A DNA stretch of 64,000 bases from assembly GCA_947184155.2 (NCBI GenBank), contig CAMXCT020001081.1, positions 1 to 64,000 on the forward strand, read 5' to 3'. Positions 1 to 64,000 of the stretch are shown in pieces (position 1 is the first letter of the stretch; the number at the start of each line of letters is the position of its first letter). Position numbers and translations under genes: made by a program. The DNA comes from Cladocopium goreaui. Taxonomy: Eukaryota; Sar; Dinophyceae; Suessiales; Symbiodiniaceae. The notes beneath the pieces were generated by a model, which was given only the letters and a program-made list of their open reading frames with translations, was not told the DNA's origin and made no database searches.

Positions 1-2
1 AG

Positions 3-971
3 CCTTCACACTCCAACGCAACCACTGTTCTCTGCAAAGTCCTCAGGTTAGAATCGGAGCTGGACCGTGTGTTCGGCTTCAGACAGCACAAGAAATGTGT
101 GACGCTGTCTTCGATACATAAGGCCATGGGCCATGGATCCACGGGGAAGCGATTCAGATCCCATTTAGCCTTGGAATCAAATGGTGATGAGGTTTGAAAA
201 TGGTTCCACCCATGGCCTAAATATGCACATGTTGTGGTGGTTTATGGCTAAAGATGACCAAAGTACACTTGCCTCTCGGTTTAAAATATCTTGTAAATTA
301 TAAACCTCTACTGCAAATCAGTAGGGAAACAAATATGTTGGATTGCTACTTTGAAGTTGTTCAGCTGCCAAGCTTAAACCCTGAAGGCCAAAGGTTTGGA
401 ATGGCATTCCGTCTACATCCTTCAACCATTCAGCCTGCCTCTAAAGAATCTTGCGGAAGGCGAAGATGTCCCGGAGTGGGAACGGATCCAAGAACAGAAT
501 GTGGCATATGTGGCAGTGACACGTGCGAGCAGAGAGCTACTCTTCCTGAAACACATCAAAGGCCTCAAGGATGACCCTACGAAGATCGTTGAAGTCTTTG
601 GGGAGGAGACGGCAGGAAGTTCGTCAGAGGAGAAGTGGTGGGATGAGCACCAACGAAAGGGCACCTTTGAGGACGCGGAAAACCAAACTCCCGAAACGGC
701 CTTTCCTGGTCTTGATCTTCAGAAGGCTGCAGAGATTCTGCAAATTGAAGGTGGTGCGACAGCTGCAGAAATCAAACGAGCTTTCAAAAAGAGAGTTTTG
801 ATATTCCATCCTGACAAAGTGGAGGAACATCTCAAGATTGCTTACACGGAACATTTCAAGAAGATTGTTGCAGCGAAGGATTTGTTGCTGGCACATTTGG
901 TCAATGAAAAATTGGAACTGAAGCGCGGTGTGGGAAGTGTGGTCAGTTTCAGTACGCAGTTTGGGTTTTGA
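3..971 (+). CDS. UvrD/Rep-type SF1 helicase C-terminus fused to a DnaJ domain (5' partial)
   Basis: Two exons are visible. The first runs from the window edge to 122 and ends VTLSSIHK. The second starts at 387 with AKGLEWHSVYI. Joined, they give the SF1A pattern T(x)SSIHKAKGLEW, and EQNVAYVAVTRASRELLFL a little further on is helicase motif VI. After a short acidic linker comes a J domain (about 710-900) with AAEILQIEGGATAAEIKRAF, the catalytic HPD tripeptide (807-815) and a helix III/IV continuation. The family unwinds DNA with ATP; a J domain recruits Hsp70. The intron 123-386 is GC-AG and phase 0, with AAGGCCA at both junctions. The open frame ends at 971, but a GT at 929 could start another intron, so the C-terminus is uncertain. 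The N-terminal ATPase motifs lie upstream of the window. Helicase and J-domain identities are firm; that they form one protein rests on one continuous reading frame. Confidence 0.8.
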
Positions 972-1779
972 CTCAGAAAGTGAGGCTGTTATTGCTGGAG
1001 GAAACTCGTCGCACCAACTCACTTCAACCAAAGATCATCAATTGTCAATGATGTTTGAATGGGAACTGTTTTTTGGGTGCCACATCCAGCCAGCTCACCA
1101 GCAATATTTAAGTCCAGAAGCTCATATCTCAGAGATGTTCAAGCTTGCTCATGTCCTTCCAGTAGTTGTGGAGACTTGTGAATCCTTTGTGGTAGCCTTG
1201 TTCAGCAGAAGTCTGGTTGCCTCTATACTTGGTTCAACCTTAGTTGTAGCTGGTTTGTAGCAGGGCGGCTGCGTCAATTGCTGCAGCACAGCTGCAAGTT
1301 TTTTGCTCATGAATCTCAAACCATATGTTTCTTTGATTTTCTTTGGGTCACCTTGTTTTGTTGAGAGGCCTTCAACTGGTGTAAATCCTCCTTATCTTCA
1401 TCCTTGGAGTAAAGGTCATGAACAGTGAGATTTCCTTCCTGTTTTTGCAGGCCGTGGACCACCATGGTATCCTGTGATGTGGGCAGATCTGCGCAATTTC
1501 TGCCTCTCGGCATTTTGCTAGAGTGGTAGGGGAACTTCCAAAAGATCAGATCAGTGTAGTTGCATAGGTTTCAAACGGTTTCAACTGGTTTCAAATGATT
1601 TCAAAGTCATTAACAGCCAGCAAGAAGGCGGCTCAGGTGCTGTTTTACGTGTTGGATGCAAGTGAAAGATGTTGCGATATGGTTTGAATGATGGTTGGAT
1701 GAGGTCGTTCGCCCACATGTGACCTGATGACTATCGGACTGCTCGAAAACCCTGCCACACATCGAAGCCAAACCCGAGC

Positions 1780-1824
1780 ACCTCGGTGCTGTGCTGCACT
1801 GCCAGTGCCGCACCGCACCGAGGT
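1780..1824. repeat. Near-perfect hairpin repeat, copy 1
   Basis: The 45-bp sequence begins ACCTCGGTGC and ends GCACCGAGGT. The arms pair along about 22 bp with two mismatches around a one-base centre. The same hairpin occurs at 2060-2104, differing only at a few positions in the left arm. Confidence 0.85.
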
Positions 1825-2059
1825 ACCAGGGTTTGGATGCCGTTGACAACAGTTTCAACGTGGTCAGTTTGATGACTTTTGATAACTTTTGTATCACGGT
1901 ATCAGGCACAAGCGATCAGCTGCTGTTGGAAGTTGCGAGCACGGCTTCTTTGCTTATTCTGTTGGCTCTTGACAGCTCTTGCTGGTGGCCGATGTCAGGG
2001 GAGTTTGTGGTGGCACAGCTCAATTTGGGCAGAGTTTGCGGAGGAACTTGCTAAAAGGC

Positions 2060-2104
2060 ACCTCGGTGTCGTGCTGCACTGCCAGTGCCGCACCGCACCG
2101 AGGT
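2060..2104. repeat. Near-perfect hairpin repeat, copy 2
   Basis: Second copy of the hairpin at 1780-1824, 280 bp downstream in the same orientation. The right arm and the bases after it (AGGTACCA) match the first copy, so the shared unit is slightly longer than the palindrome. Confidence 0.85.
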
Positions 2105-2692
2105 ACCACATGGTTGGAAGTGGTTGACACAGTGAGTTTTGGATAGTTTTCCAACATGTCCACTCAGTGTCTTTGTTGCAAGTTGGACACAGCTTGTCTG
2201 CTGGCTCTAGCTGGCGGCAAAGGTCTGGGTCATGCTGAAGGTTCCACCAATGTGTCTGCCAGCAAGTGCCCAGGGTCTCAAGGATGAGCTGGTGACATCA
2301 GGACAAAAAGAAGTCTTTTTCACCTGGAACAAGAATGAGTTCTAAACAATTATATAAGTTCTATTTCCCTTGCGTCCATTGTTATGCTACCTGAAGGTTG
2401 CGGTCAAAGGAGGATCAGCCATTCTGGCAGTTTCTGCTCGGGATGAGTTTCCACCAATCGCTGTATGATTCTGATGGTATGGGATTACTATGAAGTGCCC
2501 CAGAATATCGCAAAATAACAACAACTGTAACAACAGTATATATTATATATAATATATATTATATATATATATATTATCATTTTAGATCCATATCTAACCA
2601 TGCAGATATTCTGTGAGAATACAATGTCCTGTCCATGGATCCATATGTGTTTAACCGCCTTCTGCGGCCACGGTGGTTCCAGCGAACGCGGC

Positions 2693-2959
2693 ATGGCCAC
2701 CCGGAGCTGTGGCTTGGGCGAGGCGGTGGCAGCTGCCTCCAAGACCTGCGCGGTGCATCGAGAGGCCTACGATCGGTGCTTCATCCAGTGGTATCGCTCC
2801 AGTTTCCTCAGTGGCGACTTATCCAGTGACAGTGATCCGTGTCGAGAAAAATTCGACACTTATCGCGGTTGCGTTCTGAAGGAACTCAGGGAGCAAGGTG
2901 TGGAAAAAATTGCCCATTTTGAATACAATGCAACTCCGGAGCGTGAGTTTGATGCCTAG
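2693..2959 (+). CDS. TRIAP1/Mdm35-like twin CX9C mitochondrial protein
   Basis: An 88-residue frame from ATG 2693 to TAG 2957-2959. Two CX9C pairs are exact: C19/C29 and C50/C60. The intervening sequence YDRCFIQWYRSSFLSGD and the following DPCREKF...YRGCVLKEL match the TRIAP1/Mdm35 pattern closely. These small proteins fold by Mia40-dependent disulphide formation in the mitochondrial intermembrane space and partner PRELI/Ups proteins to carry phosphatidic acid between membranes. Length fits the family (about 75-90 residues). An in-frame start exists at 2600, but the extra residues do not look conserved, so 2693 is preferred. The end overlaps the next gene by 8 bp in another frame. A GTGAGT at 2943 could instead splice this frame into the next gene (see findings). 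Confidence 0.85.
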   Translation: MATRSCGLGEAVAAASKTCAVHREAYDRCFIQWYRSSFLSGDLSSDSDPCREKFDTYRGCVLKELREQGVEKIAHFEYNATPEREFDA

Positions 2960-4952
2960 CGCATGTTGTGTCGCCGTGGCTCTGACTTGCTGTTTGATGT
3001 TTGCCCGGGCAGATATTTTGGAAGACTGGATCTACCCTTTAGAAGCTGATGTGTTTTTTGCTGGAACTTTTGAAAAACAATGGTCGCATTTTCCCCACAA
3101 CAAATCCCTTGTTCCCATCACCTTGGAACACGTGGCAGATTGGTTGGAAAGCCAGGGCCGAGACGAGGAGGTCATAGAGACACTTGAGCATCCAGTGACA
3201 CAGAAGGCTTTTCGATCCGACAACCCCAGTCCAGTGCAATATATCCAGGAAGCATTTTTACAGGGTCATTCAATGGTGATCAATTCTTTAAACCGATGGT
3301 CTGAACCTGGAAAAAGGGTAGCCAAAGACTTAAATGCAGCTGCGGATCTACCTGTGGATGTCTACATGTATTTAACTCCACCACATTCGCAAAGCTATGG
3401 GATGCATTCAGATGTCATGGATGCGTTCATGGTTCAACTGGGTGGTTCCAAATCTTGGAAGGTCTGTGACGTGACTAGTTGGATGGCACCGCGTGAAAGA
3501 TACGACCAGCTGCCACTGAAACTGAATGGAACGTGTGAGGAGGTCCTAATGCAACAAGGTGATGTGATGTATTTACCTTATGGCACCTTACACCAAGCAA
3601 GTACATCTTCTGACTATTCCATGCACTTGACGGTCAACATTGAGAGGCAGTACTATGTTTGGTTGGCGCTGATTTTTGCGATGATTCACAAAGTTGCGAA
3701 ACCCGACCTGACCATCGAAGCGTTCCTTGCCAGCAACGAGTTTGCCCCTGATGATGAAGAGAACGACCTCTACCGGCTGATGCTCACGGTGTCCTCATCG
3801 CTCCCACTGATGCATCGCCTGCCTGGCGGCGGCCAAGTGGGAAGGTCCTCCAGGTTGCTGCTGACTCCATTGTGCAACGAGGATCTACCAGCTGAGTATC
3901 TTCCCAGCGTGAAATCGCAATTGAAGGAGTTGCTGACATCTTTGCTGACGATTCTGCCTGAGCATGGGCCAATGGAGGTGTTGTTGGATGGTCGCAGGAT
4001 GCCGATGTTGAAGCTGGTGAAACAGCTTCAGAAGAAGTCAGAGGACTTACTTCCTTGGGCTCTCCAACTGGCACGTGTCCATTCCATCAAACATGCTGGG
4101 CTGCAACTGCAGAAACCTCACCTGTTTGAGTCCTTATCTTCAGCAAGAAAGTTGCATCATGAGCTTTTTACACGTGCAAAACTGGACGATTTCCCTGCAA
4201 AGATCTCAGGGAAAGCGTCATTTGTGCGCAGATCCGCTTTGCGCGCCGTGTTGCTGGATGATGTGATCCCAGCCAGGTTGATTATGAACAACCAGGTGGG
4301 GATTGGCCAAAATTGTCCAACCACCAAGAGATGAGTTAAATTTCCAGACTTGGCTAACATTTTGTGGGCCCATTGGTGCCAAATTTGGGTTTGTCTAGAC
4401 ATGAATGAGTTGTACCGTACCCCAAAGTTGTCATATCTCGATAAGAGTTATAGATGAGAATGGGTTGTGCTATGCCGTTAGTATACCCCTAAATTGTCAT
4501 ATTTAAATGGCCAGCATAGGGCTTTAAGCCACTCAAGTTCGGACTTGACGCATTTCACTACTACGTTCCGTTTATCTTCATTGCCCGTCGTGTCAACCCT
4601 TTTACAAAGGTTTTGCCCTCTGGCAGTTTAACATAGCTATGAACAATGGCCCATTTATCGATCATATACCTACTTAAAATGATCATTGTCTATAGCAAAC
4701 TGTTAAATTACCAGAAGGTATATCCCAGTTATATCTGCGTTATATAAATCCCCAAAGAAAACAACGTTGGCCGAGGTGCTTCCTGTGACTCCACAGCAGC
4801 TCTCAGCAGTCCGCTATTGTCTGGGCCTCTACAGCGAGCTGTCTGCGCAGGGGCGACCCTTTCGGCTGATGGAGGTGGAACGACTGGGCCAAAGCGCCAT
4901 TCAGCTACTGCATCAGCTGATTTTGAGCGGGGCAGTGGAAGTCATTGCTTAA
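2952..4952 (+). CDS. JmjC oxygenase of the NO66/MINA (ribosomal oxygenase) type, two exons
   Basis: Exon 1 is 2952-4295 and exon 2 is 4758-4952, joined by a phase-0 GT-AG intron; the product is 512 residues. The JmjC (Cupin_4) core shows YGMHSDVMDAFMVQLGG, with Fe ligands H152 and D154, and GDVMYLPYGTLHQA, with the third ligand H214. Exon 2 supplies a winged-helix-like tail (QLSAVRYCLGLY...VERLGQSAIQLLHQLI), as in ribosomal oxygenases, which hydroxylate ribosomal proteins with 2-oxoglutarate and Fe(II). If the start is 2952, the N-terminus reads as a signal peptide (hydrophobic run, then ARA before DILEDW), which is odd for this family. Alternative starts are 2928 and 2898, or joining to the upstream gene through a 70-bp intron (2943-3012). 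Substrate specificity cannot be read from the sequence. Confidence 0.85.
4615..4720. mobile_element. MITE family 1 copy, inside the JmjC intron
   Basis: A foldback element with ends CCCTCTGG(C)AGTTTAACATAG and the inverse CTGTTAAATTACCAGAAGG. It shares its terminal sequence with copies at 6122, 26005, 33717 and 35453. It has no coding capacity. Confidence 0.7.
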
Positions 4953-6318
4953 GAAATCACTGGAAGGGAGCGGGCCGTATTGCCAAGAAAATTGTGGAAG
5001 GGGAGTCGGTTGGAGAAACGAATTGAGTGGGCCCCAACCGCATTGATAGAGAAGATCAGATGATTTTGGTACTTGGAGATATCTGGAAATGATGGGAAAG
5101 CAACCATTTAATCAATTTAAATCAATCATCATTGATGCTGGAGTCTCTATGCTCATTTGATGTTGTGTTTTCTTTAGGGTTGATGGGTGTCATGAAACCT
5201 CTGGCTATTTGAGGATGGTTGTTCTAGGCTTCATAAAATCCCATCATAAAACCTTGGCGGTTTGCTGGAATTGTTTCTAGTAACTCTAGTGCGAATCTGA
5301 ATATAGATATACACAGATGCAAGATGATGAAAGTTTCAAATCTAATTATTCTACAGTCTTGCTGGTTCCTTCCTGATGATCGTTTGATGAGTGGCAGAAA
5401 CTACACCATGCTCACTTGAAAGCCGAAAGGTTCAGAGGAAGACATGATTGCAAGAACTGCCAGTGGAGCAGAAACAGAAACAATGGTCAAATGCCAAGGC
5501 AAGTGTCACTTCTGTTGAACAATGACCACAGTTGAATCAGCCATGCTGATTTGACAGCTCCCAGCTCCGAAAGCAGGGCTGTCACTGGCGCTGTCAATGA
5601 TGGCATGCTGATTTCAGATTTGGTGAGTTTGGATGCGAATCCCAGCTTCGAGAAGACTTGGTCGCAGGTTGCTTGTTGATGGAGCAAATTGCAGAGGTTT
5701 GTTGGGTGATCAATGGCAAACCATGGGACCATGGGATGTAAATTAGACATGATATGATATAATCAAGCGAAAGCAGAACATTCGCCAGTCATCTGAGGTT
5801 TACTTGTCATGCTGTAGCACGGAGAGAGGCCTCATTGGGGATTCATAGGCGTTCAACCAAATTCAAACAGCTTGGTTGGGAGGATAATGTCCATCTATCT
5901 CCAGAGATTTTGTTCCACGCTGGATATGAAGGATGGCTGCAGTTGTGGTTGAAGATGTTGAGCTGAAGCATGGCAAGCTGGGGGATCTGATCTTGATTGT
6001 ATTTCTAAGTTTCCATTTTGGGGACTGAGTACATATTGTATGAACATATCATTGTCATATCATTCTTATTCTTTGTCATTAACATATCTCATTCCATCAT
6101 ATTCATTCATATTCCATTTTTTATCTGGTTATTTAACATAGCCATGGACAATCCCTCATAAATGGAGGTTTTAATGGGAAAAACCATCTATAAATGGGCC
6201 ATTTTCCATGGCTATGTTAAATAACCAGAGGGTATCTCATTCCTTTTTTTTGTTTCGTGGCTTGATCTGCCCTGCCAAACTGGTGAAGTCAGGCGGGGAT
6301 TGCTGGAGACACTGTGAG
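4953..6318. other. Non-coding stretch
   Basis: Only short, unconvincing frames on both strands. The stretch is AT-rich around 6000-6120 and contains one MITE copy (6122-6234). It is either intergenic DNA or the intron before the 6319 exon. Confidence 0.45.
6122..6234. mobile_element. MITE family 1, best-preserved copy
   Basis: About 113 bp with inverted termini of about 26 bp: TCTGGTTATTTAACATAGCC on the left and its exact complement on the right, running into CCAGAGGGTA. The left end lacks three bases of the outer motif. The interior is short and carries a secondary palindromic segment around ATAAATGG. Confidence 0.8.
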
Positions 6319-7209
6319 GGTTGCTGCTGCCATGATCTCGACTTCGCCCATCTCAGAGAAGCCGTGGCCAGCCACGTCTACGCGCTGGACCGAGGGGAAC
6401 TTCTCTGGGATGGGCCAACTGAGTGATCCACTGGATTCCACTGGTCACTATAGGATCTTGGGTTTAGTAAAGATGGAAAAACTATGGAACGATATGGAAC
6501 ACAATTTGCTTTTGAGGTTTTTAAGGTTCGGAACTCTCATTTTGTCGAGATCCATCATTGTTTGTTGCTTACATTGCCAGTGATGAGGACTTTCTGGCTC
6601 CTGCAGACAAAGTGAAGCGGGCTTTCTGGTTGATGCCAGAGGTATGGAGCTCAGGTCACTGCTGGAGGGCTAAACGGCAGCAGTTCCGTTTGCGGCAGCA
6701 GATCCTGTCGGGCAACCACACAAAAGTGACTAGTGTGGGTGTAGGTCCAACCTCAACACATTCCAACCACAGATGTTGGTTGATTTTAGGTAATTTTACA
6801 GCATGGCTATGAACAATTACTAACTAAATTAGCAATAGGTAAACCATCATAAAATCATCTAGAAATCATCTAGACATGGGAATCGACCGTTTCCAACTTT
6901 CGGTATCTTCCAGGTCTATGTGGCGGGTCTCCATGTGACGCATCATTGCTTTGGAGATGTGGCCAGTTGGTTGGCCTCCAAGGAGCTGAATGGCTTGGAT
7001 GGCTTGGATGGTTTGGATGGCTTGGATGGCTGGCACAATCCCACAACATGTGCTTCAGTATGCTTCAGTCTAAGCAGTGTATTTCAGCTGTGTATGAAGG
7101 TTTTTGGTGTCCAACTGCCTGCCAAATTTCGGCTCCATCGACAAGACAGTGATACAGGATGGCACAGCAATTCGAAAACCATCCCCAGGTGTGGCAACAA
7201 CGAGTGCAG
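6319..7209 (+). CDS. Multi-exon gene fragment; first exon resembles the end of an ABC-transporter ATPase
   Basis: Four exons can be chained. 6319 to about 6415 reads CCHDLDFAHLREAVASHVYA then LDRGELLWDG, resembling the H-loop histidine and the strand pair that end an ABC ATPase domain. 6581-6641 (61 nt) is preceded by TTGCCAG and followed by GTATGG, and reads DEDFLAPADKVKRAFWLMPE. 6914 to about 6990 reads VYVAGLHVTHHCFGDVASWL and joins the previous exon in phase 0. 7088-7209 reads LCMKVFGVQLPAKFRLHRQD and ends at a GTGACT donor. Linking exon 1 to exon 2 needs a GC donor inside GATGGGCCAAC. The ABC assignment rests on one exon with no Walker motifs in view, so it is tentative. Exons 2-4 match nothing I recognise. 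Confidence 0.4.
6989..7030 (+). repeat. Short tandem repeat, GGATGGCTTG units
   Basis: Four to five 10-bp units immediately after the 6914 exon. If translated they would add a (GLD)n stretch, but the array more likely lies in the intron. Confidence 0.8.
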
Positions 7210-7786
7210 GTGACTAATGCGACAACATCAACAGCAGTTTGAGACCATTCCATATTACTCAGCATCTATTTAGTTTTTACATCTAGACAGTGCTGTACTT
7301 GAATCAGCTCAGACCTTGACTATGTCGTTCTTCAGGAAAGCATGGGTTGTAATATCAATCAACTTCTTTGAGTAGCCCAGCAATGCATAGTTTCCCAGTG
7401 GGCTGAGCGCTAGCGCCCCTGATCGAACGATGCCAGACACTCAGTGATGTCACCTTATGCAGGACTTGATTTGTTTGATAGATACCTATGGCATCCTTTT
7501 GCCGTATGGAGAATGATTCAACATGAGAACATGTCATCAAAGTCCGAGAATCCAGGTCGCCGTGCGTTTGCTTCAAGCTATCCTTGGACCCAGGACTGGA
7601 AGCAATCTGATAATTTGCCTGTGACAAAGACCATGACACTTGCAAATCGTAGGAGATCTTTACTGATGATGTACAGAAAAGTGTCATAGATTGTCATAGC
7701 GAATATCATCAGTAAATGCCGTAATTTTGCCATTTTGGATCGGTTCATCATTGGTTCATCCCATGTGTTTTTTTTCAACTTGTCAG

Positions 7787-9580
7787 GAGATGGCGCGGCC
7801 ACCGGCACGAGCCGGAGGAGCCGGACAGCTTTCTATGAGAAGGAGCCAATCGATGGATGGCAACAGATGGCAACAAGTCGTGAGACTTTTCACGTGGGAA
7901 AGTGCCAATCAACCACATTGTATATCTAAGATTGGTTGTTTCAAGGGCCACATGAGACTTGAAGGATCCACATTTTTGTTTGTTTCTTTCCACTGTTCCA
8001 ACCAGTAACCAGTCTTCACGTAAAGCTGAAATCCCGGAGCATGGTGAAACCGTGAAACCTGAGAGCCGTGGCGCTAAAGCTGTGAGGATCACTTGGACCA
8101 TCGATTTGATTCGCAAGATGCCGACTGGGCGGCCTATGGATTGCCCAACTATTCCAAGTTGACTGGCCAGGAATCTTTGGGAAATGAGATGAGTTTTTCC
8201 AGCAGGTGCTTTCGGAACCAGATTTTGTCAACATCCACGGTGTTTGTAGTGGTCCTGCCTATGAGAAAGGTTGTTGGAACTCGATGATAGCTGACTCTAG
8301 GATTTCTTGATGGGACATCAACATGTGCAGCACCACAAAGGCACCCGGGCGCTGTCGCATCACTGTTGGATCGTTTTCCTTTTTGAAGATGTGGCGTTTT
8401 GGCGACTTTGGGAGGATCTGAACCTCCAAATTGTGCATTCAAAATTATCACCAGGATCTGTTGAAGATTGTTGAAGTGAGTTGGCCGTGGCAAAAAACCT
8501 TATGATAACTTATGATTCTAGAAGTGTGGCACCGACCTGGAAGGTGGAGCACATTGCAGCAGAGATTTTCATGAATTCTGCCCCTTGGATGGTGTTCTCA
8601 TGTTTTCTCTACCTATTGGGATGGTATGGGATGGTAGTGATGGATCTGTGGTCTACCAGATCTACCATGGCAAGATATGGATTGAATTTGCCGTTTCATT
8701 ATACTAATTGATGCGCACTCTCCCGTCTATTTTGCCATGGCACTTGAAATCGTTTTGAATCGGAGAGAAGATGGTTTGGTTCGGCTTTCTGATACAGCTG
8801 CGGGGTATAACACGCTGGCGCATTTGTGATTGCTACCCAACTTTAAAACTTTCTCCCCTAGCAGATTCAGATACTGAGGTAGCAATGGCTTCGACTATGT
8901 GTGCGATACTACAGAGCCAACTCTACATTGGACCAAGGAGCAGATGCAGCGATGCAGTTTTTGTTGCGCTTGGCATCTGAAGCAATGCTGGAGCATTGAA
9001 CGCACTGTGACATGAGGTACATGAGGTATAGGTGGAATTGGATGGAATTGAAATGTACTATCACTTGGTCAGATTTCAGCGATTTTAATGGATACCCACC
9101 AGTCGCCACCCATTTGTTTTTGCCACATTTGCATTTGGAAATCGGATGCTTTTGTAGTGAAGACATAGCCGTGCAGGGTGCTCCTGGGAGGACTGCGGAG
9201 TGATGTACTACTTCTCACCAGCAGCTGGAACTGGATGGCATACCTACAAGTCTCCCGGCTGGGAAGTGATGCACCAGGCTCAAGAGTGCACTTCAGATTC
9301 TGTCGACCCAATCCTTTCAAGAGAAGCTTTCCGAACCAAACCGTCCACAAAAAGTACCTATTGGAGTCCAACAATTCCAGCAAGGAGAAGCTTTGCCGAT
9401 GTTTTCATTGTTTCCTAGGCAGTTAAATAGTTAAATATGTAAAAATCCCATGGTTACACCCATTTTCTTATCCCCACCTGCAACGCCGCAGTCTCGAGGT
9501 ATATGCTGGGCACCCCACCAGCCGAATGCAAACCGGGCGAGCATTGCGATGCCTGTGCCGATCCTCCCGGCGAGGTGTGG
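7787..9580 (+). other. Scattered exon candidates, possibly continuing the 6.3-kb gene
   Basis: Several short segments look coding and have an AG acceptor before them. 7787-7877 reads TAFYEKEPIDGWQQM. 8093-8190 reads DADWAAYGLPNYSKLTGQ. 8542-8600 reads VEHIAAEIFMNSAPWMVFS. 8881-8960 reads NGFDYVCDTTEPTLHWTKEQ. 9200-9290 reads YFSPAAGTGWHTYKSPGW. 9498-9575 reads TPPAECKPGEHCDACADPP, which is Cys-rich. They lie in order on the + strand with intron-sized gaps. I recognise no family, and competing frames are open in several of them. Treat as hints for gene prediction, not as calls. Confidence 0.25.
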
Positions 9581-10489
9581 ATGTTGTTGGTGTGACGGAT
9601 GGTGAAACATGTTTGGTAACTTGTCAGGGACATCTAAGTTATAGTGGGTAAGAATCTTATTCTAAGCCAGTTTTGATATATAGATATATATTATATTATA
9701 TAGAATATGGTTTGTGTGTGTGTGGGATATAAACGGATAAACACTTGTAGTAACTTGGATGCACATCCAAGCAGCTTACCATAGATGACATCGGGAGTTT
9801 ACCAATCAAACAATGGGGATATCATACAAAACTGTATCCTAACTTCATCATAACATGGTGGGCATTGTTTTTGTAGCCTTGGCAGATCGCGTTTCCATTT
9901 TTGGGCCGTGGTCCTAGTGATTAGTGAGTGAAATGTCTTTGTGGGTGATGGGTCTTTCTCCACCACAAGCCTTCACAACAAACCAACTATAAGCGTTGTT
10001 CTTCTTGCAGTCAGACTTTCGCCCCAGTACAAGTTGAGGTTTTGATCCCAAACACAAATCTGGTAGTAGTTGATGAGTACTACATATTATTGATATAATA
10101 TTATAGAATTATATGTTTTTAAATAAATATAATAAAACCCGTGAAAGATCGACCAATTTAACAAGCAAATGGCTGGGCCGAAACTTTGCTCAGGTGGCCT
10201 GCACAGTGAAGCTCCATGGAGGTGATTGCAAGGAGCAGAATTCTGTATCATCCAAGCTCCAAACATATGATATTGATGTAATATTGATGGCCCAAACATA
10301 TTGATACTGGTACTGTTACTACAGATATCTATAGTTGTTATTTTTCTTATTGTTGTTATTATTTTTATGTATATTGTTTTTTTATGTATATATATGTATG
10401 ATATTGATATTGATAGATCTATATCTATATAAGAAAATAAGACGTGTGTGGGTGGAGAATGGTGGAGGAAATGCACGCAATATGTTTCT
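9581..10489. other. AT-rich non-coding stretch
   Basis: Contains TA-rich tracts (about 9680-9700, 10085-10130, 10330-10435) and no supported exon. A long minus-strand frame crossing this region is mostly low-complexity translation. Confidence 0.45.
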
Positions 10490-11062
10490 TCTGGGGGATC
10501 CTGTGCAACTTTTGAAGAGGGTTTACTTGACTTGAAGCTGACAGGCTCAGTTTTTGCCGTCATAAGATCTTCAAACCCGCCCACAGAGGGGTACATGTTT
10601 TTTGTTGAACCATTGCAGTATGTGAAAGAGCGAATTGCATCCCTTTTAAAAATTTTGGTAGCATTGAAAATTCTCAACATTCACGGTGAAGTCCGAACTC
10701 CGCTAGGAGTGGCCAGAAGCTAGTGCCGCAAGACTTCCAGTGAGCCCTTGTCATCATTCATTGCTATGGCAGAAACATGCGATTGTCATGAGAATTTGGA
10801 AGGATGTGAACTTATGTGCACAGCTTGTGGCATGGGGATGTGCTACTGTAGTGTCCTGATTTCTAAGGAGCAAAGTGGCCTTTCTCTGATGGGTGAAGCT
10901 GCGGATTGCCAAAGTTTGCAATCCAAAGTCGTTGCACATCGTTTGCTGTTAGAAAAGTCTCCTTCAAATGCTCAAGTTGTGAGGAAATACCAGGTCGCAC
11001 TTGCGGGCAAGGCATTGCCTTTGCATGCCCGAGATAATTTGAAGCTTGATGAAGTGATGTGA
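10490..11062 (+). CDS. Unassigned exon pair, second part Cys-rich
   Basis: The frame 10490-10720 reads LLDLKLTGSVFAVIRSSNPP and YMFFVEPLQYVKERIASLLK with good amino-acid balance. After a stop, the same frame resumes at about 10760-11062 with ETCDCHENLEGCELMCTACG, then MGMCYC and a helical tail ending LDEVM. The Cys-rich piece has a CxC...C...CxxC layout that could bind metal, but I know no family with it. They may be two exons of one gene (the stop would fall in an intron) or unrelated. Low-level evidence only. Confidence 0.3.
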
Positions 11063-13328
11063 GAATCCTTTGAGAAACGACATCAACCTAAGCAAGCCAA
11101 GATGAAGATGAAACAGTTTTCAAATAAACCTGCAACAACTGCAGACCCTCTTTTCACCGTACAGTTTCGTTTTTTGCAGGACCCGTTGGGCATCCTGTCT
11201 CTCCGCCTTTTCTTCCACGATTCTCAGAAGCAAGTCCAATAGCTTGCAGCAGTTCATCCTGGATAATCCCTAATAAGGCTTAGTAAAGATATTTGAAGGA
11301 TGGTTAAGAAGCGGAATCATCCCCAAGTGGCCGAACCTTGAGGTTGGTGAATGGGTTTCTGATCGAAAAACCGAGGAAGTCGAATCTCAATGGACGCAGA
11401 ACAATAAGGTGCCCTGCTGGTTGATGATTACCAGGAATAGCTTTCACTAGAGCAAGTTGCTGAGTCAAGATCACGACTTTCAAAATCTCCGGAAAATATA
11501 TGAATGTCCAAAAACATCATGCACACACACATTTACACCCCAAAGTTGCAATTTGACCAGGGACGAAAATTCTATATCTACATTTATTGGATGTCTTTGG
11601 GGGGCTAGCTTTTTTTTGGGAGGTCACAGAATTCCGGAGATCAAATAGATACCATTAAGGAGATAAAACATGATAAAACATGATAAAACATGATAAAACG
11701 AGTTATTTTCATGGGTGAAATCCCTTGCAGATCAGCCCAAAAAACAGGTGGCCTTGGACTTTCGCGAGCTGACGCACGCGCAATCCACCTGGGGAATGAT
11801 GCAGATTGCTCTGAGCCTAGGCTTAAAAATGTTGGCAGATTGCTGAAAAACTGGGGAGAAACCAAGATTTGGCTATGAAATAGTATACTGGTTAAGAACA
11901 TACATTGTGATTAGTCATAGTTATATATATATATAGTATTAAGTATTTCTTGGGGTGGGGAAATTTTGATAAACCATGGGATATATGGATTATGATGCAT
12001 TGGGCAAAGTCGCAGAGATCTATTTTTGCGGATGGCTCGACAACTGGCTGGTGACTTCTACTGAGCCCTCGAAGAATGTTTCTTCTTTAGCCATGAAACA
12101 GTAGGTTCAAGTCAAACACTTGCCATGTCTACTCCAAATCCAATTGAGTTAGTGAACACCTTAGAATCTCGGTTTTTCATTGTAGCCTTCGGATATGATT
12201 CATGTTGCCATTTCTATTATGAAAAGTCGTTTTTTGTTTCCGTTCTTTTGATTTTAGGCTATTAACTGTGAGCGCCAACAATGGGCCTGGGGGAGTGTTG
12301 CGCAAAAAAATCAAGAGCTGCAAGGATTGATTCAATGATTCTGTTTGCTGAACCTTGCACCCGACCCAGGAGAATTTTCAGCTGGCGGCAGATTGCAGTG
12401 AGTGGTTGGCCATTGCTAAACCTCGCAAAGGCGCCTGAAATGGAGGGATTGACAGGCCTTGAAGTTTCAACAGAAAGTCACACTCCTGTCATTTGATTTT
12501 GGGACGTTAGAGGTAAGTTCCTGGACATGGCATGGCATGGCAGTTAGAAAAGTGGTGTGATGATCATGGGAGAAGGCCCTCTACCTGTTCTTTGAGCCCC
12601 CGGTGACTTTGATCGAGGACAGCAGTTTCGAGGAATTGGATGCGTAGGGTCCGTAGGGTGGTAGGATTCCCAAATGCAAGGAGCAAGAGGCGCTATGGAA
12701 AGATGCCAAAGCGGATGGGAGGCCCACTTGCCATCCTTGAACCTGTGAGCGTTCGCACACCAAAGTCTTTGAGACAATTGCAGTCCCATAGATTTGCCAA
12801 TGTTGTGTCTCAGGCTGTAAATGTTGCACCAGTCCTGTGCTGTTCAGCAGTGCATCCTGCCAGATTTTTCCGGCTTCTGTGGAAACATGCTGCTCCTTTG
12901 AAACCCTTTATCAGCAGCATGCAGAAGGTGCGACGCTGATGTGCTGGCACAGGTGTGATGCGGCATCATGTGGGTATGGATCAAATCAAAACCCTGGTCT
13001 ACTGGTGAAAATCAAGATAGCTGGTGGTCACTGGTGGTTAGGGATGTTCATCCCCACCTTTTTGTTGAAACATGTTGAAGGTCGCTGGCGGGTGCTGCTT
13101 GTTCATCACCTCATGTCATGGGTGGCATGACCCATCTGTGGCAGGATGGACGGCTACGCACCACGACGAAGGCTGGCATTGACAACATCGGTTTGCTGTG
13201 TTTTTCCTTGACATAAGTTATACATTTAGGAAGCATGAACAAACACAGACTCAAATCTCCTGAAAGCTGGTTTTTTTCCCATGTTTCATGGCAGTTTGTG
13301 TTGTTTGGGTTGGTGATGTGCTGCCAAG
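11063..13328. other. Mostly non-coding; one weak helical exon candidate
   Basis: A possible exon around 12267-12335 reads QQWAWGSVAQKNQELQGLIQ (coiled-coil-like), but it ends at a stop without a clear donor. An 11-bp tandem repeat lies at 11661-11699. Nothing else is supported. Confidence 0.35.
11661..11699. repeat. 11-bp tandem repeat (GATAAAACATG)
   Basis: Three and a half near-identical units in a row. Confidence 0.85.
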
Positions 13329-13423
13329 CTGCCCAATCCATCCGCCCAGATGTGGAACGGCAGCTCCGAGAGCTTTGCGCAGAAGTCTCTCCCAAGCTAC
13401 GAGGAGTGAGGCAGCTGGTGCAG
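13329..13423 (+). CDS. Isolated helical exon
   Basis: Preceded by CTGCCAAG and followed by GTGCCA. The frame reads AQSIRPDVERQLRELCAEVS then PKLRGVRQLVQ, rich in charged residues and leucine, as in a coiled coil. The gene it belongs to is not visible. No second frame is as convincing. Confidence 0.4.
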
Positions 13424-15875
13424 GTGCCATTGCTTCAAATCTACTTAGCTGTTGAAGATGTTCATTCCCAATCTGCCATGGGTGCCAAGTGTTAAAGATA
13501 TTGATTTCATATGATTTCATACTATTTTTGTTTATGAATCAATTGATAATTGATATTTAAATATATTTAATTCCATATGTTTGATCATCATTGTAGTTGA
13601 CAAGTTGTTTTTTGCATTTGCCACTATGGGAAAAATAGATTCATCATTATTCCCACAGTTTTGTGGGATCCCAAAGTTGATGACGGCACCCCACCGCTTG
13701 TACGAAGGCGCAGCTTCGTCACGATGACCTCACGATGCCTTCTTGCCAGTCGGAGCCTCGGGGTGCTGATTGTACCAGCAATACGATACGTGGTACGAAA
13801 CATAGACCCATGCCTGGTACACAAAAAATGGGGATGGTTTGTTAAGGGGTGCACCACATGACTTTATTTCCTCCAAAAGACTTCAAAGTGGATGGCCAGG
13901 TCGTTTGCACTGGATGAAGTGTCTGATGTGGTGGCAGACATGGTGGGCAAGGCATTCTGGTTGTAAGTTGCTGATAACATGCGCACTGGTTCTGGAAATA
14001 TGCTTTGCATTGTTCGGGAAAGGGAAGTGTAGTAATCCCCCAATCTGGTAATTGCAAGCTTGCAGGAGCATCAACATAGCAGTGACGTCACGATGTTATG
14101 GGTCTCCCATGTGCACAGTTCTGCGCAAGGTACCAAGACTTCATGATTTGATCTTCCATCCATTTCCAGTGCAGCACTGAGATTCCACTCCCGGCTTGAA
14201 ACCCAGATGGTAGATATATGCCTATGACACCAAATTTGGGCGACCCGTAAAATGATAAAAAGTAATTCCCATGTCCCATTCCATTTGAATGGGAAAACCC
14301 ATCAACAACCAGTAGGCTTCAGGATGCTTCAGGGACGTTTGGAATTTCCAAACTAACTTATCTCATCCATCTTGGCGCCCCTAAGGTACTCACGCTGTTG
14401 GATCGCTTGCTGTTGCCCACCTCAATATGGGCAGGGCTTCAGCTGTGCATTCCCTCGTTATGGAGACATGATCTGGCAGCCGCCACTGCTGCGAGGTGGG
14501 AATGCGGAGAACTGTGAGAAATTCGTTGGATGAAATGAGTTGTACAGGTAGACTCAGGTAGACACAAGATTTTGGAATAATGAAACTTGGATAAGGTTTG
14601 CTTATCAGTCTTTTTGATACTTTTTGAGGACTCAAGATGAGTCTTTTGCAAACTGCTTGTTTCGTGGCTGGCAGGATACGCGGCACTTTGGTTGCGCGGC
14701 CACAACAAGGTAGCCCTGGATGCCAGGAGCTGCAGGCGATGGGCCCAGCAGTTGGGGCCAATTGGCCAAGATCAAGTAATGCGGTAATCCCAAAAAATCA
14801 GCAACTACCATTTGGTGATGATTATCATCCATTTATGATATTTATGGTAATACTTGCCACATGAATATATAGCTAGTAGTTGGTTTAAAATACGGTGTTA
14901 CTTGAATTGAATTCCAGCAGCCAGATATGTTGGTGTTTGGTCTCCACCTCCCAAGAATTCTCCGACCAGATGGATCGGAGATGGTCGGAGGGGTCTTAAA
15001 CATGGCTATAGCATGGTACACCCCACTTATAGTGGTCATGTTGATGTGGAAATATGAAGGTTATACATCAAATTATATATATAACCATTGGATCTAACAA
15101 CATTATATATCATTATATATATATATATACATACACTATATAACATTATACCACCATTGGATTTGGGGTTTATCCATGGACAATACATCCGCAGTACATC
15201 GGACGGAGCTCTTTCTTGCCAGGACATGATTAAAGAGAGGGACATCGGCTGCATGGTTGACGTGGGATCTATGCTGGGGACCTGGCGGTGGCGAGACTTG
15301 GATGTGCATTCCACTGGCTCATGGCCATGCCTTACAACTTATATATACTTATGTATAATCCAGGTATATATGAGAGAACCCAAAAAGATCAGTGTACTCA
15401 ATCAGTTTATCAGACTTGGTTGAAGTTGAACATTGACAGCAAACTGGGAAATCCCTCAGATCAAATGGTAAAAAACATAGGTTTTCCAGTCAATTTTCCC
15501 TTAAACCAATCCATTGATTGGCCACGGAGTCACCACCACTGTATTATGCTGAGGTTTGGAGCCTGCGCCGCAGCAGCTGCGAATGAGTTTCCAGAGGCGA
15601 GAGATCGCATTGGTTTCAGGGACGGGTGGGGGCACCGGCACTGCCAGCTCAGATTTTCTCAGAACTAGATGGGTTCAGAATTCAGATAAAGGTCTTGATT
15701 TGAACATGTTGGTTCTATTTTGGGATCAAGCATGACTGGATAAGAACTGAGAACTGGGCGCCCTGAAAATATGGTATGATTATTACAGATGTTACTGATC
15801 CAATCTTTTCAATATCACTAGAATCAGTGCGTCCCAATGTCTTCTAATTTGATCTCCCAATGGTTGCAGAGCCAG
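13424..15875. other. Non-coding stretch
   Basis: No supported exon. TA-rich tracts lie at 13540-13580 and 15065-15150. A glycine-rich frame at 15613-15655 recalls the tubulin/FtsZ loop but was rejected. Confidence 0.4.
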
Positions 15876-15932
15876 GTGCGAGTTGTGGCATATGACAAGA
15901 GCTGGTCCAATATCCGTGCTTTGGAAAGGAGA
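15876..15932 (+). CDS. Isolated exon candidate
   Basis: The frame VRVVAYDKSWSNIRALERR lies between GAGCCAG and a GTGTTG donor, 57 nt with phase 0 at both ends. It is helical and basic, with no recognised family. The neighbouring sequence offers no further exon. Confidence 0.35.
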
Positions 15933-18801
15933 GTGTTGTGGTCGTGGGCAGGTTCCGAGGTGGGGATAGGTCATATTGAAGATTTTGTGATCCACAGTGT
16001 TTGGTCATGTTGTGTATAAATTATCTAATGTTTGGGTGCCCAATGTTGGCCTCTACTAGACTCTACCCAGATTTCACCTGTTCAATGCTGAGGCTGTAGA
16101 CGCTTCAATTCGTGTGTCAGTGTTTCATTCTAAATATTCTGATCCTGGATTGGCGTGGACTCAAAGTCGGCTCAGAAGAAAAACATCGGTCCTGATTTGC
16201 TTCGTATTGCTGTCATGGTATTTGTTTTCTTGTTACAACCAACCCGTACAATTTGCACAATTTGTAAAATCAGGTGCATGATATTCGGAACATGACACTC
16301 AATGGCAAAGACAGAAATCTGGAGAATTGACAAGACGGATGCATACAACAGGAATCTAAATGTATTACAGTATTCACCTTTGGCATTTCCACTGCATCTA
16401 TGTGCGATTATGTGCATATGTCCTAGTCCAATGCTGGTCAGTTTTGCATCCATCCGTTGCCCTCGGGGAGGACTGCAGCTTTGTCAAATTTGAGTGTGGA
16501 GGCTCCCAAATTCCTTGGCAGTTTTCAGTTGCACTGGTCACACTATGTCACACATGGTGTGCCTGCTATTGTTGAAAGTATTGCTGATATTGCTGAAAGC
16601 ATGGTTTCATGTTGTTTCCAAAAATGACCGCAAGTTGCGAAGGGTTAAGATATCTTCCACAGACACAGAGCCACAAGATCTCCATATCTCCATACAGACA
16701 TCGTTTCTGCATCGTTTCTGCAGGCACATGCCGTGTGCATGGTCAACACTCAAGGGGAGTGTGAAGGCTGCCAGGCCATTGTGCATGGCGGTGGCACTTG
16801 TTGATGTGGCTATGGATTGATAGCTTTTAAACATCATCATGGCCAAGGGGGTGAACATATTGTTGAACAACCAGAAAGTATACCATATATCATTGAAGTT
16901 CCCCTAGACTACAGGGTCAAATGACCCATACCCATACAAAAACCACAGTTGGAAAAGGTAGATCTGTAGATCTCATCTTTAAAGAGATCGGTTCTTCGCA
17001 TGACAGGCCTGCCGGACCCTGGCTGAGGAATATCCCTTTGGCTCGGAGGCTACCATCCTTACCTGGGATGATGATCATGTTTGTGTCCACATGCTACTTT
17101 CCATGGGGGTTGAACATGTTGAACCCACCCTCTCCAAATCATGATTGCAGCTTGGAAACCAGCGGAAACCACACCTTTTTTTTGTGATGCAAAAAGTCGA
17201 CTCAGGGTCGCATCCTGCTGTGGATGAGTCAAATGAGTGGTCCACTGCACTTCATCTTGAAGGCGCGACAAATATGCGAGACCTGCGGAGATGCCGAGCG
17301 TTTGTCGGAGCCAGGTCTTCCATCACGAGGGTCATAGCTGTCATAGCTCAGATTCGCGAAAAAATGGGCAGGGCGGTAGACCTCTCTTTGAGAAGCAATT
17401 GATTCACACCGTGGCAGCCAGAAGCCTAGCAACCCAGGTGCCAGACGCTTGCAGTGGTGTTTGAGGATTGATTGGAAACTTGGAGACTTCATGCACTTGC
17501 GGATTTCAGGTGATGACGATACCCAAAGAGATCAACGGAATCAAGCGCACACTGGGAAGAGGTTTCGAGGGTGTGTAGTTGGATGCATGCAAGTTTCTCT
17601 GTTCACAAACATGCACATATGTCAGCATGACTATCCATTACTATGTCACCACTATACGTTTCATATCATCATATCACATACATCATATATCTATGGTTTG
17701 CTTGGTGACTTGTGACTTGTGAAGGCTATGACTTCGAACTGCGATGGCAAAACTCCTCACTGCACCCTGGATCCGGTTTCAGTGAGTTCTACAGGTCATT
17801 TTCCGCATGTCCACAGGTACGGTTGCCAAACATATTTCCAGATCATCGAGACATGTCAGTGATTTTCATCGATTTTCAGAAGGGGAAGTTTTCAGATGGT
17901 TTTTTCTGACTGGTGGCAACATGTGGCAACCGTTTTTCCTGGGCATTGCTGGATCCAAGATGATCCAAGGCATTCCACCGTGCTGCTGGTGGCGTCCCTG
18001 CGAGAGAGCCAATTCCTCGGAAGATTTCCAACGCTTCACCAGGCGTTTGAAGATTCAGTATAGATGATATAGGATGATATATTAGGTATATAATAGGTAA
18101 ACTTCACATGATAATGCAGCAAAATGCTATAGCCATAAACAATCATAAGATCACAGAGCTTAAAGTAGTATAGCAATCCAAAAAAAAAACATCCGTGCCA
18201 CATCACGTGGAGCCACCACCAAGGTTTGGCAAAGATCTGGACTCAGCAGATCAGCAGAGCTGCGGGAAAACGCACCGTCGATCGATGATCGTGTGGTTCA
18301 AAATGTAGGTACTATTGGATCATATTGGACCCAGAGAATGGATCATTTCTTGATATTTCTTGGATTTTCTATTCTTAGTCTTAGACCATGCATTTTTTGG
18401 TGGACAATTTTCACCCATACAGAGTGCCAGACCATGTCAGTTCGGTCAATTCGGTGGACTGGTTTATGCAGAACATGTGTCAGGGAATCCCTGGTGTTTG
18501 ATGGGAAAGGGGGTTCTCCAAATGGGAGGACCGAAGCCAAGAGTCAAGAGTTGTCAAGTTGAATGGGGAAACCGTTGGTTTATAGATAACCATTTTCTTG
18601 AAACTCCCCTTACAAGTTCATAAACAGTTCCGATATAGAGATGATAAGCTCCTGACAAGTCCTTGTTGCATGTACACCCGCAGACAACCTGGTGGCAAAC
18701 GCGTGTTTTTCACTCTCCAGATCTGTTTGTGATCATTCTGTTCAAAGAAACCTCAGGATTCAAATGGATTCAAAGTAATCCTGGGTGGTTCCACATTCCA
18801 G
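15933..18801. other. Non-coding stretch with weak exon hints
   Basis: Candidate coding pieces at 17235-17330 (ILKARQICETCGDAERLSEP in one frame, an equally open helical frame in another) and 17970-18060 (HSTVLLVASLRESQFLGRF) have no decisive splice context. The rest shows nothing. Confidence 0.3.
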
Positions 18802-19764
18802 ATGCTTCCAGGTTGTGTGAATCGAGCCGCCTATTCGGCCGCCAGGGCTGTGTGTCGTCAAGAGATTCTCACCAAGGGCATCTGCGAAATCCCTGGATTT
18901 CTGCAACCCGAAGCCGTCCGAAAGATCTTGTGTTCAGCGGAGCAGCTGAAAAAACGACCTGGTTGCGGATTCAGATCCTTCGAAGAACACAATGTGTATC
19001 TGGAGGAGAAAGCGGATGTAAGTCGAATCCGCTCTGCATCCTTTAGCAGTTCAAAGGTCTTGATCAATCAAGCAGAATTGGCTGAAGGTTGTCCGGAACT
19101 CGTTGAGCTGTTCCACTGGGATGGTTTGAGACAGCTGCTTCAAGAGGCCTTTGGCTTGGAGAAGTTGTTTTGCTCTGCAGATCCATTGGGCGGAGTTTAC
19201 TTGAACTTTTTCGAGAAGGGGGATCAGCTAGGGTGGCACTTTGATCGCTCAGAGTGTCTTAATAGAAGTGCATCAGCAAGTATTTTATAGATTTTTATAG
19301 TGCTTTAGTGTTTTTCTTAGTTCAGAAATGGACAAGTTTGATATAATCAACTTTTAGAAAGTATTTTTGCCAAGAGAGCTCAGGAATCTAGAAATTTATT
19401 GATGTTTTTTCCCACTGCAGCCCCCAGGTACTCAGTGAATTTGATCCTGAGAGAATGCAAGCGTGACGGAAATTCAAAGCCAGGTGCCTTCATGTACATT
19501 CCCGACTCACGGACATTTCTGGATGCACATCCCGACTTCGATCTATCCATCTTGGATGGACCGACAGATGCGGCGGGCTTGAAGCCAATGATCGTTCCGG
19601 ACTTGAAACCTGGGACCCTGTACCTGTTTGCCGGAAAGCGGAGTTTGCATTGTGTTTCCCAGAACACCACCGAAGTTTGTCGGGTGAACGCTATCTTCAC
19701 CTTCAATCTTGAGCCAAATGTGAGCCTGAACGAGTACACGCGCCGAAAGTTCTTCGGCGCTTGA
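18802..19764 (+). CDS. 2OG-Fe(II) oxygenase, two exons, complete domain
   Basis: Exon 1 is 18802-19253 and exon 2 is 19428-19764, joined by a 174-bp GT-AG intron in phase 2; the product is 262 residues. The double-stranded beta-helix signature is clear: GDQLGWHFDRSE with Fe ligands H146 and D148, SVNLILRE after the splice, GTLYLFAGKRSLHCVS with the third ligand H225, and R236 (VCRVNAIF) for 2-oxoglutarate. The continuation FNLEP...YTRRKFFG matches the tail of bacterial 2OG oxygenases in the HalD/ArpA-like group. Such enzymes hydroxylate or halogenate small molecules or amino acids with oxygen and 2-oxoglutarate; the substrate here cannot be read. ATG 18802 follows an AG acceptor (ACATTCCAG), so an upstream non-coding or short coding exon is possible. 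Confidence 0.85.
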
Positions 19765-20546
19765 CTGGGTGGAGTGGATCGAGTAGATCCAAAACCAACA
19801 CATGCCGTGCTTCATCGGAAAGTTTGAAGGATGGTGGCCTGACTACATCAAAGTAGTAGCCACTTCCACAACCTGCAGATGTTGATGCCAACTTGGAAGC
19901 TCGACTCTAGGACGACTTCCGGTGGATGCTATCCTGAAAAAACGGGTGAATCATGGGCAAGCACGTGAAAGCTTGTTGGTCCATTTCGCGTAATTGAGAC
20001 AATGTATATATATAATATAGATAATTTAGATATTTAATCATGTTATATCATCTATTAGATGTTTTGCTGCAAAGATGTGCTTTGTTGAAGAATGGATCAA
20101 CCCTTCTGATTCGTTGCAGCTGTTAGGTTGGCCATGTCAGAACATACGAAACCCAAATTTGGCATCCCTTCAGCCAGGCTATGATTACTTTTTTCTTACC
20201 TGATCAAATTCCGTGGCAGCATCCACAACAATTTGTTCACTTGAAAGGATGCTGCCATGGCATTTGTTGGTTTACACCACTGGACATCGACATCTCTTCA
20301 CATCACAGCAAGACGTCAACAGCAATGGCTCCAGTGGAGAGTCCAGGTGGGCTGCCAGGAAAGTGGTCGATATGGATCAAACATGGAAAATTCATGAAAA
20401 TTATGGAGAACAGAGAGGTCCGAATTCATCCAATATCCAGAGTTATCTATTCGAATAGGATCATATTTAAATTATATGGGAATTAATATGGGAAAGACCA
20501 GCAAGTTTCCTGATGAATCGACGGCAACGACGCCTCAAGAGGCACC

Positions 20547-20614
20547 ATGGAACTGGAAAAGCTTCTGACGCAGGTGCTGGAAGTGTTGCGTGAACATGTC
20601 TTGTTGGCTGATGA
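20547..20614 (+). CDS. Short helical exon candidate
   Basis: From an ATG the frame reads MELEKLLTQVLEVLREHVLL then ADE before a possible GT donor. Amphipathic helix with leucine heptads. No neighbouring exon can be joined with confidence. Confidence 0.3.
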
Positions 20615-21294
20615 GTTCGGGGGTCATTGTTATTCTCAATATTATATATTGTGTTTGTCATACATATTACATATATGTACTATGATGTAATATGTATGTT
20701 ATATTGGGGAGTATCATAAATCCATCTGCTCTTTTGGCATTTGACGATGACATATCATTGTATTCCATGTAATGATGACCATTTAATTCACTCATATCAT
20801 ATGGATTGATCCTGGATGGTTAGCTTAATATCATGTTTCATATAGATATATCCATTATATTATTAGATATTAATATATTAATATCATATAGATACTGGTG
20901 GATATATATATATATATATAATATCATAATATATTAATCTATCATGACCTTGGATAGCTATTGTCAATATCCATCAGTATCTGTCCAAGCATGATCATGG
21001 CACAGTGGCACCAAGTGGAGCTAACCTCCACAGGGCTCCTCTTGTGTGACCTTGGCCATGGCTCGGGGGCTTGGAGAAAACTTGTTGTGATTTTGTTGGG
21101 ATATCACCTGGATATCACCTGGATATCTCAACACCAAATGGTGGATTCTGGTGGAATTTCTTGGAAATGATGTCGAATTTGTTGGATGTTGGTTTATTTT
21201 CTTGGGCAAGTTTTTGGGACAGTGCCATATCCATGAATTTCTGCGCCGAAAGTCCCAGGTCACACAGGTCACCCAGGTTACCTGACACCTGAGG
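20615..21294. other. AT-rich, non-coding
   Basis: Long TA-rich tracts (20640-20700, 20835-20945) and no supported frame. Confidence 0.45.
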
Positions 21295-21392
21295 TGACGG
21301 TTAGAGAAGAAGATTGTTTGTCCAGCAAAATCCTGGGCCACTTCAGTGCAGGGAGCCCTCTCCAGGCTGGATGTCACCAAGGGAAAGATCAT
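21295..21392 (-). CDS. Minus-strand exon candidate
   Basis: On the minus strand the frame reads MIFPLVTSSLERAPCTEVAQ then DFAGQTIFFSNRHLR and ends before GTGTCAG. It would be the only minus-strand exon in the window, which is a reason for doubt. No family recognised. Confidence 0.2.
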
Positions 21393-21610
21393 GACTTAAA
21401 CCATCCAAGGGAGCTATTGTTATATTGTTAATACATATGTTGACACTATTATATAGATTATTAATTGTTAATTACTACTAGATTATTCGTATCATTGAGT
21501 TTGTTATATTTTGTTATCATTGTTTTCACTAGTATGTGTATTATCGTCATTAATTATATCTTATCATTATTTTAATATATATATATATGTGTATATGCAT
21601 ATATACATAT
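21393..21610. other. AT-rich stretch before the satellite block
   Basis: TA-rich, no frame. Ends at the G-rich boundary of the satellite block. Confidence 0.5.
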
Positions 21611-21720
21611 ACCCTTGGGGGCGGGGGTTCCCCGAGGGGGGGAAGGGTGGGTGGGGTGGGGTGGGGTGGGGTGTAATAACGTTCATGTAACTTGCGTGAA
21701 GGGGTGGGGTGGGATTAAAC
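21611..21720 (+). repeat. G-rich boundary repeat, copy 1 (GGTGG)n plus AACGTTCATGTAACTTGCGTG
   Basis: A run of GGGGT units followed by the motif TTCATGTAACTTGCGTGAA and a second GGGGT run. The same composite recurs at 24158-24210 and twice in 24425-24540, on both sides of the satellite block. Confidence 0.85.
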
Positions 21721-21727
21721 TCCGCTT

Positions 21728-22015
21728 CAGCAACTACGGCTCAGCAACTACGGCTCAGCAACCACGGCTCAGCAACCACGGCTCAGCAACCACGGCTCAG
21801 CAACCACGGCTCAGCAACCACGGCTCAGCAACCACGGCTCAGCAACCACGGCTCAGCAACCAAACTAGGTTCTCGCTTCAGCAACTACGCTTCAGCAACT
21901 ACGCTTCAGCAACTACGCTTCAGCAACCAAAACTAACTCTCGCTTCAGCAACTACGGCTCAGCAACCAAAATCTACTCTCGCTTCAGCAACCAAACCTCA
22001 GCAACCAAAACCCAC
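21728..22015 (+). repeat. 14-bp tandem array (CAGCAACCACGGCT)
   Basis: About ten near-identical 14-bp units to 21870, then degenerate units (CAGCAACTACGCTT and variants) to about 22015. Translated, the array gives an SNHGSATTAQQPRL-like repeat, which is an artefact of the array. Confidence 0.9.
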
Positions 22016-22020
22016 CTCCT

Positions 22021-23487
22021 CTGGCAAGTACATGCACAGTCTCATCTTACACATCATATCAAAATCCCACCCCCTCTGGCAACTACATGCACAGTCTCAT
22101 CTTCCACGTCATATCAAAATCCCACCCCCTCTGGCAAGTACATGCACAGTCTCATCTTACACGTAATCTCAAAATCCCACCCCCTCTGGCAAGTACATGC
22201 ACAGTCTCATCTTCCACGTCATATCAAAATCCCACCCCCTGTGGCAAGTACGTGCACAGTCTAATCTTACACATCATATCAAAACCCCACCCCCTCTGGC
22301 AACTACATGCACAGTCTCATCTTCCACGTCATATCAAAATCCCACCCCCTCTGGCAAGTACATGCACATTCTCATCTTACACATCATATCAAAATCCCAC
22401 CCCCTCTGGCAAGTACATGCACAGTCTCATCTTACACATCATATCAAAATCCCACCCCCTCTGGCAACTACATGCACAGTCTCATCTTCCACGTAATATC
22501 ATAATCCCACCCCCTCTGGCAAGTACATGCACAGTCTCATCTTACACGTAATCTCAAAATCCCACCCCCTCTGGCAAGTACATGCACAGTCTCATCTTAC
22601 ACGTCATATCAAAATCCCACCCCCTGTGGCAAGTACATGCACAGTCTCACCTTACACGTCATATCAAAATCCCACCCCCTCTGGCAAGTACATGCACAGT
22701 CTCATCTTACACATCATATCAAAATCCCACCCCCTCTGGCAAGTACATGCACAGTCTCATCTTACACATCATATCAAAATCCCACCCCCTCTGGCAACTA
22801 CATGCACAGTCTCATCTTCCACGTCATATCAAAATCCCACCCCCTCTGGCAAGTACATGCACAGTCTCATCTTACACGTAATCTCAAAATCCCACCCCCT
22901 CTGGCAAGTACATGCACAGTCTCATCTTACACGTCATATCAAAATCCCACCCCCTCTGGCAAGTACATGCACACGTCTCACCTTACACGTCATATCAAAA
23001 TCCCACCCCCTCTGGCAATTACAAGCACAGCCACATTTTACACGTCATATCAAAATCCCACCCCCTCTGGCAAGTACATGCACAGTCTCATCTTACACAT
23101 CATATCAAAATCCCACCCCCTCTGGCAACTACATGCACGGTCTCATCTTCCACGTCATATCAAAATCCCACCCCCTCTGGCAAGTACATGCACAGTCTCA
23201 TCTTACACGTAATCTCAAAATCCCACCCCCTCTGGCAAGTACATGCACAGTCTCATCTTACACGTCATATCAAAATCCCACCCCCTGTGGCAAGTACATG
23301 CACAGTCTCACCTTACACGTCATATCAAAATCCCACCCCCTCTGGCAATTACAAGCACAGCCACATTTTACACGTCATATCAAAATCCCACCCCCTCTGG
23401 CAAGTACATGCACATTCTCATCTTCCACGTCATATCAAAATCCCACCCCCTCTGGCAAGTACATGCACAGTCTCATCTTACACATCA
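22021..23487 (+). repeat. 55-bp satellite, about 26 units
   Basis: The unit begins CTGGCAAGTACATGCACAGT and ends CAAAATCCCACCCCCT. Spacing is 55 bp throughout, apart from one inserted base near 22971. Variant units (TTACACAT, TTCCACGT, TAATCTC, GTGGCAAG, ATTACAAGCACAGCC) recur in the same order, so a higher-order repeat of several units is superimposed. The unit length is not a multiple of three and it holds no stop in any forward frame, so long open frames run through it. Confidence 0.95.
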
Positions 23488-23950
23488 TCGAAGGAAGTTT
23501 AGAAGTCAAACTTCCGACAATATGGACAGATTAGGCAGAGAGAAGAGAAAGATTAGAAGAGAGAAGATCAGAAGAGAAAGAGTCAGAAGAAAGAAGATGC
23601 AGGTGCGCGAAAAGGTAGGAAAGTCGCGAACACTGTGTTTTTTGGTGGTTTTGTGGCTCCGGAGGGTTGAAAAGTAGGCTCGCTAAAGCGGCGGATGCGG
23701 AGACATCTGGGGAGATGAGAGATGAACAATTGCACGCCGTTGTGGCGCGAAGCACATTTCGAAGTCAAAATGTACAAAACAGACCAGGTCCGGACCACTT
23801 TTGGCAGTTGAGATGTCGAAAAAGTGCACGCCGTTGTGGCGCGAAGCACATGTTGAAGTCAACATGTACAAAACACACCAGGTCCGGACCATTTTTGGCA
23901 GTTGAGATGTCGAAAAAGTGCACGCCGTTGTGGCGCGAAGCATAGTTGAC
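23488..23950 (+). repeat. Dispersed repeat, copy A (inverted partner at 43925-44420)
   Basis: Starts ATCGAAGG...TAGAAGTCAAA...TTCCGACA, runs through a purine-rich tract and GAGGGTTGAAAAGTAGGCTC, then about two tandem units of roughly 93 bp containing GTGCACGCCGTTGTGGCGCG. The same order of landmarks is present on the minus strand at 43925-44420. Confidence 0.85.
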
Positions 23951-24148
23951 GGAGCATAGTTTACGGATCTTGGTTTACGATCCATAGTTTACGAGCCATG
24001 GTTTACGAGTCATGGCCGTCTTGGTTTACGAATCATGGTTTACGAGCCATGGTTTATGAGTCATGGTTTACGATCCATAGTTTACGAGCCATGGTTTACG
24101 AGCCATGGTTTACGATCCATAGTTTACGAGCCATGGTTTACCGAAGCA
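23945..24148 (+). repeat. Tandem repeat of 13-14 bp (GTTTACGAGCCATG)
   Basis: About a dozen units alternating between GAGCCATG, GATCCATA and GAGTCATG. Confidence 0.9.
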
Positions 24149-24157
24149 GAAGTCAAC

Positions 24158-24210
24158 CGGTGGGGTGGGGTGGGGTGGGGTGTAAAAACATTCATGTAAC
24201 TTGCGTAGAA
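24158..24210 (+). repeat. G-rich boundary repeat, copy 2
   Basis: GGGGT run then ACATTCATGTAACTTGCGT. Confidence 0.85.
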
Positions 24211-24229
24211 TTGGAGGCGACGTGCATGC

Positions 24230-24422
24230 TACGTGGATGTTACGGTCATTCTAAAGTCATGTTATGTACTTCTCAGGCATATGCCATGTTACGCTAGTGT
24301 AAGTTTTCTTGTAATTGTGACGTCTACGTCATGCTACGCTAGTGTAAGTTATCTTGTACTTGTCACGCATACGTCATGCTACGCTAGTGTAAGTTCTCTT
24401 GTACTTGTCATGCATGAGTCAT
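24230..24422 (+). repeat. Tandem repeat of about 46 bp (CATGCTACGCTAGTGTAAGT)
   Basis: Three to four units, each with GCTACGCTAGTGTAAGTT and TTGTACTTGTCA. Confidence 0.85.
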
Positions 24423-24424
24423 GC

Positions 24425-24540
24425 GGGGGGAAGGGGTGGGCTGGGGTGGGGTGGGGTGTAATAACGTTCATGTAACTTGCGTGAAGAGGTGGGGTGTAAA
24501 AACGTTCATGTAACTTGCGTGAAGGGGTGGGGTGTAAACA
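24425..24540 (+). repeat. G-rich boundary repeat, copies 3 and 4
   Basis: Two adjacent copies of the GGGGT run plus AACGTTCATGTAACTTGCGTG, closing the composite block that opened at 21611. Confidence 0.85.
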
Positions 24541-26004
24541 TCGCAACATTCTAGCAGTGCACTATGTAAGCAAAAAGCTTGGTTTGGAAAGTGTCTTGAA
24601 TGCACTCGCGCGCTTCAAGGAGTTGGCAATGAAAAGTTGCCGGCAGCCTGGTTTGTGCCTTCTATAGTGGTTGATATGTCTTGTACTAATGCTTTTGTAT
24701 AAAAACAGAAAAACAGCTGACTCACAGCACTCGGAAATTTTGATGATATGCAAAATCACTGTGAATTACCAATGAAAACAACATCACATCAAAATACCTG
24801 TGGAAACACAGTATATTATACCCTTTTCCAATGATCTTTGATATAGCACAAAATGTGCACCTCGTTATTCCAATGGAGAAAATAAGAACACCAAAAAAAA
24901 CATATTGTGATGGTCCATAATTGACTTCAACTTCGACGGACGAAAAAAAATTGATCCGTAATTGAAAGACATTAACAATGAAAAGAACAACATGAAAAAT
25001 CTCCATTTTACCACAGTGAAACACTGTTTTTTCTCCAATTCAATGATCCTGATTGACGTCCTCTCGGGGAACCTCCTCCCCCTGCCGTACATATATATAT
25101 ATATGTATGTATGTAAGTATTGTCGTTATCAGATTCTCGTTGGGTTTACCATGGTTTACCACCATAGCCCCAATCCCTATCGGTCAAGATCTCCTGGCAG
25201 GTGCTCCAGCTCTCAGATGCCAAACCAGGAGAACTGCTGCGAGCCGAAGTGAAATCCACTTCGATGCAAGGCGCGGCTGCTTGGGTTTTGCTTTGCGGGT
25301 GGTGGTGAAACGGTGCTTTCCGGCCTTGGTCGTGACACCTATAAATATTATATATATATATATATATATTATCCATGAAGGGAAGATAAGGGTTCATGGT
25401 TTTCTTGGCATTTGCGATCATTTGTGGCAGTTTCCGAGACTCTTTTCGGCCATGAAGAACAATAAGAGAAGCTAAAATAGAAGGTTCAACCACCGATCTA
25501 CCAAGCTGAACACTTTGTCACTGGTCAGTCATACTGCTGGGTGGTTTTATGGATTTTTATGGGCTAAGCTCCATTGCACCAGGTTGGATCACGGTTCGCA
25601 ACACCGTTGGCCAAGCATTGGTTGGAATGCAAGCCAACAAGGCTGGTTTGGTCAAAGTTTTGGATGTGAAGTGGCAGCGTACTGTGTGGCAGAGCAGTTG
25701 GGAAACTGCTACTCGGGGTTGGATGAATGATATCTTTATCTATTGAGATTCAGGTTTGCCAGCAAATGTCACAAAATGAGGCTAAAGCCCCATGTTCTTA
25801 GCAGTTCCATTCAAACTTGCAGATGTTGTTGTGTCTTCAAAACCGCATGATTGAACTATTCAAATATGGTCAACCATTATTTTCCCATGTTTTCCCTATT
25901 GAAATTGCCATACCGTATACCCACTTATATACCTCATTGTCAGCCACATCCCTCTATCATATATTGTTGGCCATCCCTTTTGGATTCCTATGATTAACCA
26001 GAAC
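24541..26004. other. Mostly non-coding; one exon candidate at 25580-25725
   Basis: The candidate reads APGWITVRNTVGQALVGMQA then NKAGLVKVLDVKWQRTVWQS, but another open frame in the same place (EVAAYCVAEQLGNCYSGLDE) is equally plausible. AT-rich tracts lie around 24730-25020 and 25340-25370. Confidence 0.3.
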
Positions 26005-26124
26005 TACCCTCTGGTTATGACTAACATAGCCCTGGAATATCCACCCATTTTAAAGAACGGTAAACCATCTATTTCGATTAGGGCCATCTATACCATGGCG
26101 AACTGTTAGTCATAACCAGAGGGT
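26005..26124. mobile_element. MITE family 1 copy
   Basis: Left end TACCCTCTGGTTATGACTAA, right end TTAGTCATAACCAGAGGG, exactly complementary over about 17 bp. The outer bases match the other family 1 copies, while the inner stem has drifted (GACTAACAT instead of TTTAACAT). Confidence 0.8.
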
Positions 26125-26260
26125 TTTTCAGGGATTATCATCATCATTATCCCAAGATAATCCTAAGATTTATATGGGATTTATATCTTGGGATTTCCTA
26201 TCTCTTCCCAATAAATCCCCATGACATCCCCATGATTTCCACCCATGGGGGCTGCGCCAG

Positions 26261-26351
26261 GTGACCCGTTCCACTCGCTTGGACGAGGTGATGAAAGGCT
26301 CGCAGTTGGAGACGCTTCGCCTCATGACCCTGCGCACCGGGGAGGCGTTGA
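26261..26351 (+). CDS. Isolated GC-rich exon
   Basis: Preceded by GCTGCGCCAG and ending before GTAGCC. The frame reads VTRSTRLDEVMKGSQLETLR then LMTLRTGEAL. It stands out from its AT-rich surroundings by GC content, as real exons do here. Helical, family unknown. Confidence 0.4.
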
Positions 26352-26885
26352 GTAGCCCGGGAGCCTTGGGATGGGGTTGGGGTGGTGATTTTTATGGGCA
26401 TATATAATAGTAGCATATATATATATATATATTATATATATACTGACCTGTTTTTATGATAGTTGAAAAGGTGGTACTGAATGTATAGGCATCGTTGGAC
26501 AGAATGGTCACCCACCAGTATTCGCTACTGGTACGAATCGAGGCATTCTTGAAACGATCACTACAGGACTACAGGTGAATGGGGTACCCCTAGGACACTC
26601 TCTAGCATTCTGCAGGAAACTAGTTGAATAGTTGATACTGCTGGAGACGGAGGTAAGCCCAACTAACACCCAATGGAATTAGCACAAGTTGAAGATGGTC
26701 AAAAAAGGAAGACAAACAAAGCCCAGTAGCCCCATGATAGTGGGACACTGCCCCAGATGAATGGAGCCCAAAGTTTAAATGAATGGGATGGTTGAAAATT
26801 GAAATGCTTTGGAAGGTCTTTTGAACTCCCTTGTCAACGCTTTTTGTGAAGGCCCAGCCGGTGAGAAAAAACACACACACTAGAT

Positions 26886-27659
26886 GAAGCTACCAGTAGC
26901 GACTGCGCTTGTGGAGTTTTGGCGTCGCTGGACCACCCTAAATCGAGCGTTCTAACAGGGAGCGACCGTCACTCCCTGTTAGAACACTCACTACCGGTAG
27001 CGACTGCGCTTGTGGAGTTTTGGCGTCGCTGGACCACCCTAAATCGAGCGTTCTAACAGGGAGCGACCGTCACTCCCTGTTAGAACACTCACTACCGGTA
27101 GCGACTGCACTTGTGGAGTTTTGGAGTCGCTGGACCACCCTAAATCTTACGTTCTTCTCAGTACAACCCCAGCGAAAACACAAGATGATCCTTGGGTCGA
27201 TGATTCCGGTGGCACCCTTAGAACACTCACTACCGGTAGCGAGCGTTCTAACAGGGAGCGACCGTCACTCCCTGTTAGAACACTCACTACCGGTAGCGAG
27301 CGTTCTAGTGGAGTTTTTCCGTCGCTGGGGCACCATCAATCTTGCGTTCTTCTCACTAAGACCCCGGCGAAAACACAAGATCATCCCTGGGTCGATGTTT
27401 CCCAACCCTCCCTTAGAACACTCACTACCGGTAGCGAGCGTTCTAACAGGGAGCGACCGTCACTCCCTGTTAGAACACTATTTATCTTAATAGCACAATT
27501 TTTTTATACATTTTTGAATCCCCAAATCACTACCGGTAGTGAGCGTTCTAAGGGCTCCACATTAACAGAATTCCCAATTCACTACCGGTAGTGAGCGTTC
27601 TAAGGGCTCCCCATTGACAGAATTCCCAATTCACTACCGGTAGCGAGCGTTCTAAGGGC
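26886..27659 (+). repeat. Tandem array with ACTACCGGTAGC palindromes (left part)
   Basis: Units built from CACTACCGGTAGCGAGCGTTCTAA, at first about 100 bp long and joined to GGAGTTTTGGCGTCGCTGGACC, later shorter and joined to GGGCTCCCCATTGACAGAATTCCC. Four units carry a perfect hairpin (26949-26985, 27050-27086, 27245-27281, 27440-27476). The array resumes at 29436 after the inserted element. Confidence 0.9.
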
Positions 27660-27684
27660 CCCAGAAGTTCCGTTCTTCGTTAAT

Positions 27685-27772
27685 TAAGATTAAGCAAGGT
27701 TAGCCTTAAATTATTTAAGCAAGGTTAGCTTAATTAAGGATAAGCAAGGTTGCTTAAATTAAGCAAGGTTAA
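27685..27772. repeat. Left subterminal repeats of the element
   Basis: Four to five copies of TAAGCAAGGTTAGCTTAA or its core (T)AAGCAAGGTT within 90 bp of the left terminus, in direct orientation. Equivalent motifs lie at 29205-29400 in both orientations. Confidence 0.85.
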
Positions 27773-27774
27773 AT

Positions 27775-28249
27775 TTGGATGGTGATATGTTTTGTTTTTT
27801 GTGTTTATTGGCCGGACTATTTGGATTTATGTTGGGTGATCATAATTACTTTGTTGAGGTTATAGTAGTTGAGTTGCTAGCGTGTTTCATGGAAAAGATG
27901 GAGTGGATGTGGGGGAGTGTTTTCGAAATAGAGTCATGGAATCTTTTGGAGTGTGTACCATATTAAAGTTTGTTTCTTTGGAAACGAGGAACATGAGAAA
28001 GTTAATGACTTTCTGCTAGGATGGCAGCATTGGAAAATAGTGATTGGATATGCGTGTATATTGGCTCGTATCACGGAAAGAGGTGTACCCTTTCCGGCCG
28101 CAAAGAGGCTTGCCCTTTGCGGCGGTGAAGAGGCTTGCCCTTTGCCTGGTGAAGAGTTTTGCCCTTTGTGTAGGGGAAGGGCATTGCCATTTAGATTTAT
28201 TAGGTCTAATCTTTTCTTAGATCGTGTTCCCAAACAAAATACTTTCTGA
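27775..28249 (+). CDS. Two overlapping small frames inside the element
   Basis: 27775-27966 encodes 63 residues with a hydrophobic segment (MFCFLCLLAGLFGFMLGDHN), possibly a membrane span. 27953-28249 encodes 98 residues and contains a repeated segment translated from GGCTTGCCCTTTGC units (28105-28175). They overlap by 14 bp. Either could be an exon of a longer gene or spurious; neither resembles a transposase. Confidence 0.3.
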
Positions 28250-28560
28250 TTTTGATTTATTTTTGTTTTTTTTTTGTATCTTATTTTTCCTTTTCCTACA
28301 AATTTCTCTGTTTGCGTTAAAAGTTCGATTTTTTTCCTTTTCTTTCATGTTTAAAAAAAAGATGAAAAAATAGGTTTTATAATGTTTAAAAATCTTATTT
28401 TTTTAAAAAAATAGGAATTTTTAAAATTTTTATTTTTTATTTTTTATTTTTTTTTTAATTTTTAAAAATTCTTACTATATATATATATATATAATGATTT
28501 TTTATTTTTTAAAAAAAATTAAAAAAAATAAAAAAAATAGAAAATTTTTAAAAAAATAAA
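28250..28560. other. Extremely AT-rich spacer inside the element
   Basis: Long A and T runs with hardly any G or C, just before the F-box-like gene. It may act as its promoter region; no specific site is identifiable. Confidence 0.6.
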
Positions 28561-28636
28561 AATTTTGAAAATTTCCTTTTTTGTCTCTAAGAAGAAAAAT
28601 ACATGTGTTTGTTGCAACAGTTCAAAGAAGGATTGC

Positions 28637-29086
28637 ATGCACTTCGGCTGCCATTGCAGCCGTTTTTGCCATTTGGTTTCTTTGCGTTTGGCGGCTTGTC
28701 CCCTTCATTTGATAGAGGCGTACCCTATCCGTATCAGCCGTGCCATGTGTGACGAAATTTTGTCTTTCTTACCCTTAACCTCCTTGTATCAGATGCGAAG
28801 CATCAATAGAGCAACATGCCGCACCATTGAGTACATGGACGAATTTGTCAACAAATATTCCGAAGCTTTGTTGCTCTTAAATAAAGCACCGTCGCCCATG
28901 ATCGAAATCGAAGAAGATCTAGATCTTGAAGCTGAAGCAGTTCTACAAAAAGAACAAGCAGCCGAAGAGGAACGAAGAGCACGAGCCCGTAGCCGCTCGA
29001 GAAAAAGACAAGAGAAGAAACATGACGAATTCCTGCGACGACGAAATGGACGCTATAAAAGCTTTTCCGAGTCTTCTTACTCCTAG
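28637..29086 (+). CDS. F-box-like protein carried by the element
   Basis: An intronless frame of 149 residues from ATG 28637 to TAG 29086 (open upstream to 28565). Residues 1-25 are Cys/His-rich. Residues 30-65 (YPIRISRAMCDEILSFLPLT then SLYQMRSINRATCRTIEY) fit the F-box: conserved I/L-P-L core and a downstream R...NR...C in place of V..RW. Residues 90-112 are acidic and 113-149 are Arg/Ser-rich, like a nuclear localisation region. F-box proteins bind Skp1 and select targets for ubiquitination by SCF ligases. Codon use is AT-rich, unlike host exons. Other helical domains could mimic this pattern. Confidence 0.55.
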   Translation: MHFGCHCSRFCHLVSLRLAACPLHLIEAYPIRISRAMCDEILSFLPLTSLYQMRSINRATCRTIEYMDEFVNKYSEALLLLNKAPSPMIEIEEDLDLEAEAVLQKEQAAEEERRARARSRSRKRQEKKHDEFLRRRNGRYKSFSESSYS

Positions 29087-29435
29087 AGGCATTGCTCTAG
29101 ACATGTCGCGGCTTGCCCCAACCAAACCTCAATCACAGACGACAGGCTTCAAAACAAAAAAAAGCCGCTGATCAAAAAAAACAAAAAAATTAACCGAGGT
29201 AAAAAAACAAAAACCTTGCTTAAATTTAAGCAAGGTTGCTTAAATAAGCTAACCTTGCTTAAAAAACGCAACCTCTCTTAATAAAAGTCGTTAATTAAAG
29301 ACTTTTACCTTAATTAACAAAGGTTTTCTCTTAATTAACGTAAAAGTCGTTAATTAAGGAAGGTTATAATAAGCAAGGTTAGCTTAAATAAGCAAGGTTT
29401 CATTTAATTATTAACGAAGAACGGAACTTCTGGGG

Positions 29436-29965
29436 CTCCCCATTGACAAAATTCCCAATTCACTACCGGTAGCGAGCGTTCTAAAGGTTCCCAATTCACT
29501 ACCGGTAGCGAGCGTTCTAAGGGTTTCCAATTAAGGGTTTCCAATTCACTATACCGGTAGCGAGCGTTGTAAGGGTTTCCAAGTAAGGGTTTCCAATTAA
29601 GGGTTTCCAATTCACTACCGGTAGCGAGCGTTCTAGGGGTTCCCAATTCACTACCGCTAGCGAGCATTCTAAGAGTTCCCAATTCACTACCGCTAGCGAG
29701 CGGTCTAAGGGTTCCCAATTCACTACCGGTAGCGAGCGTTCTAAGGGTTCCCAATTCACTATCGGGAGCGAGCGTTCTAAGAGTTCCCAATTCACGACCG
29801 GTAGCGAGCGTTCTAAGGGTTTCCATTCACTACCGGTAGCGAGCGTTCTAAGGATTCTCAATTCACTATCGGTAGCGCGTGTTTTAAGGGACCCAATTCA
29901 CTACCGCTAGCGAGCGTTCTAAGATGTTCTAAGGGTGCCCAATTCAGACCAGTAGTGAATGTTGG
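29436..29965 (+). repeat. Tandem array with ACTACCGGTAGC palindromes (right part)
   Basis: About twelve units of CACTACCGGTAGCGAGCGTT then CTAAGGGTTCCCAATT, 34-45 bp long, with point variants (ACCGCTAGC, ATCGGTAGC). Same orientation as the left part, so the two are one array split by the element. Confidence 0.9.
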
Positions 29966-30936
29966 TGGAGTAACCGTGGTGTCCAAAGATGCAAATATAC
30001 AGTAAGTACCACCTTTTCAACTATCATAAAAGCAGGACAGTATATATATATATATATTGATATACATATTAATACATAGCATTAAACAGTTTATAGAATA
30101 TACATATACGTATATATCAACACTAAGAGTGAAAGGTGCCGTGTTTGCCAGTGATTCCAACATCAAAACCACCAGATTTCCGAAAACACGGCAGGACCTG
30201 GGACGACCTCGGATTCCGATCTGAGGTGAATGTGTTGGGCAGCTGCCGGCGCATACCAGGCCTGGCTTTCAAGGTCTTTGGGCAAGGGAAATCACTGGGA
30301 ACTGATGATCTTAACCCACAAAAAATATCTATAACTGGTTGGTGGTTTGGAACATGAATTTTATGACTTTCCATATATTGGGAATAATGATCCCAACTGA
30401 CGAACTCATATTTTTCAGAGGGGTAGGTCAACCACCAACCAGATAAACATGTGGTATTTCAAGGTGTCTTGGTAACGGCATGGTCCAAATTCTCGCCAGG
30501 ATCCAGGTCCTGGAGCTGGTCGGAGAGCGAAAGTCTCAGATATGTGTTTTTTTTGGTTTGTGATGTGAAAAAGGTGGAAATGAACACAAAAGCCAAGGGA
30601 ACCATGGGCATACGAGGGCCATACGATTGTTATTTTGGGGGTTCAGATCTGGGCTTTGGATCTGTCTCCGGAGCAGATTTGATGTCCCGGGTGAGAATCA
30701 TTCGATGAATCCATTGCAGCTGAGGGCGCAAGGAGCTCTGAGGCACCAAGGGGGTCTGGCTGGTGCAGGAGTTTCGCCTGTAGCATGGGAAACACAGAGA
30801 AAAAGGACTACATTTATTTGAAGACTATAGCCTCCCGTAAAATCTCATGGTTGATCATCAGGTTCCCCATCAAGATTGCCATAAGATTGGGGGCCCCATG
30901 TGCACAACCCCCACTTGTGTTTGCAAACTTCCGCAG
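29966..30936. other. Non-coding stretch with one MITE
   Basis: TA-rich at 30040-30115. A frame at 30136-30300 and its complement are both open without family resemblance. MITE family 2 copy at 30335-30442. Confidence 0.4.
30335..30442. mobile_element. MITE family 2, copy 1
   Basis: Left end CTGGTTGGTGGTTTGGAACA, right end CAACCACCAACCAG. Flanked by ATAA on both sides, a likely target duplication. The second copy is at 33377-33474. Confidence 0.75.
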
Positions 30937-32760
30937 GCGTGCGAAGATTGCTACCTTGGAGTCAGCACCGTTGCTTCACCCAAGAAATGGGTCAGATCTG
31001 TGGATCACGAGTGAGCGGAAGAGGAGTATTATAGTCAAAGGGATTTGCGTCCAAGGTTTCTGACCCAACTGCTTACGATGTTTTTGGGAGTATAGAAAAT
31101 GAATGATCGAATTTTAGTGGGCCCTATTTGTATCTGAACAAAATATCAGACTTTCAGAGATTTCCTGCCCCTGAGATTTCTGAGGCCCAAAGAGGGCAAG
31201 ATGGAAGGATGGGTTGGACCCTGAGCTGTTTGGAGATGCTTCGGCATGCAGCTGAGACAGCCTGAGGCGAGCTTGTCGGACTCCAAAGGCAACGTGCTAG
31301 TGAGGAGCTGCAAGCCATTTGCCGATGCGGTGCTTAAGTTCTTGGTCTAGAATAGCTGGTAAATAGCTGGTTTATTATGTTTATTCAAGTTTATTCTGGT
31401 CCAACATTTCAGTGGTTGGTAGTTCATTGAATGGGGTTGTCGCGAAAAAAGGTATTAATTGGCCATTTAGGGGTAAACCGTATAATATATTCCATTTCCA
31501 GACAAGCCCAAATGTCCCAGTTTGGGGTAAATACATGCAGATGCAAGAAACAACACACCACCCAAACAAAAAAGAAGTCAACATAGGACCCAGGTTCATA
31601 TGATATCATATAAATATAATATTATATTATATATTTATATAATATTTATATATAACAATGTCTCAGTCTTGGTTATTTATCATATGGTATAGATAACGCA
31701 TCACCCAACAAAGCTGCTTGTTGTCCTCATTCCCAGGACTTCAGCCACTTCCTCCAAGAGGCCTCTGGCCTGGACCTCAAAATGGTCGAATCGAAACTGG
31801 TTGGCCAACAGAAATCCATCCATTGAATCCAACTTATGGATGTTGTTTGTTAAAGATGGTGACTTCCCAACTTTTCACCTTGGATTCCGCTTATTACCAG
31901 AGCATGACTCTGGAACAGTTCTGACATTGTGTAGGAGGCATTGGAAGGACCGGTTCTCTGGCAGAATGGACCACCTGACCCGTCGTTGCCATATTTTTTC
32001 GGCCGCTTAGATCAAAGAGATCGTGGACGATGGAGCCATTTCCTTGCAAAAGAAACAAGCCAATTTGGTGCACCTGGCTGATTTCCTGGCATCCGTGGGT
32101 CACTTGACAACTATTTGATGTATGAAGGTGTGGATTTTCCCTATATCGATGATTTTACAGGCACAAAACCAGCAAATGTCAGCGGCCATGGATGTTACAA
32201 TCGATCTTTGGGACGCCCATACTGTGTGGCTCCACCACGCTAAGTGGTTTGAACTAAGGCGATTGTGGCAATATGACCGATGATTGGTGATTTTTTATAG
32301 TTGGTTATACCTCGAAAGTGTTTCTACATCCCGAAAAAGGTATATTATAGTATATGTTTGCCAATTCTTCTTGGAGGAGTGAAATGAAATTGTTTTGATG
32401 GGCAAAGTTGATCGCAGCCCAGTCACCGAAACTCCAACAGCTCTGGCCAGGCAATGGGTTTGCTGAATTCCGCTAGGCGGGATGACCGGATCAACCGGAT
32501 GACTCAACGAACAACATACGGGTTATCTAAATGTTGAAGATGTTTGGTGCATTGGGAGACTTGATCATGCATTTGTGTTTTTTTTAATGAATAGTTTTAT
32601 GATGATTGATGTTTCTGTTTTGAAGATTTGGTTTGGCTCCTTGGGCCTTGGGGTCAGGATGCTGACCTCACACTCCATGGATCCATGGCAGGTCTGGGGA
32701 CTTTCAAAAGTTCAAGGAGATTGCGGAGGCCTAGAAGGGAAAGATGAAGGGCCTGGAAAG
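30937..32760 (+). CDS. Multi-exon gene, 5' exons with helical segments
   Basis: Exons: 30937-31010 (CCGCAG acceptor, GTGAGC donor; ACEDCYLGVSTVASPKKWVR); 31737-31811 (DFSHFLQEASGLDLKMVESK); 32011-32094 (IKEIVDDGAISLQKKQANLV then HLADFLAS); 32161-32223 (AQNQQMSAAMDVTIDLWDAH); probably 32692-32760. The three exons from 31737 to 32223 join in phase 0 into one helical stretch. At the 31811 junction the bases AG occur at both intron ends, so the cut position cannot be fixed. These exons precede the ankyrin exons in the same orientation and may encode the N-terminus of the same protein. No family recognised for this part. Confidence 0.5.
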
Positions 32761-33286
32761 GTCAGTGATTGTATGTGATTGTGGGATTCACCCAATCATA
32801 ATCCTACCATTGAAGGATGATGATTTTTGAATTTTGTGTATTTTTTTTGTATATGTTTATCATTACTGTTGGACCATTCATTTATCGAAGTGGGATGGTG
32901 ATTGTGGACCATCCTCACCAGGCTGTGGCTCGCGAAGGCGACCGGAGAGTCTGCCGCACCCGTGCAGTGCGGCTACTCCAAACTCCAATGGATTGAAAGA
33001 ATGATGGCCATATTTTCGGAGGATGGGGGTATATATTAGAAACATGATCATAATTAGAATAATTACAATTTATGGCCATATTATGGCCACATTATGGCCA
33101 TGCCTCGTATTTTTGTCTCAGTTATGGTCATGGTTCTAATATATGTTTCTATACTTTTTCCATATTTTGTCCATTCGATATGGCCATAAATTGGAATGGG
33201 TTGTTTCTTGTTTTAATGGCATTTGACATCCCTGCAGTGACCCTGGATATGGCGACAGGTGATGATTCGCCCATGTCTCCTTCCAG

Positions 33287-36200
33287 GTGCTTTGCGCTGC
33301 GATGATCCATGAACGAATCGCATTGTCAGTGTTTATTCCCTATGAAGTGACAAGTCCTTCAATATAATTATAATAGCTGGTTGGTGGTTTGGAACATTTT
33401 TATTTTTCCATAATATATGGGATAATCCTTCCCATTTACTAATATTTTTCAAGGTGGTTGAAACCACCAACCAGAATAGTAATAAATTTAGATGATATCA
33501 TTGATATCATGAATGTCTTTACTAATTCAACATGATTCAACTGTAGTACCTGAAATTAGATCCTGGGAGATCATGAACAGTTCTACCACCATCAATTGGG
33601 GGAACATGCCAAAATTAGACCCTAAACTCAACAATCAATACTTAATCTAGTTCTTCCCAACAGAGAATTATAATAGTATTACACCCCATATAGTTATCCA
33701 TAATTCATCAATAATTTACCATCTGGTAATTTAAGATCTAGCTATTGAAAATTGCCATTTATAGTTGATTTAAACCGTTAAAAAACATGATTTTCCATAG
33801 CTATGTTAGTTTACCAGAGGGTATCATCAGTAATAGCAGTTTCATCTCAACGCCAAGGCGTCGTGACAGCCCGCTGGACTGCTGCGACGTGCGCGGCCGC
33901 ACGCCGTTGATCTACGCCGCGGCGTTCGGCTCGGTCTCCATTGCGGGGAGACTTAGCAGCTGGGGAACGCTGGGGATGGATATCCAATGAATCAATGGGG
34001 TATGGCCAGTTAATATAGCCCAAGATAGCCCAGTATAACCAGTGAATATAGCACAGTATCAATGAATCCAGTATACATCATGAATATCCAGTGAATTTTT
34101 GCCAATTTTGATGATGGTATAGAATGGATTGTAATGGCATATCTAAGTGCCATAAGTCATTGGATACATAAACTACCAGTGAATATTGGGCTATACTGAC
34201 TGGTATAATAATGGGGTATATTCAGTGATTTCACTGGATATTTACTGGAGATATTCACCGGTGGTATATTAATAAAACTTGATATCTAGTGAATATTGGG
34301 GTATATAACCATGTAATTACCAGTAAATAATGGGAAAACATGTTTTTTTTACTGGATATATTCACTGGTATCCAGTGAATATTCAGCGAATCTGCTTGAG
34401 GATGTCCAGTGAATGTTGGGTAATGGTAGATACATGTAGAGACATAATATAGCCGACCAGTAAAGATTGGGGAACATCAAGGAATTAGAGTATTCTCTCT
34501 GTAAATATACATGGCCAAGAAAGATTCGGAGATAGTGAATATGGGGAAGATTTGGCGGATCGTTGTTAAATATCAGATGGGCTATCCAGTAAAGATATGT
34601 AAAGATTGGGGGAGAATCATAAAGTGTATATAGCCAAGATTAGCCAAGAATCAAGATGGAATCGATTGGGAATGGATCTGGATGAGCTGATGAGCTGAGC
34701 TGATGAGCTGATGTGTCCCGAACTGGGATGACCCCCGTCGGGAAGCAGTGTGACGAAGCGACCAAGGTTGAGTTTTTGCTCAACAAAGATGAGGCCAACC
34801 GGTGAAGTGCTGCATAGTGTAGTGCCCTTTTTTCGGGAAGAGGCATCAAGTGGGTCAAATGCAGTGTAAACAGAATCAATGACTAGTTTCTTTCAGTTTT
34901 GTCGGGACCAAATCCGTTGGGTTTGGGTAGTTCATTAGGTATCGCCGATGTGTGCAATGTGTGTCAGGTGTACGTGAACGCTATGGATGATACGCAGAAG
35001 ACTGCACTGCATCATGCAGCCCGTCACTCGCAGGCCACGACATAGGTTGAGAGGACCCAAAAAGCAGCTCGGAAACTGCCCCAGTTATAAGTTGGTTTAT
35101 CCACCCTTTAAACCGCCATGAACTATAGATATATCAAGTTGGTTGATAAAGTCATAAGACCCCATTGACTATAGATACATAGATGTACATATACAGATGG
35201 TATGCCATATATCTACCATTGGTCTTGAGGCATAGTCCAATGGTTCTCAGAAAGCCTTGGCAGGCTGAGATCTTGCGCCTCCTGCTGAATGCTGGAGCAA
35301 TGAGCGAAGCAAGAGATCACAACGGCTGCACGGCAGGAGGCTGAGTCGAGGAAGGGTCAGACCTTTACCACCTGGGAACTTGTTACATCCATTAATGATT
35401 TAATGGTGGTTCATATCCATTAATAATGGTTGGTCATGGGATGAACATAGATTACCATCTGGTGATTTAACAGTTTGCCATTGAAAAACAGTGATTTTCC
35501 ATAGTTATGGGACAGTTTACCAGAGGGTACCCAGAAAATTCTTCTATTTGCAGGATATGTTGAGATTCCACCATGTGTTCAAAAAGCTAGCATGCAACAG
35601 GCCATCAATACCAAGGCCCTGATGTTCTGTGCTGGCACTGGCAATGTGGCAGGTTTGCAAGTGGATGCCCCAGGGACTCTGGAAGTGACTTTCGCATAAT
35701 TTCGCTACAAGGGCAATATGGACATGTTTCAATATGTTTCAATATGTTTCAACGAGGGTATGGCGATGATTTGGAATAGTTTAACTATGTTTAACTCACA
35801 GACAGAACAGGTTCAAAAAAAAACACTCTTTTTTAGGATTGGATGTGACTTTTCTATCCTTTTGATACTTGTTGAGGGGTTGCAAAAGGTTTGCTGTATG
35901 GTTTTGGGATTGTCCAAGGCGCTCTTGGAAAAGCACGCCAATCCCTGTGTGGAAGACTATCAGGTCACCAGTGGTCTCAGTTTTTGTGCAGTTAGGGTGG
36001 CATTTGATTGGTATAACTATGGGGAATTAGAATGGAAAAACTTCTATAAATAGAGGTTTTACTGGAAGAATCACATATTCATAGCTGTTACATGATACAA
36101 CTATGGGATTCTAACCTCCATAAGTTGGGATATGGGGCCCATACAACTCTCGTGGAACTACACCCCAACGTTCTGGGCACCCAAAGCCACGTTGTGATGG

Positions 36201-37300
36201 TTACAGCAGTTTGCATGGATTTCCAGCAATCATATGACAAGTTGTTTTGCAGCATCAACTCTTGAGCCACATGTTCCTCAGGGAATCCTACAATCAAAGT
36301 TGTTCGTCAGATATTAACATGATTAGCTATTGACTTTATATATACAAATATATATATATATATATATACATTATATACTATGATATCATATATAACACAC
36401 ATACAGCTAGTGGTCATATTTTTCATGGGAAAGCCATGGTGTGGGGATCCCAGCCATGCTCGGACACCATCCCGTTTTTCTCAGGGTAACAGCGCGCTCT
36501 CCTACGCCAAAGACTTGAACCATGGGGAGGCTCACGAGATCAGAAGAAAGTTGGTAGATGAATGGATGATCTATTAATTAATTAATTAATGTGGTTAAAA
36601 CAATGTCATAAACCATCCATGACTGGGAATGGTAAACATAGCACCTATAAACATGGTGATGACTCTAGTTATTTTGATTTGGGGATGGTTTATGAAATTG
36701 TTTTAACCACAATAGAAAGTTTGATGGATTATGAACTATTGATTGATAAACTATTCATCACCCAATCTATTATTGATGGATTAATGGGAAACTAGTTATT
36801 TCTCTACTATATTAAATTCCTTGACATTAGTCAATTATTGGTTATTAGTGTAATATATTGTAATCATGTCTATGGACATATAATTGGAAACGACGGTAGC
36901 TTACTGGGTTGTAATGGGGAAACCAACAGTTTCTATGGAATATAGTCGGATATGATATATAAATATGTGTACATATATATGACATTATATGACTAACCAT
37001 AGTGGATGATATTTTGGTATGTCTTAACATTAGGTATACCCCCAGCTATAGTCATGGGAAGTTGATGATTCACCAAAAGATTCTTAGGGTACCCAGACGA
37101 ACCTATTTATGTCTCTCGCATATGCTTGATTGATGTGAATGTGTCAACCATAATTAGTGGCCAACACACAAAAACACACATGTCAAGTTGTACGTATGTA
37201 AGATTCATGTTTTATGTTTGACATCCATGAGTTGGATGATCAACTTAATTCTGAATCATATGGCCAGATCGTCGAGAAGCTCATAGCAGTGCGGAGCTTG
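33287..37300 (+). CDS. Ankyrin-repeat protein, spread over short exons
   Basis: Exons: 33287-33328; 33858-33933 (VRGRTPLIYAAAFGS); 34708-34793 (DVSRTGMTPVGKQCDEATKV then EFLLNKDE); 34968-35033 (NAMDDTQKTALHHAARHSQ); 35264-35332 (AEILRLLLNAGAMSEARDHN then GCT); 35616 to about 35650 (ALMFCAGTGNV); 35919-35963 (ALLEKHANPCVEDYQ); 36485-36538 (GNSALSYAKDLNHGEAHE); 37268-37300 (IVEKLIAVRSL). Read in order they give consecutive ankyrin repeats (D..G.TALH.AA..........LLL.AGA). Most junctions are phase 0, several use GC donors, and several introns carry the same 5-8 bases at both ends. Ankyrin repeats bind proteins; the partner is unknown. The 35650-35919 junction is not resolved. Confidence 0.75.
33377..33474. 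mobile_element. MITE family 2, copy 2
   Basis: Left end CTGGTTGGTGGTTTGGAACA, right end GAAACCACCAACCAG; flanked by AATAG on both sides. Lies in an intron of the ankyrin gene. Confidence 0.8.
33717..33823. mobile_element. MITE family 1 copy
   Basis: Ends TACCATCTGGTAATTTAAG and TTAGTTTACCAGAGGGTA; the inner stem carries the TCCATAGCTATG block of the other copies. Located 34 bp upstream of an ankyrin exon. Confidence 0.75.
33985..34650. repeat. Degenerate repeats of CCAGTGAATATTGGG
   Basis: More than ten scattered versions of CAGTGAATAT and its complement in an ankyrin-gene intron, without a fixed period. Confidence 0.6.
35453..35529. mobile_element. MITE family 1 copy, short form
   Basis: Ends TACCATCTGGTGATTTAACA and CAGTTTACCAGAGGGTA, only 77 bp, in the intron between two ankyrin exons. 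Confidence 0.75.
36591..36710. mobile_element. MITE family 3
   Basis: 120 bp with 28-bp terminal inverted repeats (GTGGTTAAAACAATGTCATA...) matching at 27 of 28 positions, flanked by AAT on both sides. Lies in the last ankyrin-gene intron seen. Confidence 0.85.
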
Positions 37301-37830
37301 GTAGTGAGCGAGCAGACCTGGAAGCCTGGGGGTATCAGGACATTTGCCAAAGATATCCCCAGACTATAGTGGTAGAGGCAAAGATATCATGATGAAATCT
37401 ACGGTTATAACATAGTTTGCAATAGTAGCAATGACAATAGAAAATACTGAGAATGATTATGGCAGTGGAAAAACATAATGGTGTATCATGATATTTGATA
37501 GTTACCCATGCTTGAAGTGTACTCAAACGGGATTTTGGGTAGCACTGTGCCATCCGAAAAGAAGCTGAGGCTGGTGCCGTCGAGGTGGGAGCAACTGCTG
37601 TGTATGGGTCGTTGTGGGTAATATAAAGTAGTATAATTATGTGGGAAACCAGGAAACCGAATAGTAATACCAAGAATCAACTACGAGTAACTATCATTTG
37701 GGGCTGGTTTTTCAGTTTATCCATGTAGATTATCCCACCCACGCATGATGATCTTGGAGATGGTTTATGCGGTTTCCCAAATCAATACCATAGATATTGC
37801 TGTGTGTGGAAGATTTTGGAGACTCAAAAG

Positions 37831-40800
37831 GGATCAACAGCTGGTATTGCCGACGGAGGAAGCTCAAAATGAAGAAAGCTCAGTTGTGGACTTAGAAGCT
37901 GCCCTGAGAGTGTGGATGTACATCATTGTACATCATAGTGTCGCTTATGACCAGTGCGAGCAGAAGTTGATTTGGACGTTTACAGATCTGCTTCAAAGCA
38001 ATTGTGAGGTGCAAAAGAACAGAAAGAGACGAGTCAGGACAGAACAGTGATGTTCTTGGACACTCAACACATTGGTACTAGATGGTACTAGTATATTATA
38101 TAATATATAGTAGTTGATATTAGCCTATAGTTAAACTTAGTTATTTAATTGCCCTTTCAGTTCCATCAGTTGTTGAATTCGGGTTGAGCCACAAAGGGCT
38201 TGTTGTCACAGGACTGAGACCGTAGCTCAAGCTGACCTTGTGCCTTGGCAGCGATGCATTCTGTGAAGTCACTTGGAGTGACGTATTCCCTTTTGTCATA
38301 GTGCTGTTTGCAATGTTATATGATGCTATGTTTTGTTCCCATGTCCAAAAGCCTCAAGAGTTCACAATCCTATTTTGCAGCCGAAATCTCAGCATTCCAT
38401 GGATCCATTTCCAGGAAGAGGCAGTACAAGTAGCTTTGGAGGTCTTGGAGCCAGGCAGGCTGTGATGGATGCATGTGAAACGCAGTTCTGGGGCTGCATC
38501 TGTAAAACATGTCTTGTGAGTTGCCATTCTGGGTACTCTGTGAACTGCCCAATGAGTTATGAAATGTTATGAAAAAACTCGTTGGTTGAGACCTGCACTT
38601 TGCAGCCGTGACTGGGAATTTTGCAAGCTCATCGAATGTTCACCGAAAAATTATCCTCACAAAGCTCACTCATGTAGCCAGCCAGATTTGGGAGGAAAAC
38701 CGAATAATATCACTGGTATCACCAATCAACTCAGTGTGGTGTGGCAAAGGGCTTAAGATTGAACCTCTTTTAGCTGATTGTGCAGCCTAATCCTTGGTCA
38801 GTTTCAATCCAGTTTACAAACGGATATCATGCACAATCAATCAAATTTATGAGAAGATAGTGACTCAGCATTATCAGACAGTCATTTTTGCAGTTAAATA
38901 GGTTGCTAATGTCATACCTGATGACTCCACTCGTCGGTTCCTGTCACTTCCGCCAGGCCTTTCAGAAGAGGAGCAGCGCCGCAGTGCGGCAGAGAAACGC
39001 CTAGAGGAGCTGTTGCACGGCTCCAGTCTGCGGGATGTAGAGGCCAGGGGACCGTCATGAATTTGGGATCTCAATCTTTGGTGAACCGCTGTAGATCATT
39101 TTTCCAAGGGAAACCATGGGTTGTCCACCCCCGGATATATTTTCTGGTGAATGATTGGAAGATTGGGTGTTGTTTGAGGTTCATCGATGGGATGAGTGGT
39201 TGAACAATGTTGAACATAATTAGATGATATTAGATGTTCAGGGGTATCTAAGGTTCTGCAAAGTTCCATTAAAAAAAATGGTTTTTGAGACCCAGAGCAC
39301 CAGACTTGACCTGCAGGCAGCTTTGGAAGGTGCTCGTCAAGCTGGCGTTGGTGCCCCTGGTGGTGCATGATGTGTGGCCCAGGGATGACAGACAAACTAT
39401 GACAAAACGCTCCGTTCTTATCTGTTCTTCCCGTGGGGTCCAGTGAAGTACAGTTGTGGATCAAATTTGGATACCACAAACCTTGGATTTGTTGAAGCTC
39501 CAAAATGTTGGCTGTAAGGACAAGCAACGGCTGCCCTTAAAATGTGACCAGACGAGCTGTGGCTTTGGGTCAATTGTGGTCAACTCTGAGGTCAAGGACG
39601 AGGCCCTCTTGAACGCCGCCAACAAGAGACTAGAAGAGTTGCAGGCGCTGACCGCAAGCATCGATTGAGCACTGCTCTACTTTCTGGATCTTTCTCGTAA
39701 TCGATGGAAAATTGCAGCGTTTTTGTTTGTGAAATCATCTACAATAATCTACAATTGGGTCATATTGGGTAATTTTCCATAGATTTTTTTGATGAACAGA
39801 TGATCCAATGTCCCCAGCATTTTGAGCCATGGACCGCATGGTGTCGAACGACAGGAGCGAGACCAGGCCTTGGATCATTTGCTGGCGGCCATCGATGAGC
39901 AGCCCTGGCGCTGTTGGGTTTTTGAGCTGGGACATTTAGCTGGGATTGATAGATTCATGATGTTTATGATGGTTCTTCAGAAGTTCTTCATGTTTCAGAA
40001 TTGTTATATCATGGTTCATCATGTTTCAGCATCTCTCATCCCTAAAATATAGTTGGGTGATGATGCCAATTCTTTTAACACGTGATATCTTGTTCGTTCT
40101 GGGCATTTCATGAGTTGCCAGGATCCAGCAGCAGAAGAGCAAGCCAGTTGGCATGCAGGGTTTGGCGTCCTTAGAGGAGGCGCACGGCACTTGCACTTTG
40201 ATAAGGGACTGGAGAGGATGGAGGTCACACCAGTAATATCCAATAATCTATCAAATTGCTAAAAGGTATTTGTCAAACCACAGTTAAACATGTATTTTCC
40301 TTATCCTTATTGGTTCCGGAAGTTTATTTGTGCCACCGACTTTGGAGAGTGATGGTCAAAGCACTTTTGATTCCACGCAGGCATTGCAAAAAGCAAAGGA
40401 AAAGGGCCTGAGCACTCAGTTGATGGACAGCTTTTGATGAAGAATGGCAGATGGCAGATGCAACCCGAAAAGGGTCCGTTTGTTCGGATACTTTGGCCAT
40501 AATCTCCCATTTAGATGGCTTAGATCAAAAAACCACCAGGCATCCTTACTTTCCTTGGTACCCCTGCCATCGAGAGCCCAGGCGTGGCAGAGAAGGACTT
40601 GGAGCCTGGGCAACGGGTTGGTGGCTCAGTTTGGGTGTCATCAATGATGATGGTTGGTAGCTGCATCATTCTGAATTGCTGCAACTCCAAAATTGCCAAG
40701 TGCTTTATACTTTCGCCGGAACATGAGTGCGCGTTGCTTTTTTCTGCACTCGCAGATTGTCCGTTCAACCGTTCAACAATAACATGTTTTTCCAGATCTG

Positions 40801-42830
40801 CATGACCATCAGTACCCTGCAGGTCTTCCAAGAAGAAGTTCCAAGAGCGAAGGCGCGTCAGCAGTTGCGAGAAGCCCAAAATAACGATGCCAGTCGGGGC
40901 CTTGGTGAGGAGACAGGGCTACGGGGGGTCAAGATTCAAGGTCCACCGAACCCACTGATCCAAGTACTGTACTTCATCCGTGGCGAAATGCAATTTATAA
41001 TTCAGCTTGAACCCCCCAAAAAAGCATCCAACAATTGGGGATTTCGTAGGATTGCCCCATTAGAAATGAGTAAATCATCCCATCTAACAAGCAACTAAAA
41101 AAAAAAAGTTCTGACGTCCCAAGGCTTTTGATCCCTTGGAACCTCCCAACAATCAGGTGCCCTGCGCGACGCCATTGCGGCGGCCAAGAATTGCCAGCTC
41201 CCCGAGGAGGAGATGCAGCCCTTCGAGGACAGCCACGGTGGATTTTTACCCCAGGCAGCCTAGCATGGCCAGCTTTTTATGGGAGAAGATCTTCATTGAC
41301 CATCGATCCTTTTTTTGGGGGGGTAGCTATGGGTAGCTAATTTTCAGGCACAGCCACAGAGATAGAGATGGATGATGGATGTTGACAGTTGAGTTTGACA
41401 TCCCGAAAGATGTAGATCTGGGATTCATCGGCAGGAACTGCTTCGGGGTGCCGAATCAAAGGAAGCAGCTGAGGTGGGCGATGATGTTGGCCATTGGGCG
41501 GGTAAAATGGGTCATTTTGATTTAGGGCTAAGAACACTGTGGTTTCCGATAGATTCAACAGATTGAACCATAAACCAACCCAGTGGACGTCAGTGGATTT
41601 CTATAGTTCTGTTCGTTCAACTGTTTTTGAGGGTTGGGAAATGCCTATTGGAGACCGAAGAATGAGGAAGATCCTGGGCAAATGGCACCATGCGGATGCC
41701 ACGGCAGGCAGCTCTAAAGAAGGCCCAAGAATCCAGAGATATTGCGGCCTTGAAGTTTGCGCTACAGCAGGTGGGGGATTGGGATGGATGTGATTGAAAA
41801 TTATTGAGGTTTATGTTGCGATGTAGATGATATGTGTGTTGAACATATTGTTGAACAAGAATTTTGAATGTTACATGTTTTATATAGTTTAAATATGTTT
41901 AAATTGTTTGTTCATCCACGCGTTTAGTTTGCTCGTCGACGAACTCAGCTGTCCTGCAAGGCAAGGGAGGCTGGCGTGGATGCCAACGTGATTTCAGAGG
42001 CTGAGGAGATCTTAAAAGTGGAGGCCGTTTCTGCCACGGAATCGGGGGCTGTTGGACTTCTGGATCGAATGTGCTGAGGAGTCATAGAACTCTCGCTATA
42101 TCAATTTTGCTTATTATGCCATTATGCTGGATAAATTTTAGACCATTTTAGACCCTGGATCCTAAGGATTCTTAAGGTAAGTCCATGCTTCTTTATGGCC
42201 TACATCTTTGGGTGGAGACGTCTTTTTGATGTTTGTGCAGGCCCCGAAGCATGAAGCCCGGCAGCAGATGGCAACCCAATTGGCCAAGGCTGGGATCTGG
42301 CCTCAGAATGACAATGCCCAACAGCGAAGAGAATACCAAGTATGATCATTTCCACTTAGATGGTTTCTTACCCCCTGATATTCAAAGCCAAACTTGACTT
42401 TTTCATGGTTTAGGCGTGGGATCTATTCTATTTCCCAGCTATTCCAAGTATTTTAGACGCTGGCAGGTGAGCAATGCAGGTGATGAAGGTCCATCCCTGG
42501 AAGACCTCAACTTGTGTGGAGCTCAGCCTCAGAGTTTACGCCTAAAACCCAACCTGGGAAGGAGGGAATAAAATGGAATCATCAAATGTAAAATATGATC
42601 CATGGGCCAGGATTGAAAGATTGGGCCAGGGTTTTTGTTCATGAAGTGGACATCGAAAAACATGGGAAGATTCAAGCTGAACACTGGCACCCATCGGCAG
42701 ATTTCCCACATAGCCGCAGTGGATGGGATGTTCCAGCTGCACATCACCTCCTCCCAGGCTACAGGAAGCGATCGACCAAGCCAAGTCGGTGCAGCTGCCA
42801 GAAGAAGAGTTTGGACCTCACATGGCCCAG
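37831..42830 (+). CDS. Helical-repeat protein ('A..AGV...A...L' repeats), many short exons
   Basis: Exons: 37831-37909 (SSVVDLEAALR); 38957-39042 (LSEEEQRRSAAEKRLEELLH); 39290-39346 (RLDLQAALEGARQAG); 39591-39653 (VKDEALLNAANKRLEELQAL); about 40381-40425 (ALQKAKEKGLSTQLM); 40823-40904 (VPRAKARQQLREAQ); 41157-41237 (ALRDAIAAAKNCQLPEEE); 41712-41770 (ALKKAQESRDIAALKFALQQ); 41928-42023 (AREAGVDANVISEAEEILKV); 42241-42339 (ARQQMATQLAKAGIWPQ); 42768-42830 (LQEAIDQAKSVQLPEEEFGP). Each exon carries about one alpha-helical hairpin of a common pattern, and phases agree at several junctions (40904/41157, 41237/41712, 42023/42241). Donors include GT, GC and possibly GA. It probably continues the ankyrin gene. 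Role unknown; such arrays are usually structural or protein-binding. Confidence 0.65.
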
Positions 42831-44533
42831 GTGTTGTTTTTTAGATGGGAAGTGAGTTGGGGTTGTATGAAAATTCTGGGAAAACAACCAAATCCAGTAG
42901 TTAAGGATGATTTTCCCAAGTGTTATGATAATTTAGGGTATATCGGTATACCATGGCATACCTTGTTTTTAGACACAACCAGCTATATAATCTTTTGAAA
43001 GATGGGGGGCTAAAGATGGGGACACTGCTATGGATGGGTTGTGCATGTCCAAAGCCCAGAGTGCAAGACACTGGTCCATCAAGGTTCAAACTGGGGCCCC
43101 CAGTTGTTAATTGTCCCCAGTGATGTTTGTTGGTTATAGTTGCTCTACAAATCCAATCAACTGCAGTTATACCAGTAGTACCGCACAAGGCGCTGGCGGA
43201 AGTTTCAAGGATAGGACACTATAGGAGAGGTGAGTTGTTGTGATGCATGGATGGCAGAGCGAATCCACTGATGGACCGAAAGGTGGTTGGAGTTGTGTTT
43301 TTTGGAGTGGTTGCAATGGTTGCAGTGGTCACCTCACCCACGACTGCTGGATGTAGTGTGGTGTAGTGCAGCTGTAGTTGTAGTTGTAGTTATAGTCACG
43401 AAAGGTAGCGTCAGCTACCTGAGTTCTCCGTGCTTCAGCACAAGCTTAGGGGGTATTGGGGGGCCAGCCCGTGGAATTCATGGAATTCTCGCCGTTATGT
43501 ATTGGATATCAATTATAAGGGGGGGGCCCCCCCCCCCCCGAAAATGGTCATGGGTTCAATTCCCACGGGTGACGCGGTCACGGGCCCCCACATTAGAGGC
43601 ACACTTTCAATGAGGGAGATGTCCCTGTAGTCCAGCATAATTGGTATGCTTCAGCCTCAATAACAGCTGCTGCAAGGGGTCTTAAAAAGGGGTTTTAAAT
43701 AAACCCCTTTTCGTGCATCATTTCACGCAGCACAAGACACAGTGTCATGCAGTCATGCTCTGGATAAAATCATCTTAGACTGCGCAAAAACGTTTTTGGT
43801 GTATCATCTTAGGGGCGCAGCATTTTGACACCACTCCTCTCCCACTACACTACCTTTTGTCCGCCTCCGCCTGCTCTCAAGTGTAGTGGAGTTAGTTGTA
43901 GTTGTAGGTCTAAAATCTTCCTAAAGGGTGCCTGCTCGTACTGGAGGGTATGTGTTTTGCACGCTCTGACTTGGAAATGTGCTTCGCGCCAGAACGGCGT
44001 GCACTTTTTCGACATCTCAACTTCCAAAAGTGCTCCGAGAAGTGTGTGCTTTGTGCATTTTGACTTGGGAATGTGCTTTGCGCCACAACAGTGTGCACTT
44101 TTTCGACATCTCCACTTCCAAAAGTGCTTTGAACGTGGGTGTTTTTAGTTTTTTTGCTTGTGCTTCGTGTCACAACGGCGTGCAGCTTTTCATCTCTCAT
44201 GTGGCCAGATGGCTCCGCACCCGCCGCTTTAGCGAGCCTACTTTTCGACCCTCCGGAACCACAAATCATTGGAAAGACACAGTCTGCACCTTCTTTCTTC
44301 TCACACTTTCTCTTCTCTGATCTTCTCTCTTCTGCTCTTCTCCTCTCTAACTCTTCCCACCTCTGCTTTTCCATCTGTCCATACTGTCGGAATTTTGACT
44401 TCTACACTCCCTTCGATCATATATCATGTTAGTTTAAACCACTTCGTTTTATAGATCTCACATATTATTTTTGAATTTCTAAACCAACTTCCCTCAGGGG
44501 AAACAAGGAGTCAAACCATGTCAAGCCCTCAAG
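42831..44533. other. Non-coding stretch with a G/C homopolymer palindrome and a dispersed repeat
   Basis: At 43519-43539 a run of eight G meets a run of thirteen C. The dispersed repeat copy B occupies 43925-44420. No exon is supported. Confidence 0.5.
43925..44420 (-). repeat. Dispersed repeat, copy B (inverted partner of 23488-23950)
   Basis: Read on the minus strand it starts at about 44420 with ATCGAAGGGAGTGTAGAAGT and passes through the same purine-rich tract, GAGGGTCGAAAAGTAGGCTC and GTGCACGCCGTTCTGGCGCG landmarks, with its own two to three tandem units (TTTTTCGACATCTC...CTTCCAAAAGTGCT). Confidence 0.85.
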
Positions 44534-44599
44534 GTATGCTCGAGCCCTGACCATCCTAGCCCAAGAACAGAGGGCCACCTGCAAAGCAGAGGTGCCAGT
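44534..44599 (+). CDS. Isolated exon candidate
   Basis: The frame YARALTILAQEQRATCKAEV lies between CCTCAAG and a GTGGTGAGA donor. Helical and similar in style to the helical-repeat exons upstream, so it may be the last exon of that gene. Confidence 0.35.
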
Positions 44600-45524
44600 G
44601 GTGAGAGCCATGGGTCTGCGGATATTCCATGAATTTCATGGGGGTATTAATATAGCAATCCCCAAAAAGAATCGAAAAGATAAAAACCGGATGAAATTGG
44701 TAGAATCCCGAATCCCACTAAAATAGTTGTGGGTTATTTTTTTGGGGGGGATCACTATATACTTGAATTACAATCAAATTTTCTGTGGGAATGCGCTCTA
44801 TACATAATATATACCCTAGGCGTCACTGTTGAAGTTTAACTTCGACATGCAGAGATGCTATGTTTGGCCAGCCAAACATCGAAGTTGTGAAAAGCTTGGA
44901 TTTATGAACTTCTACATTCCCTATAATGCTGCTATTGTCCCATGGTCCCATTGGGCTCAAATCTCAAGCCTTGCCCCATTCCATGAAACGCGCCTTGTCC
45001 AAAAGCCAGGGGCTGAGAATTGCAAGGTGTCAAGTGGGCATTGTGATCATCATCCCATATGATCCTGCGCCCTTTTTTGCATACTCACCAAAGGAAAGCG
45101 TCAACTTAGCAGGAAGCGAGGTGCCTCCCCGGCCGTGCCATGGTGTGGGTCAAAGTTAATTGGGAAGTGGATTTCAGCAAATTCAACCCCTATAGGGCCT
45201 AGGAGGATCATTTTAATTCTATCCAAGTGCTAGGATGTGGAGTTGTTTTGACACAGGGTGTATCACAATCAAAGTACCATGTTTCAATGGGAGATAAATA
45301 AGAGGATCGTAATCCATACCCCATGTCCAAACAAATCCATGCACCAACTGTTCAAAGTTTTCCGACATCTTTGACCCAATTCATGTGCGCCCGCCCGCTT
45401 CATAGAGGGTACCTGGCTGACATTGCACACAAAAAACGTCAACAAACCAAATTCTGATGAAACATAATTTGTTCGTTTTAAGTTTTAAGTTTTGTTTGCC
45501 AGATTCTTATCCCACCACGCAGCC

Positions 45525-48500
45525 ATGCCAAAAGTGAAGCCTGACCAAAACCGCATCAATCTTTTGAAGGCAGGGTTGCTGAAAAGACAGGCAAGCCTCC
45601 CCAAGATCTAGGAACCCATTGCCCCTACGACTTCAGGACTTCTATGCCGAGTACTTGAAAGGTGACCCAAAGTCAGAGGGAGACTACCGGACCCAGCGGT
45701 TCGTTGAGTTGGCTCTCAAGGATGGGATCTGTGAGAAAAAGGCAAAGAGGGCCCTGAACAGTGGCAAGGTGTTCCCAACTAGTTTTATATTTGTTCAGTT
45801 GGCTCAATGTTCCAATTTTTCCCAGTTCAACTTTCATCGCCAGATTCCAGTGGAGTTTACCTTCTTGGATATCCATGAGCGCAAGGGGCTCAATGAAGAC
45901 ATGGCATCCCCGGCCTTCTTGTTTTGGTGATGCATGTGTTGCTTCCTCCTCACGCCTGCAAACAGCAACGTGCGGCCAGATTCAGTGTGATGTCAACACG
46001 CAGTTCGCTTTGGCATGGTTGCCTTCGTTTGCACTCGACCCACCAACAGCACTGGAAGTGAAGGCAGGGTTAGTATTAAAATGAGCAAATTGATCCAATG
46101 CGGCATGTACTACTAGGATCTAAGTTACACACACACCAGGTTCCAATCTATGCACCATAATGTCCACTGCAGGAAGCTTTGGCAACCATCGCAGTGAAGT
46201 ACAAGCTAGTTGAACAGACAGAAATCAGTGAAGAAGTTCAGGACAGGGGGCGGTGGAGTGTTGCAACAATGAATGAACCCACTGAATCCCAGTCGTGACA
46301 ATTACTATTTTGTGGTTTACTTGATCCCCAGCTCCCTGTTCCTGGCCTCCATGGAGTCTTGGAGGATTGGGCAGCAACAGAAGGGAACCTTCACAGGATT
46401 TTGGCAAGCAAGATTTTGAGCAGCCACGGCCGTACTACAAATGCAAGGCCGGGACTCTGATAATCCCCAGGGTATCAACCGATGGCTATATGGTTCTTGA
46501 TTCGTGCGGTACCCATTTCGATGCGCATCTGCGTATATCACCACATTGGTCAGGAGAAAGGATTGCAACATGTCAAAGCTGAAAAAACTTGTGTCCATGA
46601 TCTATGAGGACAGGTTCACACATTCCAGCCCCAATCCAATGGATATAAATCAACCTAGGATATATGATATATTGATCTATCTAGGATCTATCTAGGATCT
46701 ATCTAGGATCTATCCATTACAGCCCCAACTATCTAGGATCTATCCATAACAGCCCCAATTGGCATGCCAATTGGATATAAAACCAAGAAAAAATGACATA
46801 TGTTTTTCTTCACCGCAATGGTGTAGGAGAATGGCATTGAGAAGAGAACACGCTCGATCCGACATCCAGCCCTGAAGGCATTGCATGTCGACATACCGAC
46901 ATACCATCTCGATCTCAGCATTATTACTTTCAGCCTGGTTTTCTCATGTCTTCTCCAATACTGGCTCAAAACCTCGGGGAAAAGCAGTGGCAGGTGAAAG
47001 GGAAAGAAGAAAAGCCAAAGGAAGAGGACCTGCAGAAGGAAGCTGAAGAAGAGTTGGTCGAAGAGATTGTTATAGTTGAGGAGGAAGAGGAGGAGGAAGC
47101 ATTTAGTGAGGATGAGGTTATTGAGGAAGAAACAAAGATGGAGGAGTTGGCAAAGAAGAAGAAAGGAGAAAATCTCGAGAAAGCTGAGGAGACACGAGAG
47201 ATGGAGGAGTTGGCAAAGAAGAAGGCCGAAGAAGATCTCAAGAAAGCAGAGGAGAGCCGGCAGATGGAGGAGTTGGCAAAGAAGAAGGCCGAAGAAGATC
47301 TCAAGAAAGCAGAGGAGACCCGGCAGATGGAGGAGTTGGCAGAGAAGAAGAAAGAAGAAGATCTCAAGAAAGCTGAGGAGACACGAAAGATGGAGGAGTT
47401 GGCAAAGAAGAAGGCCGAAGAAGATCACAAGAAAGCAGAGGAGACCCGATGGCTTGAAGAGGAGCTGCTAAAGAAGAAGGCAGAAGAAGAGCAGAAGAAA
47501 ACTGAGACTCGACTGCTGGAAGAGGAGTTGGCAAAGAGGAAAGAAGCAATGAAGAAACGGGATGAGATGGAGAAGATGGAAGCTTTGCAGGCTGAAAGAA
47601 AGAAGGAGGCCGAGTTGGAGAAAGCAGAGAAGAAAAGACAACTTGCGGAGTGGAAGTTGGAGGTGGCAAAGGCAGCAAAAGCAGCTGAAATGATCAAGGC
47701 AAGACTCAAGGAGATGGAAAAAGAGGAAGCTGAGGAGAGGTGTCCAAAAAGAAAAGCAGAAGACTGCCAGAGCATGCAAAGCAAGAAGAGCACTACAGAA
47801 GGCACCAATGAGAAGAAAACCAGCGACCTTGGTGAAGAGGAAGCAGAGGATTTAGATGCCGAAAGTGATTTGGACCCCACTGCGCAGAACAAGCGCTTGA
47901 AGGAGAAAGGCGTCTTCCACGACACAAAACCCTTGTTTGAGAAACTGCCTGACTTGAAGACCCTGGATCAGGAGCAAGAAAACAGAGATCGCATGGACCA
48001 CTTGCTGGAGGAGCAGAAGAACTTGAGGCAGAAGGAGAGAACAGCCAAGAAGGAAGCAAGTGGCAAGGGTAAAGGAAAAGGAAGGGGAAGGGGAAGAGGA
48101 CGCAAGGCCAAGGAGGCTGAGGACGTTAAAGAGGATGATGCAGTTGCAGAGGACGCTGACCCGGAGTTAGATTACGAAATGGAAGCAGTGGACAAAGACA
48201 TGAGAATGGAGAGGGACCTTGGACTGGTGGACGGTGACAAGCCTGCAAAGGCAGCCAAGAAGAAGAGGAAAACTGGTGATGCCGAAGGGAAAGACAAGCC
48301 CTTGGAAAGCGGCCAAAGCGCCCCAAGCGATGTGAAGCCCAAGCGCAGGCGACTCAAAGACAAGGACAACAAGCAGCAAGAGACCAAGAACCACGAGGCT
48401 GCCAAAGAACAGGAGCCAAAGAAGGAAGACACAAAGAAGGAGGAAAAGGCAGAATCCAAAGACAAGACGGAGGAGACCCTTGGAAGCTGGGGGAGTATGG

Positions 48501-50034
48501 GATCTGTACTATGGCATTCTCGGGTTTTTAGCTCCATAAAATGGAGACTGGCTAAGGATTCAAAAACGCATGGACCATGCAACCATGGCACCCAGAGGTT
48601 CAGCATTCAAAAGCAGCTGACCAACAATCTAGATAGATCTCCAAGCGATATGCAGTTAGATAGGTGAACTACGCATCAGCAGCAGTATCCCCGAAGCAGG
48701 TTGTTTATTTCATCTTCAGGGTTAGTAGCTTCCAATGGTCTCTGTTATCAGGAATTAGTTCACGGTCTTCGGCAAGAGCTCTGGTAGTGACTGGTAGTGT
48801 TGTACCACTACTTCTTCATGCTTTTGGAAACAATCTATACTTCAATATTTGTATCAAATTTATATATATCAAATATATTATATGTCAATATTCATATTTG
48901 GGGCGCTTACACAATCTTTACAGCCGGCCATGGCCAGGAGCCACCTCACTCTTCCGAACCGCATCAGGATTGGAACCAGGGAAGGGGGCAGTTCAAGACT
49001 TGAATTCAGTTCAGGGATTCAATTTGTTTTGTCAAGGCAAACCAAATCATTCTCAAAACGCCATTCCTGATTTCCCCTGACCCCATGCATGGTTTCTAGA
49101 TGGGAAAGGAGCCCGGATCGAAAGCGGAAAAGGCAAAGGCTTACAGAAAGGACTGGGAATGACCGGGAAGAATCTTTCACGTGAATCTTAATTGAATGAA
49201 TCCTACGGGCTTAATAAGGCTTAATATTCAAACAGAATCAAGATCCTAGTAGCAACTTGTCAACCCTCACAAACCCAAGCTGCCACTGCCTTGTTTTGCA
49301 GGAAGTCCGAGACAAGAACATTGCCAACGTCCGGAAGCTTGCCTCACTGGATCTGGGATACCAGCTTCCAAGTGAGAAGAAACTGGCTGATGGGATGCCG
49401 GGGCCTTTTTGGAATCAAACCTCACTATCTATTTTTGGTATAATTATTGTTATTTGATTATCATTCGTTTTTTCAATGCTAGGTCATGGACTCAACATCC
49501 TTCTGCAGACCTTCTTGGAAAGGACTTGGCTGAGTCAAACGAGACTGTGGCCATCATGACAGTGTTCCTGGATTCAACTTGGTTTGATTGAAATGTACAA
49601 CACCAATGGTAGCACCACCTGTAGGCTTTCGGGGTCCTTCTATGTCACTAAGCCTCATGCCGTGCTGCTGGAAGCTACCAACAAGAAATTCGATAAGGAG
49701 CTGAAGGCTACATCAAATAAATTCAGCACCAGTTGAGTTTTCAATCACTCGGTACTCCAGTCATTGCTTGGGAAATCTTTGGCAGGCGAACTCCAAGGAT
49801 GGTGTGACCATTACTTGGGGAGTTCATGGTGGCATTGTGGCTGCGTCTTGGCCCCAGATCATGGATTCTTCCCAGGCCCATCTACTTTTATATGATAGTG
49901 ATGTAGCTATATTATAATCATAATTATATTGATCCATCATTTATAAATATATATTTTCTATTTCTTAGCTGACCAACACTGCTGCCATCCAATCCTTGGC
50001 ACCCAAGCGGTCTTTGCAGCCAAACCTCGCTCAG
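45525..50034 (+). CDS. Lys/Glu-rich coiled-coil protein, multi-exon
   Basis: Exon 1, 45525-45590, starts MPKVKPDQNRINLLKAGLLK and ends at a GC donor. After a 46-nt intron, exon 2 (45637-45768) reads DFYAEYLKGDPKSEGDYRTQ and continues RFVELALKDGICEKKAKRAL. Then 45844-45926 (IPVEFTFLDIHERKGLNEDM), 46173 to about 46290 (EALATIAVKYKLVEQTEISE), and a long exon 46992-48494 with about five 21-residue coiled-coil units (ELAKKKAEEDLKKAEETRQ), a GKGKGKGRGRGRGRK segment and further Lys/Glu-rich sequence. Later exons: about 49100-49160 (SKAEKAKAYRKDWE), 49302-49403 (EVRDKNIANVRKLASLDLGY), about 49630-49732, 49786-49875 (ANSKDGVTITWGVHGGIVAA) and 49969-50034. Exons 1-3 and the last two agree in phase. Lineage-specific; function unknown, and it may be more than one gene. 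Confidence 0.6.
46676..46748. repeat. 11-bp tandem repeat (TATCTAGGATC)
   Basis: About five units in the intron before the long coiled-coil exon. Confidence 0.85.
47135..47465 (+). repeat. 63-bp coding repeats in the coiled-coil exon
   Basis: Five near-identical units containing GAAGAAGATCTCAAGAAAGC and GAGGAGTTGGCAAAGAAG, one per 21-residue protein repeat. The same unit recurs at 55430-56510. Confidence 0.9.
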
Positions 50035-50948
50035 GTGGCACATGGCCTGTTATTTGGCCGGCTGGCGTGTCTTTGAAGACTGATCACTCATCAGTTATGC
50101 TGAGCTCTTAAGGGGCTTGTGGGTGCCGACTTTAATGGAGTCGATTTGATAGTTTAATTATACTATCGGGTGATCGCTGTGAAGGATCGGCGGTTCAATG
50201 TTTGATCAGATTGGAGCTCGGGGAAAATGCTCGCCGTCAAGTCTCCCTTACTCTCTTTCAACATTGATTCAAATGCATTGCAACACAATTGGACTTTTGT
50301 CTACTTTGCGCTACTGACTTCTGTCAATGTGCAAGCGCAGCATTGGTCCTCACAGGAGTCCTAACTTCCAGCCTTGTAGTGCTGCAAGTAGAAAGGTAGG
50401 GATGGCACCTCGGGGCAACTGGAAGTTGAGTCCCCTCGCTCTGACAGTATGCAGTGCTGCAATGTGCCTACACCTTGGCGCACCAAAGATACTGCCACCT
50501 CCTCAATTGTAGTGAACAAGTAAGTCCCCATCGGAAGACCTCTTGAATGATTGAGGTTGGACTATGCAGACTTTGTGGCAGCGACATCCTATCAAACTTA
50601 CACCCGCGTTGGGCGCTCAATCAACCCGGGTTGGGACAGGTACCTATGTGTCAAAATGACGTGCCCTAAATGGATAATTTCAACGGAAAAAGGGCACCTG
50701 ATTTTACCTAGAACATACCCACATGTGCACAGATATACCATTGTCACATCCTATCTGACATCTTCAATGAAATATGTTCTAGGCCATGTAGGGTTTTGTC
50801 CCAGATTGCCCAGATTTAGTCCGAATACATGTCAGATCAAAATTGGTTTTGGGGAATCCGTCGAATCAAATCAGTATAGTACGATGGTCTAACTCTAAGG
50901 TTTGGCTGAATAAACCCCCATCCAGTGTAACCCTCAATTTCTTTCAAG
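50035..50948. other. Intergenic or intronic stretch
   Basis: Frames at 50300-50510 include a hydrophobic segment (ASAALVLTGVLTSSLVVLQ), and 50550-50640 reads LDYADFVAATSYQTYTRVGR, but splice context is weak for both. Confidence 0.3.
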
Positions 50949-52560
50949 CCAGCATCAACCCAGGACCTCATGCTGTTCGACATCTTCGCCGGACAGCGAA
51001 GCATCGAAAACGCATTCAGCCCCAAACTGAGTGAAAGTGATATCATCAAATCATTCGGTTGTGAGATCCAAGTTCAATGATCGCTTTTAATGAGGTGCGG
51101 ATGGATACCGCACGTCAAGCACTCAAAAACTGGATCAGATGGTTCTAAATTGTAATACATTATTATCATAACATCACATGGCCAATTGAGGGACTTTTTC
51201 GATGTGGCATCGAGACAAGAGCAGAACAATTTGCTTACGACGTCAGGGCCCCAATTCTTTTTGGCCAATGTGGAGCGAAACCATTTAACTATAACCTACC
51301 CAGTGAGTATACTTTAAACTGTTTCATTGGGTTTAACATCCCAAGGAAACAAAGTTTAAACTTTTTGGGGAAGGACACCCACTGAATATATAATAAGCAT
51401 ATGTAGTTATTTGCACGATTCAATAATCATTTATCATCATTTATCGATATCCCAGATTTAATGAAACAATCATTGGTGGTGGGAAGTGATTCAACAAAAA
51501 AAATGTTTGTGTTTTACATGCACCGTCTGGCTGCCTAGGCGTGGCTTTTGCCAGGCAATCTTGGGAACACTGCGTGTTCGCGCAGGAGGTCTCATAACAA
51601 TGGGGCCGCCGTGTTCATCCTATGTTTGGGTGAACCGAGCTTCCTCTGGTAGGGGCCCGGAAACCCCATATGGTTATGAAGAGAAGCGCTATGTGAACGA
51701 AGCCACACAGATTCTAGCCAAAATTAACTTGCTATGGTCAACATCTGGGAACTGGTTTTAAGTAGGAAATTGAAAACTGTTCGAAACTGAGGATTGCAAT
51801 TCGTGCGCTTATGCTTTTGATCTTGGCAACATCCAGAGGGGTGTGGGTAACGTTGGAGCAGCCGGCGTCAAGTACTATGCATTACTTGCCCGACTTTGTG
51901 GCCACTGCCAAAGCGATCCAACAACATCTTGGGATTTGGAAAGAACAATTTTTGCAGGGGTCCCAGAAAGCTGTTGTGGTGTTTGAACGTATTCCAATTC
52001 AATTGTTCTTTTCACTCAGTGTAGATCAATCGATATAGCTTACCACCTGCCCAGCTGGATGGCTTCCTGGGGAGCCCCTACATGCAAGCCATCAAAGCTT
52101 TGGGGAACTCCGTTGCAACCTCAGCAAATGACCCGTGCAATTGTTGGGGCAGGTATAAGTTCAGACTTATGAATACTTGTGATCTTCAAGATGAATACGT
52201 ATGAAATACTGATCATTCGAATATTCTTCACCTTATCGCATTTGATATCTCAGGATTTGGATGCCCAAATTGTTCCGGTCTCTCAGTAAAGCCCAGCGTG
52301 CCAAACTTGCAGAAGCTAGTAAGCGGCTGAAAGTCACCACCAAAAAGAAGAAACCAGATGGATCAGTGTCAGTGCCCATCCCTCAGCAAATCATCAAATG
52401 GGATACAGTTTAAAGTGGCATCATTTTTAGTCGTGCTAATTGTTGTCGTCAACTAGGTCTGGCGGAAAAGGCCTTAAAGCCACACAAGTCTATCCAAAAG
52501 GCTTTGGTGTGAAGCTACTGGACTTACACAATTCAATCCAGGATCACCTGGCATGTTTGT
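50949..52560 (+). CDS. Dinoflagellate-type protein with a methyltransferase-like domain
   Basis: Exons in order: 50949-51030 (QDLMLFDIFAGQRSIENAF); 51539-51710 (FCQAILGTLRVRAGGLITMG then PPCSSYVWVNRASSGRGPET); 51793 to about 51957 (LMLLILATSRGVWVTLEQPA then SSTMHYLPDF); 52055-52152 (WMASWGAPTCKPSKLWGTP); 52254 to about 52400 (LFRSLSKAQRAKLAEASKRL); about 52458-52560 (SGGKGLKATQVYPKGFG). From memory this order of motifs is common in a family expanded in Symbiodiniaceae. DIFAG followed by GPPCSS and EQPASS resembles the AdoMet-binding motif I, the PC catalytic loop and the ENV-like motif of C5-type DNA methyltransferases, but the ENV equivalent is EQP and activity is not established. The 52152/52254 junction is not resolved in phase. 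Confidence 0.65.
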
Positions 52561-54199
52561 CGATCATTTACATTGCAGTGTAGAGAACTGGATGTCTAGA
52601 AGGTGGAGGACCCAAATTGAAACCGATCCAACTTGGTGAATTTCAAAAAGGATTCCTCTATTAGTTAGTTTTTGGGATTCTTTTTGTTGGTTTGAAATTA
52701 TATCCACAGCCCAAATATTCCCTTCAAAGGTTTTGGCACATCAACGCCTCGTGGAAATCCAATTCAGACACCCGAAAGATGTTGGGGGACTGATACCAGA
52801 TTGGCCAGGACTCCAAGCAGTACCAGTTGCACAGCAAAGTGAAAATGGCTTGGACAAAGATACTGCTTAAAGGTTCCAAACCCGCTGGAGTTCCCAGTAC
52901 TTTGTTTCAGCTTGTGGAATTGGTTGGTTTGCTATCCACTCACATCCATCCAGTTGGCCCTGTGCCCCGCACTCCAAGGCCATGAGAAAAGGTGCTTGGT
53001 CGAAGGGAAACCTCCGGCCACTGACGAAATTCATTTCCAAGTGCAAAGCCAAGGGGGTCTACTAAAGTAAGTGCCTCCAAAAAGCATCCCCGTGAATATA
53101 TACTTAATTGATCATGGATAGAGAGAATGCAAAAGTATCAAATATATTTAACTTTGTTTCCGATGGGGGATGCCACTAGCTCAGCTGTGCAGTGAAAGTG
53201 TGGAATCTCAATTGTGCTTGCAATTAGACCGGAGTCGACAAGGTAACATGGTTTGTTTTCTAAGAATCAATGCCAAATAGATGGCCCAGCCTGCCAACTG
53301 AGCAAACCATAGGGTTCTGGAGAGCCGCTGGCCTGCCAGCGATTTGGCACATTCGGCCAATCCATCCGCACAGGGACCACAGTCGGGGAATGGGGCAACC
53401 TGATGAATACTTCAGTTGATTTCCCAATGGTTTTGATCTTACGTAGATGAAATACATCCCGGGAGAATAAATTCAGCTGTGGAATGGGGCAACCTCATGA
53501 ATACATCAAACAATTTCCTAATGATTTTGTTATTTTTTACATGAAGTACTCACAAGATAGCAAATTCAGCTGGGGAATGGGGCAATCTGATGAATAGTTC
53601 AGTCCTTTCCAAATGGTTTTGCTCTTTACTGTAAATGAATTACTCCCAAGAGAACAAATTCAGAAAGAAACATCCACCATTTGGAAATTAGTTGGTATTA
53701 ATGTTGGTTTGCTGGATTTTTTCATCACTAGCTCAAACAATAATTGCATCCAGTCAATTCTGTCGAACATTATTGAATAGATTCATCTGTTTTTGTGAGG
53801 GTTATCTGACTTCCAGCTAACTTTCAAATTTCAGGCAACCAAGGGTAGCGTGAAGTAGCGTGAAGTACCCGTGAAGTAACCGTGAAGTACGATGTTTAGC
53901 CATGAAATGCAATGTTTAACCGTGAATTGGAAACCATGTATTTTTGTAGTATTTTTTGTCTCAACATGAACATTTGGACGGCTTTCTGGGTTGCTGCTGC
54001 CCCCTAAAATGTGGTCATTTGCTTTGGGTTCCAAAGCTCCGGACCATTTCAACAAATTAAATTGAAAAATGAGTGCTTTTGTTGGTCACATGTGCAATTT
54101 GCATCCAGCAACATGCAAAGAACACACTTTTGCATACTTTTGCTGAGGTTTTGCATATTTTTGCAGCCATTTTGGTAGACTGAAGGTTTGTCTCCTTAG
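52561..54199. other. Mostly intronic; one exon candidate and a tandem repeat
   Basis: A likely exon at 52979-53050 reads AMRKGAWSKGNLRPLTKFIS after an AG acceptor (TCCAAG). A three-unit tandem repeat lies at 53388-53661. The rest is AT-rich without frames. Confidence 0.4.
53388..53661. repeat. Tandem repeat of about 95-110 bp, three units
   Basis: Each unit contains GGGAATGGGGCAACCTGATG or a variant, then TTTCCAATGGTTTTG, then AAATTCAGCTG. Units differ at many positions, so the duplication is old. Confidence 0.75.
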
Positions 54200-56738
54200 G
54201 CCCCTAAGCACTGCTTTGGGATGGAGAAGGACCTTCAGGTTTTTTTGGCAAAGGCCAAACTCAGGAAAGCTCGGGTTCTAGCAGTGGCAAGTCCATCATC
54301 CGAGCCCAGTGGCACTTTGGTGGACCGCCAACCTACCTTGGAATATGAAGCGTGCTACTGGCTGTATTTGTTTTGTTCACTCCATCAGATCTTAATACAA
54401 CATGTCGTTCACGGGATGCCCTTCACTGGTGGCCAGGAAATCCCCAAGCAATCACAGTGAAGCTAGTGAGGTTGCTGTGCCGAGTTCGCCAGGCCAGGTC
54501 CATTCATTTTGAGACTATATCCCAAGTACTGTCTCCCTATAACTCTTCTATCAGTATCCTTTGTCTTGGGTGAAAACAGTATCACATTGATGGATGCATT
54601 GATCCTTGGTGCCTCTAAGTAGTATATTAGGAGTATAAAGTTTCTTAAACCTTTAAGTAGTATATTCCCTCGGGTTTTTATTCCTTTCCCATCCAAGTGC
54701 TGCAGGCCTTGAAGCTGCATCTTTGATGCCTTGCAAGAGAATCGTTGTGAAGAAGATTATCGGAAAGAAACGAGCTAAAGAACCTTCAAAGGGAGAGGAA
54801 CGCCACATGACCCCTGAGTATGATATGGGTGGATATAGCCAGTGGCGTGAAACTGCTTGGCAAGATTATGGCCAGAGTTGGAGATGGCCCCCCTACAGCG
54901 ATTGGACACCATCAGACTATGGCTCTGGTGGATGGAGGAATCCTGACTATGAAGCCTCTGAACCAGCATCAACCTCAAAACAATCAACCGCTTCTACTGT
55001 CTTGAGTCTGAGTAGGGCCTCTACCCAGGAGATCCTAGACATCCAAGATGATCTACGCAGGTGCAACACTGGTGACCAACTGCAAGCCACATTCAATGAG
55101 AAGTTGGATGCAGTTGCTGACCAAAAAGACAAGGGGACCGAAGGAGACGTAGAGATGACTAGGAAGAAAATGGCAGAGATGAAGCTACAGGAGTTGCAGA
55201 AGCGTATTGAGCAGGAAGAGCAAGAAATGGAGCTGACAAAGAAGAAAGCCGAAGATCTCAAGAAAGCAGAAAGGGAAGAGACCCGAAAGATGGAGGAGGC
55301 GTTGGAAGCAAAGAGGGCAGAAGCAGCTATGAAGGAAGCACAGGCCCAAGAGATTCTAGCAAGGCTGACACAGAAGAACGCAGAAGAGGAGCTCAAGAAA
55401 GCAGAAGAGACACAAAAGATGGAGGAGGAGTTGGCAAATAAGAAGGAAGAAGATCTCAAGAAAGCTGAGGAGACACGAAAGATGAAGGAGTTGGCAAAGA
55501 AGGAAGAAGAAGATCTCAAGAAAGCAGAGAAGACCAGGCAGATGGAGGAGTTGGCAAAGAAGAAGGCTGAAGAAGATCTCAAGAAGGCAGAGGAGATCCG
55601 GCAGATGGAGGAGTTGGCAAAGAAGAAGGCTGAAGAAGATCTCAAGAAGGCAGAGGAGACCCGGCAGATGGAGGAGTTGGCAAAGAAGAAGGCTGAAGAA
55701 GATCTCAAGAAGGCAGAGGAGACCCGGCAGATTGAGGAGTTGGCAAAGAAAAAGAAAGAAGAAGATCTCAAGAAAGCAGAGGAGACCCGGCAGATGGAGG
55801 AGTTGGCAAAGAAGGAAGAAGAAGATCTCAAGAAAGCAGAGGAGACACGAAAGCTAGATGAGGAGTTGGCAGAGAAGAAGGCCGAAGAAGATCTCAAGAA
55901 AGCAGAGGAGACCCGGCAGATGGAGGAGTTGGCAAAGAAGGAAGAAGAAGATCTCAAGAAAGCAGAGGAGAGCCGGCAGATGGAGGAGTTGGCAAAGAAG
56001 AAGGCTGACGAAGATCTCAAGAAGGCAGAGGAGAGCCGGCAGATGGAGGAGTTGGCAAAGAAGAAGGCTGAAGAAGATCTCAAGAAGGCAGAGGAGACCC
56101 GGCAGATGGAGGAGGAAATGGCAAAGAAAAAGGCTGAAGAAGATCTCAAGAAAGCAGAGGAGACACGAAAGCTAGATGAGGAGTTGGCAAAGAACAAGGC
56201 CGAAGAAGATCTCAAGAAGGCAGAGGAGACCCGGCAGATGGAGGAGTTGGCAAAGAAAAAGAAAGAAGAAGATCTCAAGAAAGCAGAGGAGACCCGGCAG
56301 ATGGAGGAGTTGGCAAAGAAGAAGGCTGAAGAAGATCTCAAGAAGGCAGAGGAGACCCGGCAGATGGAGGAGTTGGCAAAGAAAAAGGCTGAAGAAGATC
56401 TCAAGAAGGCAGAGGAGACCCGGCAGATTGAGGAGTTGGCAAAGAAAAAGAAAGAAGAAGATCTCAAGAAAGCAGAGGAGACACGAAAGCTAGATGAGGA
56501 GTTGGCAAAGAAGGCAAAAGAACTGGAGGAACTGAAGAAAAAAGCCAAGCAGGCCCGTGAGGAGCTGGCAGTGGCAGAGAGGAGACAGGATAATACACCG
56601 GAGGATTCCCAGACCAGGACAGAGGCTACAAAGGAGGAAGGGACACAGGGGGAACCGTTGACCCATGAGGACGAGGAAAGAGAGAGGAAACGCCTTGACG
56701 CCCATGCAAGGTACATGAGATACTTCCGCAACATCCGG
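54200..56738 (+). CDS. Lys/Glu-rich coiled-coil protein, second locus
   Basis: A first exon at about 54200-54310 (MEKDLQVFLAKAKLRKARVL) leads to a long exon, open from 54723 to 56792. That exon starts with basic and W/Y-rich sequence (YSQWRETAWQDYGQSWRWPP), passes a helical region, then about 17 units of a 21-residue coiled coil (ELAKKKAEEDLKKAEETRQ, at protein level roughly 230-610), and ends RLDAHARYMRYFRNIRS. A GA donor at about 56739 (CATCCG then GAGTCT) would join it to the exon at 57217. The coil predicts a long rod; with RDAHARYMR-type tails this arrangement belongs, from memory, to a large uncharacterised Symbiodiniaceae family. Repeats share DNA identity with 47135-47465. It may be continuous with the methyltransferase-like exons upstream and the domains downstream. 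Confidence 0.65.
55430..56510 (+). repeat. 63-bp coding repeats, about 17 units
   Basis: Units carry GCTGAAGAAGATCTCAAGAAGGC and GAGACCCGGCAGATGGAGG with few differences, and length variants lacking one Lys codon. Near-identity between units points to recent duplication or gene conversion. Confidence 0.9.
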
Positions 56739-57216
56739 AGTCTGATCCCCAAAGAAAAACCAGCTTTGCATATCTTTGCATTCAAAACTTAAACGGTATC
56801 ATCAATTAAGGAAAACGTCTTTGATTACTTTTTGGAGTCCAATGACCTTTAGATTGTTCCGGTCCATGACTGCCCAGATCCGAGCACCCCGATCGAGCTG
56901 AGAAAAATGGGCAGGGAAGCCCACGGGAGTCCCTTTGATCAAATTTCAGCTGAACAGTACTTCGATCAAGATTTTTAAAAGCTAGCAATGGAGTTTCCCA
57001 GATTTCCCAGATTTCCCAGCCTCTGGTTTTCCTCCAGGATCAACAAATGGTGGCTTTCTGGATCCTGCGTCAGCCACATGGGTAAAATTGGTCAATCTGA
57101 TATCACTGATATCCCTTTTCTGTTTGGATAGATTTGGTCCCCAAACCACAACATTGCATATTTATTAAGCCTAGATGGGTTCCATTGTTTATCTTAGTTT
57201 CAACCCTTGGCCCACC

Positions 57217-58838
57217 TAGGTAAGTCTCTGAACTCAGTACTCTATGATGCTTGGGCATCATGCGGTGAGGGCAATTGGACGGAAAGCAAGTTTCTGATGA
57301 AAATTCGGGAACGACATTCCACCAAAAAGCGTGGCGTCCGCCGATGGCTTACAGCCACCGAGATGAATGCAAGGTTCGGAGAGGATTTGGCAGAGCAAAT
57401 CCGAAACCGAAAGCTTCTTGACAAGGAACTCAAGGCCAAAGAAGTCAGGGCTCATCCAGAGCTTCCAGACAACGAGGACTAACATAAGTTCTAGATCTAT
57501 TAGTGGGTCTTGATTTCGAGGCTATATATGATGATCATGAGATATGATTCGACCATATCCTGACATGATGCAAATAGATGATCAGACTCACACAAGGATT
57601 TTTATGCTACTTTACCTAGTGGCAAACATTCACTGCCCTTGCGCAGGATCTTCGGCAATTTCTGACTCTCGTTGATGAAGCTGAGGAGGAAGAGCACGAG
57701 GAATCGATCGACAGGTTGTTTTCCTGCCTTGATGCAAGCTCCTCTTCCTCATCATCTTCGAGCTCGTCAAAGTCCAAGGGAAAGAAAAAGAAAGAAACTA
57801 AGGAGAAGTCCACAAAGTCTAAGAAGCCTGGAAAGCTTGCCAAAAAGACGATCAAGAAGGACAAAGAGAAGAAGTCCAAGAAGGACAGGTTTTCCCATGA
57901 CTGCATTGATTGGGCCTTGGGTTGTTTAACTTTGGGAGGAGGAGCCTAAAGAAAAGAAGACAAAGAAGACTGAGAAGCAAGTGCCTGTGAAAGTGGAGGA
58001 GGAAGACACCAACAAAGAAGCAGAGAAGAAGCTGGCAAAGGATGCAAAGAAGGCACAGTTGGGATACCAACTAATTTCTACACACCTCATCACCTTATCA
58101 TCTGATAGTGCAACATTTTTGTGGCAGGCAATTTCTGACGCCAGCGGCAAGTTGAAGTGGGCAATTAGCCTTTTACCCAACCTGTCCAACATGTGCTTTG
58201 CTCAGCGCCTACCAAAAAAATCAAATACAAGCAAAAACAGCCCAACTTAGATCAGAAAAGTCGATCCAAATTTTGACCCAAACTCAGGAGTGAGAAGTAC
58301 GCCGCGTCGATCCGACAGGACTGTGACGAGAAGAAGGATTTACTGGAGGCTTGTTTTTTTTCTAGGGGTGCGAAATGAAACCAATATAAAAGGTAAAAAC
58401 CTGATGACACAACAGCTAGTGAAAACAATGATTTCGGGTGTTACTACATGAGCTAGTCTGCCAAAACACAGCAACACCACAGTCAGCATGGAGGTGAAGC
58501 GCAATGCTCTTCAGAAAGCCATCGACGAGGACAAGGCAGTCTTGCGATGTCGACATAATATATATTCAACAGTATTTTAGGGGTCAGTTTGGTATCTGTG
58601 CACATGTGGCTACTGGTTTTTCGAACATTAGGAAAGTGGATATTTTCATCAACTTGAAAGGGGGTGTGCATGATATACTATTGTTCTCTTTTGGGGAAGG
58701 GGCCCTATGCAAACTAGGTTCAGACCCAACCGCTTTGCCAGGTGACGCAGGCTATGGTTGACGAGTGCTGCGAGGCACGCCGAGGTTTGGAGACTGCTTG
58801 TGAGCCGCTCAAGGGCAAGAAAGCCAAAAAGGCTTGAG
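57217..58838 (+). CDS. Downstream exons: conserved 'HPELPDNE' domain, Ser-rich and Lys-rich segments
   Basis: Exon 57217 to about 57476 reads SVLYDAWASCGEGNWTESKF, later RRWLTATEMNARFGEDLAEQ and KAKEVRAHPELPDNED; this block usually follows the ARYMR coil end in the same dinoflagellate family. Exon 57647-57888 starts DLRQFLTLVDEAEEEEHEES, has eleven consecutive Ser residues and then KKTIKKDKEKKSKKD. Further exons: 57941-58060 (EKQVPVKVEEEDTNKEAEKK), 58128 to about 58195 (ISDASGKLKWAISLLPNLSN), about 58285-58349 (EKYAASIRQDCDEKKDLLE), about 58490-58545 (EVKRNALQKAIDEDKAVLR) and 58742-58831 (TQAMVDECCEARRGLETACE). Mostly helical, very basic in parts. Function unknown. They probably belong to one gene with the blocks on either side. 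Confidence 0.55.
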
Positions 58839-59304
58839 GGATCTACCGCGTCTTGGTCCCGCTCAGAGCTTTGATATATCTAAGGTGGCATAGAACCCAG
58901 ATGGCCCAAAACTGTTCCAAGGTTTTGACTTCAAGATATGTGCTTTCTAGAAGTTAATTTCTAGACCTGGCCAGGGTAATAATGGTGACATACAAGCCAC
59001 CTTTTCAATGCACAGTTTCTTTGGGGGGGAGCGAGCCACTGTGTGAGGTGAGGGAAGTATGATACAAAATTTCTGGACCATGTAAACTTTTTACTCCAAC
59101 AAACATTCATGTTCATTGGCAACATGTTCATGTTCTTCAAATCTAATTTTGACATATTTTGACTCCCTCAAATCCGGTTGGGTGGCTCCGGTATCTGTAG
59201 TCTTGACTACGTGACGTCTTAGCAGTGAGAAAACAAATCCCATGCAAAGCCATGCCGATCCACACCACACCATAATTTCAGTCCTGGGTGGTTGGCCCAC
59301 GCAG

Positions 59305-61733
59305 GTGATGCCGCTAATGGTGAAGGCCCTTTGGAGCAGGACCTTGCAGAAAAGATTGCGTCATGTGCCCCTTGGTTGCATGTTTGTGGCTGATCTGGGG
59401 CTGCAAGCCATATTTCTTTTATAAGATCGATTTTTAATCTTGAATTAGTGATAAGGGATGGCAAGGGGTCATGAAACCATCTATGTCTTTTCAACGTTAA
59501 TTCCCTCTCTCTCTCTCTCTCTGTCTCTCCCTTTCTCTCTCTGTTGAAGGTGGGAAGTGCTCGTGGAGCAGTGAGTTCTGCCAGAGCTACATATGCTGAT
59601 GCTTGGTGGAGAACCGTTTGGGCCCAATCTATCGAACTTGATTTAATTAATTGATTTGAAATTTGGCTACCCTTGACAAGGAATCCCGTAATAAGTTTTC
59701 CTCAGCCAGTCCACCATCCCACATCCCACAAGGAAGCCGCTGGAAACACTGGGCAGTGGACTGCCAAACTTGCTCACTATGCCTCCGGCAATGAGAGTCG
59801 GGATTTCTACCGTGCAACAACTTTGCCATTGGACACGTGTCAAACCGAAGTGAAGTACTTTGATTTCGGGGTTCTGGTACTTTGATTTGGGGGTTAAAAA
59901 TTGTTATATATTAATGGGGTCCATGCCATATAGCTTTCCCAGTGCCAAAAGCCATCTATTCAGGATCCGTCGCAGGTGGAAGTCGCTATAAAGATGCCAG
60001 ACGATATATCTACCCAGACAACTGTCCCTGTTCAGCTACCATGCAAGGTTCTGGAGTATTTGCTACGTGAATGTGATTTGAAAATCAGTGACAAACTGGT
60101 TCATGAATACTGGGACCACCTGGAAGAAATGGGTGATGAAATAGCTGTGCAAACCAAAGAGTTTCGCTCACTGGCGAATGGATGTGTGTGGCCTTTAGGG
60201 CTACATGGTGATGAGGCAGCCATAGGGATCATCAACAACCCCACAAACAAAGTCATTGGGATAACTTTGAACATACCACTGTTTCGCCCAAGGGCAACTC
60301 GGTTGTCTCGATGGTTGCTATGGAGCATCGAATCAGAGAGGGTCTGGTCAGTTGAAGAGACAATCTATCCTGTTCTTCAAGTCATCATGGAGTCCCTGAA
60401 CATTGCTACACGGGATGGTGTGGCTGGACGGCGGTTTATCCCCACCGAACTTCGTGGTGATCAAGCATGGTTTCGCTATATCTTCAAACACAAAGCCTAC
60501 TGGGTTAGAAACGATATATGCTTTCGCTGCGAAGCCACTGCAAAACCAGCGGCCACAAATTACACCTGGAATGATTGTCATGGAGGTTGGGAGACCAGAA
60601 TGCGGTCCACTGCTGAGTTCATCCGTGACCAGCTTTCTGCGCCACATTGTTTTTAAGCTTCAATTAGGTTGTTTCGTTTTGGGGCTTTGACCTAAAAAGG
60701 TGCATTTACCACAAGTTGTTTGTTTTTTTGTTTTGGAACGTCCTAGGTCCATTGATCGACCTGCTTTTCTTCAGTGTGTCAATGTGCAAACATTGCACCC
60801 TACATATCCTCAATTTGGGTCTAGTAGCGGTTGCCAATGGTTCTGTCCTGAAGCTTGGTTTTATCAAGCAAGCATTGCATGTTGAACTATTTTATTGTAT
60901 TCTCTTAGGCCCTGCTTAGTTGCCTATGGTTGCCATTTCCCATTCTCTCCTCACGAGCTCAGGGGAATGCTGCTACAAATGCAAATCTTTGGTGCAGTTG
61001 ATGTTTCTTCCAGCGACCCTGCTGCCTGGAAAACAGCTTTAAACAACGCCTTTGATGACTTTACCCGATGGCGCAAGCGCCATCGGGTTTCATGCAGCCA
61101 GAAAAGATTCAAATTTCGAATGCTAGTTCGGGATGAATACGGCTTTTGCTTGAACGCAAAGGGGTACAATGCGCGAGTTATCGCTGAATGGCTGCTCTTT
61201 AAATTGTGTGACATCCAATCAAATCCAGTTGTTGGCATGGTTCCTGATGACCGCGCTGATCTATGCGAAATCGCTATGAAACCAGGAGGTTGCTTATGAT
61301 CAACATGTTTATTTTTGGGACTTGGGAAGCTTTTCATAGCCAATCGTCTAGTGAATTTCAAAAAGCACTGGCCGATTGATATTATCTGGGCTTCTTGAGT
61401 AGAAGCCTCCCAAAACCACAAGTGCCCCATAACTACCTGAGGAGAGGAGTATGCCGTTATTTCGGACTGACCGAGCGCGCCTTCAGGTTCTTGCTTCTCG
61501 GCTTGAAGTCAGCCATGTGCGCAGGAGGCAGTTGATTGAGGGTTAAACATTTGTAAGTCTGAACTTCCCAACAAGTTAAATAAATACACAGTAGCCTTTG
61601 ATCCGATCTGTCTGATGATGGTTGTACCTAGGTCACCTGCACAATCTACTGCCATTGAAACTGCTGGCCGAACTTTCTTGGATGCTTATCGTCGATTGAA
61701 CATTGTCTCCATCAGGACCCCAAAGCTGGAATC
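59305..61733 (+). CDS. Dinoflagellate-specific 'WPLGLHGDEA' domain, possibly TNP2-transposase-like
   Basis: Exons: about 59305-59391 (GEGPLEQDLAEKIASCAPWL); 59550-59615 (GSARGAVSSARATYADAWWR); 59706-59849 (PVHHPTSHKEAAGNTGQWTA); 59976 to about 60653 (LPCKVLEYLLRECDLKISDK, then NGCVWPLGLHGDEAAIGI, GITLNIPLFRPRATRLSRWL, TELRGDQAWFRYIFKHKAYW and a NDICFRCEA cysteine pair); 60747 to about 60886 (CTLHILNLGLVAVANGSVL); 60909-61288 (FDDFTRWRKRHRVSCSQKRF, then LNAKGYNARVIAEWL); 61632-61733 (AIETAGRTFLDAYRRLN). The 59849/59976 junction is phase 0. The family is widespread in Symbiodiniaceae and uncharacterised. The order GD-x-aromatic, CxxC, then H-x-L-x-LG is like plant TNP2/CACTA transposases; this is inference. 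Confidence 0.65.
59505..59543. repeat. CT microsatellite
   Basis: (CT)n with interruptions, immediately upstream of the exon at 59550, where it can serve as a polypyrimidine tract. Confidence 0.9.
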
Positions 61734-61775
61734 TTGAACCCCAAAGCTGGAATCTTGAACCCCAAAACTGGAATG
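61723..61775. repeat. 22-bp tandem repeat (ACCCCAAAGCTGGAATCTTG)
   Basis: Two and a half units at the end of the last exon of the preceding gene. Confidence 0.85.
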
Positions 61776-63120
61776 GGAACTAGTATATGATATTTTAAAC
61801 CCTTGAAATCCAGTGTCGATGTTTAGCTTAGTATCTCACAAATGTCGGTGGTAATCTTCTAAATCTAAAAATCAGGAGGCATGAAGCCTGATCTAGAAAA
61901 TTAGCAAAATGATTCAGGGCTTCTGAAACACCATGGGTTCAAAACAGTTCCAAAGTCAGCTGCAGGACCAACCGCTTGAGCTGGGTGATGATCCCAAAGT
62001 GGCATGTCACTTGGCACTTCTGCTGCCAGCAATTTCCAGTTTATTTCCTCACTAGAGTAGGTGTTTTAGGGTGTAGTTACCCTACAAAAGGTCTGATTCT
62101 AAAAAGAAAAACTAAGCACTTTTGACCGAGGCATTTTCTCACGTGCTTTTTGAGTACGTCAGAATTTTACGCTGCTTGATTTGGAATTCATCAATTTTTC
62201 TTTACCCTACAGCCCAACCCTTGAGCTGAGCATCCAAGAATAGGACTCTTGATCCCTGCAACCCACATGCAAGCTAGGAGTGAATCCGAGAATGCTTCAC
62301 ACATTTTGTGATGAAGATCACATGGCAGTCCTCAAAGGACCTGTGTTCCCAAACTAAAGGGATGAAAATAAGCTAGCCCCTGGATGAGGGTTGAGTTACG
62401 TGGCTGAAAACTTATCGACCATTTTTTAGATGGGGTACCTGTTACCATGTCCCTGACTAGGATGGGCCAAGCGAGCTCCTACGAAAAAGAACATGGGACG
62501 ACACAATGGAATCATGCGATTGGCCAGAGTGCGTATGAAAACCTTACGCTGGCGTTTGCCTGGCATCAAAAGGCGAAGGCAATAGAGAAAAAGGCGTTTG
62601 GAAACCTGTTGCCCCAGTCTTAGAAGCTATCATGGGTAAACATTGCATTTACGGAAATGCTAAGTTAAACACTAACATTCGTGAGAGACTAAGTTAAACA
62701 TCGACATTGGATTTCAAGGGTGTATATATATACATACATAGGAGATCGTTGATACCATATCACACAATGGGATAGTTCGGATAGTGGATGCTGGGGAGAA
62801 TATCCCCTATAGTTGATGGCATAGATATCAAAAATATCTCACAGCATTATCACATAGTTGCTGGGAATAACAGAGTAACTATATCCCATAACATATGATA
62901 TGTCACGGGATAGTGATATACCATGATATACCTGGATACGTTGCATCGCCGGTTTCCATGCCAAAAAGTTGGAGCATACAATAGTCATCGCAAAAAGATG
63001 GAACAACATCGGAAAAATAAGAAGTACCACTATATATAGTGATTTCTCATATGCCAATTTATGTTTTTTCATTCGACTTTTCTATTTTTGTGGTGCCAGA
63101 AAAAACACATTGGACCAACA
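61776..63120. other. Intergenic stretch
   Basis: No exon supported. AT-rich with many short ATATCCC/GGGATAT motifs between 62740 and 62930. Confidence 0.45.
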
Positions 63121-63919
63121 GGGAGCAGCTGGCAGGTGGCCAAGGTGCTGGCAGAGGTGAAGGAAGTCGATAAGACCAGTACGGCTGACCTGTGGATCTC
63201 GTGATTGGAGGAATCTCAGGTGTCATTGGGTTCTCGAAACTTACTAAAACCACCAATCTAAAGGCTGGAAAAAATATGGGATTGGTGGTTTAGTATCAGT
63301 TTAGTAAGGTTAGTATACCAGAATCACCCAGTGTGAGATCTCGCTACATCCCGTTGGTGGGATGGTTTAGTGCGAAAAAAATCATCAGCTACAACCAGCC
63401 ATTCGGTTTGGTCAGGATAATAACCCAAAAACAGGCAGTGCACGTGGCAGGTATAGAAAGTGTGGAGACTGCAAAAGAGAAACTCGGTAATGCACTTCTG
63501 GCGGCAAAGGCGGGGGAACTGTTGAGCTCTGCTGGGGGCAATCCACCAGATGCCATGCCGTTGGAGGCATCCTCAGTGCCCTCCATGGCCCTCCGCGAAG
63601 CGGATGCCTTCCGAAGGAGGTGTGGGCGAGTTGTAACTCCCATAAAAATGATGGGGTTTACCCAACTAGACTTGGGAAAATGAGGAAAAAAATAGAGTTT
63701 CACCCAACTGAAATGCGGCCAGTATTTCATCGGATTTTCTTTGACATTCTTTGACATTTTTCTGTGCAAAAGGTCCTATAAAAGGTTATCTGGGATGAAC
63801 CCCCCCAAGAACTGCATTTTTGGCAGTTTCAACCAGCCCTGGGCGGTGAGGCTTCACAACATGGTGGAAGATCTGAAGGGATCCATCCGCGTCTTCTGCC
63901 GAGTGCGACCATTGAGCGG
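63121..63919 (+). CDS. Kinesin-14 (C-terminal motor) gene, exons up to the start of the motor (3' partial)
   Basis: Exons: 63121-63178 (SSWQVAKVLAEVKEVDKT), 63451-63619 (SVETAKEKLGNALLAAKAGE, then ADAFRR) and 63827-63919 (FNQPWAVRLHNMVEDLKGSI then RVFCRVRPLSG). Phases agree at both junctions (phase 1, then phase 2), which supports one gene. LKGSIRVFCRVRP is the neck/first beta strand of kinesin-14 motors, which lie at the C-terminus after a coiled-coil stalk, as here. Minus-end-directed microtubule motors of this class act in spindle and cargo transport. The P-loop and remaining motor lie beyond the window. How far upstream the stalk extends is unknown; the 'A..AGV' helical exons at 37-43 kb are too far away to link. 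Confidence 0.8.
63240..63308. mobile_element. Small foldback element in a kinesin intron
   Basis: ACTAAAACCACCAATC pairs with GATTGGTGGTTTAGT across a 20-bp loop, and outer CTTACTAAA/TTTAGTAAG continue the stem. The ACCACCAA core recalls MITE family 2. Confidence 0.65.
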
Positions 63920-64000
63920 GTACCTCTGGCTGAACTTTCGAAGTGCGGCAAAAATTGGGTCTTGGTGATGGTGAACCGGTGATGGTTAGGGACATTTGTT

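Follow-up and report, generated by a model that had tools for sequence, protein, structure and literature searches.

A transposon copy in Cladocopium goreaui as a probable deletion derivative of a five-gene family with a predicted RAG1/Transib-fold transposase

In vertebrates, antibody genes are rearranged by the enzyme RAG1. Transib transposons duplicate 5 bp of target DNA, Tc1/mariner elements duplicate TA, CACTA elements carry subterminal repeats, and Polintons are typically longer than 9 kb. Passages of PMC12730594 describe target duplications of 2–5 bp in lineages of the CACTA/EnSpm–Mirage–Chapaev–Transib clade, and tie the fungal group ESTA, with its TA duplications, to RAG1 by remote comparison (HHpred). 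Within dinoflagellates, introner-like elements with terminal inverted repeats are described for Amoebophrya in parts of PMC7789003, and introner-like introns with inverted repeat motifs of 8–20 nt and direct repeat motifs of 3–5 nt in parts of PMC11453091. In the main text of the latter, a review of dinoflagellate genomics, a word search finds 'DNA transposon' once and 'transposase' never. No description of the family reported below was found among the titles and abstract openings listed in searches of open-licence PMC literature, which does not establish that the family is absent from print.

The window, the whole stretch of DNA analysed, comprises 64,000 nucleotides of a C. goreaui contig. 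Its positions 27660–29434 hold a 1,775-bp element which, with a probability of roughly 0.85, is non-autonomous and derives by internal deletion from a DNA transposon family of about 9 kb with five genes and a RAG1/Transib-fold transposase. Direct support comes from exact copy ends, 2-bp duplications, long relatives and five conserved open reading frames (ORFs); model support comes from a fold prediction for ORF4 with DDE residues and part of the zinc-site motifs. A sequence-only reading had called this locus an unclassified terminal-inverted-repeat element. The inverted repeats and a 2-bp duplication other than TA stand, but 'unclassified' gives way to a deletion derivative of the five-gene family.

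The element splits one unit of a CACTACCGGTAGC array, which lies to its left as a host tandem array of 52-bp units (27516–27659) and continues to its right in mostly 36-bp units (29435–29923). The empty site in a neighbouring unit (27589–27625) reads TTCTAAGGGCTCCCCATTGACAGAATTC, and joining both flanks with one GC removed yields TTCTAAGGGCTCCCCATTGACAAAATTC, which reproduces that site and bears out the proposal of a clean insertion with a readable empty site. The two copies of the GC target-site duplication occupy 27658–27659 and 29435–29436. For the window copy alone, a 0-bp duplication with CCCC ends fits equally well; that arrangement is excluded by the termini and duplications of other copies. 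A 2-bp duplication is settled because the other copies stop at the same base and the dinucleotide differs among them, and the statement that only GC was duplicated holds. The suggestion that a GC duplication would be unusual loses force, since it is less exceptional beside the 2–5 bp given for CMC/Transib lineages in passages of PMC12730594.

The assembly searched for further copies totals 1,165,616,438 bases over 6,202 contigs. Querying its DNA with positions 27650–29445 returned at least 129 stretches of similarity, 40 of 55 candidates having been scored. In four other near-full-length copies, homology begins at query position 11, which is 27660. Three of them end at 1785 (29434); the alignment of the fourth runs to 1790, but on inspection this copy has the same terminal base as the others. 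Homology stops at the inverted termini, and the bounds first read from the sequence are exact to the base. Furthermore, a 28-nt end pattern, at up to three mismatches, occurs 29 times genome-wide and its reversed control 0 times; the search for more copies with the same termini that the sequence-only reading had proposed finds many, and the element is not the only one of its kind in this genome.

Junctions were compared in 19 complete, non-duplicate copies, 18 of which span 303 bp to 9,052 bp, with one spread over 69.9 kb. An exact 2-bp duplication flanks 16 of the 19 and a 3-bp duplication none; L038, L039 and L047 have no 2-bp duplication. The duplicated dinucleotides are TA and TT (four copies each), TG (three), AA (two), and GC, GT and CA (one each). 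CTGGG ends all 19 copies and CCCAG begins 18, L039 beginning with CACAG. One row of this count, that of contig C1181, combines L010/L032 with L006/L033. Left out were L024 (the L025 insertion, seen reversed on another contig), repeat views of loci already in the count (L008/L018 of L036; L015–L017 of L011, L014 and L013; L027 of L020; L019, L021, L023, L026, L029 and L030 of L037–L040), and loci at which at most one end was found (L007/L031, L009/L034, L012/L035, L022/L041, L028/L042, L043–L045 and L048).

In the window copy, a repeat finder pairs 27658–27684 with 29410–29436 as 27-nt arms that are 100% complementary. As the outer GC is the target duplication and its own reverse complement, the terminal repeat itself measures 25 bp (CCCAGAAGTTCCGTTCTTCGTTAAT; 27660–27684 on the plus strand, 29410–29434 on the minus strand); the termini are as perfect as had been claimed, but one base pair shorter than the 26 bp given. 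At up to three mismatches, the window contains two occurrences of the 26-mer CCCCAGAAGTTCCGTTCTTCGTTAAT, and 100 shuffles contain none. Inside these ends lie subterminal copies of AAGCAAGGTTAG (up to two mismatches), four on the left in one orientation (27691–27773, plus strand) and six on the right in both orientations (29210–29402). The window copy and L002–L005 each carry four on the left and five to six on the right, where 0.13 matches are expected per base-shuffled element. The segment is AT-rich, as first described, with about 34.5% GC against 45.0% in the rest of the window, and it includes an extreme spacer of 4–8% GC (28350–28550); the long copy on contig C1148 likewise has an AT-rich spacer, which separates its ORF2 from its ORF3. 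Two of the element's frames were scanned against Pfam with no significant match and the remaining frames are short, which agrees with the earlier remark that no transposase is recognisable in it. Rfam gave 0 matches.

The rest of the window holds other repeats and some coding sequence. Tandem repeats of 101 bp and 195 bp, which contain a near-perfect hairpin, GTTCTAACAGGGAGCGACCGTCACTCCCTGTTAGAAC, occupy 26890–27479 and adjoin the CACTACCGGTAGC array. A 55-bp tandem repeat (22006–23488; 27 copies, 93% matches) is strongly C-rich on the plus strand, with a GC skew of −0.57 in 22001–23000. Two ORFs (46841–48667 and 54657–56792) lie on a 63-bp repeat, KKAEEDLKKAEETRQMEELA, that also has long open frames on the opposite strand. 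Coding stretches at 378–971 and 2880–4334 correspond to a UvrD-helicase C-terminus with a DnaJ domain and to a JmjC/cupin protein. A search of the window for the spliced-leader 21-mer found none. Elsewhere in the genome, the dinoflagellate/viral nucleoprotein DVNP (PF19060) has 34 matches over the curated cut-off, with matches in 0 of 14 control genomes, which marks the host as a dinoflagellate; its genes are clustered on contigs C1225, C2942, C618 and C5952, and C1225 carries 11 matches, spaced roughly 1 kb apart and split into two groups.

Long relatives reveal what the window copy has lost. L032, L034 and L035 match element positions 1–529 (in overlapping pieces in L032 and L034) and then run into coding sequence. 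L031, on contig C764, aligns to positions 757–841 and 944–1044, then has 5,154 bp of its own, then aligns to 1052–1775. A first internal deletion zone is placed approximately at 28188–28416, where left homology stops near element position 529 and L031 homology resumes at 757; ORF1 and ORF2 of C1148 fall inside it. The second deletion junction is at 28703–28711 (element 1044–1052), where the 5,154 bp of L031 contain ORF3 and an interrupted ORF4.

The C1148 copy (L060, minus strand) is 9,052 bp long, is bounded by CCCAG and CTGGG, and is flanked by a TG duplication. It has five ORFs, all on one strand, of 365, 470, 382, 559 and 142 residues from stop to stop (555 for ORF4 and 102 for ORF5 from ATG). 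Against the 28 positions of the window-type end, its two ends have 7 and 8 mismatches, so that it belongs to a sister subfamily; it carries one left and zero right copies of the AAGCAAGGTTAG repeat. Compared in order with L032, L035, L031, L031 and L033, its ORF1–ORF5 are 43, 46, 44, 56 and 44% identical over 233, 280, 381, 371 and 102 aligned residues, ORF4 over its C-terminal two thirds only. With pN at 0.32–0.43 and pS at 0.74–0.87, the five genes look to be under purifying selection, although the synonymous differences are so near saturation that a proper ratio is precluded.

These copies also bear on a quite different account, that the ends form a MITE-like pair of an unrelated superfamily (ISL2EU/Harbinger, Tc1/mariner or Merlin) which five-gene copies share through nesting or capture. 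Duplications of 2 bp do exist outside the RAG1/Transib group, and small 303-bp copies with related ends (L024/L025) suit such a pair. Against this, C1148 is itself bounded by CCCAG/CTGGG with a 2-bp duplication, the duplication is not restricted to TA, and the 1.65–1.8-kb copies are colinear with the long ones, having the left part, ORF5 and the right part in common; nesting or capture is accordingly very unlikely.

On C1181, a left end at 3665 and a right end at 73565 lie in a common tandem array, and the flanks make up one unit with a TA duplication. A functional 70-kb giant element between these ends was considered and rejected: most of the 69.9 kb is DNA inserted at four places, each absent from L035 or L031, and the aligned native blocks total about 8.7 kb. 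In this copy (L032, L050–L055, L033), swollen from about 9 kb, one insertion has a 1,448-residue ORF that by eye resembles a copia-type polyprotein. This long copy is damaged by the insertions at four places and by frameshifts, the latter judged by eye. L031 is also damaged by one insertion, and its left end was not found in the 18 kb examined; no intact long partner of the window's exact subfamily was located in the assembly. The insertion in the ORF4 gene of L031 (L031:4827–5977) is an unrelated, AT-rich (20.9% GC) terminal-inverted-repeat element of 1,151 bp with CTAAGAC/GTCTTAG ends and 54 of 60 terminal positions complementary; the CT on both sides is probably a 2-bp duplication, and the uninterrupted state is known only as a colinear alignment with C1181. 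Large ORFs in other inserted DNA (L034:3856–5577 and L051:2373–4577, both minus strand) are mutually alike by eye and may be other transposases; one was scanned, with no Pfam match.

ORF4 is predicted to be a DDE transposase with a RAG1/Transib fold. The predicted structure resembles RAG1/Transib proteins over residues 14–555, with moderate Foldseek TM-scores (0.30–0.53 on the query) and an rmsd of 8–13 over the whole chain. In alignment A2, counting rows with a letter at the column, the predicted catalytic residues are D153 (8/8), D252 (11/12) and E517 (12/13). The C(2)C motif between the second D and the last E has C272 in 11/12 and C275 in 12/12, and the H(3–4)H motif has its first histidine in 12/12; the position four residues on is E in 11 of 13 rows, H in one (P0027) and A in one. 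By sequence, no PDB chain matched ORF4 below E 1. Domain searches were similarly silent: across the 14 transposase rows of A2, Pfam gave nothing but E-values of 0.12 and 0.18 in one row each, and since the scanned rows lack a significant Pfam domain, domain-based pipelines would tend to miss these transposases. Stretches that match the transposase number at least about a hundred in the genome. A public 556-residue protein, P0019, is open and 89% identical to ORF4 of L031, and remoter relatives are mostly 28–40% identical. Another database protein, P0044 (eukprot, 732 residues), joins an ORF3-like part, an N-terminal part of ORF4 and, by eye, a tyrosine recombinase-like stretch; it is possibly a chimera or a gene-model fusion.

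A RAG1/Transib top match might also arise if ORF4 were a divergent true CACTA/EnSpm or Plavaka enzyme, ranked so only for want of a CACTA structure in the PDB, and to our knowledge the PDB holds none. Duplications of 2 bp and subterminal repeats would suit CACTA/Plavaka-type elements. According to passages of PMC12730594, the C(2)C...H(3–4)H layout is common to CACTA, Plavaka, Transib and RAG1, and PlavakaA makes 2-bp duplications. The CCC..GGG ends, however, differ from the CAC..GTG of EnSpm and from the TGT..ACA of PlavakaA and CATCA..TGATG of PlavakaB given in that source, and the 14 transposase rows are without a Pfam match beyond the two E-values above. Transposase_21 (PF02992) is not among the matches of those rows; a genome search for it gave 0 matches but is uninformative, the control genomes also giving 0. 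A true CACTA or Plavaka enzyme is regarded as rather unlikely, and a RAG1/Transib-fold transposase is preferred.

ORF5 (28745–29086, plus strand; 113 residues, beginning MCDEILSFLPLTSLYQMRS) is the sole gene of the long element retained in the window copy; its product is predicted to be helical, with an arginine-rich C-terminal half. A search with 112 residues (without the first Met) found 18 homologues, the weakest at E 7.8e-10, and the largest cluster has 62 members. ORF5 is open in all five copies of 1.65–1.78 kb, partial in L036, L011, L013 and L014, and absent from seven other examined copies (L020, L025, L037–L040 and L046). Between nearer subfamilies (the window copy and L002–L005 against L031 and L033) dN/dS is 0.30–0.56; within the window's own subfamily the differences are few and do not show constraint. 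An F-box, suggested by eye from MFDEILSFLPL, is not supported: 19 rows brought up 14 Pfam families, none of them an F-box family, and the model has long helices (pTM 0.30) with 0 Foldseek matches in the PDB. Similarly, a KH-like fold suggested by eye for ORF2 found no Pfam match and no PDB sequence match. Pfam assigned no family to ORF1, ORF2, ORF4 or ORF5 of C1148 and gave ORF3 two matches at E>1; none of the four genes other than ORF4 was recognised as RAG2-like.

Several genes between inverted repeats and a very AT-rich spacer would also fit a relic of a Polinton-like element or of a dsDNA virus that had integrated. Yet ORF4 has 0 matches at E≤0.001 among 204 BFVD structure matches, viral contigs contain neither an ORF5 relative nor an exact match to the end motif, and 9 kb is short for a Polinton. 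No ORF5 relative was found in viral and prokaryotic collections, which may omit records near the window's genome. Nor is there a match to any model of a capsid, polymerase or ATPase, as the C1148 ORFs have no Pfam family (ORF3 only at E>1). A viral or Polinton origin is very improbable.

How an ORF4 transposase would move the family, and what its four companion proteins would contribute, is inferred as follows. A full copy would supply the ORF4 protein, with or without those of ORF1–ORF3 and ORF5. The ORF4 protein would bind the CCCAG ends or the subterminal repeats and excise the element by double-strand cleavage, and insertion would follow at a cut staggered by 2 bp, with target sites of nearly any sequence accepted. 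Window-type copies would have lost ORF1–ORF4 by internal deletions and then been mobilised in trans. ORF5 may have been retained because it helps mobility in cis, or may merely have been spared by the deletions.

This placement assigns a hitherto anonymous AT-rich repeat to a defined transposon family and gives it a full-length relative, so that ends, duplication and enzyme can be tested together. More tentatively, at somewhat under even odds, the family represents an undescribed, superfamily-level lineage of RAG1/Transib fold in dinoflagellates, marked by CCC..GGG ends, sequence-free 2-bp duplications and five co-conserved genes that would form a multi-protein machinery; ORF5 would be retained in otherwise empty copies for a preferential action in cis on their mobility. 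It is filed here as a new lineage within or beside the group termed CMCT (EnSpm/CACTA, Mirage, Chapaev, Transib, Plavaka, ESTA, Lanisha and RAG1). As that group is described in parts of the literature, the family shares its DDE and C(2)C residues and its 2–5 bp duplications (2 bp, seen in 16 of the 19 complete copies), and in part its H(3–4)H motif, of which only the first histidine is general here, but not the 5'-CA..TG-3' termini of most, though not all, of its members, 18 of 19 copies having CCCAG and all 19 CTGGG. The TA duplication of ESTA, like that of Tc1/mariner, accounts for 4 of 16 duplications here, at least seven dinucleotides being accepted; the CAC..GTG termini of EnSpm/CACTA are replaced by CCCAG..CTGGG in 18 of 19 copies, and Plavaka termini likewise differ. 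Introner-like elements of dinoflagellates resemble the element in host and inverted repeats, but they are introns, whereas this is a gene-carrying element of 1.8–9 kb with a 2-bp duplication that sits in an array. The likeness to the Transib/RAG1 core (HzTransib, BbRAGL, mouse and zebrafish RAG1) lies in the predicted fold of ORF4. The family departs from that core in its CCC..GGG ends, in an E for the second zinc histidine in most rows, in four extra genes and in 2-bp duplications (16 of 19, with 3 bp in none) rather than the 5 bp of Transib. If the assignment is true, a RAG1-type enzyme would be frequent in protists only distantly related to animals (at least about a hundred stretches in one genome), and its many dinoflagellate relatives would bear on where ancestors of the antibody recombinase occur. 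The 2-bp stagger, set against the 5 bp of Transib, would offer a natural variant for how RAG-type enzymes set the target cut.
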